Assembly (NCBI GenBank): GCA_003094535.1
Contig: NATV01000109.1
Span: forward strand, 22,503-86,502
Source of the DNA: a gamma proteobacterium symbiont of Ctena orbiculata
GTDB lineage: Bacteria; Pseudomonadota; Gammaproteobacteria; Chromatiales; Chromatiaceae
Direction: 5' to 3'
DNA length: 64,000 nucleotides
In this document: one piece after another, positions 1-64,000 of the stretch
Numbering within the stretch: the stretch's first letter is position 1
Layout of the letters: each line of letters opens with the position of its first letter
Notes under the pieces: model-generated
Databases searched by the model: none
Told to the model about the DNA's origin: nothing
The model's input: only the letters and a program-made list of their open reading frames with translations
Translations under genes and position numbers: made by a program

Positions 1-482
1 CCCGCCGTTACCGCGACCGACTTGATATCGTATTCAGCGCAGGCCTTGGCCACATCGATCGCATATTCATGAAAGATCACCGGATCGTTATAGGTATAGG
101 CGACGCTCCTGCAACCCAGCTGCCTGGCTGTCTGCGCTATCGCTTCGGGTGATGCCTCATCGGCCAGGGTGTCCATCTCCCGGGATTTGCTGATATCCCA
201 GTTCTGGCAGAACTTGCAGGCAAGATTGCAACCGGCGGTGCCGAAGGAGAAGATCGGCGTGCCGGGCAAAAAGTGATTGAGCGGCTTCTTTTCAATGGGA
301 TCGATGCAGAATCCACTCGATCTGCCATAGGTGTTCAACACGATGGCGCCCTGACGGTTTTCCCTGACGTAACAGAAGCCCTGCTTCCCCTCCTTGACCC
401 GGCAATAGCGCGGGCATAGATCGCACTGGATCCGCGCCGCATCGATTTTATGCCAATATTTGGTGGGAAAATGGGTCTTCAT
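1..482 (-). CDS. amrS: AmmeMemoRadiSam system radical SAM enzyme (C-terminally truncated by window edge)
   Basis: Reverse-strand reading frame from ATG at 482: MKTHFPTKYWHKIDAARIQCDLCPRYCRVKEGKQGFCYVRENRQG...FSFGTAGCNLACKFCQNWDISK...; CxxxCxxC radical SAM motif and N-terminal Cys-rich segment typical of the family. Confidence 0.85.
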   Translation of the reverse strand, partial: MKTHFPTKYWHKIDAARIQCDLCPRYCRVKEGKQGFCYVRENRQGAIVLNTYGRSSGFCIDPIEKKPLNHFLPGTPIFSFGTAGCNLACKFCQNWDISKSREMDTLADEASPEAIAQTARQLGCRSVAYTYNDPVIFHEYAIDVAKACAEYDIKSVAVTA

Positions 483-517
483 TGCGAGCTCAAGAAAAAG
501 ATCTCCTATAAATAAAT

Positions 518-2866
518 TTAGTCCGACATCAGGCTTCTTGCAGCACCGATCGCAGCCTGGCCAAGCGCCAAACCGCCATCGTTGGCGGGGACATGGCGCT
601 GTGACAGCACCTGGAACCCGGTCTCTCGCAACCGAATCGCAACAAGTTCGAAAAGCGTTTTATTTTGAAAAACACCCCCTGAGAGGGCGACTCTATCCAG
701 CCCGTGCCGATGCGCGATTTCGGCTGCGGTCTCGCAAAGCCCGTCCGCCAGGCCCAGATGGAAACGCCAGGCGATCTCTCCCCTGTCGCGACCCTTGCGC
801 AGATCCTGCAGCAGGCTTGGCCAGAAGGTTGCGCAATCGAGCAGGCAACACTCCCCATCTATCTTTCTCTGCAGATCATAGGGAGCCGAGCCGCTGTTGC
901 GATGGACCGATGCCAAGCCTTCGAGCTCGATAGCCGCCTGGCCCTCATAGCTGATCGACTCCCGGCAGATTCCCAAGAGTGCCGCCACGGCGTCGAAGAG
1001 GCGTCCGCAGGAGCTGCTGAGGGGCGAATTGACGCCACCTTCGATCATCCTCGCGAGCACCTGCACCTGTTGGCCTCGAAGCCACTCGATCGGCTCCAGA
1101 TCCCCCCACTGGGCCACCACCTGCGTCCAGCCCAGGTAGTGATTCAATTGACTGAAGCTGTTTCGCCAGGGCTGCAGGATCGCCTGGGTGCCTCCGGGGA
1201 GGGGTATGGGAGTCAGCCAAGCGACACGCTGATAGTCGATGTAGTCGGCAACCAGAAACTCGCCTCCCCAGATCGTGCCGTCAGCGCCGTAACCCGAACC
1301 GTCAAGGGCGATCCCGAGCACCTTGCCGCCCCGTAACGGCCAATCGTTTTCCGCCAGCACACTGGCTATGTGGGCGTGGTGATGCTGCACCAGAATCAGC
1401 GGTACTCCCAGCTCCTTGCTTAGATTCCCGGCGTGTTGGGTGGAGCGATAGTTGGGATGCAGGTCTGCGACCAGCCTTTGCGGTCGATGGTCAAACAGTT
1501 TCCCATAGAGTTCCAGGTTCTTTAGATAGTCCCGATAGGAGATCAGATTCTCCAGATCGCCCACATGCTGGGAGAGCATCGCCTCCCCCTCACGGGTGAG
1601 ACAGAAGGTATTCTTCAGTTCACCTCCCAGTGCCAACAGCGGCGGGGCTTGATCGAATCCCTGCGGGAGCCTGATCGATTTTGGCGCATAGCCCCGTGCA
1701 CGCCGCAGCATTCGCGGCATGCCGTCCATGATGCGCACCACCGAGTCGTCCACCCGGTTGATGATCTCCCTGTCGTGAAGCAGAAAGAGATCGGCCAATG
1801 GCTGAAGACGCGCCGCAGCCTCTCGGTTGTCGATGCATTGGGGTTCCTCGACTCGGTTGCCGCTTGTCATCACCAGGGGCCTCTCCCAGCCGGCCAGCAG
1901 CAGGTGGTGAAGTGGCGAATAGGGCAGCATGAAGCCAAGCGCGGTCTGCTGCGGCGCTATATTTTCAGGCAGCGTGCAATCTGGATTGCGGGGAAGGAGG
2001 ACGATCGGTGCGGCCGTGGCTTTCAGCAGCCGCTCCCCAGCATCACCGAGCTGACAGTAGTTTCTAATGAGGGTGCAGTCCCTCGCCATCAAGGCAAAGG
2101 GCTTGTGGTAACGCCCCTTGCGCTCACGCAGTCGGGCAACCGCTTCTTCGTTGCCGGCATCACACGCAAGGTGAAATCCACCGATCCCCTTGACCGCTAG
2201 AATCGCACCTTCGGCCAGGCGCCGTTGCGCCACCGCTATCGCATCCTCCCCCTCCAGGTCGGCGCCGACCGCCCTGCCCGACCCGTCGCTGAGCCAGACT
2301 CTCGGCCCGCACACCGGACAGGCGTTGGGTTGGGCATGAAAGCGCCTGTCCGCCGGATCGCCATACTCCGCCTCGCAGGCATCGCACATGGGAAAATGGC
2401 GCATGCTGGTATTGGTCCGGTCGTAGGGTATGCCCTCGACGATGGTCAGACGCGGTCCGCAATGGGTACAGTTGGTGAAGGGATAGCGATAGCGTCGGTT
2501 TGCGGGATCGACTATCTCCTCTCTACAGGCATCGCAGGTGGCCGCATCGGGGACGACACCGGTCTGCACCTTGCCCGAGCGGCTCTCCGTGATGATGAAC
2601 TCATCCTGCTCAGGGAGCCGCTCCATAGGCTGACGTTTCAGGGAATCGATTCTTGCCAGTGGCGGCGGCTGTGCCAGCAGCTGCTCGCAGAAGCGATCGA
2701 TCCGGAGCTGTTCCCCGCAGACATGGATCTCCACCCCCTGGCTGTCGTTCCACACCGCGCCACGAAGCCCATTCTCCCTTGCCAGGCGCCAGACAGTGGG
2801 TCGGAAACCCACCCCCTGTACCAGACCCTGAACCCGGATCTGTTCGGCGACCTCCAAACCAGACAT
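518..2866 (-). CDS. hypF: Carbamoyltransferase HypF, [NiFe] hydrogenase maturation
   Basis: 782 aa; N-terminal acylphosphatase (VQGVGFRPTVWRLA), two Cys4 zinc fingers (CDAC...CTHC, CDAC...CPVC), YrdC-like and Kae1-like domains (HHHAHIASVLAE, ALSGGVFQNKTL). Confidence 0.95.
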   Translation of the reverse strand: MSGLEVAEQIRVQGLVQGVGFRPTVWRLARENGLRGAVWNDSQGVEIHVCGEQLRIDRFCEQLLAQPPPLARIDSLKRQPMERLPEQDEFIITESRSGKVQTGVVPDAATCDACREEIVDPANRRYRYPFTNCTHCGPRLTIVEGIPYDRTNTSMRHFPMCDACEAEYGDPADRRFHAQPNACPVCGPRVWLSDGSGRAVGADLEGEDAIAVAQRRLAEGAILAVKGIGGFHLACDAGNEEAVARLRERKGRYHKPFALMARDCTLIRNYCQLGDAGERLLKATAAPIVLLPRNPDCTLPENIAPQQTALGFMLPYSPLHHLLLAGWERPLVMTSGNRVEEPQCIDNREAAARLQPLADLFLLHDREIINRVDDSVVRIMDGMPRMLRRARGYAPKSIRLPQGFDQAPPLLALGGELKNTFCLTREGEAMLSQHVGDLENLISYRDYLKNLELYGKLFDHRPQRLVADLHPNYRSTQHAGNLSKELGVPLILVQHHHAHIASVLAENDWPLRGGKVLGIALDGSGYGADGTIWGGEFLVADYIDYQRVAWLTPIPLPGGTQAILQPWRNSFSQLNHYLGWTQVVAQWGDLEPIEWLRGQQVQVLARMIEGGVNSPLSSSCGRLFDAVAALLGICRESISYEGQAAIELEGLASVHRNSGSAPYDLQRKIDGECCLLDCATFWPSLLQDLRKGRDRGEIAWRFHLGLADGLCETAAEIAHRHGLDRVALSGGVFQNKTLFELVAIRLRETGFQVLSQRHVPANDGGLALGQAAIGAARSLMSD

Positions 2867-2909
2867 AAAAATTACACCCTTACACTGTTAGTATTGGGAG
2901 AGTTGCATG

Positions 2910-2926
2910 CTGTTACCCGGTAACAG
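2910..2926. promoter_or_regulatory. Operator-like palindrome CTGTTACC-C-GGTAACAG upstream of hypF
   Basis: Perfect 8-bp inverted repeat around one central base, 44 bp upstream of the hypF start, in the hypF/tmcA divergent intergenic region. Confidence 0.5.
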
Positions 2927-3153
2927 TCGAACCGGATATGAGTTTATCGATCTACAGCACCCTTTTAACCGGATAAATGTTCGAGGTTATCTCTTCTCTC
3001 TACTTTGAAAGCGGAGGAAAGTAAAGCTCATATCTAATGTATTACATTATATATATATCATAAGATACTATCATTAATAATAATTTAATATTTACAGACC
3101 TGCTTGACAGGCTCCAGAACGAGCTAACTCGGCGCCGTCACAGATCCCTCCTG

Positions 3154-5298
3154 GTGATCGCCGGAGAGCCTGCCTGGTGTTTGAATCAAGCCGCCGCGGC
3201 GCTGCATCGTCTCGACATCGGTGATTACCTTTGGATTGGGGAGCCGGCCGGTGAAGGCATACGGGCCCTGAACAACGAACAGGCACTGGGCTTCCTGGGA
3301 CAGGAGTGCGGACTGCTGGTCTACAACGCCTATGCCGGTTTCGACCCGGATGCCTTCGGCGCCGTGAGCGGAACCCTGCGCGGCGGCGGTCTGCTGCTGT
3401 TACTGACTCCACCACTGTCTCAGTGGCATGCCTACGCGGACCCCCAGGCCGAGCGGGTCAGGGTTGCCGGCTTCGAGAAGGTCGAGCTCGAGGGAAGATT
3501 TCTGCAACGGATTGCAACCATCCTGGAGAGCGACCCAAGCGCGATGATAGTGACCCCGGAGGCCGCACCCGCACTATCTGGCTACAGCGGAGAAGACACC
3601 CGACGACAACCCCCCTTCACCCATCCGCTCTGCCGCACCCGGGATCAGCTTATGGCCGTCGAAGCGGTCATCCGCGTCGTCACGGGCCACAGAAAAAGAC
3701 CTCTGGTACTCACCTCCGATCGAGGCAGAGGGAAGTCCTCCGCCTTGGGCATAGCCGCGGCGCAGCTGATCAAAACGGGCTGCCGGAAGATCCTGGTCAC
3801 GGCCCCGAGACAAGGCGCCGTGGCATCGCTCTTTGAACTGGCGGCCCGCGCCCTGCCCACGGCCGACAGCTCAGCTTTCTCCCTCCATGTTGAGGGAGGC
3901 CGCATAGACTATCATGCGCCGGACCACCTGCTGTCGGATCCTCAGACGACGGACCTCCTGCTTGTCGACGAAGCGGCGGCGATTCCAACGGTAGTGCTCC
4001 AGGGTCTGCTCGCCCACTATCCGCGCATCGTCTTCGCCACCACGGTGCACGGATATGAGGGGACCGGGCTGGGATTCAACATCCGCTTCAAGAAACATCT
4101 CGATGGGAAGATGCCGCAATGGCGGGAGATCACCCTTTCCGAACCCATCAGATGGGCACAAGACGATCCCCTCGAGCGATTGATCTTCCGCCTTCTCGCC
4201 CTTGACGCATCCCCTGCTCAGAACAGCCTGGTTGAGGATGCCCTGCCGCAAAACACAAGCCTCGAATTTCCCACCCGGGAGCAGTTGTTGCTCCACGAGG
4301 CCGACCTCAATCAGCTCTTCGGCCTGCTGGTCACAGCCCACTATCGGACAACCCCCCTCGATCTGCGTCAGCTGCTCGACGGCCCGAACCTGAGGATCGC
4401 CACGCTGCGTCATCGTGGTCTCATCGTAGCCGTGGCCCTGCTGGCCAGCGAGGGCGGCTTCACGGCAGAGACGGCCGAGCTGATCTGGTCGGGCCGACGC
4501 AGACCCCGCGGTCATCTGCTGGCCCAATCCCTCGCCGCTCACCTGGGTCTCGCCGCCGCGGCCACCCTGAAAGGGATGCGGATCATGCGCATCGCTGTCC
4601 ATCCCGCGGCACAGGGAAAGGGTCTTGGTCGCCTGCTGGTGGAATCGATACGGAAGGATGCCGAGAAACGCGGCATTGACTACCTTGGAACGAGTTTTGG
4701 CGCAACACCCGGGTTGATCGGCTTCTGGAGGTGTTGCGGGCTGCAGGCCGTGCGTATCGGCCTTCGCGCCGGGGCCAGCAGCAGCCATCCGTCGGTACTC
4801 TTTCTGCAGCCGCTGAGCTCGTCCGGGGCGACGACGGCAAAGGAGGCCAGACAGTGCTTTTCAAAACAGCTGCCCACCCAATTGGGAGATGGTTTAAACC
4901 GGCTCTCCAGCACCCTGGCAAGCTTGCTTCTGCTACATATCGACCATCGTTCACCCACCACGCTGGTACCCCAGGATTGGCTCGACCTGGTCGCCTTTGC
5001 CTTCGCCCGGCGGGGATACGAGCTCACGCTTTATGGGATTGAACTCATCACTCTCGCGGCCCTGGCCGAGGGGCTTGTCACGGGTGAGGATGCCAGGCTA
5101 CTTATCAAGCGTGTCATCCAAAAACAGTCGTGGCAGGCGTGCGCTTCAGGATCGAAGCTCTCGGGCCGCAGCGCCGTGGTGAGACGGATCCGCCGGCTCA
5201 TCGGCAACCTGGTGCTTCACTATGGCGACGATGAGATACTCAGGCTTGCCCGCCGCACCCGGGCAGGCGCGGTTCGGTCAGCGCAGGATACATCGTAG
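3154..5298 (+). CDS. tmcA: tRNA(Met) cytidine acetyltransferase TmcA (start uncertain; reading frame open upstream to 3064)
   Basis: RecD-like helicase/ATPase (LTSDRGRGKSSALGIAAAQL, LLVDEAAAIP, FATTVHGYEGTGLGFNIRF) plus GNAT acetyltransferase (IAVHPAAQGKGLGRLLVESI). Confidence 0.93.
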   Translation: MIAGEPAWCLNQAAAALHRLDIGDYLWIGEPAGEGIRALNNEQALGFLGQECGLLVYNAYAGFDPDAFGAVSGTLRGGGLLLLLTPPLSQWHAYADPQAERVRVAGFEKVELEGRFLQRIATILESDPSAMIVTPEAAPALSGYSGEDTRRQPPFTHPLCRTRDQLMAVEAVIRVVTGHRKRPLVLTSDRGRGKSSALGIAAAQLIKTGCRKILVTAPRQGAVASLFELAARALPTADSSAFSLHVEGGRIDYHAPDHLLSDPQTTDLLLVDEAAAIPTVVLQGLLAHYPRIVFATTVHGYEGTGLGFNIRFKKHLDGKMPQWREITLSEPIRWAQDDPLERLIFRLLALDASPAQNSLVEDALPQNTSLEFPTREQLLLHEADLNQLFGLLVTAHYRTTPLDLRQLLDGPNLRIATLRHRGLIVAVALLASEGGFTAETAELIWSGRRRPRGHLLAQSLAAHLGLAAAATLKGMRIMRIAVHPAAQGKGLGRLLVESIRKDAEKRGIDYLGTSFGATPGLIGFWRCCGLQAVRIGLRAGASSSHPSVLFLQPLSSSGATTAKEARQCFSKQLPTQLGDGLNRLSSTLASLLLLHIDHRSPTTLVPQDWLDLVAFAFARRGYELTLYGIELITLAALAEGLVTGEDARLLIKRVIQKQSWQACASGSKLSGRSAVVRRIRRLIGNLVLHYGDDEILRLARRTRAGAVRSAQDTS

Positions 5299-5315
5299 CG
5301 GTAGCCCAGGCCGAA

Positions 5316-6992
5316 TCACCCGTTTACCGCGATTATCTCCACCGGTTTGCCCCGCTTGTGCTGCTTCGGCCATACCGCATAGCGGCCGGGGGTTTCGACA
5401 CCATGGCCAAGCTGTCTGATCAGCCCCACAGCCTCCGCCGTCAGGGTAAGCAGGGGTAGTCTCCTTCGCCTGCCATCGACGACGAACCGCTCCGACTGCC
5501 CAAGCCGCTGCGCAATCCACTCCGGTGTCTTGCCGGTGGTCAGACTGAAATGGCTGTAGTCCCATAACAGCCACTCCCCGAGTACCGGCTGTTGATTCAG
5601 GTAAGGTTGTAGGAATCTTGTCAGATGACTGAACAGTGCATCGGGCTGCAGGTTGTCCCGTGCCAGACCCTCTCCGCACACCCGCATCAGTTCATCGAAG
5701 CAGTCACAAAGTGAACCTTGGAAACAGCGCGCCACCATTCCTGCCAGGGTGGTGCGCAGATGACCGCTGTTCCATAGGCGCTCCAACAGCGCTGCATGGC
5801 GCTTGAAGCGTGCAATCTCGCTGAATTCGAGTTGCGGATGGGAGAGCACCTCATAGGGTGGATCCGGATCCCATCGATATCCCAGCGCCTGGGCTTGATC
5901 CCACAGCGGTGTCCCTGGAAGCAGTTTCAAGGTCCCCAGCTGCAGGTGGTCGGCATGGAGCAGGAAGGTTCGGTCGAGCGCGCTGGCGCACTGCCGCGCT
6001 GTCTCCCCGGGGAGCCCCACGATCAGGTCGAGGTGGACCGGGTGGCGCCGCATCTCCACCAGTTGGCGGATGTTGTGCAGCGACTTGGCAATATCCATGC
6101 TTCGTTGAATGGTCTGCAAAACATCCTCATCCAGGGTTTGCAGGCCGATTTCGAACTGAAATTTGCCGGGCTGCGCCTCGGCAAAGATCGCCATCGCCTG
6201 CTGCGAGATGCGATCGGGATTGAGTTCGAGGTGAAAACGCAGTCCCGGCGGGGTGTCGGCAAAACGCTCCAGCAGTCCGCAGCTCCTCTCTTTGCCGAGA
6301 TGAAAACTGCGGTCGAGGAGTTTTACGGTTTTGTTTTCGAGTCTCGTCAACTGCTGCAGATCCTGCTCTATCCGCTGCAGCGGAAAGCTCCTCAGACGAT
6401 CCGTGGCACTGCAGCAGAAGCTGCAGCGATAGGGACAACCCCTCGATGTCTCCCAATAGACAAGGGGCCGATTCGTCTCCGCCATTCCTTCAGCAACCGG
6501 TGACGGCACCTTGTCGACAGGCAGCAGTTGGACTCGATTCTCGAGAATCGCTCCATCCGTTCGATAGACCAACCCGGAAATATTCTCTAACCCGCCTTTA
6601 CCATAAAGGATGTGACTCACCAGGTCATTGAACGCCGCCTCGCCCTCACCCCGGATGACAAAATCGAGGCTCGGTGTCTCACGCAAAAGCTGCGCCCCCC
6701 TGGGACCCGCCTCTGGTCCGCCAAACACAACGACCAGGTCGGGCAGCAACTGCTTCAGCAGTTTCGAGAGATGGATGGCCGCAGCGATATTCCACAAATA
6801 GGTGGAAAAGCCGACGATTCTCGGTTGCAGCGCCACCAACGCCTCCAGCAACGGCTGGTGATTGCTGTTGACCAGTGACTCAAACAGCCGTAACCGGTCG
6901 TAGTAGGGCTCGTGCTTGGCATAGGCCGCAATGGACTGCAGTGCCAGCGAGCTATGGCTATAACCGGCATGGAGCGCGACCAGGGCAATCAT
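5316..6992 (-). CDS. B12-binding domain-containing radical SAM protein (DUF4080-like C terminus)
   Basis: 558 aa; N-terminal cobalamin-binding-like fold (VVVFGGPEAGPRG), ETSRGCPYRCSFCCSATD radical SAM motif, IGLQTLDEDVL. Confidence 0.9.
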   Translation of the reverse strand: MIALVALHAGYSHSSLALQSIAAYAKHEPYYDRLRLFESLVNSNHQPLLEALVALQPRIVGFSTYLWNIAAAIHLSKLLKQLLPDLVVVFGGPEAGPRGAQLLRETPSLDFVIRGEGEAAFNDLVSHILYGKGGLENISGLVYRTDGAILENRVQLLPVDKVPSPVAEGMAETNRPLVYWETSRGCPYRCSFCCSATDRLRSFPLQRIEQDLQQLTRLENKTVKLLDRSFHLGKERSCGLLERFADTPPGLRFHLELNPDRISQQAMAIFAEAQPGKFQFEIGLQTLDEDVLQTIQRSMDIAKSLHNIRQLVEMRRHPVHLDLIVGLPGETARQCASALDRTFLLHADHLQLGTLKLLPGTPLWDQAQALGYRWDPDPPYEVLSHPQLEFSEIARFKRHAALLERLWNSGHLRTTLAGMVARCFQGSLCDCFDELMRVCGEGLARDNLQPDALFSHLTRFLQPYLNQQPVLGEWLLWDYSHFSLTTGKTPEWIAQRLGQSERFVVDGRRRRLPLLTLTAEAVGLIRQLGHGVETPGRYAVWPKQHKRGKPVEIIAVNG

Positions 6993-7290
6993 TTCAGTAA
7001 TATTTCAATGCTGCTTGTGTATGTCATGGAGATCAAGGTGGATGATTGGGCTGTCGTTTCCTAGTCTATTCGCTGTGTTGTCTTAATCATAGGGCAGCTG
7101 CCTCAGTGCCGGAATTCCGCTGCTTACGTAGGTAAAAATCCCTCGATTTCACCGACATGCCAAGTTATCATTTGGCACTTTTACAGGCTACCGGCCATCT
7201 TGGCGCCTTTGATCGGGCCCAGGTCTCTAGCCGGGATTTTCTCAATACCCTGACTTCAACGACTCAGGTTCGCTTTAACAAGGATAAAGT

Positions 7291-8568
7291 ATGTTTGATC
7301 TTGGGAAAGTGCACATCGGTGTACTCGGCCTTGGTTACGTGGGACTGCCGCTGGCGGTGGAATTCGGCAAGAAGTATCCGACAATTGGCTTGGATATCAA
7401 CGAGGCCCGTGTCGCTGAGCTCAAATCGGGACAAGACAGCTCTCTCGAGGTCGAACCTGAAGAGCTGCAACAGGTGCCTCACCTGAGCTACACCAGCAAT
7501 CTTGACGAGCTAAAAACCTGCAATGTCTATGTCGTCACGGTTCCTACTCCGATCAACGAGCATAAGCAGCCCGACCTCTCACCCCTGATCGGCGCCAGCC
7601 ACGCCCTTGGCAAGGTGCTGAAAAAGGGTGATATCGCAATTTTCGAATCCACTGTCTATCCGGGTGCGACCGAGGAGGTCTGTATACCGATCATGGAAGC
7701 GGATTCGGGATTGAGATTCAATGAGGATTTCTACGTGGGCTACAGTCCGGAGAGGATCAATCCCGGCGACAAGGAGCACCGTCTGGCGACGATCAAAAAA
7801 GTGACATCGGGATCCACGCCCGAGGTGGCCGAATTCGTGGATGCGCTCTATCGTTCGATCATCACCGCCGGCACCCATAAGGCCAGCAGCATCAAGGTCG
7901 CGGAAGCCGCCAAGGTCATCGAGAATACCCAGCGCGATGTCAATATCGCGCTGATCAACGAGCTGGCATTGATTTTCAACCGCTTGGATATCGACACCCT
8001 GGAAGTGCTCGAAGCCGCCGGCAGCAAATGGAATTTCCTTCCCTTCAGGCCTGGCCTGGTCGGCGGCCACTGCATCGGTGTCGATCCCTACTACCTTACC
8101 CATAAGGCCCAGTCGATCGGATATCAGCCGGAGATCATCCTCGCCGGGCGACGTCTCAACGACGGTATGGGCGCCTACGTGGTGCACAGCGTGGTGAAGA
8201 TGATGATGAAGAGGGGGATAGCCTCCAGCAACAGCAAGGCGCTGGTTCTGGGTTTGACCTTCAAGGAGAACTGCCCCGACCTCAGGAACACCCGGGTCGT
8301 CGATATCGTCTCCGAATTCGAGGATTACGGCGCCCAGGTCGATGTCTACGATCCCTGGGTATCGGCGGAAGAGGCCGAGCAGGAGTATGGCCTGCAACCG
8401 ATCACGGATCTCAAGGCGGGCGAGTATGACGCGGTCATTCTCGCTGTCGCTCACCGCGAGTTTCAACAGATGGGAGCGGAAAAGATCCGCGCACTATGTA
8501 AAGAGAACGGGGTTCTCTTCGATGTAAAGAACATCCTTCCCGCCGCTGCGGTCGATGCAAGACTATGA
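7291..8568 (+). CDS. tviB: Nucleotide sugar dehydrogenase, TviB/VipA/WbpO-like UDP-GlcNAc(GalNAc) 6-dehydrogenase
   Basis: 425 aa; [20 protein letters not shown] Rossmann motif, [40 protein letters not shown]. Confidence 0.88.
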
Positions 8569-9614
8569 CAGCCTACGACGCCCTGAAGGATAGTCTGACA
8601 GCCAACCAATCGAGCTGGCTGATCACCGGCGTTGCCGGCTTCATCGGATCCAATCTGTTGGAACGTCTGTTAACCCTCGGGCAGAATGTCACGGGCCTCG
8701 ACAACTTCGCCACCGGTCACCATCACAATTTTGACAAGGTCAGGGAGGTTGTCTCGGCGAAGCAGTGGAGCCGATTCAGCTTCATCGAAGGCGATATCAG
8801 CAATCTCGACAGCTGTCGCGAGGCTTGCCATGGGGTCGATTATGTACTGCACCAGGCGGCACTGGGATCGGTTCCCCGTTCCCTTGCCGATCCCATCACC
8901 ACCAATGAAAGCAATATCACGGGCTTTCTGAATATGCTCGTTGCCGCCCGCGACGCCAAGGTCAGGCGTTTTGTCTACGCGGCGTCGAGCTCAACCTATG
9001 GTGACCACCCGGGGCTGCCAAAGGTCGAGGAGAGAATCGGCAATCCACTCTCGCCCTATGCGGTGACGAAGCTGGTCAACGAACACTATGCCCAGGTGTT
9101 TGCCCGTTGTTACGACTTTAAAACCATCGGCTTGAGATATTTCAATATCTTCGGCCGCCGTCAGGATCCCAATGGCGCCTATGCCGCGGTCATTCCGAAA
9201 TGGGTGGCCGCCATGATCGGCAATCATGAGGTCTTTATCAACGGCGATGGCGAGACCAGTCGCGACTTCTGCTATATCGACAACGCGGTACAGGCCAACC
9301 TGCTGGCTGCCACCAGCGAAAACCCGGAAGCAACAGACCAGGTTTACAATATCGCGGTCGGTGATCGCACTACGTTGAACCAGCTCTTTTCCAAGATCCG
9401 CGAGATCCTGGCGCAGAGCTACCCGCATCTGAACGAGACCGCACCCACCTACCGCGATTTCCGGGCGGGTGATGTCCGCCATTCACTGGCCGATATCGGC
9501 AAGGCAAGAGAACTGCTCGGTTATGAGCCGAGCCACAACATCGATCAGGGCCTGGCCGAGGCCATGAGCTGGTATATCGATGACCTGGCCGGCTCAGAGG
9601 CACCGTTGATGTAG
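8565..9614 (+). CDS. NAD-dependent epimerase, TviC/WbpP-like UDP-GlcNAc(A) 4-epimerase
   Basis: 349 aa; [33 protein letters not shown], YxxxK (YAVTK), overlaps the dehydrogenase by 4 nt. Confidence 0.87.
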
Positions 9615-9699
9615 TGGGACCAGATCAGCATGCTGCCGCTCTGACAGCCTGCATCAACACTCAGAGTCGTTCACGAACAAGTAATCAGGAACTCTAATC

Positions 9700-10854
9700 A
9701 TGCGAGTACTCGTAACCGGCGGAGCCGGTTTTATTGGTTCAGCGCTGGCACTACGCCTGTTGGCCCGCGGCGATGAGGTCATCAGCATCGACTGTCTCAA
9801 TGACTACTACGATGTCGAGCTGAAAAAGGCCCGTCTTGCGCGCACGCTGGACCATCCCAATTTCACCGACCTGCGCCTTGAACTTGAGGATCGCGAGGGT
9901 ATTGCCAAGACCTTTACCGACTACAAGCCGGATAGGGTGGTGAACCTGGCGGCGCAGGCAGGTGTGCGCTATTCCCTGGAAAATCCCCTCGCCTACATCG
10001 ACTCCAACCTGGTGGGATTCGGCCATATCCTGGAGGGGTGCAGGCATCATGAGGTACAACACCTCGTCTATGCATCGAGCAGTTCGGTATATGGCGCCAA
10101 CACCTCGATGCCCTTCTCCGTGCACGACAATGTAGATCATCCCGTCAGTCTCTACGCAGCGACGAAAAAGGCCAACGAATTGATGGCCCACACCTATAGC
10201 CATCTCTACCGGGTACCCACCACCGGACTGCGCTTTTTTACCGTCTACGGTCCCTGGAGCAGGCCCGACATGGCAATGCTCAAGTTTGCCCACAGGATCA
10301 TGCGCGGCGAACCGATCGACGTCTACAACTACGGCAAGCATCGCCGGGATTTCACCTACATAGACGATATCGTCGAGGGTCTCATCCGGGTGCTGGACCG
10401 GATACCCCAAGCCAATCCGGAGTGGGACAGCGATCATCCCGACTCGGCAACCAGCACCGCGCCCTATCGACTCTACAATATCGGCAATAACCAACCCGTA
10501 GAGTTGATGCGCTACATAGAGCTGCTTGAAGAGAGCCTCGGCAGAAAGGCAGATCTCAATATGTTGCCATTGCAGGATGGTGATGTTGTAGCCACCTACG
10601 CCGACGTATCGGATCTGATTGCAGACACCGGATACAAACCGGATACCCGGCTCGATGAGGGGGTGGCAAACTTTGCCCAGTGGTTCCTGGAGTACTACGG
10701 ATACAGCCAGGAAAAAAGCAGGCGGGGAAGGACCCTGGAGGCAGATGGGCCGCAGTCCCCGCCCAGACTAGCGCTTAACACGGAAACGACCAACCGTGAG
10801 CGTAGGGAGAGGTTAAAGATTCTTGGTCCGGCAAACATTGACGTAGATCAATAA
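9700..10854 (+). CDS. NAD-dependent epimerase, UDP-glucuronate 4-epimerase-like
   Basis: 384 aa; [27 protein letters not shown]...[20 protein letters not shown]...[19 protein letters not shown]. Confidence 0.87.
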
Positions 10855-10909
10855 ACCCTAATTAAGATCAGGTTATTAACCGCAAGGCCGCAGCAGCAGG
10901 GACTGGATT

Positions 10910-11824
10910 TCAATCCTCATTGGCCGCAACACCCCCGAAAACCTCAAAAAGACGGGGTAAAAAGCGACGAAACTCCAGACTCATCAGGGTGAAACGGCCA
11001 TCGAAGGCATCGGCCTCGCTCTCGATCTGTTGATCCGCGGCCTGTTCCTGGATCAGGTCGAGGAATTTCAGGCGCTTGATGGAGATATCTCCATCGATCT
11101 GGCATGAGAGGCGCTGATCCCACTCGACGGCAAGCTTGACCACCTCCTTACCGGCCTCGATATGGGCCATCATCTCGGCCGCCGATAGATCCTGCCCCTT
11201 GCAGCGCAGCATGCTCGCTTCATCACTCCGGTCCTGGAGTTCGCAACTGTCGAGGAGAGTGAAATCGCCATATCGATCGGGATGCCTCAACCACTCGGTC
11301 ATCACATGAGGTGGAGAGACCGTCACATCCAGCGGTTTTGCCGGCAGACTGCCCAGGCTCTCCCGCAACAGGGAAATCAATGCCTCCGCTCGATTGGCGC
11401 TGGCCGCATCCACCACTATCCATCCCTGCTGCTTGTCGATCATCGCGTAGTGTCGGGTATATCGGCTGAATGCCTTCGGCAGCAGTTGATGGAATATCTC
11501 ATCCCGCAGTTCGCTCCGCTCTTTACGGCCAACCTTTCTGCCCTCCTCCTGCTGAATCTGATCCACCTTCTCTTGCAAAATCTCATTCACCACCGCCGCG
11601 GGAAGCAGTTTCTCTTCCTGGCGCGCACAGATCATCTGGCAACCGCCGACCTCATGCACCAACGCCTCCGCATTACGTCCAAGTGGCGCATCCCACCCCA
11701 AACCGCTCAACTCAAGGCTTCCGCAGGGCTGGAAACGCTTGCTCTCCAGCCTCGCGGCGAGGGCTTCCTGGGTGAGATTGAAGGGTTGCTGCAGCAGATA
11801 GATCCGGAGATTTTTAAACCACAT
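10910..11824 (-). CDS. rdgC: Recombination-associated protein RdgC
   Basis: From MWFKNLRIYLLQQPFNLTQEALAARLESKRFQPCGS...; classic RdgC N terminus; the longer ORF start at 11953 is not needed. Confidence 0.92.
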   Translation of the reverse strand: MWFKNLRIYLLQQPFNLTQEALAARLESKRFQPCGSLELSGLGWDAPLGRNAEALVHEVGGCQMICARQEEKLLPAAVVNEILQEKVDQIQQEEGRKVGRKERSELRDEIFHQLLPKAFSRYTRHYAMIDKQQGWIVVDAASANRAEALISLLRESLGSLPAKPLDVTVSPPHVMTEWLRHPDRYGDFTLLDSCELQDRSDEASMLRCKGQDLSAAEMMAHIEAGKEVVKLAVEWDQRLSCQIDGDISIKRLKFLDLIQEQAADQQIESEADAFDGRFTLMSLEFRRFLPRLFEVFGGVAANED

Positions 11825-12089
11825 CACTAATACCATTGGCTGGAACGAGGGGCGGATTATGGCGAACCCGAGCGCAGTATTCCAGGATTTAATCGCTATA
11901 ATTTCGCTGCCATCCCGAATAAGATTCCAGCCGCTATCTACAATCCCATCCAACCCTTGCTATTTGCTCGATTTCGGGACATGGTTTAGGCATAACCGCT
12001 CATTATGAGCATCGCCGACAACCCGGAACAGGGTTGAAGAGGAGTGAGAAACTGAAACTCCTGGCAGCTGGACAGATCGGGTGGGTTGT

Positions 12090-12677
12090 ATGAGCCAAAG
12101 ACCGCATTCAGAGTTTACCGCGGCACAGAGAGCAATCCTGCTGCAGACCGCGGCGCATTCCATTGACCATGGTCTTGAAATGGGCAGGCCGCTTTCAATT
12201 GAAGCTGCCGCCTTCGAGGCGGAACTGCAGCTGTTACGCGCCTGTTTCGTCACCCTGCTGCTGCGGGGAGACCTGAGGGGCTGCATCGGCCACCTCGAGG
12301 CCCACTTACCGATTGTCGAGGATGTCGCCGAAAATGCCTATGCCGCTGCCTTTCGTGATCCGAGGTTCCCTCCGCTGACCGCAACAGAGCGAGCCAGCCT
12401 TGAAATCCACATTTCCGTGTTGACCCCCGCAGAACCGATAAGGTTCGATTCGGAAGAGGATCTGATCGCGAAGATCAGGCCGTTCGTGGATGGTCTGATT
12501 CTGGTGGATGGCCACCACCGGGGTACCTTTCTGCCTTCGGTTTGGGAGTCTCTGCCCGATAGCCGCATTTTCCTCAGCCATCTCAAGCAGAAAGCGGGCC
12601 TGCCCGTCAACCACTGGTCCAGCACCCTCGAGGTATTTCGCTACGAGACAGAGTCGTTCGGCGATGCCCCTTCCTGA
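12090..12677 (+). CDS. amrA: AmmeMemoRadiSam system protein A (AMMECR1 domain)
   Basis: RACFVTLLLRGDLRGCIGHLEAHLPIVEDVAENAYAAAFRDPRFPPLT...LEIHISVLTP, AMMECR1 signature. Confidence 0.88.
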   Translation: MSQRPHSEFTAAQRAILLQTAAHSIDHGLEMGRPLSIEAAAFEAELQLLRACFVTLLLRGDLRGCIGHLEAHLPIVEDVAENAYAAAFRDPRFPPLTATERASLEIHISVLTPAEPIRFDSEEDLIAKIRPFVDGLILVDGHHRGTFLPSVWESLPDSRIFLSHLKQKAGLPVNHWSSTLEVFRYETESFGDAPS

Positions 12678-12705
12678 AACGACCCGGTACCGGCCGTTCA
12701 GACCC

Positions 12706-13503
12706 CTACTTGTCAATAGCGATTTCACATCTTCCTATCGAGTCGACCCCGCAGCTCCTGCCGTCAAGCCACAAGGCACTCCCCAGCCGTGCATCCTGCA
12801 GATTGGCATCGTCGATCCTGCTCTGGGATAGATCGGCAAAACGAAGATCGGTCCGACTTAAGTCGGCACCCCTGAGGTCGGCAAATTGCAGATTGGCACC
12901 CACCATCGCCGCGCCCTGGAGTTGCGCATGGCGCAGATCCGCATAGCTGAGATTGACATAGCGGAGATCGGCATTGCTCAAATCGGTGGCGCTCAATTTC
13001 GCCCGCCGAAGTACAGCGCTGTTCAGATTCGCGCCGGCGAGACTGGCCGCCCCCACATCGAGATCGTTGATAAGGCAATTACGCCAGTTTACTCCGGGAG
13101 CCGGGGGTGTAGCGCACTCCGGGGTATCGATCGCATCAGGCATGCCAAACCAGAGGGAATAGAACACCACCCCACCGACAATCAGCAGCGAGATCACCAA
13201 GGCGGCCATGGGAAAACGCTTCTCCTCCTCGATATCCCTGGCCTCGGCCTGTTCCCGTGCGGCTATCTTGGCCTGAGCCTCGCTATCACCAGCGTCTGCC
13301 CTCAACTGCAGTGGTACCACGCTGGGTATTCGCCCGATCGCCTGCCACGACTGTTTATCGGGACTTATCTGATCCGACAGCTCAAGTTCGCCATCCAGCA
13401 GAAGATGGCGGATCCTCGCGTTGGTAAGGGGCCCCAAAACCAGGCCCTCATGTCTGACGAACCAGCTCTGTGGCTCTTTATCTTCCTGCTTTTTCATCAT
13501 CAA
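12706..13503 (-). CDS. GYF_2-like domain + single TM + pentapeptide-repeat protein
   Basis: N-term WFVRHEGLVLGPLTNARIRHLLLDGEL...SWQAI (GYF_2-like); TM LVISLLIVGGVVFYSLWFG; C-term A(N/D)LxxADL pentapeptide repeats. Confidence 0.75.
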   Translation of the reverse strand: MMMKKQEDKEPQSWFVRHEGLVLGPLTNARIRHLLLDGELELSDQISPDKQSWQAIGRIPSVVPLQLRADAGDSEAQAKIAAREQAEARDIEEEKRFPMAALVISLLIVGGVVFYSLWFGMPDAIDTPECATPPAPGVNWRNCLINDLDVGAASLAGANLNSAVLRRAKLSATDLSNADLRYVNLSYADLRHAQLQGAAMVGANLQFADLRGADLSRTDLRFADLSQSRIDDANLQDARLGSALWLDGRSCGVDSIGRCEIAIDK

Positions 13504-13633
13504 GTTGTCTATTAATTCGTCAACTATCCTAGCGACCGAAATGGAAAGAAATGAACAACATCAACACCACTTGCATATAATATTACTATCCCGACAACCA
13601 AAGCCGTCCTGTTCCCGGTTACAATTTTTTGCT

Positions 13634-14803
13634 ATGGAGATACCCGGCACTAAAATCGTATTACCTCTCCCGACTGCCGAGCCGGGCAAATCCCTTTTAC
13701 AGCAACTGCAACCCGGCCAGATTCTGCAGGGGACTGCGTTGAGTCAAAACATGGACGGCACGATCCGGCTGCAGATCGGTGTCACCCGTTTGATCGCCCA
13801 AACCACATTGAATGTACCTGCCGGCCAAGCGCTAACCCTGCAGGTAGAAAAGACCGGCAAACTGCCTGAATTGAGGGTGCTGACCCTTCCCAGTCTGGAA
13901 GAGATGAAAGCAAGTGCGCTGAAACAGGTATTGCCCCGACAGCAGCCGTTACCCGGGCTGTTCAGATTATTGACCCAGGTTGCCACCGATACAAGTCGCC
14001 CCGGTCAGTCACCGCCTCCTGCGGTACAGCAGGCGGTGCAGAATCTGTTACAGCGGATCATTCCGCTTGATCAACCAGGCTTCAAGACGCAACTCCTGCA
14101 GGCGCTGCAGCTGAGTGGCATACAGACGGAGGCCCAGTTGGTCAGGCAACAGGTGGAAGCCAACGATTTCAAGGTCAACCTGCTCCGGCTCATCGGCTTG
14201 ATTAAACCGTTGATAACCACTACCCCGAACCAGGTCAATCAAACGCTTGCCATGCAGCAGCAGCTGTTCAATCCCTCGCCGCCGCCTGCTGCGGCACCAC
14301 AGCCCGCCACCCCGCAGGAGACAAGCCCCACCACCAGGCTGCTGTTGGAGTTGTTCAAGCAGTTGGACGGCGCCATTGCACGGATTCAGACAAACCAGCT
14401 CAGTTCACTGCCAGCGGCAGACGACAGTTCGCGCCAGGTATGGCAGTTTGAGCTGCCCATACGCCAGGAAAACAGCTTCGACCTTTTTCATTTCAGGATC
14501 GGTCGCGACACCACAAACAAAGGCAGTGACATCGAGACCAGCTGGAACCTTACGCTGCATATGAGCCTGGCACCGCTGGGCCCAATGAGAGTGAGGCTGT
14601 CCCTTGTCGATGAAACCATCTCCACCACTATTTGGTCTGAGAAAGCGGATACTGCGAAACTGGTCAGCCGGCATCTCGACAAGCTTCGAGCCGGCCTCGA
14701 GTCGACCGGTTTGCAGGTTAACAAACTGGAAGCCTTCCAGGGCATGGCCAGGATTGAGAATGAACTACCCAGCGAACAATCGCTGCTGAACGAAAAGGCA
14801 TGA
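13634..14803 (+). CDS. fliK: Flagellar hook-length control protein FliK-like
   Basis: Gln/Pro-rich N-terminal half; C-terminal MSLAPLGPMRVRLSLVDETISTTIWSEKADTAKLVSRHLDKLRAGLESTGLQVNKLEAFQG typical of FliK C-domain; next to fhlB. Confidence 0.8.
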   Translation: MEIPGTKIVLPLPTAEPGKSLLQQLQPGQILQGTALSQNMDGTIRLQIGVTRLIAQTTLNVPAGQALTLQVEKTGKLPELRVLTLPSLEEMKASALKQVLPRQQPLPGLFRLLTQVATDTSRPGQSPPPAVQQAVQNLLQRIIPLDQPGFKTQLLQALQLSGIQTEAQLVRQQVEANDFKVNLLRLIGLIKPLITTTPNQVNQTLAMQQQLFNPSPPPAAAPQPATPQETSPTTRLLLELFKQLDGAIARIQTNQLSSLPAADDSSRQVWQFELPIRQENSFDLFHFRIGRDTTNKGSDIETSWNLTLHMSLAPLGPMRVRLSLVDETISTTIWSEKADTAKLVSRHLDKLRAGLESTGLQVNKLEAFQGMARIENELPSEQSLLNEKA

Positions 14804-15096
14804 CTGACGATTACCAAGCCAAAGAGTCCGATCTTGCCATTGCCTTGAAATACGATGGAGAAAATGCGCCGCGTCTGACTGCCAAGGGAAGAGGAGATCT
14901 GGCGGACAGAATTCTCGCCCTGGCGGAGGAGCATGAGGTCCCATTGCACGAAGATGCGGAACTGGCAGCCCTGCTTTCACAAATTCCGCTGGGTGATGAG
15001 ATACCTGAATCTCTCTATCGAGCGGTCGCTGAGGTGATCGCCTTTGCCTACCTGCTTTCCGGCAAACTGCCCCCTGGATACGATGATGCCTATTGA
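14800..15096 (+). CDS. FhlB-like protein (cytoplasmic domain of FlhB/EscU family)
   Basis: 98 aa; AIALKYDGENAPRLTAKGRGDLADRILALAEEHEVPLHEDAELAALLSQIPLGDEIPESLYRAVAEVIAFAYLLSGK. Confidence 0.88.
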   Translation: MTDDYQAKESDLAIALKYDGENAPRLTAKGRGDLADRILALAEEHEVPLHEDAELAALLSQIPLGDEIPESLYRAVAEVIAFAYLLSGKLPPGYDDAY

Positions 15097-15124
15097 AGGT
15101 CAAAGCAACACAGGAAGAGAACGA

Positions 15125-15406
15125 ATGAAAAGTTTGACAATAGGATTGACACTGCTGCTGGTTATTATTTCATTTCCACCACTGCAGGCCGAAGAGCGCG
15201 CGACTCAAGAGCAAACGTTAAAATCCCCAATGACGACGTCGAAACATACAAAGCAGTACAGCAGTCAACCCTTGAATCCGACCCAGCGCAGCCGTAAATG
15301 CGCCATCTATTCAGGCGTCTGCCCAATGGGCAGCATGGCAAAGGTGGGTGACTACTGCATCTGCCATACCCCGTCCGGCCCGATCCATGGGGTTGTGATT
15401 CCCTAG
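15125..15406 (+). CDS. Small secreted four-cysteine protein
   Basis: 93 aa from internal ATG; signal peptide MKSLTIGLTLLLVIISFPPLQAEE; C-term KCAIYSGVCPMGSMAKVGDYCICHTPSGPIHGVVIP. Confidence 0.6.
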   Translation: MKSLTIGLTLLLVIISFPPLQAEERATQEQTLKSPMTTSKHTKQYSSQPLNPTQRSRKCAIYSGVCPMGSMAKVGDYCICHTPSGPIHGVVIP

Positions 15407-15470
15407 GTCGGTCGCCCTAGCTAAGCTTGATTTGGATTGTCTCCACCCGTTTCAGGCCTGCAGATCAGGA

Positions 15471-15898
15471 CTATTTTTCCCTTTGTGAACGCTCGTCACT
15501 CTCTTTTTGTTCGCGTCGGTCAGCAATCTTCTGTTCCTGTTCGCGAAAACGATCGACGGCCTTGTTCAAGGCCTGGCTGCGGCTGTGATTTTTTTCCATA
15601 CACGCTTTGAGCTGGTGTGGTTGTCGAGACTGGCGGCCACCACTTCCTGCTGTTGATCGATAGCCGCGTCCAGTTTGGCGAGAAACGCACGGTACTCCTG
15701 CAGTTGAGTAGCACTCATCCCCTCCGCCGCCATCTGCTTAAAGCGCTCGAGGTACTCCTGATGGTATTGCTTCAGCTGCTCCAGCTTCGCTTCCTCCTGG
15801 CGCAGATTTTTTTTTGCCTGCCCCATGATGCGCGCCGCTTTCTGCTCTTTCGAGTGGGCAAATCGTTGTACGGGCTTGAGTCGCTTTGACGGGGACAT
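15471..15898 (-). pseudogene. fliJ: Flagellar FliJ, split by an apparent -1 frameshift near an A7 tract
   Basis: Frame 1 gives MSPSKRLKPVQRFAHSKEQKAARIMGQAKKNLRQEE...VWKK; frame 2 continues NHSRSQALNKAVDRFREQEQKIADRREQKESDERSQREK*, FliJ-like on both sides of the tract; the combined length is not a multiple of 3. Confidence 0.75.
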
Positions 15899-15912
15899 GA
15901 TCTAGATTCCGC

Positions 15913-17328
15913 TTAATCCTCAATAGGTTGGGGCAGGCTCAGCCCCTCCGGGAGTTCAACATCACTGACATCCTCCGCGGGAAACAGGGCTTCCAGGTCC
16001 TCAAGGCTCTGCTCTAGGGTGACCCGCGTATACATATCCTGGCGGAGAAATTGACTTAACGCTGGCATTGCGGAGATAGCGATATCAATCTGTTCATCAC
16101 TACCGGCTTCGTAGGCGCCAACACTGATCAAGTCTCTGTTTTGTTGATACACGGAGTAGAGATGTTTGAAGGAACGCGCGGCTTCCTGATGACTGTAGTT
16201 GGTTACGTCATTCATCGCGCGACTGATGGAGGCTTCGATATCGATTGCGGGGTAGTGTCCCGCATCCGCCAGACGGCGTGAGAGCACGAAGTGGCCATCG
16301 AGAATCGCCCGCGCCGCATCGGCAATGGGATCGTTTTGATCGTTACCTTCGGTCAACACCGTATAGAAAGCGGTGATCGAGCCGCCGCCCTTATCCCCGT
16401 TCCCGGCCCTTTCCACCAGCTGCGGCATTTTGGCGAAAACGGAGGGCGGATAGCCCTTGGTAGCAGGAGGCTCATGGATCGCCAGTGCAATCTCACGCTG
16501 AGCCTGGGCAAATCGTGTCAGGGAGTCCATGAGCAGTAATACATGCTTGCCCTGTTCACGGAAACTTTCAGCGATGCTGGTGGCCAGCATGGCGCCATGG
16601 ATGCGCCTCAGGGGAGGATTGTCAGCGGGCACCGCAACCACCACAGCCCGTTTCAGACCCTCTTTGCCGAGGATATTCTCGACGAACTCCTTGACCTCCC
16701 GGCCACGTTCGCCGATCAGGGCCACCACCGTGACATCCGCATTGGTATAGCGGGTCATCATTCCCAGCAGCACACTCTTGCCGACGCCGGAGCCGGCAAA
16801 CAGTCCCAGGCGCTGACCACGCCCGACGCTTAGCAGGGCGTTGATGGCGCGCACACCCACATCCAGCGGTTCGCGGATCGGGGTTCTTGCCAGGGGGTTG
16901 AATGTCCTCCCTGTCAACGGTCGATGTTCATCGCTGTGGATCGCACCAAAACCATCCAGGGGCTTGCCCGCGCCGTCGATGACCCGCCCGAGCAGTTGTT
17001 CCCCCACCACCGCTTCACAAACCCGACCGGTGGGGATGACGCGCGCCCCCTGCTCCAGGCCCTGAATATTGCCCGTGGGCATCAGATAGAGGCTCTCTTC
17101 GCCGAAGCCGACGACCTCGGCCTCGATGTGGGTGCCGTTGCTGCTGACCACATCGCACTGTCCGCCGATGGCGGCGCGGCAGCCGATCGCCTCGAGTGTC
17201 AATCCGACCATCCGGGTGAGACGTCCTTCCACCACCAATCCACGATCACCGCCGAGCCTGTCCTGATACTGGCGCAGTCTTTCCGCCCAGATCGGTTGTC
17301 GCTCTACGTTGATCGAATCTACTTTCAT
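15913..17328 (-). CDS. fliI: Flagellum-specific ATP synthase FliI
   Basis: [17 protein letters not shown] Walker [44 protein letters not shown]. Confidence 0.96.
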
Positions 17329-17334
17329 CGCCGT

Positions 17335-18018
17335 CTACTCGCTAGCTTGATCGTCCACCGAGCGGGCTCCAGCCAGCAGCGGGGCGATGAGTGTGGCAAG
17401 ACGGGACTCCAGGGTACCGTCGATCTGCGAGGTGTCGGAGATAACCTTGCAGCCGCCGCGGTTGATCACCGGATCCTCGATCAGGTTCCATCCCACCTCG
17501 TTGTCTCCCAGGGCGTAGACTTCACGAATCAGCTCGGCATCCTCGGGATGGAGCAGCAGGCGCACGTTGTTGGATGAGACCGGCAGCACCGAGAGCGCTT
17601 CACGCACCACGCCGACGATCAGGTTCGGATCGCTCTTCACCTCCCGGCGCAAAAGCTGTTTGACGATCGCAATCACCAGGTTCAACAGCTCCTTCTCCAC
17701 CCGGTTGTCTAGATCCCTGAGCGGCTGCTCGAAATGGGAGAACAGTTTATCCAGGTGAGCGGTATAGTGCTGAAGATCGCGCTGGGCCTGCGCCAATCCC
17801 TCCTTGTGGCCGAACTCAAAGCCCTCCTGCTTACCCTTCTCGAAGCCCTCCTCGTAGGCCTGCTTTTGAATCTCCTGCAGGGCGCCTGCGGTTGGTGGCG
17901 CACCCGGTGGCTGCAGGGTGCGCTGTGGCCCCACCTTGCCATCGCTCATGTCCGGCGGCAGCCACTGCATGACCTGGGCAACCTGTTGCTCCTTGTCTTT
18001 ATCAGACGAACTCTTCAC
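17335..18018 (-). CDS. fliH: Flagellar assembly protein FliH (probable GTG start at 18018; ORF extends to 18099)
   Basis: KQAYEEGFEKGKQEGFEFGHKEGLAQAQ, LLRREVKSDPNLIVGVVREALSVLPVSSNNVRLLLHPED; position between fliG and fliI. Confidence 0.9.
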   Translation of the reverse strand: MKSSSDKDKEQQVAQVMQWLPPDMSDGKVGPQRTLQPPGAPPTAGALQEIQKQAYEEGFEKGKQEGFEFGHKEGLAQAQRDLQHYTAHLDKLFSHFEQPLRDLDNRVEKELLNLVIAIVKQLLRREVKSDPNLIVGVVREALSVLPVSSNNVRLLLHPEDAELIREVYALGDNEVGWNLIEDPVINRGGCKVISDTSQIDGTLESRLATLIAPLLAGARSVDDQASE

Positions 18019-19054
18019 CGCCGCCTCCGAGCATAATCTCACCGGCATCTGCCAGGCGACGCGCAACGACCAGGATCTCTTTCTGTGCTGCTTCAACATC
18101 GCTCAGCTTGGCGGGTGCGGCCGCTTCCAGATCATCCTTCAGCATCTCCGCGGCGCGCTTCGACATATTCTTGAAAATCTTCTCTTTCAGCACTTCATCG
18201 GCTCCGCGCAGGGCGAGCAGCAACTGTTCGGTGCTCACCTCGCGCAGCAGGCTCTGGATGCCCCGATCATCGACGTCGATGAGGTTCTCGAAGACAAACA
18301 TATTGTCCTGCAGCTCCTGTCCCAGGTCGCTGTCGAGTTCGATGATCTCCTCCATCAGCTTGCTCTCAACCGCACCGTCGAGCATGTTGAGTATCTCCGC
18401 GGCTGTCTTGACCCCGCCCAGGCTGGACGATTTGACGTTGGTGGCGCCGGAGAACTGTTTCTCGAGTATCTCATCGAGCTCCTGCAACGCGGCGGGCTGA
18501 ATGCCGTCCAGGGTTGCGATGCGCATGATCACGTCGGTACGTACCCGCTCGGGAAACTGGCTGACCACCTGGGCCGCCTGATCCGACTCGAGAAACGAGA
18601 GCACGATGGCGATGATCTGCGGATGCTCGAGGCGAATCAGTTCGGCGATCGCCCGCGGATCCATCCACTTCAACTGCTCGAGTCCCTTGCTGTTGCGCCC
18701 AAGCAGAATGCGGTCTATCACACCACCCGCCTTGTCCTCGCCCAGGGCATTGGTCAGCATGTTGCGGATATATTCGTCGGAGCCGAGACCCAGCGCGGTC
18801 TGCTTCTCCAAGGTGGAGACAAACTGGCGCATCACCGCTTCCATCTGATCGGTGGTGACGTCGGTCAGCGTCGCCATTGCCAGGCCGACATCCTGCACCT
18901 CTTTCGGGCCCATGTGCCGCAACAGTTCGGCGGCATCCTTCTCCCCGAGCGCAAGCAGCAGGATGGCAGAGCGGGCAACGCCGCCGATCTTGGCGACCTC
19001 AGAGCTCTGGTCGGGGGCTGCCTGTTTGGTTTTTGCTGCCTGCTTATCTGCCAT
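18002..19054 (-). CDS. fliG: Flagellar motor switch protein FliG
   Basis: SAILLLALGEKDAAELLRHMGPKEVQDVGLAMA, LEHPQIIAIVLSFLESDQAAQVVSQFPERVRTDVIMRIATLDGIQPAALQELDEILE. Confidence 0.96.
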   Translation of the reverse strand: MADKQAAKTKQAAPDQSSEVAKIGGVARSAILLLALGEKDAAELLRHMGPKEVQDVGLAMATLTDVTTDQMEAVMRQFVSTLEKQTALGLGSDEYIRNMLTNALGEDKAGGVIDRILLGRNSKGLEQLKWMDPRAIAELIRLEHPQIIAIVLSFLESDQAAQVVSQFPERVRTDVIMRIATLDGIQPAALQELDEILEKQFSGATNVKSSSLGGVKTAAEILNMLDGAVESKLMEEIIELDSDLGQELQDNMFVFENLIDVDDRGIQSLLREVSTEQLLLALRGADEVLKEKIFKNMSKRAAEMLKDDLEAAAPAKLSDVEAAQKEILVVARRLADAGEIMLGGGGEEFV

Positions 19055-20738
19055 CTTCTGCGATCCACTTCCTGACGACCTGTGCCACCCGTTTCGGATC
19101 TTCCTCGATCATGTTGCGTGCGGCATCAAGGGTCTTCTCATAACTTCGCGGTCCGGGGAGATGGAGAGAGGCGTCATCTTCACCCAGTGCACCGATCGCA
19201 CCACCGGGCACACCGCCACCCCCTTCCAGACTCCCGTTTGCACCACCCGCACCCATTGCACCGCCTGCAGCCGCAGCCACACCTTCCGGCATGGCCGGTT
19301 CTATCGCTACCTGCTTCACGAGGCGGGTCATAACCGGCTTTATCAATCCAAAGATTAGTAGCAGAGCCAGGATATAGCCACCAACCTGCCGTACCGTATC
19401 CCAGAACCATGTCTCTTCCCACATCGGTATCTCCGGAAGCGGTTCCGGCGCCTCGGGCACGTAGAAGGCCTCGTCGATCACCTGAACACTGTCGCCGCGC
19501 TGCAGATCATAGCCGATCGCCTCCTTCACCAGGTTGGAGATCCGGGTAACCTCTTCGGCGGTACGCTCCACCGCCTCGACCGCTCCCTCCTCCGTGGTGC
19601 GATAGCGGTGGTTGACGACCACGGCGACGGAGAGTCGGCGCAGGCGACTGGTGGGCAGCCGAGTATGACTGATTGTCTTATCCAGCTCATAATTCCGCGT
19701 CGCCCGTTTACTCGAATTGACCGGTGTCGCATTCTCCGCTGCACCGCCGGCGCCGGCCAGTTGTGGTGATGTGGCCGCGGCCGGCGGTTGATTGGAGAGC
19801 GCGCCAGGCACACCCTGGACCTCGCTCAACACCGATTGCTGTTCGTTGACCTGTTCCGAGCGCAGCGCCGTGGCATCCGGGTTGAAATACTCCTGTGTCT
19901 TCTCCACATAGGTGAAATCGACATCCGCGGTGACCTCCGCGCGCAGGTTCTCCCGCCCCAGCATCGGAGCGAGGATATCCTCGATGCGCTGCTTGTAGTG
20001 ATTCTCGAGCTCCCGCGTGTACTCGAACTGGCTGCTGGTCAGCTCCATCTCCCGGGAGTCGTCCTTGCTGCTCAGGAGACGCCCCTTGTGGTCTACCACG
20101 GTCACCTTGGAAACCTCCAGTTCCGGTACGCTGGATGCAACCAGGTGAGTGATCGCCTCGACCTGCCCCTTCTCCAGGTTTCTTCCGGAGTAGAGTTTCA
20201 GCACGACCGACGCACTGGGGAATTTCCGCTTGCGTATGAACACCGATTGCTTCGGGTTCGCCAGGTGGACCCTTGCGCTCTCGACACTGGCCAGGGTCAT
20301 GATGGTGCGGGCCAGCTCACCCTCTATGGCGCGCTGATAGCGGGCCGACTCAACCAGACGACTGGTGGAAAACCCGGTATCCTCCTGCATCAACTCGAAG
20401 CCGGTTGAACCGGTCTGCGGCAATCCCTGGCCGGCAAGTTTCATCCGCGCCTGCTGCAGGGCGCTGCTGGGTACCATTACGATGCCGTTGCTCTGATCGA
20501 TCTCGTATTTTATGCCCGCCTGTTGCAGGGCCTGGGCAATCTCGATGGCGTCCTTGTGGGAGAGGTTGCCGTAGAGCGGGCTGTAGCTGGGTTCCTGGGT
20601 CCATAGCACCACCGCGAATCCCAACGCGACGCTCGCGGCAAATCCCACCAACACGGCAAATATGCGCAGCGTGGGATTAGTTTGGAGTCTATTCCTTACC
20701 TGGATCTCAGTCGTGGTCTCGGTTGCTGTCTCTGCCAT
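19044..20738 (-). CDS. fliF: Flagellar MS-ring protein FliF
   Basis: YSPLYGNLSHKDAIEIAQALQQAGIKYEI, RYQRAIEGELARTIMTLASVESARVHLANPKQSVF, LTSSQFEYTRELENHYKQRIEDILAPMLG. Confidence 0.96.
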   Translation of the reverse strand: MAETATETTTEIQVRNRLQTNPTLRIFAVLVGFAASVALGFAVVLWTQEPSYSPLYGNLSHKDAIEIAQALQQAGIKYEIDQSNGIVMVPSSALQQARMKLAGQGLPQTGSTGFELMQEDTGFSTSRLVESARYQRAIEGELARTIMTLASVESARVHLANPKQSVFIRKRKFPSASVVLKLYSGRNLEKGQVEAITHLVASSVPELEVSKVTVVDHKGRLLSSKDDSREMELTSSQFEYTRELENHYKQRIEDILAPMLGRENLRAEVTADVDFTYVEKTQEYFNPDATALRSEQVNEQQSVLSEVQGVPGALSNQPPAAATSPQLAGAGGAAENATPVNSSKRATRNYELDKTISHTRLPTSRLRRLSVAVVVNHRYRTTEEGAVEAVERTAEEVTRISNLVKEAIGYDLQRGDSVQVIDEAFYVPEAPEPLPEIPMWEETWFWDTVRQVGGYILALLLIFGLIKPVMTRLVKQVAIEPAMPEGVAAAAGGAMGAGGANGSLEGGGGVPGGAIGALGEDDASLHLPGPRSYEKTLDAARNMIEEDPKRVAQVVRKWIAEDGR

Positions 20739-20761
20739 TTTTTGCCTTCTTTATTAATAAT

Positions 20762-21082
20762 TTAAATTGGCATGTTCATTACGTCTTTATACGCTTCGAC
20801 GAGCTTGTTGCGCACCTGCACCATGGCCTCGAAGGAGAGACTCGACTTCTGTGCCGCAATCATCACCTGGGCCAGATCCATATCACCCTCACCGGTTTCA
20901 AAGGCGCTGCGCAGTGCACTGGCCTCCTTTTGCGCGGAATTGACATGGTCGATCGACTGCTTCAGGAGTTCACCGAAATCGTTCCCGGCGCTCTCCGATG
21001 CCTGGGCCGATCTATTGGCGGCCTGGGCCGACATCACCCGCATCTGGGCCAGGACTTGATCAATGTTCATGTTGTCACTCAT
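20762..21082 (-). CDS. fliE: Flagellar hook-basal body complex protein FliE
   Basis: FGELLKQSIDHVNSAQKEASALRSAFETGEGDMDLAQVMIAAQKSSLSFEAMVQVRNKLVEAYKDVMNMPI. Confidence 0.95.
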   Translation of the reverse strand: MSDNMNIDQVLAQMRVMSAQAANRSAQASESAGNDFGELLKQSIDHVNSAQKEASALRSAFETGEGDMDLAQVMIAAQKSSLSFEAMVQVRNKLVEAYKDVMNMPI

Positions 21083-21120
21083 CGTTCACTTCCCGTTTAA
21101 TCAACAACTCACCTTATTCC

Positions 21121-21137
21121 ATGCAGTTTTCGTACCA
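21121..21137 (-). promoter_or_regulatory. Candidate sigma-54 promoter of fliE (TGGTACG-AAAA-CTGCA)
   Basis: Reverse strand TGGTACGAAAACTGCAT; GG/GC spacing matches -24/-12 consensus TGGCACG-N4-TTGCA; directly after the fleR stop and ~40 nt upstream of fliE. Confidence 0.65.
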
Positions 21138-21139
21138 GC

Positions 21140-22477
<1,338 letters not shown>

Positions 22478-22481
<4 letters not shown>

Positions 22482-23710
22482 GACAGGCTCCTCAACTCAG
22501 GATATTTTTTTACGGCTGTTCTTCGTTCACCCACCATCACCGGTTGCAGATCGCTCTTTCTCAGGGCAATTGGAAATCGCAGATGGAACAGGGCTCCACC
22601 TTGATCCGAGCGCCCACAACTGATCTCACCGCCATGGTTCAGGACAAGATTCTGGACCACGGCCAATCCCAGACCGGTACCGCCGTTGCGGGTGGTGAAG
22701 AAGGGATCGAAAATGTGTTGTTCCAGCTCGACAGGAATACCTCTGCCGTCATCGGCCACATCGAGCTCGATATCCGCATTCACCCGCAGCGAGAACCGAA
22801 TCAGGCTGGCACCCTGTTGAACGGCATTCTCCAGCAGATTGCCGAGCAGCCCCAGCAGGGCATCTTCGCGGCCCACCATGATGGCGCGCCCCCTGCTCTG
22901 ATCATCGATTTGGAGCTTGACTTCGGCAGCTTTGAGTTGCTGTTCGGCAGACGTGGCAAACCTTTTCACTAAAACGCCGAGAGCGAGTCGGGTTTCACCC
23001 GCATCCGCACCCCGGGCAAAGAGTAAGATGTCATGAATTTGACGTTCCATATGCTGTAGACGGTCACGTAACTTGGCGGTGAACTGATGGCGCCGTTCGC
23101 TGCTCAAGCCATCATTGGCGAGATGGGATACATAGAGCAGTGCGGTGCTCAATGGCGTACGCATCTGGTGGGCCAGTTGCGCCGACATTTCACCCATCGC
23201 ACTCAACCTTTCACGTCGGTTCAACCGCTCCTGTAGACCACGTGTCTCAGTCACATCGAGCAGCACCAGAATGCGTCCGGGGGTCTGTTCAAGGCGGTTG
23301 GATGAGAGGGTAAGTACGCGGCCGTTGCTCAGCCTCAGCTCGCTGCCGGCCAGATCGCTGCTCACGACGCTGGCACGCATGATATCCGGCCATAAATCGA
23401 GTTCCCGGATGGCGCCGAGCAGTCTTACCGCAGCGGGATTGAACTCCCGAACACGCTCCTCGCCATCCAGCCGTATGACAGCGGCCGGCAGGGTCTCGAG
23501 CAGTCGCTCGAGACGATCCGCCAGGCGCTCTTTTTCCGCCAGCTGCACCATCCGCTCGCTGCGTGCGGCTGCCAGCTCCTGACTCAACTCGAGAACCTGC
23601 GCCTGGAGCTGTTGATAGGAGCCGGTCAGCTCTTCCGAGAGCTGGTTAAACAGATTGAACGCCGATTCCAAGGCATGCTGTCTGTCAGCGAGAGATGGCT
23701 TGGGTGACAC
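22478..23710 (-). CDS. fleS: Sensor histidine kinase FleS/FlrB (PAS + HisKA + HATPase); GTG start at 23710 preferred over 23752
   Basis: MGEMSAQLAHQMRTPLSTALLYVSHL (H box), DDGRGIPVELEQHIFDPFFTTRNGGTGLGLAVVQNLV; candidate sigma-54 site lies just upstream of 23752. Confidence 0.9.
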
Positions 23711-23756
23711 GTGATTCGGCCTCTGCGGTTGGTTTTGTGAACACACTACCAACTTC

Positions 23757-23772
23757 GCAATATACGTGCCGA
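23757..23772 (-). promoter_or_regulatory. Candidate sigma-54 promoter of fleSR (CGGCACG-TATA-TTGC)
   Basis: Reverse strand TCGGCACGTATATTGC, near-perfect match to TGGCACG-N4-TTGC with correct spacing, upstream of fleS and downstream of fleQ. Confidence 0.8.
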
Positions 23773-23824
23773 ATTTACGTTATCTTAATAATCAATGAGT
23801 TAGCTGGCTTGATTACCGGTCGCG

Positions 23825-25333
23825 TCAAATTCCCGGCGACTCTGTATGGCGTTGAAGGCCATATTTTCGCAGTTTCTCAACCAGGGTCGTTCGGCGCATA
23901 TGCAGGCGCTTAGCGGCATGAGCGACAATCCCATCCGATTCATCCAGGGCCTGCTGAATCAGGCTCTGCTCGAGTGAATTCAGGTGGGCTTTGAGATCGA
24001 GACCGTCATTGGGAAGTCGTGGCGCATTGATGACAGTGCCCGGCTCTTCGCCCTCAAGGGTGACTTGCGGTAACTGCATGGCCTCTGGCAGCTCCCCGGT
24101 GGGACGAAACTTCTCAGGCAGATCGGCGACGTCGACGACGCCATAGGGATGGAGGATGGCGAGTCGCTCGATTAGGTTGGCCAATTCCCTGACGTTGCCC
24201 GGCCAGCGGTAGTGACTCAGGGCAGCGATCGCGGCCGGCGTCAGTCTCACCGACCCCCTCTTCTCGTTCTCGATACGGTGGATCAGGTCATTCACCAGGA
24301 CAGGAATATCCTCCACCCGATCCCGTAGCGGGGGCATTTCGATGGGAAACACATTCAAGCGATAGAAGAGGTCCTCGCGGAAATCACCATGCTTGATCGC
24401 ATCTTCCAGATTTCGATGAGTAGCCGCGATGATGCGGACGTTGCAGGGGATGGTTCTGTTACTGCCGACCCTTTCAAAGGTTCTCTCCTGCAGCACCCGC
24501 AACAACTTGACCTGCATCGGCATGCTCATGTCGCCGATCTCATCAAGAAACAGCGTGCCCCCCTCGGCCATTTCAAAGCGCCCTTGACGGGCACTGATGG
24601 CGCCTGTGAAAGCACCCTTTTCATGGCCGAACAGCTCGCTCTCGAGCAGATCCCCCGGGATTGCGCCGCAATTGACCGGAACAAAGGGCTTACCCCGCCG
24701 TACAGAGTGGAAATGGAGCTTGCGGGCAACCACCTCTTTCCCTGTGCCTGACTCACCCAGGATCAGCACGGTCGCTTCGGAATCCGCCACCTGTTCGATC
24801 ATCTTGTTGACCCGTCGAGTCGCCCTGCTGCTGCCGGAAAGGCTGCGAAAGAGCTCAACCGGACGTGATGTCTGGGTATCGGATGTCTTCAATTCCTGAT
24901 AGACCTGGGCCTTATGGGTAAGGGCCATCAGATCGTCGTAGAGACAGGGCATCTTGAAGCCGCCCAAGACATTGTCACAGCCTTCGAGCTTTTCCGGCAG
25001 GCCCCTCTCTTCATCGTAGAGTTGAAAAGCCGGCAGGCCCGGAAATTGATCCTGCAGGGTTCGTGCGATCAGCAACCGTTGATCCGGCTCCAGATCGAGA
25101 CCGAGGAAAACAGCGACGCAGGCACTCCCTTTGTCCAGTGATGGCAGTTCTATCTCAGTCGGATCGGCGACGACACACAATTCGCCTTCGACAAAGCCGA
25201 TGATATGCTTCAGGTAGCTCTGCCGTTCAGAATCCTGATCGATTAGATAGATACATAGATTTGGGAACACGGGACCTTCTGTACATTTCGTTTGGCCGCT
25301 TGACCAGGTCGCTTTGACACGGCATTTAACCAA
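23825..25333 (-). CDS. fleQ: Sigma-54-dependent flagellar master regulator FleQ/FlrA (start uncertain, possibly GTG 25270)
   Basis: Degenerate N-terminal receiver; AAA+ [48 protein letters not shown]; Fis-type HTH; upstream of fleSR. Confidence 0.9.
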
Positions 25334-25689
25334 CCTATTGTCAGCGAAGTTAAGCAGTAATTCTGCAAAATGTCAAAATTTCGTCGATCCAATATTTTTA
25401 CTTAACAGATTCAATTAACACATTGTTAAATTTAAAAAATAATTATACAACCACACCAACCTATCGATAAACACATTATTTTCTTAGGTTTGATTGTAGA
25501 TCCCCTTTTTTCGATCCGGCCACTCTCTTGCCAAGGTAATATTTTTCCCTTGTCGAGGCGATCTGATGACAGACCGGCAAGGCGTGACTTCCACCCCGGG
25601 ACTTCTACATGAAGAGTGATCTTGATATGGTTTTATCAACAAATCTCGGTATATACTTACATTTATACAGGTTGAATCTAAGACACTCC

Positions 25690-26328
25690 ATGGCAAAGCT
25701 CACGCTCACATTCAAAGGTCACGTTATCGATGTCTTTCACCTCGAGAGTGACAAGACCCAGATCGGGCGCAATGATGACTGCACCATCCCGATAGACAGT
25801 CTCGCCATTGCCCCGCTGCAGGCGGTTATTACCAAACAGAGCGATCAGCGTTATCAGCTGGAGGCCCTGGACGAGGCATTTCCCGTCCTCGTCAACCATG
25901 AAAAGACCGCGGAGGCCACCCTAAATCATGGGGATGTCATCCAGGTCGGCAAACACACCCTCTCATTTGCAGAGGACGTGATGGATCTCGGTGCCGATTT
26001 GAGCCAGAGCGAAACAGCTGAGCAGATCCCCGTTGCGGCCAAACAGGATGAAGGTGATGAGAGCATACCCAAGCTGGGTGTACTCCAGATCATCAATGGG
26101 GATAATTTCGGACGCATCATCCCCTTGAATAGAAACATGACCAGAATCGGGCATGCCGGTGGTGATTGCGCAATGATCGCACGCAGGGAAGGCGGCTATT
26201 TCATCTCTTTTCTCGAAGGGCCCAACCCTCCCCGAATCAATCAAAAGCCGATCGGCGACGAAGCCAGATTGTTGACGGATGGCGATATCATCGATGTGGG
26301 CGGCACTCAGATGCAGTTCCATGACTAG
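25690..26328 (+). CDS. Two-FHA-domain protein
   Basis: MAKLTLTFKGHVIDVFHLESDKTQIGRNDDCTIPIDSLAIAPLQAVI and second FHA-like PKLGVLQIINGDNFGRIIPLNRNMTRIGHAGGDCAMIARREGGYFIS. Confidence 0.85.
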   Translation: MAKLTLTFKGHVIDVFHLESDKTQIGRNDDCTIPIDSLAIAPLQAVITKQSDQRYQLEALDEAFPVLVNHEKTAEATLNHGDVIQVGKHTLSFAEDVMDLGADLSQSETAEQIPVAAKQDEGDESIPKLGVLQIINGDNFGRIIPLNRNMTRIGHAGGDCAMIARREGGYFISFLEGPNPPRINQKPIGDEARLLTDGDIIDVGGTQMQFHD

Positions 26329-26683
26329 ATCGGACGAACGCAGGCGCTTTCACCGTATCCTGTTCGACGCCCCTGCCACCATCATCAGGCAACAGATCGC
26401 CTACCCCACCAGCCTCATCGATATCTCGTTAAAAGGAGCTCTGCTCAAGGCGCCGGCAGACTGGCCAGGCGAACAGGGCGACGATGTCAGTGTCGAGGTC
26501 ATGCTCAATGATGCCGAGGCGGTAATCACCATGCACGCCGTTTGCGCCCATGAAGAGAATCAACACATCGGTGTATTGTGCATGGAGATCGATATGGAGA
26601 GCATCACCCTTCTACGCCGCCTGATCGAATTGAATATCGCTGATGAAGAGCTGCTGCAGCGCGACCTGGAGGCGTTGGGTTAA
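26321..26683 (+). CDS. PilZ domain protein
   Basis: MTRSDERRRFHRILFDAPATI...SLIDISLKGALLKAP: RxxxR and (D/N)xSxxG PilZ signature; start overlaps the FHA gene stop. Confidence 0.88.
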   Translation: MTRSDERRRFHRILFDAPATIIRQQIAYPTSLIDISLKGALLKAPADWPGEQGDDVSVEVMLNDAEAVITMHAVCAHEENQHIGVLCMEIDMESITLLRRLIELNIADEELLQRDLEALG

Positions 26684-26717
26684 GCCCTGTTGTCACGAAT
26701 CCGCCAGGCCTTGGCAC

Positions 26718-26918
26718 CTATTCATCCCCGGAATCTCTATTACCCCGTTTGCGCTGGAGTATAACCGTCATCGCCAAGGCTCCGAACAGCGCGTAGTAGA
26801 CGGCTTCGCTGCGCTCGGCACCCAACAGCAGCGAACCGTAACCGCCGATGGCGGCACCGATCCCGCCAAAGGCCAGGCCGCGCATCATCCGGCACAGTGT
26901 GCAGTTACTGTTATCCAT
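26718..26918 (-). CDS. Small two-TM hypothetical protein with N-terminal CxxC
   Basis: 66 aa MDNSNCTLCRMMRGLAFGGIGAAIGGYGSLLLG...YALFGALAMTVIL; overlaps the start region of the preceding DUF1841 gene, same strand. Confidence 0.5.
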   Translation of the reverse strand: MDNSNCTLCRMMRGLAFGGIGAAIGGYGSLLLGAERSEAVYYALFGALAMTVILQRKRGNRDSGDE

Positions 26919-27345
26919 CGCCCAACAGTCGTTCGATACAGCCGATGTAGGCGGCCTCGTCCGGCATCCGGTTGGCGGATTGGGCTTCCCACAATATCCG
27001 TCCCAGGCACTCCATCAGTTGATGCTCGGCTTCATGTGCCTCACCCAAGTGCCGGCATAGGCGCCGATAGAGTTCGCTGATGCCCAGCGGCCGGTCCGTT
27101 GTAACCTGTTCCAGCAGGCTGATATGCATGGCCATGTGCAAAAACGGATTCTCCTCGCCACCCTCGCCATGAAACTCCTGTAACAGATAGCGTTCCCTGT
27201 CATTCAGCATCCGATGGTATTCCGGATGGGCGTTGACCACGCTGCAGACCATCTTCTCCAGCGGTTCCATATCATCACCGGCCTGATGCTTTCGCCATGC
27301 CTCGAAAAAGACCTGGCGCAGCTGGTTACGATCACCGCTGATCAT
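26911..27345 (-). CDS. DUF1841 family protein
   Basis: MISGDRNQLRQVFFEAWRKHQAGDDMEPLEKMVCSVVNAHPEYHRML...ENPFLHMAMHISLLEQVTTDRPLGI. Confidence 0.85.
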   Translation of the reverse strand: MISGDRNQLRQVFFEAWRKHQAGDDMEPLEKMVCSVVNAHPEYHRMLNDRERYLLQEFHGEGGEENPFLHMAMHISLLEQVTTDRPLGISELYRRLCRHLGEAHEAEHQLMECLGRILWEAQSANRMPDEAAYIGCIERLLGDG

Positions 27346-27359
27346 GGATAAGGCTTGTT

Positions 27360-27824
27360 TCAGGGTTGTGTGGCATGCCTGGCGAACTTCTTCAATGCCG
27401 CGGTGACATTCTGTTTGACTTTTTCTCTGTCGTTGATGGCAAACCGGCTGAAAAGGTGGTCGGGGCTGTTGTAGCTCAACCACACCTTACCTTCCGCATC
27501 CTGCCACACCAAGGCCTTCAACGGCAGATCGATACCAATGCGCTGATCGCTTGTCATCAGCGCAGTACCGACCTTGGGGCTGCCGAAGATAATCAATTCG
27601 GTGGGACGCAGGGTTTTTCCCACCTTTGCCGCACCCGCCGCATGGTCTATGCGGTTGAACACCTTCAATCCCGCCCCGGTTGCCGCCGAGGCAAATCGAT
27701 CGGCGGTCTCGCCTACGCTGAATTGGCTGGATAGGTTGACAAGTCCCGAATCTGCCAGCGCAACAGGGGCGCTCACCGCCATTAGAATCAGCACCAGTAA
27801 TGGGGTTGTTTTGCTCATCGTCAT
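27360..27824 (-). CDS. DUF302 domain secreted protein
   Basis: MTMSKTTPLLVLILMAVSAPVALADSGLVNLSSQFSVGETADRFASAATGAGLKVFNRIDHAAGAAKVGKTLRPTELIIFGSPKVGTALM. Confidence 0.88.
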   Translation of the reverse strand: MTMSKTTPLLVLILMAVSAPVALADSGLVNLSSQFSVGETADRFASAATGAGLKVFNRIDHAAGAAKVGKTLRPTELIIFGSPKVGTALMTSDQRIGIDLPLKALVWQDAEGKVWLSYNSPDHLFSRFAINDREKVKQNVTAALKKFARHATQP

Positions 27825-27871
27825 CTCCTTTTGGTAGCACCGGACGGTTGGTCTAAAAACTTCAGACAGGT

Positions 27872-28504
27872 TTATTCTCGCTTCTCGGGGAACTCGCACA
27901 GATCCTCGATGACACAACTCCCGCATCGGGGCCTGCGCGCAATACAAGTATATCGTCCATGTAATATCAGCCAATGGTGGGCATCATGCAAGAATGGTGG
28001 GGGAATCGTGCGCAATAATTTTCTTTCAACCTCCAGCGGTGTCCTGCCCGGGGCCAGGCGGGTTCGGTTGGCAACCCGAAAAATATGGGTATCCACCGCC
28101 ATCGTGGGTTGGCCAAAGGCTGTGTTCAATACCACATTGGCGGTCTTGCGCCCCACGCCCGGCAGATTCTCAAGGGCCTTGCGAGTCTGTGGCACCTCGC
28201 CTCCATGCGCCTCAAGCAGGATCCGGCAGGTTTCGATAATGTTCTTGGCTTTGTTGTTGAACAGTCCTATGGTCCTGATATACCGCTTCAGTCCCTCGAC
28301 GCCCAGGGAAAGCATCGATTGCGGCGTATTGGCAACGGAAAAAAGTTCCGCGGTGGCTTTATTCACGCTTTTGTCAGTCGCCTGGGCCGAAAGGACCACC
28401 GCCACCAGCAGTTCGAAGGCGGATTCATAACTGAGTTCAGTGGTGGGGTTGGGGTTGTTCGCCTGCAGGCGTTCAAATATCGCCTGACGTTTCTGTCTGT
28501 TCAT
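27872..28504 (-). CDS. nth: Endonuclease III
   Basis: 210 aa; LPGVGRKTANVVLNTAFGQPTMAVDTHIFRVANR HhH-GPD and C-terminal FeS cluster CIARRPRCGSCVIEDLC. Confidence 0.96.
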   Translation of the reverse strand: MNRQKRQAIFERLQANNPNPTTELSYESAFELLVAVVLSAQATDKSVNKATAELFSVANTPQSMLSLGVEGLKRYIRTIGLFNNKAKNIIETCRILLEAHGGEVPQTRKALENLPGVGRKTANVVLNTAFGQPTMAVDTHIFRVANRTRLAPGRTPLEVERKLLRTIPPPFLHDAHHWLILHGRYTCIARRPRCGSCVIEDLCEFPEKRE

Positions 28505-28587
28505 ATAAAATGGAACGGCCTGTTTAGGTTAGCGACTATAGCAAGCAGGAACTCGCTTGTTCCAGTCTCCTCATGTAGTCTCGTCCC

Positions 28588-29511
28588 ATGGTCAGTCAGG
28601 AATTCAGACGTTTCAGCATCCGCCGCCTCAATCCGTTCAATGGCGTACTCCAGGTCTTTTACGGAGAATCTGCCCGCGCACTGAGCGGCAATGGCGCTGT
28701 CTGGGAGATTCAGGTTCTCAGCGATACACCCCAAGGCCTGTGGGCCAACATCCCTTTCAGCGGCAAGGAGTTCTACACCTTCGGGCGTTGGTCGCCAGAC
28801 ACGGGGCTGCAGCAGGTACCGGTCAATCCGCTATTCAACGTTCGCGATATGATCGCTTCGGCGGAACAGCTGATCGCTGCCCTGTCAGCCGCCGTCGAGA
28901 CACTCCCCTTCCCCCCGGCAGACCCTTATGAGCTCTGGCTGCTGGATGAGCAGAAACTGACGCCGGTCGCGCTCTTGGCATCGTGTCAAAATAGCGATCA
29001 GCTGGATCAAGCGGTCAACGCCAAATGGATCGCCGCCGAACGCGGCGATTTCTCATTTGTCTCTGCAAACCTGCTGCAGAGGGGACTAGCCAACAACGAC
29101 GGTTATAATCCCAGGGTGCATGCCTCGATCCTGGAGGCGACGGTGCGGGGCCGTGGCGGCCAGCAGCATCGACGAGCCTGGTTCAGACGCTGTGCGGACG
29201 GCAGCCACACGCCCTGTGAGCCGGCGCAGGATGACATCGATCCCTGTGCGTTTCCCCGGCTGCCGATCACCGAGACGTGGGAAGATGAGGAGGACCGTCG
29301 CCTGGTGGCAGACTATATCGCATGGAGGGCGCCGCAGCTGCTGCAGTTGCATGGGCTCCACCCGGAGACGCGTCAGCGCCTTGAACAAATCGCCGTGAGT
29401 CAGTCCGAGACCGTGGAGCGCCTGTGGCGTCTCTATCCGGAAATACACAATAAAGACCTGTTGAATCGTGCGCGGGTAGAGGCAAAAATCCGTTCTGCAA
29501 ACCGGAAATGA
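28588..29511 (+). CDS. Conserved hypothetical protein
   Basis: 307 aa ORF with no strong competitor in other frames; no recognised domain. Confidence 0.55.
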   Translation: MVSQEFRRFSIRRLNPFNGVLQVFYGESARALSGNGAVWEIQVLSDTPQGLWANIPFSGKEFYTFGRWSPDTGLQQVPVNPLFNVRDMIASAEQLIAALSAAVETLPFPPADPYELWLLDEQKLTPVALLASCQNSDQLDQAVNAKWIAAERGDFSFVSANLLQRGLANNDGYNPRVHASILEATVRGRGGQQHRRAWFRRCADGSHTPCEPAQDDIDPCAFPRLPITETWEDEEDRRLVADYIAWRAPQLLQLHGLHPETRQRLEQIAVSQSETVERLWRLYPEIHNKDLLNRARVEAKIRSANRK

Positions 29512-29515
29512 GGCT

Positions 29516-30568
29516 ATGAGGTACATCAATCAATCCGACCAGCTAAACCGGCCTGACGGCGGTCTAGGCATACTCCTGGTCAATCTGGGCACACCCGATG
29601 CGCCGACAGCGTCCGCGGTGCGTCGCTATCTCGCGGAGTTTCTCAGCGATCCGCGGGTGGTGGCGATCCCGAAACTGATATGGATGTTGATTCTCCACGG
29701 CATCGTTCTGCGGATCAGACCGAGGATCAAGGCCGAGGGGTACAAAAGCATCTGGACGGACGAGGGCTCGCCGCTGCTGGTGATTTCCAAACGGCAACAG
29801 GCGGCGCTGAGCGGGATATTGCGGTCCCGACTCCGGGGCAAATTCCATGTGGCGCTCGGGATGCGCTACGGCAATCCATCCATTGCCAGCGTGTTGCATG
29901 AGCTGCGCCAGAAGAACATCCAGCGACTGCTTGTGTTTCCGCTCTATCCGCAATACTCCGCCACCACCACCGCCTCCATCTTCGATGCCGTCACCCGGGA
30001 GCTGCAGCGCTGGCGCTGGATACCGGAAATCCGCTTCATCCAGCGATACCACGATCGAGCCGACTATATCAGGGTGCTGAGCGAGAGCATCCGCAGCTAT
30101 CGCGAGCAACAGGGCGTTGCACAGAAGCTGCTCTTCTCCTTTCACGGCATCCCCAAGGATTACTACCAAGCCGGCGACCCCTATCCGGATGAGTGCCGTG
30201 CCACAGCCAAGGCTGTGGTGGACAACCTCGACCTCGAAGCGGACCAGTGGCACCTCACCTATCAATCCCGCTTCGGCGCCCAGGAGTGGGTGAAACCCTA
30301 CACCATGCAGACCCTGAAGCAGTGGGGCGCCGAGGGTGTAGAGAGTGTACAGGTTGTCTGTCCCGCTTTCTCCGCCGACTGCCTGGAGACCCTGGAAGAG
30401 ATTGCCGAGGAAAACCGTGACGCCTTCCTCGAATCGGGGGGTAAGCGCTATGCCTATATACCGGCGCTCAATGATGCTCCCGAACATATGCAGATGCTCG
30501 CGGAGCTGGTCTGCAGCCATGTCTCGGGCTGGCCCGAGGCTGAACCTGACAACGGAGGGAAAGGCTGA
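29516..30568 (+). CDS. hemH: Ferrochelatase
   Basis: GILLVNLGTPDAPTASAVRRYLAEFLSDPRVV...FSFHGIPKDYYQAGDPY...TYQSRFGAQEWVKPYT. Confidence 0.96.
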   Translation: MRYINQSDQLNRPDGGLGILLVNLGTPDAPTASAVRRYLAEFLSDPRVVAIPKLIWMLILHGIVLRIRPRIKAEGYKSIWTDEGSPLLVISKRQQAALSGILRSRLRGKFHVALGMRYGNPSIASVLHELRQKNIQRLLVFPLYPQYSATTTASIFDAVTRELQRWRWIPEIRFIQRYHDRADYIRVLSESIRSYREQQGVAQKLLFSFHGIPKDYYQAGDPYPDECRATAKAVVDNLDLEADQWHLTYQSRFGAQEWVKPYTMQTLKQWGAEGVESVQVVCPAFSADCLETLEEIAEENRDAFLESGGKRYAYIPALNDAPEHMQMLAELVCSHVSGWPEAEPDNGGKG

Positions 30569-30960
30569 TGGCACAACACCCGCACCCGGTCGATATCAAG
30601 GTGCATCAGAGAAGCCGATTCCTCGATATCGCCTTCGACGACGGCAGCCTCTTCTCCCTTCCCTGTGAATATCTGCGGGTCTATTCACCCTCCGCCGAGA
30701 CCCGGGGCCACAGTCCGGCCACGGCGAAACTGGAGCGAGGCAAGGAGCGCGTGACCATCACCAAGATAGAGCCGGTCGGTCAGTATGCGATCAAGATCCA
30801 CTTTGACGACGGCCACAACTCGGGGCTATACGACTGGGTCTATCTCTACAATCTGGGCAAACATCACAATGAGCTTTGGCAGGCCTATCTGGAGAAGCTC
30901 AAGGCGGTGGGTTATCAGCGCCAGGATCCAGATTTGATACCCCCCGATGGCGATGCCTGA
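30568..30960 (+). CDS. DUF971 (gamma-butyrobetaine hydroxylase-like N-terminal domain) protein
   Basis: IKVHQRSRFLDIAFDDGSLFSLPCEYLRVYSPSAETRGH...YAIKIHFDDGHNSGLYDWVYLYNLG. Confidence 0.9.
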   Translation: MAQHPHPVDIKVHQRSRFLDIAFDDGSLFSLPCEYLRVYSPSAETRGHSPATAKLERGKERVTITKIEPVGQYAIKIHFDDGHNSGLYDWVYLYNLGKHHNELWQAYLEKLKAVGYQRQDPDLIPPDGDA

Positions 30961-31140
30961 ATGGATGGGATTAGATGTGCGGTTAATGATCTGGCTCAAT
31001 CGCCAAGCGGAATGAAGTCGTACATTCCGCAGCCAAATTAGCTACACTATCTATGAAATGCAGGGTTGCAACGCACTGGCCCTGACATCGATCCTCAGAG
31101 ACAACAAACGACCCGATATAAGACTGGGGGGTTACGCTTA

Positions 31141-31467
31141 ATGGAAGAATCACTGCAGCGCTTGCTCGACGCTGAAACCAAAGCGCAACAGATCCACAGC
31201 AAGGCCGAAGAGATGCGGGAGCGCACGATCCAGGAGGCTTTGCAAGAGGCAAAGACCAAAGAGGAACATTTCGAGGCGCGTATCCCCGAACTGCATCAGA
31301 GCTTCATGGAGAAGGCGGAGAGCCGTGCTGAACAGACCATCGCAGAACTGAAGAAACGCTTCAACGAACGTCATGCCCAGCTGCGCGAATATGCCGAAGC
31401 CCGGGAGGATGACGCACTGGAAGCGGCCTTCGCGGCGCTGATCGATCCCAGGGCTGACGAAGATTGA
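31141..31467 (+). CDS. V/A-type ATPase peripheral stalk subunit G/H-like
   Basis: 108 aa predicted coiled coil, MEESLQRLLDAETKAQQIHSKAEEMRERTIQEALQEAKTKEEH; first gene of the V-ATPase operon. Confidence 0.7.
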   Translation: MEESLQRLLDAETKAQQIHSKAEEMRERTIQEALQEAKTKEEHFEARIPELHQSFMEKAESRAEQTIAELKKRFNERHAQLREYAEAREDDALEAAFAALIDPRADED

Positions 31468-31476
31468 CCGGACCAG

Positions 31477-32538
31477 ATGAGTTCGCATAGAGATCAGGCC
31501 TATCTCAAGACCCGCGTCGGTGTGCTCTCGGCACGGCTGCTCGATCCCGATATCATTGAACGCCTGAAACAGATGTCGCTCAGTCAACTGGGCGAAGCCT
31601 TCGACCTGCAGCCCATCTTCGATGAGGCGATCGACAACCGGCAAAAGATCCGCCTGGTCGAGCAGGCCCTGTTGCAGCGGCTGATGGGCGAACTCTCTGT
31701 GCTGTTGCGCCCCCTCAGTGGACGCTCCCGGGGCCTGATGCTCTACTGGCCGAGAAAGTTCGAACTCTATAATCTCAAGACCCTGATCCGGGGTAAGTTG
31801 AACAGCCTCGGGATGGAGGAGATCCGCGACAACCTGTTCGAGATGCCGGAGAACATCCGCCTGCCTCACGAATCCCTGCTGCAGGCGGAGAATGTGCTGG
31901 AGATGCTGCGCCAGCTCGACCAGGGACCCTATGCCCTGATCGCGAGACAGGCGCGCAGTGTTTTCGAGGAGCAGCATGAAAACTTTTCCCTCGATGCCGC
32001 CATCGATCGACTCTACTACACCGGTATGCTGCGCCATGCCAACATCACCGACGGCATCGACAAGCGCGGCCTGAAGAAGGTGATCGGCATCATGATCGAC
32101 CGGCAGAATATTCTTTGGCTGCTGCGCTACCGCCTGGTCTATCGCTTCGCACCCAGCGAGGCCTACTACCTGCTGATACCCTATGGCGGGCGCATCCAGC
32201 GGGAGAGGCTGATGGAGCTGGCCAATCTCGACGGCCTGGAGACCATCATCGATCGTCTGCCACCCCCGTTCAAAGCGATCCTCGCCGATGTGAAGAACAT
32301 TACCCAGGTGCGGCAGCGTCTCGACCACACCGCCAGCGAAGAGCTGCGTAAATTGATGCACTACAGCCCCGACGCGATGGTTTCCGCGCTCAGTTACATG
32401 ATCATCCGGGACATGGACCTGATGAAACTCTACGCCATCATCCAGGGTAAGCTGCTGCAGATGGACCAAGGGATCATGAATGAGGCGGTACCCGGTAATC
32501 CCTTGCGCAACGAGGCAGTGGAGGCGAGCCATGTTTAG
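31477..32538 (+). CDS. V/A-type ATPase subunit C (Vma6/AtpC-like)
   Basis: YLKTRVGVLSARLLDPDIIERL...; YWPRKFELYNLKTLIRGKL; syntenic position. Confidence 0.85.
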   Translation: MSSHRDQAYLKTRVGVLSARLLDPDIIERLKQMSLSQLGEAFDLQPIFDEAIDNRQKIRLVEQALLQRLMGELSVLLRPLSGRSRGLMLYWPRKFELYNLKTLIRGKLNSLGMEEIRDNLFEMPENIRLPHESLLQAENVLEMLRQLDQGPYALIARQARSVFEEQHENFSLDAAIDRLYYTGMLRHANITDGIDKRGLKKVIGIMIDRQNILWLLRYRLVYRFAPSEAYYLLIPYGGRIQRERLMELANLDGLETIIDRLPPPFKAILADVKNITQVRQRLDHTASEELRKLMHYSPDAMVSALSYMIIRDMDLMKLYAIIQGKLLQMDQGIMNEAVPGNPLRNEAVEASHV

Positions 32539-34408
32539 TCCGCTGCCGATGAAACACATCAGCCTGCAGGTACTCACCGCCGATCTACCCAGTGCCTCGA
32601 TGATCCTGGCCGGCCTCAACAGCTTCAGTCCGGACAACCGTCCCTACGCCGAGGAGGAGCTCCCGGACGTTCCAGGTCAACACTTCCGCGAGTGTTATGC
32701 CAAGGCAAAGGCACGTCTTGACAAGATCGCATCCCAGGTGGGATTCACCCCCTCCGCGTTCTCCGGAGATATCGCGCCGATCTCCGAGCAGCAGCTCGAA
32801 GCGGTGAATCAGTGGTTGGGGCAGGCGTGGGAGAGCTGCTCCGATTTCGAAGAGAGCCGCCGCCGTCATCTCGAGGAGCGTCGAAGTATCGACCAATTGG
32901 AGACCACCCTGGCCAATTTTCGCCATCTCCATATCGATCTGGGCCAGCTGCATGGCGACAAGCAGTTCCTCGAGACCACCATCGGCATGGTGCCCCGCGC
33001 CCAGGTCAGTCAGCTGAAGGATGCCCTCGGCCTCGACAACTACCTGCTCTTCCCCTACCACGAGAGCGACAGCGAGAGTCATGTGATCATCTTCGGCAGC
33101 GGCGGCCGCGAGGGCTCGAAACTGAAATCGGTGCTCGATACCGCCGGATTCCGCCCGCTGGAGATTCCGCCGGAACTGCACGACCAGCCGGAGGCGGCCG
33201 AGAGCCGGCTGATACAGCGCCGGGCATCGGTGGAGGCGGCAGACAAGGAACTCGAAGAGACGATCCGCGCCTGGAGCGAATCCGCCGACCAGGAGCTGCG
33301 GCAGGCAGCCAGGGTTCTTCATCTGGCGGCGCCCTACGTGGCGCTGGGTGAAGCCGCCCGCCATCGCGGCAATCTCTCCCGGCTGCAGGGCTGGGTTCCC
33401 GCCGAGGATATTCATCTGGTGGAGTACGCATTGGGGGAGAAGCTGCCCAACGCCTATGTGCTCGAGACCCGGGATCCGAGGCCCGATGAACGTGGGCTGG
33501 TACCCTCGGTGATGCGCCACAGCCGGCTGCTGCGGCCATTCTCCTCACTGGTGATGCAGTATGGCGTCCCCCGTTACGGCGAGGTCAACCCAACCCAGCT
33601 CTTCGCCCTCACCTATATCCTGATGTTCGGCATGATGTTCGGCGATATCGGTCACGGTGCGGTGATCATCGCGGTCACCCTGCTGCTGCGGCGCAAGCTC
33701 CGAAGCTTCACCCCCTTCGGCATCGCCGCCGGTCTCTCGTCCATCCTCTTCGGCTTTCTCTACGGCAGCATCTTCGGCTACGAGCATATCCTCCACGCAA
33801 TCTGGATCGCGCCCCTCACCGACCCCCTCTACATGCTCACCGTGGCCCTGCTCTGGGGTGTCGGCTTCATCATCCTCGTGACCCTGCTCAACATCCTCAA
33901 TCACATGATGATGGGCGATCGCATCGGTGCTCTTTTCGGCGACAACGGTCTGCTCTCCCTGCTGCTCTATGCCGGCCTGCTGGGCACCGGCTACAGCTTT
34001 TATGCCGAGGGCAGTGTCAACCTGTTCTGGGGAACATTGGCGGTTCTCACCCTGATCGGCATCTTCGCCCATAAGCTGGTCGAGCAGGAGGCCGCCATCG
34101 GCGAGCGCATCCTGGTGGCCTTCATCGAGACCTTCGAAACGATCACCGGCTACGCCTCCAACACCCTCTCCTTCCTGCGTGTCGCCGCCTTCAGCCTCAA
34201 CCATGTGGCGCTGGCGATCGCGGTCTTCACCCTGGCCAACATGATGGGCGACATGGGGCACTGGATCACGGTGATCCTGGGTAATGTTTTCATCCTGGTC
34301 CTGGAAGGGCTGATTGTTGCCATCCAGGTCCTACGACTTGAATTCTATGAAGGTTTCTCCCGTTTTTATTCGGGAGATGGGAAGGCATTTAAACCACTTA
34401 CGCTTTAA
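32531..34408 (+). CDS. ntpI: V/A-type ATPase subunit I (NtpI)
   Basis: N-terminal soluble half and C-terminal polytopic half; FALTYILMFGMMFGDIGHGAVI; GYASNTLSFLRVAAFSLNHVALA. Confidence 0.95.
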   Translation: MFSPLPMKHISLQVLTADLPSASMILAGLNSFSPDNRPYAEEELPDVPGQHFRECYAKAKARLDKIASQVGFTPSAFSGDIAPISEQQLEAVNQWLGQAWESCSDFEESRRRHLEERRSIDQLETTLANFRHLHIDLGQLHGDKQFLETTIGMVPRAQVSQLKDALGLDNYLLFPYHESDSESHVIIFGSGGREGSKLKSVLDTAGFRPLEIPPELHDQPEAAESRLIQRRASVEAADKELEETIRAWSESADQELRQAARVLHLAAPYVALGEAARHRGNLSRLQGWVPAEDIHLVEYALGEKLPNAYVLETRDPRPDERGLVPSVMRHSRLLRPFSSLVMQYGVPRYGEVNPTQLFALTYILMFGMMFGDIGHGAVIIAVTLLLRRKLRSFTPFGIAAGLSSILFGFLYGSIFGYEHILHAIWIAPLTDPLYMLTVALLWGVGFIILVTLLNILNHMMMGDRIGALFGDNGLLSLLLYAGLLGTGYSFYAEGSVNLFWGTLAVLTLIGIFAHKLVEQEAAIGERILVAFIETFETITGYASNTLSFLRVAAFSLNHVALAIAVFTLANMMGDMGHWITVILGNVFILVLEGLIVAIQVLRLEFYEGFSRFYSGDGKAFKPLTL

Positions 34409-34528
34409 TTATGAATTTTGAATGATGAATTTCGGTGCTCGCTATGCTCGCAATCTTATGTAAAAAACAGGCGTGTGCGCAGCGCACGCAGCAATTCAAG
34501 ATTCATAAATCAAAATTCATAATTCAAA
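34406..34528. repeat. Palindromic AT-rich MITE/REP-like element between ntpI and ntpK
   Basis: Left arm TAATTATGAATTTTGAATGATGAATTT and right arm whose reverse complement is GAATTATGAATTTTGATTTATGAATCT, with an inner hairpin near GCGTGTGCGCAGCGCACGC. Confidence 0.7.
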
Positions 34529-34547
34529 CAAAATAGGAGCATGTGTT

Positions 34548-34988
34548 ATGTATTGGCTTATCGCAGTAATGACCCTCGGTATCGCCGGCCTGATCATCAC
34601 CGGCGTTATCATGGAGATGCAGCCGGCCAAGGTCAGCAGGCCCTGGTTCAAGCCAACCATCGGCATCAACCTGGTGGTTTTTGTCGCCGCCCAGGCGGCA
34701 TTGATCTTCATGGGGTTCAACGAGGTCATGGCCGCTACCGAGGCGGCTACCGAGGGGGGCGGCGAGATATCCATCGGCCTCGGCCTCGGCATCATCGGCG
34801 TCGGTATTCCGACCGCGCTGAGCACCATCGGCGCGGGCATCGCGGTGGGTCCCATCGGCGCCGCCTCGCTGGCGGTGTTGGCGGAAAAACCGGAGATCTT
34901 CGGCCGCACCCTGATCTATCTCGGGCTGGCGGAAGGTATCGCCATCTACGGTCTGGTGATGAGTATCCTGCTGCTGGATAAGATCTGA
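34548..34988 (+). CDS. ntpK: V/A-type ATPase proteolipid subunit K (c-ring)
   Basis: 146 aa; GLGIIGVGIPTALSTIGAGIAVGPIGAASLAVLAEKPEIFGRTLIYLGLAEGIAIYGLVMSILLL. Confidence 0.93.
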   Translation: MYWLIAVMTLGIAGLIITGVIMEMQPAKVSRPWFKPTIGINLVVFVAAQAALIFMGFNEVMAATEAATEGGGEISIGLGLGIIGVGIPTALSTIGAGIAVGPIGAASLAVLAEKPEIFGRTLIYLGLAEGIAIYGLVMSILLLDKI

Positions 34989-34990
34989 GC

Positions 34991-35317
34991 GTGGCGGATA
35001 CAACACCCCATGTGGTCAGAAAGATCTTCGTCGGCAGCCACGCCTTGACCGACGGCTTCCGACTCATCGGTTTCGAGACGATCACCGATCCCGATGCCGC
35101 CACCCTGGATGAGCTGCTGTCGCGGCTGCTGCAGGAGCGGGAGCGGGTGCTGCTGATCATCGAGCAATCGGTGAACCGGATCGGCTCGAAACTGCTCGAT
35201 CAGATTCGCATCGAAGGCGGACACATCGTACTGTCCGAGGTGCCGTCGTTGCACGATCCCGAGGACTTTCACTCCGACCTGGACGGGCAATTGAAAAAAC
35301 TGACGGGCGGTCAATAG
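34991..35317 (+). CDS. V/A-type ATPase subunit F
   Basis: GTG start; TDGFRLIGFETITDPDAATLDELLSRLLQERERVLLIIEQSVNR; synteny. Confidence 0.85.
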   Translation: MADTTPHVVRKIFVGSHALTDGFRLIGFETITDPDAATLDELLSRLLQERERVLLIIEQSVNRIGSKLLDQIRIEGGHIVLSEVPSLHDPEDFHSDLDGQLKKLTGGQ

Positions 35318-35323
35318 AGGAGA

Positions 35324-35962
35324 GTGACATTGAATCAGGTTGAAGCGCTTGAGAAAGCGATCCTTGAACGGGCCGAATTGATGGCCAACGAGTGCCAGAG
35401 CCGTGCCGAGGCGGGCCGCAAGAATATCCTCCGCGAGGCCAGCGAACGGCTCCATCTGCGCGAGGAGAAGGAGACCCTGTTGGCCAAGTCGCTCGCCGAC
35501 CGGGCCTACCTGCGCAAGGTGCAGGCGGACGAATTGAAGCTGCACAGCAAGATGGACCATATGCGCTGGAACCTGGTGCAGGTGGTCGTCGACCGCCTGC
35601 AGCAGCGCATGCAGTCCCTGATCCAGGACGAGGCGACCTACTTCGAGCTGCTCCAGGCCTATCTGCAGCAGGCGGCGGAACAGATCGAGGAAGCATCTGT
35701 GCTGGTCTCGGTCAACGCCGAGGACCTGCGGCGACTTAAATCCAAATGGGAGAGCCTGACCGCAAACCTGGTCCCGGGCAAGCATTTTGAACTGCTCGAT
35801 GAGAGCATCGAGACCGTCGGCGGCTGCCTGATCACTACCGCCGATCAGCGGATCCAGATCGATCACACATTCGAGGGCCGTCTCGAGCGCCTGCAGCGCA
35901 AGGTGCATCAGGCACTGGTCGAGCGGCTGCTACCCCCCATCGGTGACGGACAGGCACTTTGA
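35324..35962 (+). CDS. V/A-type ATPase subunit E
   Basis: GTG start; coiled coil N-half and VGGCLITTADQRIQIDHTFEGRLERLQRKV C-domain typical of NtpE. Confidence 0.88.
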   Translation: MTLNQVEALEKAILERAELMANECQSRAEAGRKNILREASERLHLREEKETLLAKSLADRAYLRKVQADELKLHSKMDHMRWNLVQVVVDRLQQRMQSLIQDEATYFELLQAYLQQAAEQIEEASVLVSVNAEDLRRLKSKWESLTANLVPGKHFELLDESIETVGGCLITTADQRIQIDHTFEGRLERLQRKVHQALVERLLPPIGDGQAL

Positions 35963-35964
35963 CA

Positions 35965-37760
<1,796 letters not shown>

Positions 37761-37764
<4 letters not shown>

Positions 37765-39140
37765 GTGCCAAGGAGTATCGTACCGCTTCCTCCGCCCGTG
37801 GCGGCCTGCTGACCGTCGCCGATGTGCCCAACATCGCCTTCGGCGACCGGGTCCACATCCGCGATCAGCAGGGCAACACCCGCAACGGCCAGGTGATCCG
37901 CAGCGCCAACGACGAGGTGCTGATCCAGGTCTTCGAGGGCACCGCCGAGCTCGACCTGGAGAGCACCTGGGTGCGCTTCCTCGACGAACCGGTGGAAATC
38001 GCCCTCTCCCCGGAAATCCTCGGCCGCATCTTCAACGGCCTGGGCGAACCCCGGGACTACCGCCCCCCCATCGTCTCCAACCTGCGCCGCAGCATCAGCG
38101 CCGCCGCCTTCAACCCGGCGGCCCGCACCTATCCGAGGGAGTTCATCCAGACCGGTGTCTCCACCATCGACGGCCTCAACTCCCTGGTGCGGGGGCAGAA
38201 GCTGCCGATCTTCTCCGCCTCGGGCCTGCCCCACAACCGCCTCGCGGCGCAGATCGTGCGCCAGGCCAAGCTGCCCGACGACGACAGCCGCTTCTCGGTG
38301 GTCTTCGCCGCCATGGGGGTCTCCTATGCCGACGCCCGCTTCTTCGAGGAGGAGTTCGCCTCCTCGGGGGTACTGGGCAACGTGGTGATGTTCGTCAACA
38401 TGGCCGACGATCCGCCGGTGGAGCGGCTCACCCTGCCCCGCATGGCCTTGACAGCGGCGGAGTATCTCGCCTTCGATCTCGACCGCCACGTACTGGTGGT
38501 AATGACCGACATGACCCACTACGCCGAGGCGCTGCGCGAGGTCGCCACCGCCAAGGGCGACGTACCGGCGCGCAAGGGCTATCCCGGCTATCTCTATTCC
38601 GACCTGGCGGAGATCTACGAGCGCTCCGGCCGCATCAAGGACCGCCACGGCTCGATCACCCTGGTACCGGTATTGAGCATGCCCAGCGACGACATCACCC
38701 ATCCGATCCCCGACCTCACCGGCTACATCACCGAGGGGCAGATCGTGCTCAGCCGCGAACTGCACAACCAGGGCATTTATCCGCCGGTGCACATCTCGCC
38801 CTCGCTGTCGCGGCTGATGAAGGACGGCATCGGCAAGGACTTCACCCGGGAGGACCACCCCCACGTCTCCAACCAGCTCTACGCCCTCTATGCCCGTGCC
38901 CTGGAGACCCGCAATCTGGCTTCGATCATCGGCGCCGACGAACTCTCCGCCCGCGACCGCCGCTACCTGGAGTTCGCCGACGCCTTCGAACAGCGCTTCG
39001 TGCAGCAGGGCGAGGATGAGGACCGCAGCATCGACGAGACCCTCAACCTGGCCTGGGATCTGCTCTCCACCTTCCCGCCCCAGGCGCTCACCCGGGTCAA
39101 CGAGACCGAGATCGCCAAGTACCATCGGCAGAGCGCATGA
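37761..39140 (+). CDS. ntpB: V/A-type ATP synthase subunit B
   Basis: EFIQTGVSTIDGLNSLVRGQKLPIFSASGLPHNRLAAQIVRQA; HVLVVMTDMTHYAEALREV; TDLTGYITEGQIVLSRELHNQGIYPPVHISPSLSRLMKDGIG-type motifs. Confidence 0.97.
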
Positions 39141-39760
39141 CCGGCAAACGCATCAAGGCCGCCCCGACCAAGAACACCCTGCTCAACCTGAAGCGGCAGC
39201 TCAACTTTCTCGAGGAGGGCCACAGCCTGCTGGAGCGCAAGCGCGAGCTGCTGACCCGGCTGGTCTACCAGCGCATCGGCGAATACCGCGAGATCCGCGA
39301 CCAGGCCCATGAGGCGATCAAGCTGGCCTATCACTGGCTCAGCATGCTGCAATTGCGCATGGGCAGCCGCGCCATCAACCAGGCGGTCCTGGGGGTGGAG
39401 CCGGTGCTCGATGTGAAAATCCTGCCGCGCCGCAACCTGGGGGTGGAGTACCCCTCGGTCAGCGGCGAGCTGCTACCCCTCAACCCGGTGGGCCTCCTCG
39501 GCACCGATCCCAGCTTCGATTCCACCCGCCATCACTTCGCCGAGGCCTCGCTGCAGCTGGCGAAGATGGGTGAGGTCTCGATGAGCCTGAACCGGTTGAT
39601 CGCCGAACAGAGAAAGGCACAGAAGCGGGTGAATGCGTTGCGTTATAACATTATTCCGCAGTATCGCAATACCATTCGGTTTATTGAGAATGCGCTGGAA
39701 GAAGAGGAGAGGAATGCGTTGTTTCAGGTGAAGGTGTTGAGGGATCAGGAGAAGATATAA
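39137..39760 (+). CDS. ntpD: V/A-type ATP synthase subunit D
   Basis: APTKNTLLNLKRQLNFLEEGHSLLERKRELL...RRVNALRYNIIPQYRNTIRFIENALEEEERNALFQVKVL-like C terminus. Confidence 0.95.
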   Translation: MTGKRIKAAPTKNTLLNLKRQLNFLEEGHSLLERKRELLTRLVYQRIGEYREIRDQAHEAIKLAYHWLSMLQLRMGSRAINQAVLGVEPVLDVKILPRRNLGVEYPSVSGELLPLNPVGLLGTDPSFDSTRHHFAEASLQLAKMGEVSMSLNRLIAEQRKAQKRVNALRYNIIPQYRNTIRFIENALEEEERNALFQVKVLRDQEKI

Positions 39761-40017
39761 TAAGCCTGATCAAGAAATACTCCTACATAAATAAATAAGC
39801 CATTACAATTAGTTATATAATTATAATAAAGTTGTTTCTTGAATTTGAAACAGCCGCTTAGGTTGACTCACCCAAACTATCGCTTCAGCGGTTTACTCCG
39901 TACAGATACCTCAATGAATTTCTAAACTTTTCGCTACAGCTGCCGCTGTTTCTTAAATCAAGAGTAATCAAATGGAGCAGTACCGACCCTGAATCGTGTA
40001 TCTTCGGAGAATTCGCG

Positions 40018-42561
40018 GTGAATCCAACCACCACAGACCCCAGAACTGATCTCCATAGCGGGTTTACTGCAGCCTTAGAATCCTTACGTAAATACACCAT
40101 AATCGCCATTGTTGCCTGGACCGTTCTCATCGCCATCGCGATTACATGGACGATATACGATCAGAGAAACCGGGAGTTCGACACCGCACTCGGCGTTGCC
40201 CGGGCGTATTTTCAAAAGGATCAGTCAGTACGCCAGTGGGGTGCCACCCAGGGTGGTGTCTACGTTAAGATCTCCGAGCACACACAACCCAATCCTCATC
40301 TGAAAAACCTGCCGCATCGGGATGTGACCACCGATGCGGGCCAGAAACTCACCCTGATGAACCCGGCCTATATGATCCGCCAGATCAATGAACGCTTCAG
40401 CCGGATGCACAACGACTATATCCACATAACGAGCCTGGATCCGTTGCACGAGGAGAATGAGCCTGACGACTGGGAAGGCTCGGTACTAAAAACCTTTGTC
40501 CAGGAGTCGGACGAGGTGGCGCAAATTGTCGATTTCCGCGGGCAGCCCACGCTGCGGATGATGCGTCCCATGGTTACCAAACAGCGATGCCTGAAGTGCC
40601 ATGAGCAGCATGGTTACAAGGTAGGCGATATTCGCGGCGGCGTCTCCATCGCAATTCCTATGGCGCCCTATCGCAAGGATAGCAGTGAACAGTTGCTATT
40701 GATTGGCACTACGCATGGCGGTATCTGGTTGTGCGGCTTGCTGGGTATCGGTTTCTACACACGCCGCGCACGTACCCACCTCGAAGATCGCCAGGATGCA
40801 ATCCAATCGCTCGCCAGGGCCAGCAACTATAACCGATCGGTTATCGGTGCCCTGGGTGAAGGTCTGCTGGGCTTCGATCAGATGGGGCGCCTGACCTTCC
40901 TCAATCCCGCGGCGGAACAGCTATTGGGTTGGAAGGAAAATGAATTGCTGGGAAAGTCTATTCACGGATTTATCCACTATCTGAAGATCAACGGCGAGCC
41001 TTGTCGAGAGGATGAGTGTCCCATGCTGGCGGTGTTGCATAGCGGAGAATCTCACACTAGCCGCGACGATCAGTTTATGAACCGCGAGCGAATCGCCCTA
41101 CCGATCTCTTATATCGCCACGCCCCTTTTCGATGAGACCCGTGTGGTGGGCGGCGTGGTGGCCTTTCAGGATATTACTGAACAGAAACAGAGCCTGCAGC
41201 GTATCGAATATCTGGCGCATCACGACAGCCTCACCGACTTGCCCAACAGAGTCGCTTTCCTCGAGGCAGTGGATAACGGGCTAGCCAATGCAAGGCGCTA
41301 CGGCCACGGCCTCGCCCTACTCTACCTTGACCTGGATAATTTCGGTGTGATCAACGATAGTGCCGGCCATACCACCGGGGACGAATTGCTGAGACAGGTG
41401 GCAAAACGTCTGCGGCATGAAATACGTCAACCCGATTTTGTGGCCCGTCAAGGCGGTGACGAATTCCTCATCCTGATGGTGCCGGTGATCAAGGATCAGC
41501 AGATAGAGGACATTGCGAGCCAACTGGCCCTGAATGCCACAGCCCTGGCCCAGCGGGTACTCGATGTGATGCACGATCCCTTCCTTGTTGACGGTAGTAC
41601 ATACTATATCAAAACAAGTATCGGCATTAGCCTGTTTCCTGAGGATGCCAAAGACAGAGTGGAACTACTGAAAAATGCCGATGCGGCCATGTACACCGCG
41701 AAAGGAGACGGCCGGGATACCTATGCTCTATATGCCGGCGATCTCGCCCAGCGTATTCAGTATCGCCATATGCTCCAGACCGGGCTCAATCAGGCATTGA
41801 TCAAGGATGAGTTCCGCCTGGTCTATCAGCCCATCGTTGACCTGAACGATGGCAGGATTCTGGCGGTGGAGGCCTTGTTGAGATTGAAATCCGCCACCCT
41901 GGGCGATGTCTCACCCGTGGAATTCATCCCGGTCGCAGAAGAGTGCGGCTTGATTCTTCCCATCGGCCGCTGGGTTTTGCAAACCGCCTGCAAGCAGATG
42001 GCCGAATGGTATGCTATGGACCTGGAGCTTAGGGTAGCGGTCAACCTATCGACCCTGCAACTGCAGCGCGAGGATCTGGAGAGTACCGTACTGCAGGCCC
42101 TGGAGGACGCGCAAATCCCTGCATCGATGCTGATCCTCGAAATCACCGAAGGGGCCACGCTTCACGCTTCCCCAATCGTGATCGACCGGTTACAGCGACT
42201 CCATGAACTGGGCATCGGACTTTGCCTGGATGACTTCGGTACCGGGCACTCCTCCCTCAGCCGCCTGAAGAATCTGCCCGTGGATACCCTGAAGATCGAT
42301 AAGTCCTTCGTCGACGGCGTTGTGACCGAACAGGATGATGAACAGATTGTTTTGACCACCATAGAGTTGGCCAAGAATCTAAACAAGCGAGCCCTGGCCG
42401 AAGGTATCGAGAGTCGCGAACAATGGCAATGTCTAGTGCGTAACGGTTGTCAACGCGGACAAGGTTATTTCTTCAGTCGCCCGGTTGATGCAGCGGCCAT
42501 AGAGGAAATGGTGCGCAACGGCGGTCATTGGAATCAGCCGCAAGAAGTAAAAAAAGCCTAA
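40018..42561 (+). CDS. Tll0287-like (DUF3365) sensor with CxxCH heme motif + PAS + GGDEF + EAL
   Basis: RCLKCHEQHGYKVGDIRGGVSIAIPM; PAS FDQMGRLTFLNPAAEQLLGW; GGDEF VARQGGDEFLIL; EAL VEALLRLKS, LDDFGTGHSSLSRLKNLPVDTLKIDKSFV. Confidence 0.92.
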   Translation: MNPTTTDPRTDLHSGFTAALESLRKYTIIAIVAWTVLIAIAITWTIYDQRNREFDTALGVARAYFQKDQSVRQWGATQGGVYVKISEHTQPNPHLKNLPHRDVTTDAGQKLTLMNPAYMIRQINERFSRMHNDYIHITSLDPLHEENEPDDWEGSVLKTFVQESDEVAQIVDFRGQPTLRMMRPMVTKQRCLKCHEQHGYKVGDIRGGVSIAIPMAPYRKDSSEQLLLIGTTHGGIWLCGLLGIGFYTRRARTHLEDRQDAIQSLARASNYNRSVIGALGEGLLGFDQMGRLTFLNPAAEQLLGWKENELLGKSIHGFIHYLKINGEPCREDECPMLAVLHSGESHTSRDDQFMNRERIALPISYIATPLFDETRVVGGVVAFQDITEQKQSLQRIEYLAHHDSLTDLPNRVAFLEAVDNGLANARRYGHGLALLYLDLDNFGVINDSAGHTTGDELLRQVAKRLRHEIRQPDFVARQGGDEFLILMVPVIKDQQIEDIASQLALNATALAQRVLDVMHDPFLVDGSTYYIKTSIGISLFPEDAKDRVELLKNADAAMYTAKGDGRDTYALYAGDLAQRIQYRHMLQTGLNQALIKDEFRLVYQPIVDLNDGRILAVEALLRLKSATLGDVSPVEFIPVAEECGLILPIGRWVLQTACKQMAEWYAMDLELRVAVNLSTLQLQREDLESTVLQALEDAQIPASMLILEITEGATLHASPIVIDRLQRLHELGIGLCLDDFGTGHSSLSRLKNLPVDTLKIDKSFVDGVVTEQDDEQIVLTTIELAKNLNKRALAEGIESREQWQCLVRNGCQRGQGYFFSRPVDAAAIEEMVRNGGHWNQPQEVKKA

Positions 42562-42704
42562 TGGCCTGCTATGCCCTTAGCGTTAATAGATGGTCGGTGA
42601 AATACCCAAATTTGTCTCCCTTGGTCTCAATGCCTGACTGCCCTAGCGGAGATAACAGGAGAGCAAGAGTGGATACCCATAAAATTCTCATTAACCATGT
42701 ATAA

Positions 42705-43904
42705 TTGGGAATAAACAGCCAACCTGCGGAAACTTCACTGCAGCGCTTAAAACAAAATGGGTCGCTTGGCGAATGGTGCTACGCCTTTACTCTGGGGACG
42801 ATCTTGGAAACAGACAAAATCACACCCAATGCCCCGCTTCTGGCGCTGCTTGCCGCTGTGGCGGCCGTCGTCGGGGCCACCCCCTATCTGTTCTTCATCG
42901 ATACCCTCTGGGTACTGCCACTGGTGGCGATTGGTGCCGCCGCCACACTCTGGGCAAAGGCCCGTAAACTGCGCACCAATGCCACGTCCGAACCAATCCC
43001 GGGTGAATGGATCACAGCCACCTGGAGCCTGGTCGCATACGCCGCCATGATCAGCTTTTCGTTGATTTACTATGCCATCGTTTATTGGTTGATGCGTCTT
43101 GTCATCTACCTGCTGGGACTGGTGAATCTGCAGCTGGATATCTCCTGGGCGGAGACCACGGGCCTGGCCGTGTCGGTCTTTTTTGCAATAACCCTGTACG
43201 CAGTCTCGCTGATAACTGCCGCCGAACTGCCGCGCCGGCTCTACCCGCGCCTGGCCGGAATACGCTCGCCCTATTACGCGCTCTGGCTCACCAATCGCAA
43301 ATGGATCCTGCTTGCGGTTATCGCCGGCATAGCCGCTCTGCTTATCATGATCAGTCTCAACCTTCACCAGTGGTACTGGATTTTTGCCTGCTCCGCGGTG
43401 CCGTTCTACACCGGCTTTCCCATCGCCCAGTCCGGCGAGAAGCGTGAACAGCGTAGAAATCAGGGACTGAAGGCCACCCGGTTGCTTGTGGACGCCTGTG
43501 GTTGGAGCATGGCGCCGCTCGAGGCAAGCGGCGACCCGGAGGTGGACCCGTTCACCGACGAGATCGATTTCATCGCTCGCCGCAACGGCGATTCACTCCT
43601 CGTCGAGGTTGTCGCGGCAGAGGTCGACTGGAAGGTGGCTTCCGGACTGCAAACCGCGGCGCGTATCCTCGAAGAGAAGCTCGCCACGCAGCCATCCGGA
43701 TCGACCCGGCTTCGTCCGCTGCTGATCCTCGTCAGCGATAAGATCGACGCCAGCATAAGCCGCTTCGCCGATATCGAGGAGTTCGATGTCGCGCATGTGC
43801 CGCAAGCCCTGGTGAAGAAGGTGCTGGATGCGAAAGAGGATGCCACACGTCTGACCTCATTGGCGCGGGAGTTGATGCCGGTTGTAGGAGCATCGCATGC
43901 ATAG
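42705..43904 (+). CDS. Polytopic membrane protein with C-terminal restriction-endonuclease-fold-like domain (start uncertain)
   Basis: About 6 hydrophobic segments, then ATRLLVDACGWSMAPLEASG..DPFTDEIDFIARRNGDSLLVEVVAAEVDWKVASGLQTAARIL...RLRPLLILVSDKIDASISRFADIEEFDVAHV; overlaps the downstream TIR gene by 8 nt. Confidence 0.65.
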   Translation: MGINSQPAETSLQRLKQNGSLGEWCYAFTLGTILETDKITPNAPLLALLAAVAAVVGATPYLFFIDTLWVLPLVAIGAAATLWAKARKLRTNATSEPIPGEWITATWSLVAYAAMISFSLIYYAIVYWLMRLVIYLLGLVNLQLDISWAETTGLAVSVFFAITLYAVSLITAAELPRRLYPRLAGIRSPYYALWLTNRKWILLAVIAGIAALLIMISLNLHQWYWIFACSAVPFYTGFPIAQSGEKREQRRNQGLKATRLLVDACGWSMAPLEASGDPEVDPFTDEIDFIARRNGDSLLVEVVAAEVDWKVASGLQTAARILEEKLATQPSGSTRLRPLLILVSDKIDASISRFADIEEFDVAHVPQALVKKVLDAKEDATRLTSLARELMPVVGASHA

Positions 43905-44880
43905 CAGCCTCGATGTCCTCAGCTTCGGCACCGCGAATCGCGAACCGGTTGCAGTCGACCCGGCAGAAGCCCTGCGCGACATGCAGCTGCAGAGCCGACG
44001 CGCGCTGCTGGAAAGTCATCTACAGAAAATCGGCGGCAATCTCAGCGATGAGCAGGTTGAAGATCTCTTTGACATCCAGCTGAAGCGCACCTATTCCTGT
44101 GCCAGAGGCGACGATTGGGAAATCGTATTCCTGGAAGTCCCACGCTGGATACTCAACGACGGCGACAAGGCCCGGGACCTCGATGCGCTGCGGCATGGTT
44201 TCCGGCGTAGGACCGTACGTTTTATATCACCGCTCCTCGATCTCCCCAGTCCCGCTGCTCACCGTCTCTTCCAGGTATGGAAAAACAACGATGGTATCGA
44301 CGCAAAACTCATTCCATGGTCGTACATTGGCCACCTGGAAGACGGCCAAGTCCGCCTGAGCGAACTACTGGATGTCGACACCGACCTAACCGATTCGACG
44401 GATGCGGCATCATCCCCGACGGCCAGACCGGAACCCGTGGCGCGAGACCGCGTCTTTATCAGCTACAGTCATGCCAATCCTGAGTGGTTTCGCCGCCTCG
44501 AGATACAGCTGGCGGGGCTGAGGGAGAGGCTCGAGGTCTGGAGCGATGAAGATATCCCTGTCGGCACAGACTGGTTTCCAAGAATTCAATCCGCACTGGA
44601 TCGCACCAAAGTCGCGATTATGCTGGTGACCCCGGAGTTCGTCGCATCAGACTTCATCCGCAACCATGAAGTACCAAAAATTCTCGAGGCAGCCAACCGT
44701 GGCGATCTAACGCTCTTCTGGATTCTGGTCAGCGACAGCCACTACGACCAGATTGGTCTTGACGACAAGCAAGCACCTCACGACGTCGCCAAACCCCTCG
44801 ATACGCTTACCCGTGCGAAGCGCAATCAGGCGCTCAGAACAATCACCGGTAAAGTACTCGAGGCCTTCGAATCGACCTGA
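43897..44880 (+). CDS. TIR-domain protein with unrecognised N-terminal domain
   Basis: C-term RVFISYSHANPEWFRRLEIQLAGLRERLEVWSDEDIPVGTDWFPRIQSALDRTKVAIMLVTPEFVASDFIRNHEVPKILEAANRGDLTLFWILVSDSHY, a bacterial TIR with candidate catalytic Glu in NHE. Confidence 0.88.
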   Translation: MHSSLDVLSFGTANREPVAVDPAEALRDMQLQSRRALLESHLQKIGGNLSDEQVEDLFDIQLKRTYSCARGDDWEIVFLEVPRWILNDGDKARDLDALRHGFRRRTVRFISPLLDLPSPAAHRLFQVWKNNDGIDAKLIPWSYIGHLEDGQVRLSELLDVDTDLTDSTDAASSPTARPEPVARDRVFISYSHANPEWFRRLEIQLAGLRERLEVWSDEDIPVGTDWFPRIQSALDRTKVAIMLVTPEFVASDFIRNHEVPKILEAANRGDLTLFWILVSDSHYDQIGLDDKQAPHDVAKPLDTLTRAKRNQALRTITGKVLEAFEST

Positions 44881-44950
44881 CAGTTGGGAATACATCGTCA
44901 GGACACCGAATGACCGCGGAAAACCAAGGCATGGAGCAATTCCTGCTACT

Positions 44951-45253
44951 TCAGTCATCGTACTGGACAGCAAAGTTAAATTTACCGTCCGGGTATAAAG
45001 TGAAGGTGCAGCGCGACCATGGCTTGTCTCCTGGAGTGGTCATCTGAGATCTCAGGTCGCGCAGTGCATCACCGATCGCAAATGATTCAACCGGCGGGAT
45101 TTCCGGTTGCATCTTGCCGGCTGGACCTTCACACCAGGCTGTCTGGTTGTCCCATTCATCACCAACCTCGGCCTCAATCCAGGCCCGTTTGTAATCCTGC
45201 GGGCAGACCGCGTTCAAGCGTTGCGCGATATTCAAATATGCATCCGACACCAT
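44951..45253 (-). CDS. YezG/DUF600-like immunity protein
   Basis: 100 aa; IAQRLNAVCPQDYKRAWIEAEVGDEW...IPPVESFAIGDALRDLRSQMTTPGDKPWSRCTFTLYPDGKFNFAVQYDD resembles the immunity protein YezG family pattern. Confidence 0.65.
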   Translation of the reverse strand: MVSDAYLNIAQRLNAVCPQDYKRAWIEAEVGDEWDNQTAWCEGPAGKMQPEIPPVESFAIGDALRDLRSQMTTPGDKPWSRCTFTLYPDGKFNFAVQYDD

Positions 45254-45316
45254 TTAGCTCCGGGAAGGTCTACCTGACTGGATCTTTCAAGCGAATCTGT
45301 GTTGCTGCAAGAGTCT

Positions 45317-46669
45317 TTATGGTTGATGAGTGATACTCAGATAGCTACGCCAGGTAGTTAACGCTTGACGCGGGCTGCCATCATAGCGGCGCAAGGCCAT
45401 ATTGCCGAACAGCCGGAACAGCACTTCAACCTCCTCTCCGCCGGCAGTATAAATGTCATCAAGAAACATACAGGTGCTATCACCTTCCGGCAAGCAGGGG
45501 CAAGCCTCGTTGCCGGTCACGCTGTCATCAAGATAGTCGCGATTGAGCCACCAGACGACCGCCTCCAGATTGTTTTGATCCGCACTCTCCAGTATCCAGC
45601 TCATGTAGTCATTCTGAGCGGTTTCATTGGCGACATCGACTGCACCTATGCCGGGCATCTCCAGGGTTGCCGGATAGACTGCGTTTCCGCAACTGCCGTT
45701 GATGCCGTGCTGGTAGGAACTCAACAAGGGCTCTGCCGGCCATCCCGTCTCCGCGATCCAGATCTTGCGTGTTGTCGCCTGCGCGGTCTTGCTCAGGGTA
45801 TCGCGCGGGAAGCTGTAGCCAAACTCCGCATGGTATACCCACGCGACCGGATAAGAAGAGAAAGCGATGCGGTCGCCCGGAATCGCAAGCGCTTCGTTTA
45901 GCCGGGTCTCGAAACACTCCGACATGGTACCACTGGGACAGGCAGCACCCGGTTCCGCATTGCCGTACATATACTCCAGCTGAAAGGTTGCAAACACGAC
46001 CAACTCCGGATAGGTGGATTTGAGTGCGGCATGGATATCGCTGTACCAGTCTATCCAGGCCGCTTTCTGTGTTGCGCACCTGGTGAAGGGCATGTTCATT
46101 TCAATCGCCGGGCTCAGGTAGTCCGGATTGACCAGATCGACGAGGTATTTGAGAAAGGTGATATAAGACGCCTTATAGCGTTCGGCATTGGGGTCGCCAT
46201 CGAACAGGTAACAGCCATCAGCGTCGACAGTGGTATTCCAATTCTCCTCTGTGCTGCCGTCAGGTTGAACATTCGGCGCCAGTGCCTGACGGCCGCCTAA
46301 TGGTGATACGGCGAGATAGAGCGTTTTACCGCTGGCATGGGCGGAGTTCGCCAACTGCTGCCACTGATTTACCCAGGGTTGGGGCAGGTTGGTGCATGCG
46401 GCGGCATCGCAATAGTCCCAGGGTACGCCCCAAAAGTCATCCACATGGAGTGATAACAGGTCCCGGTCGCCGAGATTTTCGAAGCGCCAGTCAGGGAAGA
46501 CGACGCTGTTGCCGTCATGGCGGGTAAAAAAAGGGGTTGAGCCCAAGAGAAAGGGACGGTATTCAGTTACCGGATCGCTGTTATTGTCACTGCTGCCGCA
46601 GCCGCCCAGGTAGGCTGCGACAGCGACTAGAGCAAGTTGTGCGATCTGCTTGATGACTCCCCTGTCCAT
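45317..46669 (-). CDS. Lipoprotein with TIM-barrel glycoside hydrolase-like (GH53-type) fold
   Basis: Lipobox AAYLGGC; YLSPAIEMNMPF, IAFSSYPVAWVY, RKIWIAETGWPAEP resembling catalytic strands of clan A glycosidases. Confidence 0.65.
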   Translation of the reverse strand: MDRGVIKQIAQLALVAVAAYLGGCGSSDNNSDPVTEYRPFLLGSTPFFTRHDGNSVVFPDWRFENLGDRDLLSLHVDDFWGVPWDYCDAAACTNLPQPWVNQWQQLANSAHASGKTLYLAVSPLGGRQALAPNVQPDGSTEENWNTTVDADGCYLFDGDPNAERYKASYITFLKYLVDLVNPDYLSPAIEMNMPFTRCATQKAAWIDWYSDIHAALKSTYPELVVFATFQLEYMYGNAEPGAACPSGTMSECFETRLNEALAIPGDRIAFSSYPVAWVYHAEFGYSFPRDTLSKTAQATTRKIWIAETGWPAEPLLSSYQHGINGSCGNAVYPATLEMPGIGAVDVANETAQNDYMSWILESADQNNLEAVVWWLNRDYLDDSVTGNEACPCLPEGDSTCMFLDDIYTAGGEEVEVLFRLFGNMALRRYDGSPRQALTTWRSYLSITHQP

Positions 46670-46942
46670 TTCCTGATCTCTATAGCAATCTTAAATTCGC
46701 AATCAAACTATCCCATATAGAAAAATAAAATAAAGAGAACCGTTGCTATTTTTTATACGCCCTTCAAAATCCGAACTTCATTCCTTAGCCCCGAATTTTT
46801 TACAGCAGAAAAAGCCATTGCGGCTAAAGGAAACACAACGGCAAGGACTACACACAAGCATGATATTGGACTCACTAGTAAGGGACAGGGAAGATGATGG
46901 AGCAAATCAACCAGCACTTCGCTATTCCTCCGAATTCTGGGT

Positions 46943-47545
46943 TTAGCGGGAGAGGTCGGCTGTTAATACATAGCGGATGGCTTCGAGGATGACGAACGAG
47001 GGTGTATGATGAGGAAACATGAAACGCAGTTCACCGTCAGGAGTTATCAGGTAAGTCGTCGATGAGTGGTCAACCGCATAACCGAAAGCTGAGTCCTCAA
47101 GGTCTACCTTGCTGTACTTCACGCCATATAGCTCTGCCACCTCCGCAAGCTCCGCTGCGGTGCCGGTAACACCGATCAGGTTGGGGTGAAAATAGCTGAC
47201 ATAGTCATCCAGTACCTGAAAACTGTCCCGGTCAGGGTCGACACTGACAAAAACCCCCTGGACCATTTTCAACTCATCATCACTGAGCTCTCCCAAGGCC
47301 TGCGCCAGAACGGCAAGAGAAGTTGGGCAGACATCGGGACATTTGGCATAACCAAAGTAGAGCAATACGACTTTCCCCCTAAATTGCTTCAACGCGAACT
47401 CACCGCGACTCGATTGCAGGGTGAAATCACCGCCCGGCTGTTCCGCGCTGAGTTCCGGCGTCCTGTCATGTCGAGCAGCATCATCCGATGTGGCCAACGA
47501 AGTGAAAAGAAGGAGTGTGAAAAAGAGTGGGATCCACCGAATCAT
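46943..47545 (-). CDS. SCO1/SenC family copper chaperone-like protein
   Basis: FRGKVVLLYFGYAKCPDVCPTSLAVLAQAL (CxxxC), VSVDPDRDSFQVLDDYVSYFHPNLIGVTG, AVDHSSTTYLITPDG. Confidence 0.93.
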   Translation of the reverse strand: MIRWIPLFFTLLLFTSLATSDDAARHDRTPELSAEQPGGDFTLQSSRGEFALKQFRGKVVLLYFGYAKCPDVCPTSLAVLAQALGELSDDELKMVQGVFVSVDPDRDSFQVLDDYVSYFHPNLIGVTGTAAELAEVAELYGVKYSKVDLEDSAFGYAVDHSSTTYLITPDGELRFMFPHHTPSFVILEAIRYVLTADLSR

Positions 47546-47991
47546 AGTGCCTCTATGACCTGTCTTAACTTATCTGCTTGTCAGCATCGGTCCGAGATTG
47601 AAGACAACGAATACACAATCCGGCCAACAGACTTATGCCCTATTTTAATCACGAAGGATGGATGAGGAGTGAGCCGGCCTGGTCCCTGGCAGGATCGACA
47701 CTATTCGCATTCCAGCGCCGGCCAATGATGTCATGGATCCATCGGCCCCGATTACCGCGATTATCGTATGGAAAACCAACAGCCACAACTGCCGATGCCT
47801 ATGCAGTCATCCTTTGAGCAGATCAGTAATTTAGTGAATTAGTGATTACCTGTGACAGGTTGTGTCGATGGTCAAATTATTGACGTTTCCTTGTAAAGGC
47901 GGGAATTTAATTCTTATCGCTTAAGTATGCAATAACAAAATTTGTCTACTATTGGTAGCTACATATTCTAACGAACACATGGAGAGGCTCC

Positions 47992-48870
47992 TTGCGTAAT
48001 CATTTCCTATACCTTCTGTTGTTCCTGGCAGTCCTGTCCTCAAGCGCCCAAGCGCTGGAGCTCTCCTGGGTAGGCTGCGGCATCACCCGAAATGCCTTTA
48101 TGGCCGATCTCGCCGCTGCCTACGCGGAGAAAACCGGGGTCAACATCAGCATCGCCGGTGGTGGCGCCACCAAGGGAATCCGCGCCATAACCGGCAAGCA
48201 GGCCGACATCGGCGGAGCCTGCCGTTTCACCCTGGATATGAGCCGGGAGGAGGCGGGAGCCCACATGGTTCCAGTTGCCTGGGACGCGTTGGTGGTTGTG
48301 GTGCATAAATCCAATCCCATCGAATCCATCAGCCTGCAGCAGCTGCGCAGCCTCTACCAGGGCAAGATCACAAACTGGTCGCAACTGGGCGGCAAGAATC
48401 GGCCAGTGGAGCTGCTGATCCGCAAAGGAAAGATATCCGGGGTCGGATATACCCTGCGCCAACACCTGTTCGAAGACCAGGATGTCGATTTCAAGAGCAA
48501 GCATCTATTCCCCTCCTCGGGCCCCCTGGAGAAGGCAGTGGAACAGAATCCGAATGCCATTTCGGTTACCGGCGTTGCCAGCGCCCACAAAAGGGACTTC
48601 AAGATCCTCAAGCTGGAGGGCCGGGATCCCAATTTTGAGAACATCCGCACAGGCAACTACCTGCTCTACCGCCCGCTCTATCTGGTGCACAGCAAGACCT
48701 CTCCCAACAGCCTGGAGTCCGATCGTTTCATCCGCTTTGCCCTGGGTCCCAAGGGCCGGGAGATCATCCGCAACAACCAGGTGGTGCCCTACTTCGACGG
48801 AATGCTGCTGTTGCAGAAGCGCATGGACGATTGGAAGCTGTTCATCAGGGAGTCCCTGGCCAAACAGTAG
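47992..48870 (+). CDS. PstS-like phosphate substrate-binding protein
   Basis: Signal peptide; GCGITRNAFMADLAAAYAEKTGVNISIAGGGATKGIRAITGKQADIGGACRFT; IESISLQQLRSLYQGKITNWSQLGGKNRPVELLIR. Confidence 0.88.
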   Translation: MRNHFLYLLLFLAVLSSSAQALELSWVGCGITRNAFMADLAAAYAEKTGVNISIAGGGATKGIRAITGKQADIGGACRFTLDMSREEAGAHMVPVAWDALVVVVHKSNPIESISLQQLRSLYQGKITNWSQLGGKNRPVELLIRKGKISGVGYTLRQHLFEDQDVDFKSKHLFPSSGPLEKAVEQNPNAISVTGVASAHKRDFKILKLEGRDPNFENIRTGNYLLYRPLYLVHSKTSPNSLESDRFIRFALGPKGREIIRNNQVVPYFDGMLLLQKRMDDWKLFIRESLAKQ

Positions 48871-49419
48871 GCCTGCTGCCATCCCAGCGGTTGGCAATTG
48901 GGTTACCCAGGGGACAACAATGACTGACATTGGCTCATGCGCTCGCGGATAAAGCATTTACCCTACAGCTGGCACTCTGCTAGATGCGGCTTCGCGCCAC
49001 TGCTCCATGCGTAGGAAGCCATCGGGTTAACAATCCACCTCAACAACCAGAAAAGCTTATTTTCACGGCCTCCAAGACACCATGGGAGACCAATTCCAGT
49101 AACCCACTTCAGTTCGATAAATTACCTGATTTGAGCACTGAACAGCTAGAATCCCATTGCACCCAAGGCTCTCCGCACACTTGCTTTCTGCTGCTAGTTG
49201 ACATCGGCCCGCGGATTTCACATCTGCGCGATCAACCGCTGAAAAAAGCAACCTTGATCGCAGACCAGCCAGAAAGCCGTTTCAATTATCTTGTCTCTTT
49301 TTTAGTTGCCCAGTTTGCGCCTTGATATACAAACAGCCAACAGTTTCATAGATTGATAATTTTGTACGATTGTACTATTATTTTTATACACTCGTATCTA
49401 TCGGTGAAAGGAAGAGCAT

Positions 49420-50433
49420 ATGCGAATAGTTGTAACAGGTGCAACCGGATTTGTCGGTAGTCATTGCATCCAGGCCCTGGCCAAGCACCGGGAGGTTGAA
49501 ATCATTGCCGCCTGCCGCGACCCCTCCAGGCTACCGGACGGTTTTCAAGGTGAGGCCAGGATTGGCGACCTTCGGGACAGTAGCTACCTGAACGACCTGA
49601 CCGATGAGGTTGACGTCGTCATCCACGCCGCTGCATGGACGTCGCTCTGGGGACATAAAAAAGCCTCCGAAGAGCTTTTTCTAAACCCCTCCCTGGCGCT
49701 GATCGAGACAGCCCGACAACGGAGAGTAAAGCGCTTTGTCTTCATCAGCACGGTCAGCGCCGCCGATTCTCAAGCGGCCAATGATCCAATGAGCAGGGGA
49801 ATCAAGCGCAGCTACTGGCCCCACGAGGCCAATGTCGTCACCATCGAGGATCGGCTGCGAGAGCTATCGGGGAATGGATTCTGCGCCGTCAACATGCGGC
49901 TTGGACTGTTCGCCGGTTCACGTTACGCACTTGGCTTGCTGCCGATACTGGCACCGCGTCTGAAGACCCACTTGGTACCCTGGGTCGACGGCGGCAAGAC
50001 CAGCATGACCATCATCGATGGGCGCGATATCGGCACCTGCGTTGCGTTGGCCGCAACCCGAACGGAACTTGTGGGTTATCAAGGATTCAATGTCGTAGGT
50101 CCCGAAGTGCCGCAGGTACGCGATGTCATCGACTACCTGCACCAGCGACATGGCCTACCCCGCCCCCACTTCAGCGTTCCTTTTCCGGTTGCCTTCGGCT
50201 TTGCCTGGGTGATGGAGAAACTCGATCCCATCCTGCCCTGGGAGCCCCTCGTTACCCGCAGCATCATCCACCTGCTGCAAGAGACCTCGGTCGACAACGA
50301 CCGGGCGGCGCGAATCCTGGGCTATCAACCCAAGCACCCTTGGCAAGAGGCCATTGACGCTCAACTGGCCGAGATGGCCGAGCACCAGACCCAACCGATG
50401 TCGATGGCCCGCCCTATCCCCGGTGAGTACTAA
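49420..50433 (+). CDS. NAD-dependent epimerase/dehydratase (extended SDR)
   Basis: MRIVVTGATGFVGSHCIQALAKH (GxxGxxG). Confidence 0.88.
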   Translation: MRIVVTGATGFVGSHCIQALAKHREVEIIAACRDPSRLPDGFQGEARIGDLRDSSYLNDLTDEVDVVIHAAAWTSLWGHKKASEELFLNPSLALIETARQRRVKRFVFISTVSAADSQAANDPMSRGIKRSYWPHEANVVTIEDRLRELSGNGFCAVNMRLGLFAGSRYALGLLPILAPRLKTHLVPWVDGGKTSMTIIDGRDIGTCVALAATRTELVGYQGFNVVGPEVPQVRDVIDYLHQRHGLPRPHFSVPFPVAFGFAWVMEKLDPILPWEPLVTRSIIHLLQETSVDNDRAARILGYQPKHPWQEAIDAQLAEMAEHQTQPMSMARPIPGEY

Positions 50434-50434
50434 G

Positions 50435-51001
50435 ATGAAAGGGAGTCGCCTGACAATCGTCGATGCTGCCCGGCGCCACATCTATCACAATGGCTACGGC
50501 TCCACCTCCTACGCAGACATTGCCCACGAGACCGGCCTCGGCAAGGGCAATATCCAATACCATTTCAAAGCCAAGGAGGATCTGTTGCATGCAGCAGTCG
50601 ATCAACAGATACAGGATATCCGGGAACAGCTGGAGAGCTGGTCCCTCGACTGCGGAACCGCCTATGATTGTATTGAGCGCTTCATCGCCATGGTGGAGAA
50701 AAATGCCAAGAACCTCTCCCTCCACGGCTGCCCCATGGGCAGTTTGAACAGCGAACTAGGCAAACACGAGCGCCGGCTGCAGGATCACGCAAGGGCCATG
50801 TTCGACCTCTACCTGCGCTGGTTGGAGGCGAGATTCCGCTCCTTTCTGCCCCGGAAACAGGCTCAGGCACGGGCGGAGCAATTAATGGTCATGGCACAGG
50901 GCGCGAGTGTACTGGCCCATGCCTATGAAGAGTCACAGATCGTTCGCCGTCAGGCCAAGATAATGCGCCAATGGCTGCACGATGTATGTGACCAATCCTA
51001 A
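50435..51001 (+). CDS. TetR/AcrR family transcriptional regulator
   Basis: IVDAARRHIYHNGYGSTSYADIAHETGLGKGNIQYHFKAKEDLLHAAVD HTH; starts 1 nt after the SDR stop. Confidence 0.92.
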   Translation: MKGSRLTIVDAARRHIYHNGYGSTSYADIAHETGLGKGNIQYHFKAKEDLLHAAVDQQIQDIREQLESWSLDCGTAYDCIERFIAMVEKNAKNLSLHGCPMGSLNSELGKHERRLQDHARAMFDLYLRWLEARFRSFLPRKQAQARAEQLMVMAQGASVLAHAYEESQIVRRQAKIMRQWLHDVCDQS

Positions 51002-51077
51002 GGAAACCGCGTCATAGGCGATCCTGTCTGACTGCCGCTCAGGCAACGGCACGACCACTGAAGAGAAGCTTTGACAA

Positions 51078-51491
51078 GTGCACACCACTAACTCCATCTA
51101 CTTGTTCGCAGCGGACGCAATTCTTCTAATCCATTTTCTTTTTGTCGCCTTCGTAGTGTTCGGCCTGGTCGCGATCTACATCGGCCATGGGTTGTCTTGG
51201 GTGTGGATAAGGAATTTTTGGTTTCGAATTGTCCACCTGGTCTGCATTGCCATTGTGGTGGTTCAATCCTGGATCGGTGTTCTATGCCCGCTGACCATCT
51301 GGGAAATGCGGCTGCGCGAGAAGGCCGGTGAAGATAGCTACACCGGCGCTTTCATTCAGCACTGGTTGCAGAGGATTCTCTATTACGAGGCGCCAGATTG
51401 GGTCTTTCTGCTTGTCTACACGGTATTTGGCATAATTGTGATTGCAAGCTGGTTTATCGTTCGGCCAATCCGTAAACGAACGCAAAAATAG
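51078..51491 (+). CDS. DUF2784 family membrane protein
   Basis: 137 aa, 4 TM; ADAILLIHFLFVAFVVFGLVAIYIGHGLSWVWIRNFWFRIVHLVCIAIVVVQSWIGVLCPLTIWE. Confidence 0.88.
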   Translation: MHTTNSIYLFAADAILLIHFLFVAFVVFGLVAIYIGHGLSWVWIRNFWFRIVHLVCIAIVVVQSWIGVLCPLTIWEMRLREKAGEDSYTGAFIQHWLQRILYYEAPDWVFLLVYTVFGIIVIASWFIVRPIRKRTQK

Positions 51492-51564
51492 TCAACATAG
51501 CCCGGCCGGTTCGCGGCTGATTGGCTAGTGTTCACAGTGATAGTCTCGCCATTGAGGTGAAAAT

Positions 51565-51942
51565 ATGTTCAAGGTTACTCAGAATGGAAAAAATCGCCTG
51601 GATATAGAATTGAGCGGCAAGTTGGACTCCGCACAGATGCGAACCGCCCTCAAGGAGCTGGAAGAGAAGTCTAAAGGCATAGACAAAGGAAAAATGCTCT
51701 ACGATGTAATCGAGTTCCACCTGCCTTCGTTGCAGGCGATTGTTATCGAGTTTTCTCATCTGCCATCCATGTTCGGGCTCATCAGGAGATTTACAAAGGC
51801 TGCCGTACTCACAGACAAAACCTGGATAAAGAAAGTGAGTGAATTCGAGGGCGCACTGATACCGGGTCTCGAGATCAGAGCCTTCTCCAGAGAACAGCGA
51901 GAGGAGGCAGAGATTTGGCTGGAAAGTCTCCAACAGGATTGA
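51565..51942 (+). CDS. SpoIIAA-like (STAS-like) protein
   Basis: MFKVTQNGKNRLDIELSGKLDSAQMRTALKELEEKSKGIDKGKMLYDV...KAAVLTDKTWIKKVSEFEGALIPGLEIRAFSREQREEAEIWL. Confidence 0.78.
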   Translation: MFKVTQNGKNRLDIELSGKLDSAQMRTALKELEEKSKGIDKGKMLYDVIEFHLPSLQAIVIEFSHLPSMFGLIRRFTKAAVLTDKTWIKKVSEFEGALIPGLEIRAFSREQREEAEIWLESLQQD

Positions 51943-52132
51943 CGCGAAACTGAAATACTTTTGAAGCTTGTTTTGAATGAAACAAGACACTGGGTGTGAC
52001 TATGCAAACCGTCATTGTTTACAATAACCAAGTGTGAAATAGATAAACGCCTACAGAATTAGGTATTAAAATGCAACAACACTGCTAAGATAGGGTGCCT
52101 GCAGAGAATTTAACAAGGGTTACTGCCAGTTC

Positions 52133-52855
52133 ATGAAAACGCTCATTCTAATATGTTCAATCCTGATCACCTGCACAACCGCTGCATACGCGGAGACAGG
52201 TTTAGAGGTCAAAGAGATAGATCAAGCAGCCACAAATCAAGTGATAATGATAGGCGCATCCTACTTACAGGGGTGGCCCTTGAAGAATATAGGTTGTCTG
52301 CCCGTGGTCAATAAAGGCGTAAACGGTGAGACCTCCACCCAGGTTCGTGCACGCTTCGATGCCGATGTCATCTCGGCCAAGCCGGCTGCGGTGTTGATCT
52401 GGGGCCATATAAACGACTTCTCGAATGCACCCATGGCACAGGAGCTGCAAACACGGCAGACTGCCATCGACAATCTGAAACAGATGATCGAGAGCGCCAG
52501 AGAAGCGGGAATCATACCGCTGGTGGCGACGGAAATCACATTCGGCATGCCCACGGATATAAAATCGAGGATCATGCAGTTGATCGGCAGCATCATGGGG
52601 AAGCGGAGCTACCAGGACTACATCAGCAGCAACGTGCTGGCGATCAATGAGTGGCTCAGGGATTACGCTGAAGCGCAGGAAATCAGCATCTTGGAGATTG
52701 AAAGGCTGATGACCAACGCCGAGGGAAATCGCAAACAGGGCTACTATACCGAAGACCTGTCCCATATCACCGAGCAGGCCTATCAGGACCTGCAATCCTT
52801 TGCGCAACCAATTCTACAAAAGGCGTTAATCGAGAAGCACGGACTCTGCAACTAG
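52133..52855 (+). CDS. SGNH/GDSL-type hydrolase, secreted
   Basis: Signal peptide; VIMIGASYLQGW, VNKGVNGETSTQ, LIWGHINDFSNA, DLSHITEQAY. Confidence 0.75.
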   Translation: MKTLILICSILITCTTAAYAETGLEVKEIDQAATNQVIMIGASYLQGWPLKNIGCLPVVNKGVNGETSTQVRARFDADVISAKPAAVLIWGHINDFSNAPMAQELQTRQTAIDNLKQMIESAREAGIIPLVATEITFGMPTDIKSRIMQLIGSIMGKRSYQDYISSNVLAINEWLRDYAEAQEISILEIERLMTNAEGNRKQGYYTEDLSHITEQAYQDLQSFAQPILQKALIEKHGLCN

Positions 52856-52870
52856 GCAGGGTGCAATCTG

Positions 52871-53608
52871 TTAAAACTCGATATCCCCTCCGACCTTGAC
52901 AGATCCAGGTACCCGCTTGATTCGCGTACCCGCCAGGTAGAGGTCGCCGCCCACTTCAAGATCCTTGGGCAGTTTCTTCAGGTCCAGGGCCCGCAGGTCG
53001 AGCCAGTCGCCCACGCGGAGCCCCTTGGGAAGACGCCTGATCGAAGTACCCACCAGATTCAACCAGCGCCCTACTTCGAGACCGTCCGGCAGCTCATTGA
53101 CGGGTGTTGCCGAGAGATCCAGGCCTCCGCCAACTGTGAGCCGGGCGGGCAGCCTGGTCAACTCGGAATTGCCCAGATAGAGATCGCCGCCCACGCTGAG
53201 ATTTTCAACCAGGGTATCGATCAGCGTAGCGGAAAGTTCCAGGTTTCCCGGTACCTTCAGCCCCTTGGGAAGCTTAATGATTGCGCTCGCACGCAGATCG
53301 AGCCCTGCCCCGAGTCGGATGCCTTTTGGCAGCTTCCGAATCCTGGTGCTGAAAAGGCAAAGATCGCCGTCGACGCGAAGCCTGGCAGGCAGCTCCTCGA
53401 TAAGGGTATCGGAGAGGTCCAGTCTTCCGGATACTCGCAGACGCTTGGGCAGGCGAACATCATGACTGCCGGAAAGGTCGAGGTTGCCATCAACAAACAG
53501 GGTTTTAGGTAGTTTGATCCCCTGGACCTTTCGAAGATCGAGATCCCCTTCAAATAACTTTCCTATCTGTAGACTGCTCACTAGTAATGCACACCTTCCA
53601 TCGTTCAT
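52871..53608 (-). CDS. LRR-like beta-solenoid protein with tandem 20-residue repeats
   Basis: About 11 in-register 20-aa units with consensus LPKGLxVGGxLDLxxTxIxx. Confidence 0.85.
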   Translation of the reverse strand: MNDGRCALLVSSLQIGKLFEGDLDLRKVQGIKLPKTLFVDGNLDLSGSHDVRLPKRLRVSGRLDLSDTLIEELPARLRVDGDLCLFSTRIRKLPKGIRLGAGLDLRASAIIKLPKGLKVPGNLELSATLIDTLVENLSVGGDLYLGNSELTRLPARLTVGGGLDLSATPVNELPDGLEVGRWLNLVGTSIRRLPKGLRVGDWLDLRALDLKKLPKDLEVGGDLYLAGTRIKRVPGSVKVGGDIEF

Positions 53609-53839
53609 TCAGACAACGATCTTTTTGTTGATTGCCCATCTGCCGGGGCCGCTCACCTGTTAGAATCCTAATCCACGGGCGCTTTTTTTTACAATTTTTT
53701 AACCACAGAATTAAAATCAAATTATTGATCTCTTTTCGTGATTTGGTAAACAAATCCATATTTTTAGGATTGCCGCTGGCGTTTAGGGTATATTTTCCTG
53801 ATCGGGAAAGAATCCTCTGCAAAACCCTCCTCTAATCTA

Positions 53840-54535
53840 ATGGAGAGGATATTGAAATTAACGATATTTCTAATCATTGTCGCGGTCATTCTCATCGCTG
53901 CCTGGTATTTCGAAAGCCAGCGGCGGGAGGGACTGGGAAGGGTTGCCCAACGAATAGGCTTCAAGCTCGAAGCCGGCCAGCACCGACTTCCGCAAACTCT
54001 CGATTCCGCAGGTTTCTATCTCTTCACTCAGGGTGAACCACTGATCCAGAATATGATGGATGGCGCACGCAACAGCGATCGCCTGTTGCTCTTCAACTAT
54101 ACCTTTGTCGCCACCGAGGGCTTCGAAGGCAGGCGGGAAATTCCAAGTGTGACGGATGAGGGGACGATCCTCACCCACATGCAGACCGTGGTTGCGTTTA
54201 TAGACATCGATCCCCTGCCCCATTTTGACCTCAGCCCCAACGATAATTCAAAACGCACCCTGCCTGGGGACTTCAGGCCGGTAGGTTTCGATGATGCCGG
54301 GGATTTTACTCAGCACTACCGCTTAGCCGCACGTGAAGAGGCAAAGGTGAGAGCGCTCTTCAATGAGCAGCTGCTGGCCCATTTCGCGCTCAACCCCGGT
54401 TGGGTGATCGAGAGTCGGGGCGATCAGGTAATCCTCTACCGCCAAGATGAACGCATGAAACCCGAGGAGATGGTGGTCTTTATCGATCAGGCTCACTACC
54501 TGCTTGATAACCTGCGGCTACATTTGCATCGCTGA
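53840..54535 (+). CDS. Membrane-anchored conserved hypothetical protein
   Basis: Single N-terminal TM then GFKLEAGQHRLPQTLDSAGFYLFTQGEPLIQNMMDG...LLLFNYTFV...QTVVAFIDIDPLPHFDLSP. Confidence 0.7.
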   Translation: MERILKLTIFLIIVAVILIAAWYFESQRREGLGRVAQRIGFKLEAGQHRLPQTLDSAGFYLFTQGEPLIQNMMDGARNSDRLLLFNYTFVATEGFEGRREIPSVTDEGTILTHMQTVVAFIDIDPLPHFDLSPNDNSKRTLPGDFRPVGFDDAGDFTQHYRLAAREEAKVRALFNEQLLAHFALNPGWVIESRGDQVILYRQDERMKPEEMVVFIDQAHYLLDNLRLHLHR

Positions 54536-54833
54536 CAAAATAGTGGCCTGTTTTGCCGCCGACATTGGCTGGTATCCGTGGAACTGTCGACAACAATCGC
54601 TGTCGTGGATTTCAATGTCGCAAATACCTTGGAAATGGACCGTAGCGGGACAGTGGATGGAGCATTGGTAAAACGAAACTGTCAACAGGAATACCCTGGG
54701 TCTTAGCGTCATCTGGCTGAAGCGAGGAAACCGGACAACAACAGAAATATAAAATACATTAAATATCTATAATATCTATTTGTATATATGGAGTAATTTA
54801 TTACAACTTAAGATAACGTTCGCTCATTTCACC

Positions 54834-56141
54834 ATGTATAGCCAAATCCAACGCTTGGTCGATATCAAAAAGGGTGAATGGCGTGCCGTCGCCTGGTCCT
54901 TCCTCTATTTCTTCTCGCTCCTCAGCAGCTACTACATCCTCCGTCCCATCCGTGACGAAATGGGCGTCCTCGCCGGCGTCGAGAAGCTGCATTGGCTCTT
55001 CACAGCCACCTTTTTCGCCATGCTGCTGGTGGTGCCGTTGTTTGGCTACGTGACATCGCGTCTGCCGCGCAGGCGGTTTCTACCCTATGTCTACTACTTT
55101 TTCATCGGCAACATCCTTATCTTCTTTCTATTGTTCGAATCGGGACTTTCTCAGGTTTTCATCGCCCGCATCTTTTTCGTCTGGCTGAGTGTATTCAATC
55201 TTTTCGTGGTTTCGGTTTTCTGGAGTTTCATGACCGATCTGTTTGTCGATCAAGAGGCGAAACGACTGTTTGCCGTAATCGCTGCCGGGGGTACGATCGG
55301 CGCAGTGACAGGGCCTTTGCTGACAACCCTGTTGGTCCAGGTCATCGGCACTTCATCGATGTTGCTGTTATCGGCAGGACTGCTTGGGTTGTCGGTCTTC
55401 TGTATCCACAGACTGATCGCCTGGCAATCGGAGCAGGGCGCCGAAACAGCGCATCGGCGGATGAAAGATAAACCGCTGGGGGGCGCAATCCTGGACGGTA
55501 TCCGCCTGACCCTCTCCTCCCCTTATCTGTTGGGGATAGGCCTGTTGATGCTACTCTTCACCCTGCTCTCCACCTTTCTCTATTTTCAACAGGCTCAGAT
55601 CGTAAAAGAGGCCTTTTCAGACTCTGAGACGCGTACAGCCGTATTTGCCGCTATCGATCTGGCGGTGAATACGCTCACCCTGCTGTTACAGACCCTGGTC
55701 ACATCGCGTCTGGTGAGAGGCGTCGGCCTGGCAGTCACCTTGGCGCTGATTCCTCTGCTGCTTGTTTTTGGCTTCATGCTGCTGGGACTCCACGCCACAC
55801 TGCCGGTATTGATCGCAGTGCAGGTGATGAGACGCGCCGGTAACTACGCCATCATGCGACCGGCCCGCGAAATGTTATATGTAGTCCTCAGCAGGGAAGA
55901 GAAATATAAGGCGAAGAATTTTATCGATACCCTTGTCTATCGTGGTGGGGATGCCGTCAGTTCCTGGATCTACGCAGGATTCAAGGCGATCGGTCTCAGT
56001 CTCTCCGCCATCGCCTGGATCGGTGTGCCGATCGCCCTGGTATGGGCCTGGATTGCATTTCAACTGGGTAGACGGCAGGCTATATTGGCAAAACGATCCT
56101 ATTCTCAAGCTGGAGGAGATGGTTATGAAAATCTCGGATAA
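54834..56141 (+). CDS. NTP/NDP exchange (Tlc-like)/MFS-type transporter
   Basis: Polytopic; SYYILRPIRDEMGVLAGVEKLHWLFTATFFAMLLVVPLFG, RLFAVIAAGGTIGAVTGPLLTTLL. Confidence 0.8.
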   Translation: MYSQIQRLVDIKKGEWRAVAWSFLYFFSLLSSYYILRPIRDEMGVLAGVEKLHWLFTATFFAMLLVVPLFGYVTSRLPRRRFLPYVYYFFIGNILIFFLLFESGLSQVFIARIFFVWLSVFNLFVVSVFWSFMTDLFVDQEAKRLFAVIAAGGTIGAVTGPLLTTLLVQVIGTSSMLLLSAGLLGLSVFCIHRLIAWQSEQGAETAHRRMKDKPLGGAILDGIRLTLSSPYLLGIGLLMLLFTLLSTFLYFQQAQIVKEAFSDSETRTAVFAAIDLAVNTLTLLLQTLVTSRLVRGVGLAVTLALIPLLLVFGFMLLGLHATLPVLIAVQVMRRAGNYAIMRPAREMLYVVLSREEKYKAKNFIDTLVYRGGDAVSSWIYAGFKAIGLSLSAIAWIGVPIALVWAWIAFQLGRRQAILAKRSYSQAGGDGYENLG

Positions 56142-57075
56142 CCGGATTGGACGCAGGACACTGCTTAAACTGATCGCCGGTTTCGCCGGCAGTAGCTGGC
56201 TCTCCCCCAGCCTGCTTCCGGCCGCCGAACGCACACCGATCAAAAGAAACATACCTGTCAGCAATGAATCCCTGCCGGTGATCGGCATGGGAACCTCCAG
56301 GACCTTCGATTCGGCCGGCAACAGGCAAAAGATCGCAAACCTGGAAAAGGTACTGGCGCAGTTTTTCGCGATGGGCGGCACGCTGATCGACTCATCGCCG
56401 ATGTACGGTTCCGCCGAACAGGTGATCGGTACCCTGCTCAAGCGTATCGAACCGGAATCGCTGTTTGCCGCCACCAAGGTCTGGACCGACGGCAAGGCCA
56501 ATGGCGTCACCCAGATGGAGCTGTCGAGGAAATTGTGGGGTATCGAACGCTTCGACCTCATGCAGATCCACAATCTACGGGACTGGCGGGCGCATCTGGA
56601 GACACTGAAAGCGATGAAGGCAGAGGGCAGGATCCGCTATATCGGCATCACTACGTCACATGGTCGAGACCATGATGAGTTGTACGAGGTCCTCTCCAAC
56701 CACTCATTCGACTTTGTTCAACTGAGTTACAACATCAAAAACCGGAGGGTGGAAGAGAGGTTGCTGCCGCTAGCGATGGATCGGGGGATCGCCGTGATTG
56801 CCAACCGCCCTTTCGCCCGTGGCGATCTATTCAGAATGGTCAAGGATAAACCCATGCCAAACTGGGTGGATGAGTTCGACTGCAACAGTTGGGCACAGTT
56901 TTTCCTGAAATATATCGTCTCCCATCCTGCGCTGACCTGCGCCATTCCCGCGACCTCGAAGGTTCATCACATGCTTGATAACATGAGTGCGGGTTTCGGA
57001 AGACTGCCTGACAGGGCGATGCGCAAGGAGATGGAAAAAGCATTTGAGCAGTTGTCCGCCGCCCAGTCCCGCTGA
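56119..57075 (+). CDS. Tat-exported aldo/keto reductase
   Basis: Twin-arginine N terminus IGRRTLLKLIAGFAGSSWL; LPVIGMGTSRTFDS, GGTLIDSSPMYGSAEQVIG, RYIGITTSH. Confidence 0.85.
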   Translation: MVMKISDNRIGRRTLLKLIAGFAGSSWLSPSLLPAAERTPIKRNIPVSNESLPVIGMGTSRTFDSAGNRQKIANLEKVLAQFFAMGGTLIDSSPMYGSAEQVIGTLLKRIEPESLFAATKVWTDGKANGVTQMELSRKLWGIERFDLMQIHNLRDWRAHLETLKAMKAEGRIRYIGITTSHGRDHDELYEVLSNHSFDFVQLSYNIKNRRVEERLLPLAMDRGIAVIANRPFARGDLFRMVKDKPMPNWVDEFDCNSWAQFFLKYIVSHPALTCAIPATSKVHHMLDNMSAGFGRLPDRAMRKEMEKAFEQLSAAQSR

Positions 57076-57149
57076 TCAAAGCGAGGCCGAGCAACGCTGC
57101 GCGATCGATCGATATGGCGTAGCCGCTGGCAGGTCCCTGGAACCAGGCA

Positions 57150-58205
57150 TCAGTCCGCCAAGGTAACGCGGTTTCTGCCCAGGGTTTTTGAACGATAGAG
57201 CGCCTCGTCGCAGCGGTTGAGAAAATCTTCAAAGGCTTCGCCATGGCGGTAGGCGGCAACGCCCATCGATGCGGAAATACCGCCGACAACAGTACCCGTG
57301 GTCGGGCGTTTGAGAACGATCTTCTCGATAACGGAGCGAATATACTCGGCCAGATTCTGCGCATTGCTGGATCCGATATCCGGCAGCAAAATTGCAAACT
57401 CATCGCCGCCGAAGCGTGCGCAGGCATCCTTGCCCTTGGTATGACGGGTCAACAGCTCCGCCACCGCGCGCAGCACCTTGTCGCCAAGTATGTGGCCATG
57501 GTTGTCGTTGACCTCCTTGAAATTGTCGATATCCATCAGTACCAGGCAAAAATTTCCGATATGCTGCTGTTCGACCTCGCCGATTATCATCGTCAGCGCC
57601 TGGTCGAATCCGCGCCGGTTCAATACCCCCGTCAAGGGATCCAGCATCGCCTCCTGCCTGGCGTAACTCAGCTCCTCCCTGAGTTTCTCGACCTCTTCCG
57701 TCGAATTGAGTAGCTCGGTCTCGAACTGGGAGGTCTCGGTAATCAAGGTCCGGGTCTCCGATATGATCGAGGAGACCGCCTTCATTACGGATTCGATCTT
57801 GTTGCTTTCCGCCAGGGTGTTGATATGGGACTGAATCTTTTCATTGGCGATGGAGGTCTTGCCGGTGAGATCGATCATGGTGCCCAAGGTATGGGCGACG
57901 ATATCCATCAACTCCTCTCTCAGATCCCTGAGCACTGCTTCATTGCAGAGGCAGACAAAGTGTCTGAACAGCGCCTCGACACGCTCATCACCCCAGCCTC
58001 CCTCGGCCTGCAGCAACTCATCCAGACGCCGGTTTAGCGCAGGGTCCTCTCCACTGACATAGTGGTAGGCAAGGCTGAAATTGACCGGATTGATGATCAG
58101 GTCGTGCTTGGCCAGAAAGGCGACCGTCAGGCGAAAAATCTCGCCCGCCTTTTCTTCTGATTTTGGGTAAATACCCATTATTGTTTTGTTGGTCGTTTTT
58201 TCCAT
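57150..58205 (-). CDS. GGDEF diguanylate cyclase
   Basis: DPLTGVLNRRGFDQALTM, LMDIDNFKEVNDNHGHILGDKVLRAVAELL, ARFGGDEFAILLP. Confidence 0.92.
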   Translation of the reverse strand: MEKTTNKTIMGIYPKSEEKAGEIFRLTVAFLAKHDLIINPVNFSLAYHYVSGEDPALNRRLDELLQAEGGWGDERVEALFRHFVCLCNEAVLRDLREELMDIVAHTLGTMIDLTGKTSIANEKIQSHINTLAESNKIESVMKAVSSIISETRTLITETSQFETELLNSTEEVEKLREELSYARQEAMLDPLTGVLNRRGFDQALTMIIGEVEQQHIGNFCLVLMDIDNFKEVNDNHGHILGDKVLRAVAELLTRHTKGKDACARFGGDEFAILLPDIGSSNAQNLAEYIRSVIEKIVLKRPTTGTVVGGISASMGVAAYRHGEAFEDFLNRCDEALYRSKTLGRNRVTLAD

Positions 58206-58284
58206 ATCTACTTAAAATCATTATAGTTTAGGCTGTTCTCCTCATTCTTTTCCTTGATACACCCCCCTAAATGGGAAAATTTTC

Positions 58285-58329
58285 GATGCCGATCTTTCGG
58301 AATTGGGCAATAAACAGGAGATCGGCATC
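58285..58329. other. Perfect 11-bp inverted repeat GATGCCGATCT...AGATCGGCATC
   Basis: Arms at 58285-58295 and 58319-58329 with a 23-nt spacer, in the putA / GGDEF intergenic region. Confidence 0.7.
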
Positions 58330-58425
58330 CATATGGAAATATTTACTACATTTTCACCGGTATTATAAACATGAGGACTGCCTGCTTCCCACAATAATAG
58401 CTCTGCTGACGTCGCTAGATCGGGA

Positions 58426-61356
58426 TTAGTTATCAGTAGCGGAATCGACGGGCGCAAAACCTCTGCGCAGTGTGTTTTCCGTTACATTTCTGGCCTGCAG
58501 GAACTGCAGCAGATAGTCGGGGCCACCCGCTTTGAATCCCATGCCGCTCAGCTTGAAACCGCCAAAGGGCTGACGGTGGACCATGGCGCGGGTGATTTTA
58601 CGATTGATATAGAGATTTCCCACCGAAAACTCACGCTTGGCCTGCTCCAGGTGAGACGGCAAGCGGGAATAGAGGCCGCCGGTAAGGGCATAGGCCGTGC
58701 TGTTGGCGATTCGCAAGGCATCCTTGAAATCCTTTGCCCGCAATATCGCCAGTACCGGTCCGAATATCTCCTCTTGCGCCAGTGGTGACTCCTCCTCCAC
58801 ATCGATGAAGATGACCGGGGCGATGTAGTGGCCCTTTTCCGAACGCCACTTCCCCAAATAGTGGGGCTTCGCGGTGATCCCGGCCTCCTCGACACGCTTG
58901 AGAATCCGTTGCTTTGCCTCTGCGCTGATGACGGGACCGGCCCGGTTTCCGGGATTTGCCGGATCCCCAATGCGCAGGCTGCGGGTCGCCTCAACCAGGC
59001 GTTGCACGAATCGGTCGTGGATCGAATCGACGCAGATCACCCTGGAACAGGCGCTGCACTTCTGACCCTGGTAACCGAAACTGGATTCGATGACACCGCT
59101 GACGGCATCGTCGAGATCGGCATCGTCATCGACGATGATCGCATTCTTGCCTCCCATTTCGGCAATCAGACGCTTAATATGGCGTTGGCCCTCGACGGGT
59201 TGAGCGATCAGGCTGTGGAGATGCAGACCGACCTCCCTTGACCCGGTGAAGGCGACAAAATGGGTGCGTGGATCGCGAACCAGGGCTTCACCGATCTCGG
59301 CCCCGCTGCCGGGGAGAAGGGTCACCACCCCATCGGGAAGTCCGATCTGCTGCAGCAGGCTGGAGAAGTGCCAGGCGACCACAGGGGTTTGAGATGCCGG
59401 CTTGAGAATCACGCAGTTGCCACAAACAATGGCGGCCGACACCATGCCCACGGGGATCGCCAAGGGAAAATTCCACGGCGGCAGCACCACGCCGATGCCG
59501 AGGGGCTGGTAGCTGAGTCTGTTCTCTTCTCCGGGCAGAGACGGACTGTATCCTGCTTCCAATTTTCGTGCGCTCGCTGCGTAGTAGCGAAGAAAGTCGA
59601 TCGCCTCCGCCACATCCGCATCCGCCTCCGCCCATCCCTTTCCCGCTTCCTTCACCTCCCAGGCCGCAAAGCGATCGCGTTGATCGCTCAGTGCCCCGGC
59701 GATGCGATCGAGATATTCCGCCCGCTCGCTGAAACTTTTGCCGCGCCACTCCCTGCAGGCCGCCCGGGTCTGTCTGATCGCCATTTCAGCATCGTCGGCG
59801 CCGGCACTGACGACCCTGCCGATGAGCTGAGAGGTATCGGCCGGATTGGTGGAGTCGATGACCTGATCCCGTAAAGCGATATGCCCCGTCAACAACAACG
59901 GGTAGGTTTTACCCAGCTCTTCCTCCACCGCCGCCAATGCCGAGGCGAAGGCCTCGCGCTCCGCCTTTGCGGTGAAACGATGCAGCGGTAGATTGGTGAA
60001 GCCCGGCTGTTTCGTCCTCTCTTCCTCTCTGCTTGCGGTTGGCGGCTGCAGCATCTCCCCGATGTCGAGTTGCGGCATCATGGGTAGAATCGACTGATCC
60101 GACGAATTCTCGAGCAGCCGCCTGACCAGGTAGGCGACACCCTGCAACAGCTCGCCGAACGGCAGGTAGAGACGCAGTTTCAGATTGCGCTCGGTAATCA
60201 ACGGCGCCAACGCATCCGACATGCCGTGGAGCATCTGAAACTCATAACCATCCCTACCCCCGGCCTCAGACAAAGCCATGGCACAGGCGATACTGCGCAG
60301 GTTGTGGGTGGCCACCGCGGGTCGTATCGAGGGTGATTCGAAAAGCCGCACCAGAGCGCGTTCGTAACAGGCATCGGTATCGTCCTTGTTGGTCCACACC
60401 GGTACCGCCCACCCCTGCTGCAGCGCGACCACGGTCTCCATATCCCAATAGGCACCTCGCACCAGGCGCACCATGATTGGCGTATCCCGCTCTTCGACCC
60501 ATGCCAGGAGGTCGTCCAGATCACTGTCCGCATCACGCAGGTAGGCCTGGATGGCAATCCCGAACCCGTCCCAGCGGCGCAGAGGCTCCTCCATGGCAAG
60601 CCGCTTGAAGAGTTGTAGGATGATCCCCTTGTAGTCGTACTGCTCCATATCGAGGGTAAGACTGAGTCCGGCCCCCATGGCGGCGTGGCAGATCGGCCTG
60701 AGACGTTCGGCCAGCTGACTGATGCAGCCCTCGGTGTCCAGCGCAGAGATCTGCGAATAGAGCGAAGAGACCTTCACCGAGAGGTTCAGATCAATCTCAG
60801 GTGCCGAGGCCACTATGCCCTGCGACGCATCAATCAGTTCGAGATAGGCCTGCTGATAGTTCTGAGCCTCCAGCTCGCTCACTGTCGCTTCGCCCAGCAT
60901 GTCCAGGCTTGCGCTGATCCCCCTGTCATGGAGTTTGGCCACCGATTCGAGTATGCCGCCTGCATCCTCCGCGGCGATAAAGCGGTGCGCGACCCGCCGT
61001 ACCGCGCCACGGATCACCGGTGCCATCAGCGCCGGCAGCCTAATCGTGGTACCGCGCCTGATACCCCAGGCCAACAGCGGCGGCAGCCGATCCACATCGA
61101 TTGCGGAGAAATACTCCATGAAATGGTTGACCAACTGGGTGTCGTTGGTGAGCATCGGCACGGTGTCGACAAAGCGCAATCCCTGCAGGCGAAAGTTGTC
61201 GTCCGCCAACAACTGCGCTAGCAGGCGATCGATCCATCCGCGGGGGTGACTGTCTGATCTCGCCTGCATTTCGGCCCATAGCTGACGGCCGATGGTTTGG
61301 ACTCGCTCTTCCAGCTCCCTGTTCACCTGAATCCCCCCTCGAAGCTGCTTGTTCAA
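58426..61356 (-). CDS. putA: Bifunctional proline dehydrogenase / L-glutamate gamma-semialdehyde dehydrogenase PutA (short form)
   Basis: 976 aa; PRODH RLVRGAYWDMET, ATHNLRS; ALDH VLPPWNFPLAIPVGMVSAAIVCGNCVILKPAS, FGYQGQKCSACSRVICVD. Confidence 0.96.
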   Translation of the reverse strand: MNKQLRGGIQVNRELEERVQTIGRQLWAEMQARSDSHPRGWIDRLLAQLLADDNFRLQGLRFVDTVPMLTNDTQLVNHFMEYFSAIDVDRLPPLLAWGIRRGTTIRLPALMAPVIRGAVRRVAHRFIAAEDAGGILESVAKLHDRGISASLDMLGEATVSELEAQNYQQAYLELIDASQGIVASAPEIDLNLSVKVSSLYSQISALDTEGCISQLAERLRPICHAAMGAGLSLTLDMEQYDYKGIILQLFKRLAMEEPLRRWDGFGIAIQAYLRDADSDLDDLLAWVEERDTPIMVRLVRGAYWDMETVVALQQGWAVPVWTNKDDTDACYERALVRLFESPSIRPAVATHNLRSIACAMALSEAGGRDGYEFQMLHGMSDALAPLITERNLKLRLYLPFGELLQGVAYLVRRLLENSSDQSILPMMPQLDIGEMLQPPTASREEERTKQPGFTNLPLHRFTAKAEREAFASALAAVEEELGKTYPLLLTGHIALRDQVIDSTNPADTSQLIGRVVSAGADDAEMAIRQTRAACREWRGKSFSERAEYLDRIAGALSDQRDRFAAWEVKEAGKGWAEADADVAEAIDFLRYYAASARKLEAGYSPSLPGEENRLSYQPLGIGVVLPPWNFPLAIPVGMVSAAIVCGNCVILKPASQTPVVAWHFSSLLQQIGLPDGVVTLLPGSGAEIGEALVRDPRTHFVAFTGSREVGLHLHSLIAQPVEGQRHIKRLIAEMGGKNAIIVDDDADLDDAVSGVIESSFGYQGQKCSACSRVICVDSIHDRFVQRLVEATRSLRIGDPANPGNRAGPVISAEAKQRILKRVEEAGITAKPHYLGKWRSEKGHYIAPVIFIDVEEESPLAQEEIFGPVLAILRAKDFKDALRIANSTAYALTGGLYSRLPSHLEQAKREFSVGNLYINRKITRAMVHRQPFGGFKLSGMGFKAGGPDYLLQFLQARNVTENTLRRGFAPVDSATDN

Positions 61357-61671
61357 TTCCCTTACTGATTACAATAGAAGAAATATCCTGTTCCTTGAAC
61401 CATTGTTGACACTGAATAAATAACCAAGCTTTTTAGCCACATTCTCCCTTGTTGGTGGGGCTGGACCCCAACACACTGAGGATTGAACCCGGCGCTTGAG
61501 GCGCCTCCCCCCTTTGCCAAATTGTCGAATGGTGGAGCATATCTGGAGGGTAGCCCTGCCTTACCAATCAATGAAGCAGGAGATCTGCAACCTATGTACA
61601 CAGATCATGACCACGGGATGATGGCATGGCCGATTATCAGTTAAGCAATGCTCTATGCGGCTCTGGACGAT

Positions 61672-62094
61672 TCAGAGTATCGGCATTGAAGCCCGGGTCA
61701 GTTTGGAGAATCTCACTCCCCGCATACCGCCTATCCTGGTGGCCAGCTGTTCGATCTCGTTGGGTTTACCCCGAACGATGATGGTCTCCAGACAGTGGTT
61801 GTGATCCAGGTGGACATGGGTGGTGCAGAGGACATTGATATAGCTGTGGTGCTGGGTGTGGTTGATTTTTTCGGTGAGACCCCGCTGATGGTGGTCGTAG
61901 CTGATGGTCAATACACCGAAGACCTCTTCGCGCTCGTCGGCCCAACGCTCCTCGACCAGCTTCTCCCTGATCATATCCCGCACCAGTTCGGATCGTGAAG
62001 CATAGCCCTGATCGATAAACCGCTTGTCCAGTTCGTTGAGCAATCCTTCGGGCAGGGATATGGTGACCCGTGCAAGTTCGTTGTTATCAGTCAT
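61672..62094 (-). CDS. nikR: Nickel-responsive regulator NikR
   Basis: RHH N-domain [38 protein letters not shown]; Ni-site [11 protein letters not shown]. Confidence 0.95.
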
Positions 62095-62102
62095 GGCTTC
62101 CT

Positions 62103-62879
62103 CTACTCCCAGTCGTGGACATGGGGGTGCGAATGGCTGAATGATCCATGCCGATGCTGATGCCGATGCACCAGATTGGCTTGCTGCAGCAGATCCATGT
62201 CCGCCAATGCCTGCCGGACCGGACCGTCAAACCTGATCGCCCCCTGTTCATCCATGATCAGGCAACGCTCGCCAAGCTCGGCGGCCATGCTCAGATTGTG
62301 GGTGGTGACGATCACTGTCGCCTCGGTGGTCAGCAGATGGTCCACCAGCCATCCGCTGCTGCGAGGATCAAGATTGGCAATCGGCTCGTCCAACAGCAGG
62401 CATTGGGGCTCAAGGGCAAGCAGCGCGGCCAATGCCACCTTCTTTTTCTCACCCCCGGACAGGCTGTAGGGGGCATTTTCAAGCAGTGTCTGAATACCCA
62501 ATCGCTCGGCCCACTGCAGTACCAGCCCATCGCATTCGGCATGCGCCATCTGGCGCAGGCCATATCCGATCTCATCGGCAACCGTGGGATTGAACAGCAT
62601 CGCTTCAGGGTGTTGAAAGAGCAGTACCGTTTCACGGCGAAAGCGGTTGGCCCAGGGGGCGCTGCGAAACCGCTGCCTGGTGACCGGATCCCCTCGATAG
62701 CGGTAGCTTCCTGTCGTCGCGAAGAGCAGGCCGTTCAACAGTTTCAGCAGGGTTGATTTGCCGCATCCGTTGGCGCCCAATACCACCAGCTTCTCCCCTG
62801 GCACCACCCGCAGGGAGAAATCCCTCAAAACCTCCGCTCCGTCTGGCCAGTTGAAGCAGACCTGGTCGAGTTCAATCAT
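62103..62879 (-). CDS. Energy-coupling factor ABC transporter ATP-binding protein CbiO/NikO
   Basis: [54 protein letters not shown]-terminal His-rich tail [18 protein letters not shown]. Confidence 0.94.
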
Positions 62880-63423
62880 CGAACACACCCCTGGAGCGCA
62901 TCGCCTGGCTGATCTCCGTCGCGGCATGATGGGAATGTTCCACCAGGGCTTCAGTCTGGGCAACCGCCAGACGGCTGCGCTCTCGCCAGTCCGGCCGTTT
63001 TACACAACGGCTTTCGAAGGCGATCCGGTAGTCGTTGATCAGACGGCTCATGAGTTGAATCTGACCGGCCGCCAGGGTGGCCAGAAAAGAGAGGGTCGAT
63101 GAAAATCTCAAGGCCTTGGCGATATTGATCCTGGCACTCAACCAGAAACCGAGCATCACCAGCAGCAGCACCCGGGCGTTGATCAATAACAGATAGTCGG
63201 CGCGAAACTCATCCCGCATCAGGGCGATCGCCAGGTAGCCCAGGGATACCGCGGTATTGAACAGCAGCATCGATAACAGGCCCTTGCGCAGCAGGCGCCA
63301 GCGCAGCGGACCTGACAACAGGATCACCGCCAACAGCCCAAGCAGCAGGAAGTAGGGTTGATGGCTCAGGGTCACCACGACCACGGCAAGCAGATAGAGC
63401 AGCAGCCAGTAGCGATCATGCAT
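62872..63423 (-). CDS. Energy-coupling factor transporter transmembrane protein CbiQ/NikQ
   Basis: Polytopic; ARVLLLVMLGFWLSARINIAKALRFSSTLSFLATLAAGQIQLMSRLINDYRIAFESR. Confidence 0.85.
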   Translation of the reverse strand: MHDRYWLLLYLLAVVVVTLSHQPYFLLLGLLAVILLSGPLRWRLLRKGLLSMLLFNTAVSLGYLAIALMRDEFRADYLLLINARVLLLVMLGFWLSARINIAKALRFSSTLSFLATLAAGQIQLMSRLINDYRIAFESRCVKRPDWRERSRLAVAQTEALVEHSHHAATEISQAMRSRGVFDD

Positions 63424-64000
63424 GCAGCCACCCCCTTCTCCTGGCATAGCGCCATACCGCCAGGGTGAGCAGCGCCTCCACCCCGCCGATAACCAGGTGA
63501 GGCAGCAGGATGGCAGGGACAACCACCTCCGGGCCAAAGGGGAAAAAGAGGGGGGTGCCGTCTTCCCGATGGGCGATGGCCGGTTGCAGACCCAGTACCA
63601 AGGCGATCAACAGTGCGGGCAGGATTACGGCCAGAAAGGCACCTGCCGCGAGATAGGGCAGTGGATAGCGTTGCCGTTGCCAACGCATGCTGAAGGCCAT
63701 CACCGAGGCACCGACGAGCCCGACCGCAAGGGCATTCACCGGCAGCGCGGTAATGCCTCCCGCACCGAGCAGAAGGGCTTGCAGCAACAGCACCAGACTG
63801 TAGGCCAAAAAAGCGAGCCTGATACCAAACAGCATCGCCAACATACCGATTCCAACCAGGTGGCCCGAACTGCCACCCGGCAGCGGCAGCATCACCAAAC
63901 CGACCACGTAGGCCAAGGCCGTGATCACGGCCAAGCGGGGTATGGTCTCCTCATCCAGCCTCCGTCGCAGGTCACGGCTGGCCCACACCCAGAACCCCCC
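63416..64000 (-). CDS. CbiM/NikM-type substrate-specific component (truncated by window edge)
   Basis: PLPGGSSGHLVGIGMLAMLFGIRLAFLAYSLVLLLQALLLGAGGITALPVNALAVGLVGA; frame open to the window edge. Confidence 0.9.
   Translation of the reverse strand, partial: GGFWVWASRDLRRRLDEETIPRLAVITALAYVVGLVMLPLPGGSSGHLVGIGMLAMLFGIRLAFLAYSLVLLLQALLLGAGGITALPVNALAVGLVGASVMAFSMRWQRQRYPLPYLAAGAFLAVILPALLIALVLGLQPAIAHREDGTPLFFPFGPEVVVPAILLPHLVIGGVEALLTLAVWRYARRRGWLHA

Follow-up and report, generated by a model that had tools for sequence, protein, structure and literature searches.

Organization of the gene pair

The window, as we call the whole stretch of 64,000 nucleotides that was analysed, carries on its forward strand two consecutive genes with 8 bp in common. 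The first (42804-43904) codes for a 366-long membrane protein and the second (43897-44880) for a 327-long protein with a carboxyl-terminal TIR domain. The features discussed below are the following:

42692-42707, +: promoter-like element TAACCATGTATAATTG, 16 bp, with a -10-like TATAAT at 42700-42705; contains the TTG at 42705
42794-42798, +: Shine-Dalgarno-like GGGGA preceding the TTG at 42804 (start contexts of four copies compared)
42804-43904, +: membrane protein gene, TTG start, 366 aa, orphan family
42831-43427, +: membrane part, about six transmembrane helices (residues ~10-208) predicted from hydropathy and loop charges
43431-43901, +: predicted cytosolic carboxyl-terminal tail, residues 210-366, core 225-335, putative fold
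43551-43613, +: FTDEIDFIARRNGDSLLVEVV motif, residues 250-270, nuclease-fold-like, Val replacing the catalytic Lys/Arg
43886-43890, +: Shine-Dalgarno AGGAG of the TIR gene, within the 3' end of the membrane gene
43897-43904, +: ATG/stop overlap ATGCATAG, 8 bp, present in four of four genomes
43897-44880, +: TIR protein gene, 327 aa
43897-44376, +: orphan amino-terminal domain, residues 1-160
44377-44445, +: variable linker, residues 161-183 (23 residues), dN/dS 0.6-1.06
44446-44865, +: TIR domain, residues 184-323, assigned with Pfam TIR_2, 7qqk and Foldseek
44668-44670, +: codon of Glu258, in SDFIRNHE, putative catalytic glutamate

The overlap of the membrane gene stop with the TIR gene start, described in an earlier note on this DNA, is borne out by its occurrence in identical form in three other genomes, and it suggests that translation of the two genes is coupled. 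A GGAG or GGGAG sequence lies about 6-9 nt 5' of the TIR ATG in every one of the four copies.

The same note had placed the start of the membrane gene at TTG 42705, which is wrong. This codon sits in the block TAACCATGTATAATTG, which does not vary among the four genomes although its flanks do, and it was rejected because its first T is shared with the conserved TATAAT. The conserved start is TTG 42804, since both the conserved protein sequence and the Shine-Dalgarno sequences begin there in the four copies. From this codon onwards the membrane protein of the window is 83-91% identical to those of its relatives, without gaps, and in the relatives the GGGGA of the window is replaced by AGGAG or GGGGAG. 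The block TAACCATGTATAATTG has the look of a promoter serving both genes. A sigma-70 consensus scan gives no site, a good -35 being absent, and the promoter is therefore putative.

The membrane protein

The membrane protein has no match in Pfam or PADLOC (both at E<=1) or in NCBIfam. About six membrane crossings are predicted, and the positive-inside rule leads to a topology with both termini in the cytoplasm. An AlphaFold model built from the alignment of the four sequences places helices at residues 10-25, 37-55, 68-105, 114-140, 165-183 and 187-203; its confidence is low (pLDDT ~41), too poor to settle the fold of the tail. Non-synonymous to synonymous rates (dN/dS) over the whole protein are mostly 0.13-0.17, and the strongest constraint falls on the core of the tail (residues 225-335; dN/dS 0.06-0.12).

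The tail gives no match in Pfam, PADLOC, NCBIfam or PDB sequences. A macro, SLOG or SIR2 partner domain was rejected, the tail having no match to these or to any other nucleotide-binding family. An Mrr-family nuclease was likewise discarded for want of a profile match. The tail shares no homology with the amino-terminal domain of the TIR protein.

The proposal of the earlier note that the tail resembles a nuclease fold stands at the level of a motif. Alignment of the tail to the YraN/UPF0102 profile with hhalign gives a probability of 51% over 21 columns only, a score that none of 400 column shuffles equals. FTDEIDFIARRNGDSLLVEVV aligns there with the GEIDLI...FVEV(R/K) core of the YraN-family nuclease-fold proteins, and the motif (D/G)EID-hydrophobic-E-x-V-x is common to both. 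The wider proposal receives no help from the family libraries, which give no match, or from the structural model, which is uninformative. The tail differs from YraN, which has no membrane part, in the residue taking the place of the catalytic Lys/Arg: all four copies have ExV (VEVV or IEVV) where the catalytic motif is E/D-x-K. Since this change to Val is found in every copy, the tail, if it has a nuclease fold, is probably inactive. We regard the nuclease fold of the tail as a weak lead.

The TIR protein

The carboxyl-terminal TIR domain recognized in the earlier note is confirmed by three approaches. Residues 186-285 match Pfam TIR_2 (PF13676) with E=6.5e-13 and 49.7 bits, for a gathering cut-off of 28; phmmer matches the domain to the TIR-SAVED protein 7qqk (E=3.4e-5); and when Foldseek is queried with an AlphaFold model of low confidence (pLDDT 42), built from the four-sequence alignment, its PDB matches at E<=0.001 are all to TIR domains or to complexes that contain one. 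The product of the second gene is thus a TIR-domain protein by both profile score and fold. Glu258, invariant in the four copies, aligns with chain residue 84 of 7qqk, which we take to be the position of the catalytic glutamate in TIR-SAVED. The domain therefore appears to keep the catalytic glutamate of the NADases, and NADase activity is predicted.

Searches of Pfam, PHROGs and plasmids with the amino-terminal domain (residues 1-160) give no match, and the PDB gives none that is meaningful; the domain is probably a sensor or regulatory part. A nuclease fold was also considered for it and set aside, its YraN match being at the level of the null (one of 200 shuffles was as good).

dN/dS is about 0.09-0.10 in the amino-terminal domain when the more diverged copies are compared and 0.04-0.11 in the TIR domain, and it approaches 1 in the linker against diverged copies. 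Both genes of the pair are under strong purifying selection (omega ~0.04-0.2 in folded regions) and only the linker preceding the TIR domain drifts, a pattern expected where two domains are joined by a flexible linker. Because four homologous copies show these values in their folded regions, the pair is beyond a chance assembly of reading frames.

Distribution of the pair

The pair is carried by four of the 22 genomes of the window's genus, namely the window genome, G842, G845 and G846, and is missing from the other 18. A full-length match to the TIR-protein profile is likewise found in these four only. Conservation across genomes, a check that the earlier note had proposed, supports the two genes as a unit: they occur together, with the same 8-bp overlap, in all four carriers, and never one alone among the 22 genomes. 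When the membrane protein is searched against about 85,000 species genomes, in a scan able to detect close relatives only, two loci are retrieved, L013 in G842 and L012 in G845; each belongs to a metagenome-assembled symbiont of the clam Ctena orbiculata. The genus of the four carriers, in which those records that bear a name are Ctena orbiculata symbionts, is probably Ca. Thiodiazotropha, an assignment made because the endosymbionts of this clam are discussed alongside that name (PMC6712303).

Searches with the membrane protein, its tail and the amino-terminal domain of the TIR protein reveal no further convincing relative in the thin samples of genomes of the class (369), phylum (399) and family (97), and none among plasmids or viral contigs. 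The plasmid matches of the TIR protein are restricted to its TIR domain, and this query has no match in phages. Several candidates were dismissed: a match in G194 (E=2.5e-4, 24% identity) to residues 117-224 of the membrane protein, which comprise transmembrane and adjacent sequence, was judged spurious; one in G206 (E=0.002) falls in an unrelated protein; and the TIR proteins of L038 and L039 are alike in the TIR domain only and have other architectures.

There are known cases of bacterial TIR proteins acting on an animal host. As two of the four carriers come from records of Ctena orbiculata symbionts, the TIR protein of this clam-associated bacterium could be imagined to act on its host by TIR mimicry. 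We hold this to be very improbable: the reading frame opens with a polar segment devoid of a hydrophobic signal-like stretch, and coupling to an inner-membrane protein would not be expected of a host-directed protein.

Genomic context

The window and the complete genome G846 have the pair at the same place, flanked on one side by the V-ATPase operon and on the other by a block coding for a GDSL lipase and an LRR protein; the arrangement in G845, spread over two contigs, appears to be the same as in G846. Between these flanks the window has a GGDEF-EAL gene before the pair and YezG, GH, SCO1 and other genes after it. In G846 the pair is preceded by genes for an integrase and a REP-type transposase-like protein and followed by rhodanese and GST genes. 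The difference in intervening genes indicates that the interval turns over. Relocation of the pair itself from one genomic site to another was considered and abandoned in the case of G846, whose complete sequence shows the same V-ATPase/GDSL interval.

Several elements of this interval can be described further. The Tll0287-PAS-GGDEF-EAL protein is encoded at 40018-42561 of the window, with the V-ATPase operon on one side and the pair on the other, and is not found at that place in G846. Downstream, in the space separating the TIR gene from its next neighbour, a 100-codon ORF on the reverse strand (44951-45253) matches the carboxyl-terminal part of YezG-like immunity proteins (PF04634, E=2.4e-7) and is probably a fragment; most of the region around it is missing from G842 (L013). 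The tyrosine integrase of G846 (L032 6156-7250) ends against the stop codon of V-ATPase subunit D. A second copy of it, 99% identical over 364 aa, is found at G846:C1:2065000-2070000 (L075), where it adjoins 210 bp that duplicate the 3' end of the gene for V-ATPase subunit D. The position of both copies beside this 3' end suggests an element that integrates there. The transposase-like gene, REP-type by eye and with no Pfam match, is located at L032 8783-9778 and at L028 11882-12811; it is found upstream of the pair in G846, in G845 as a fragment and in G842.

The immediate neighbours of the pair are metabolic or housekeeping genes. Proximity to known defence genes, which the earlier note had thought worth checking, was not found: PADLOC detects no defence gene and no CD-NTase among the 20 neighbouring proteins tested, its sole match being the ATPase of a NikR-adjacent ABC transporter, recognized through ATPase models. 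The spot is variable, yet it is no recognizable defence island.

These housekeeping surroundings, together with a distribution that looks vertical and a single shared location, would suit a role other than defence against phages, for example that of a stress or envelope-signalling pair, or of a toxin-antitoxin-like addiction unit, kept in a small clade of symbionts. Such a role is unlikely in our opinion. Presence of the pair is patchy within the genus, integrase and transposase-like genes occur at the site, and TIR chemistry is typical of conflict modules; moreover, the evolution of both genes is that of ordinary folded proteins, and a short ORF of the antitoxin kind is not among them.

Comparison with known TIR systems

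Family searches of both proteins, also suggested in the earlier note, lead to no named defence system beyond the TIR domain. Joined to the conservation of the two genes as a pair, this upholds the view of that note that they form a coupled membrane-protein/TIR module outside the named systems.

Type II Thoeris combines ThsA, a transmembrane-macro protein, with the TIR protein ThsB (PMC11204291). The pair shares this two-gene logic and a membrane protein with a cytosolic carboxyl-terminal domain. It differs in that the macro domain of EcThsA is preceded by residues 1-61 only (PMC11204291), whereas here six predicted helices precede an orphan tail with no macro domain by Pfam or PADLOC, and in that the TIR domain is carboxyl-terminal, behind a 160-aa orphan domain. 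Neither the SIR2-SLOG nor the TM-macro form of ThsA is recognizable, the parts of the membrane protein having no meaningful Pfam match. The PADLOC model of ThsB matches the TIR domain only (E=1.2e-10), and the SAVED-TIR model scores better.

In SLATT-TIR neighbourhoods a SLATT protein with two transmembrane segments is encoded beside a TIR gene (PMC9503650). In these neighbourhoods as in type II Thoeris, the membrane protein is the known or inferred effector and the TIR protein makes the signal. The juxtaposition is the same here, but six helices are predicted for the membrane protein, and Pfam gives no SLATT match. TIR-SAVED, a CBASS effector, provides in 7qqk the solved TIR domain closest in sequence, with Glu258 falling on its residue 84. 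It differs from the TIR protein of the pair by its SAVED domain: the SAVED_TIR model matches through the TIR part only, and the SAVED or STING domain and CD-NTase of CBASS were not found in the pair and among the 20 neighbours tested, respectively. SpbK of Bacillus subtilis has an amino-terminal sensor, a linker and a carboxyl-terminal TIR domain (PMC12847820), the very order found in the TIR protein; the likeness is one of domain order, and SpbK is described as sufficient alone, without membrane partner.

By the features tested the pair is thus not Thoeris, CBASS or SLATT-TIR. These results lower the case for membership in such a system and leave intact that for working like one. What is new with respect to known TIR systems is the orphan membrane partner and the orphan sensor-like domain.

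Possible role of the pair

The pair is probably a small self-contained defence module leading to cell suicide. We lean, tentatively and at a little below an even chance, to a TIR NADase or signal generator endowed with its own sensing domain and acting with a membrane effector, by analogy with type II Thoeris and SLATT-TIR and as a member of neither. A cue from an invader or from damage would be recognized, as in SpbK, by the amino-terminal domain of the TIR protein; TIR domains would then cluster and cleave NAD+; an ADP-ribose-type product, or the clustered TIR protein itself, would act on the membrane partner through its cytosolic tail; and this partner would perturb the membrane, with growth arrest or death of the infected cell as the outcome. 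Since the tail matches no nucleotide-binding family, its gating by a ligand is proposed by analogy.

A defence module is favoured by the intact pair with identical overlap in four of four carriers and its patchy presence in four of 22 congeneric genomes, by a site that turns over and includes integrase and transposase-like genes, by purifying selection on both proteins relaxed only in the linker, by the TIR fold with Glu258 and the six-helix topology with a cytoplasmic carboxyl terminus, and by the precedents of ThsA/ThsB, SLATT-TIR and SpbK. Against it count the metabolic and housekeeping surroundings with no known defence gene among the 20 neighbours, and the confinement to a single genus in which the copies share their location, so that horizontal mobility is at most putative.

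The roles could also be reversed. The earlier note saw the membrane protein as sensor or scaffold and the TIR protein as effector: the former would sense phage DNA entry or envelope stress, or serve as an anchor, and the TIR protein, once released or clustered, would deplete NAD+. We give this order of events a rather low probability. It accords with the membrane gene being first in a translationally coupled operon and with the tail being the most constrained part, which could be a dead protein- or DNA-binding module; direct depletion of NAD+ by single-protein TIR NADases such as SpbK offers a precedent for the effector part (PMC12847820). It is not favoured because the described two-gene systems run the opposite way, their membrane protein being the known or inferred effector (PMC11204291, PMC9503650), and the TIR protein already has an amino-terminal domain of its own that could sense. 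The evidence does not strongly separate this alternative from the membrane-effector reading that we prefer. With a likewise rather low probability, the pair could represent a new class of TIR-membrane defence in which a six-helix protein with a dead nuclease-fold domain is receptor or effector for a TIR signal or assembly.

The pair is a clear candidate for a defence system, short of a demonstrated one. If it defends against phages, TIR-membrane signalling would gain a new type of membrane partner and an orphan sensor domain, and the question would arise whether TIR products could be read by partners other than macro, SLOG or protease. The setting is that of marine clam symbionts, in which phage defence has been little studied. 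The window genome is rich in TIR domains, with eleven TIR_2 matches, two of them in one double-TIR ORF on contig C142.
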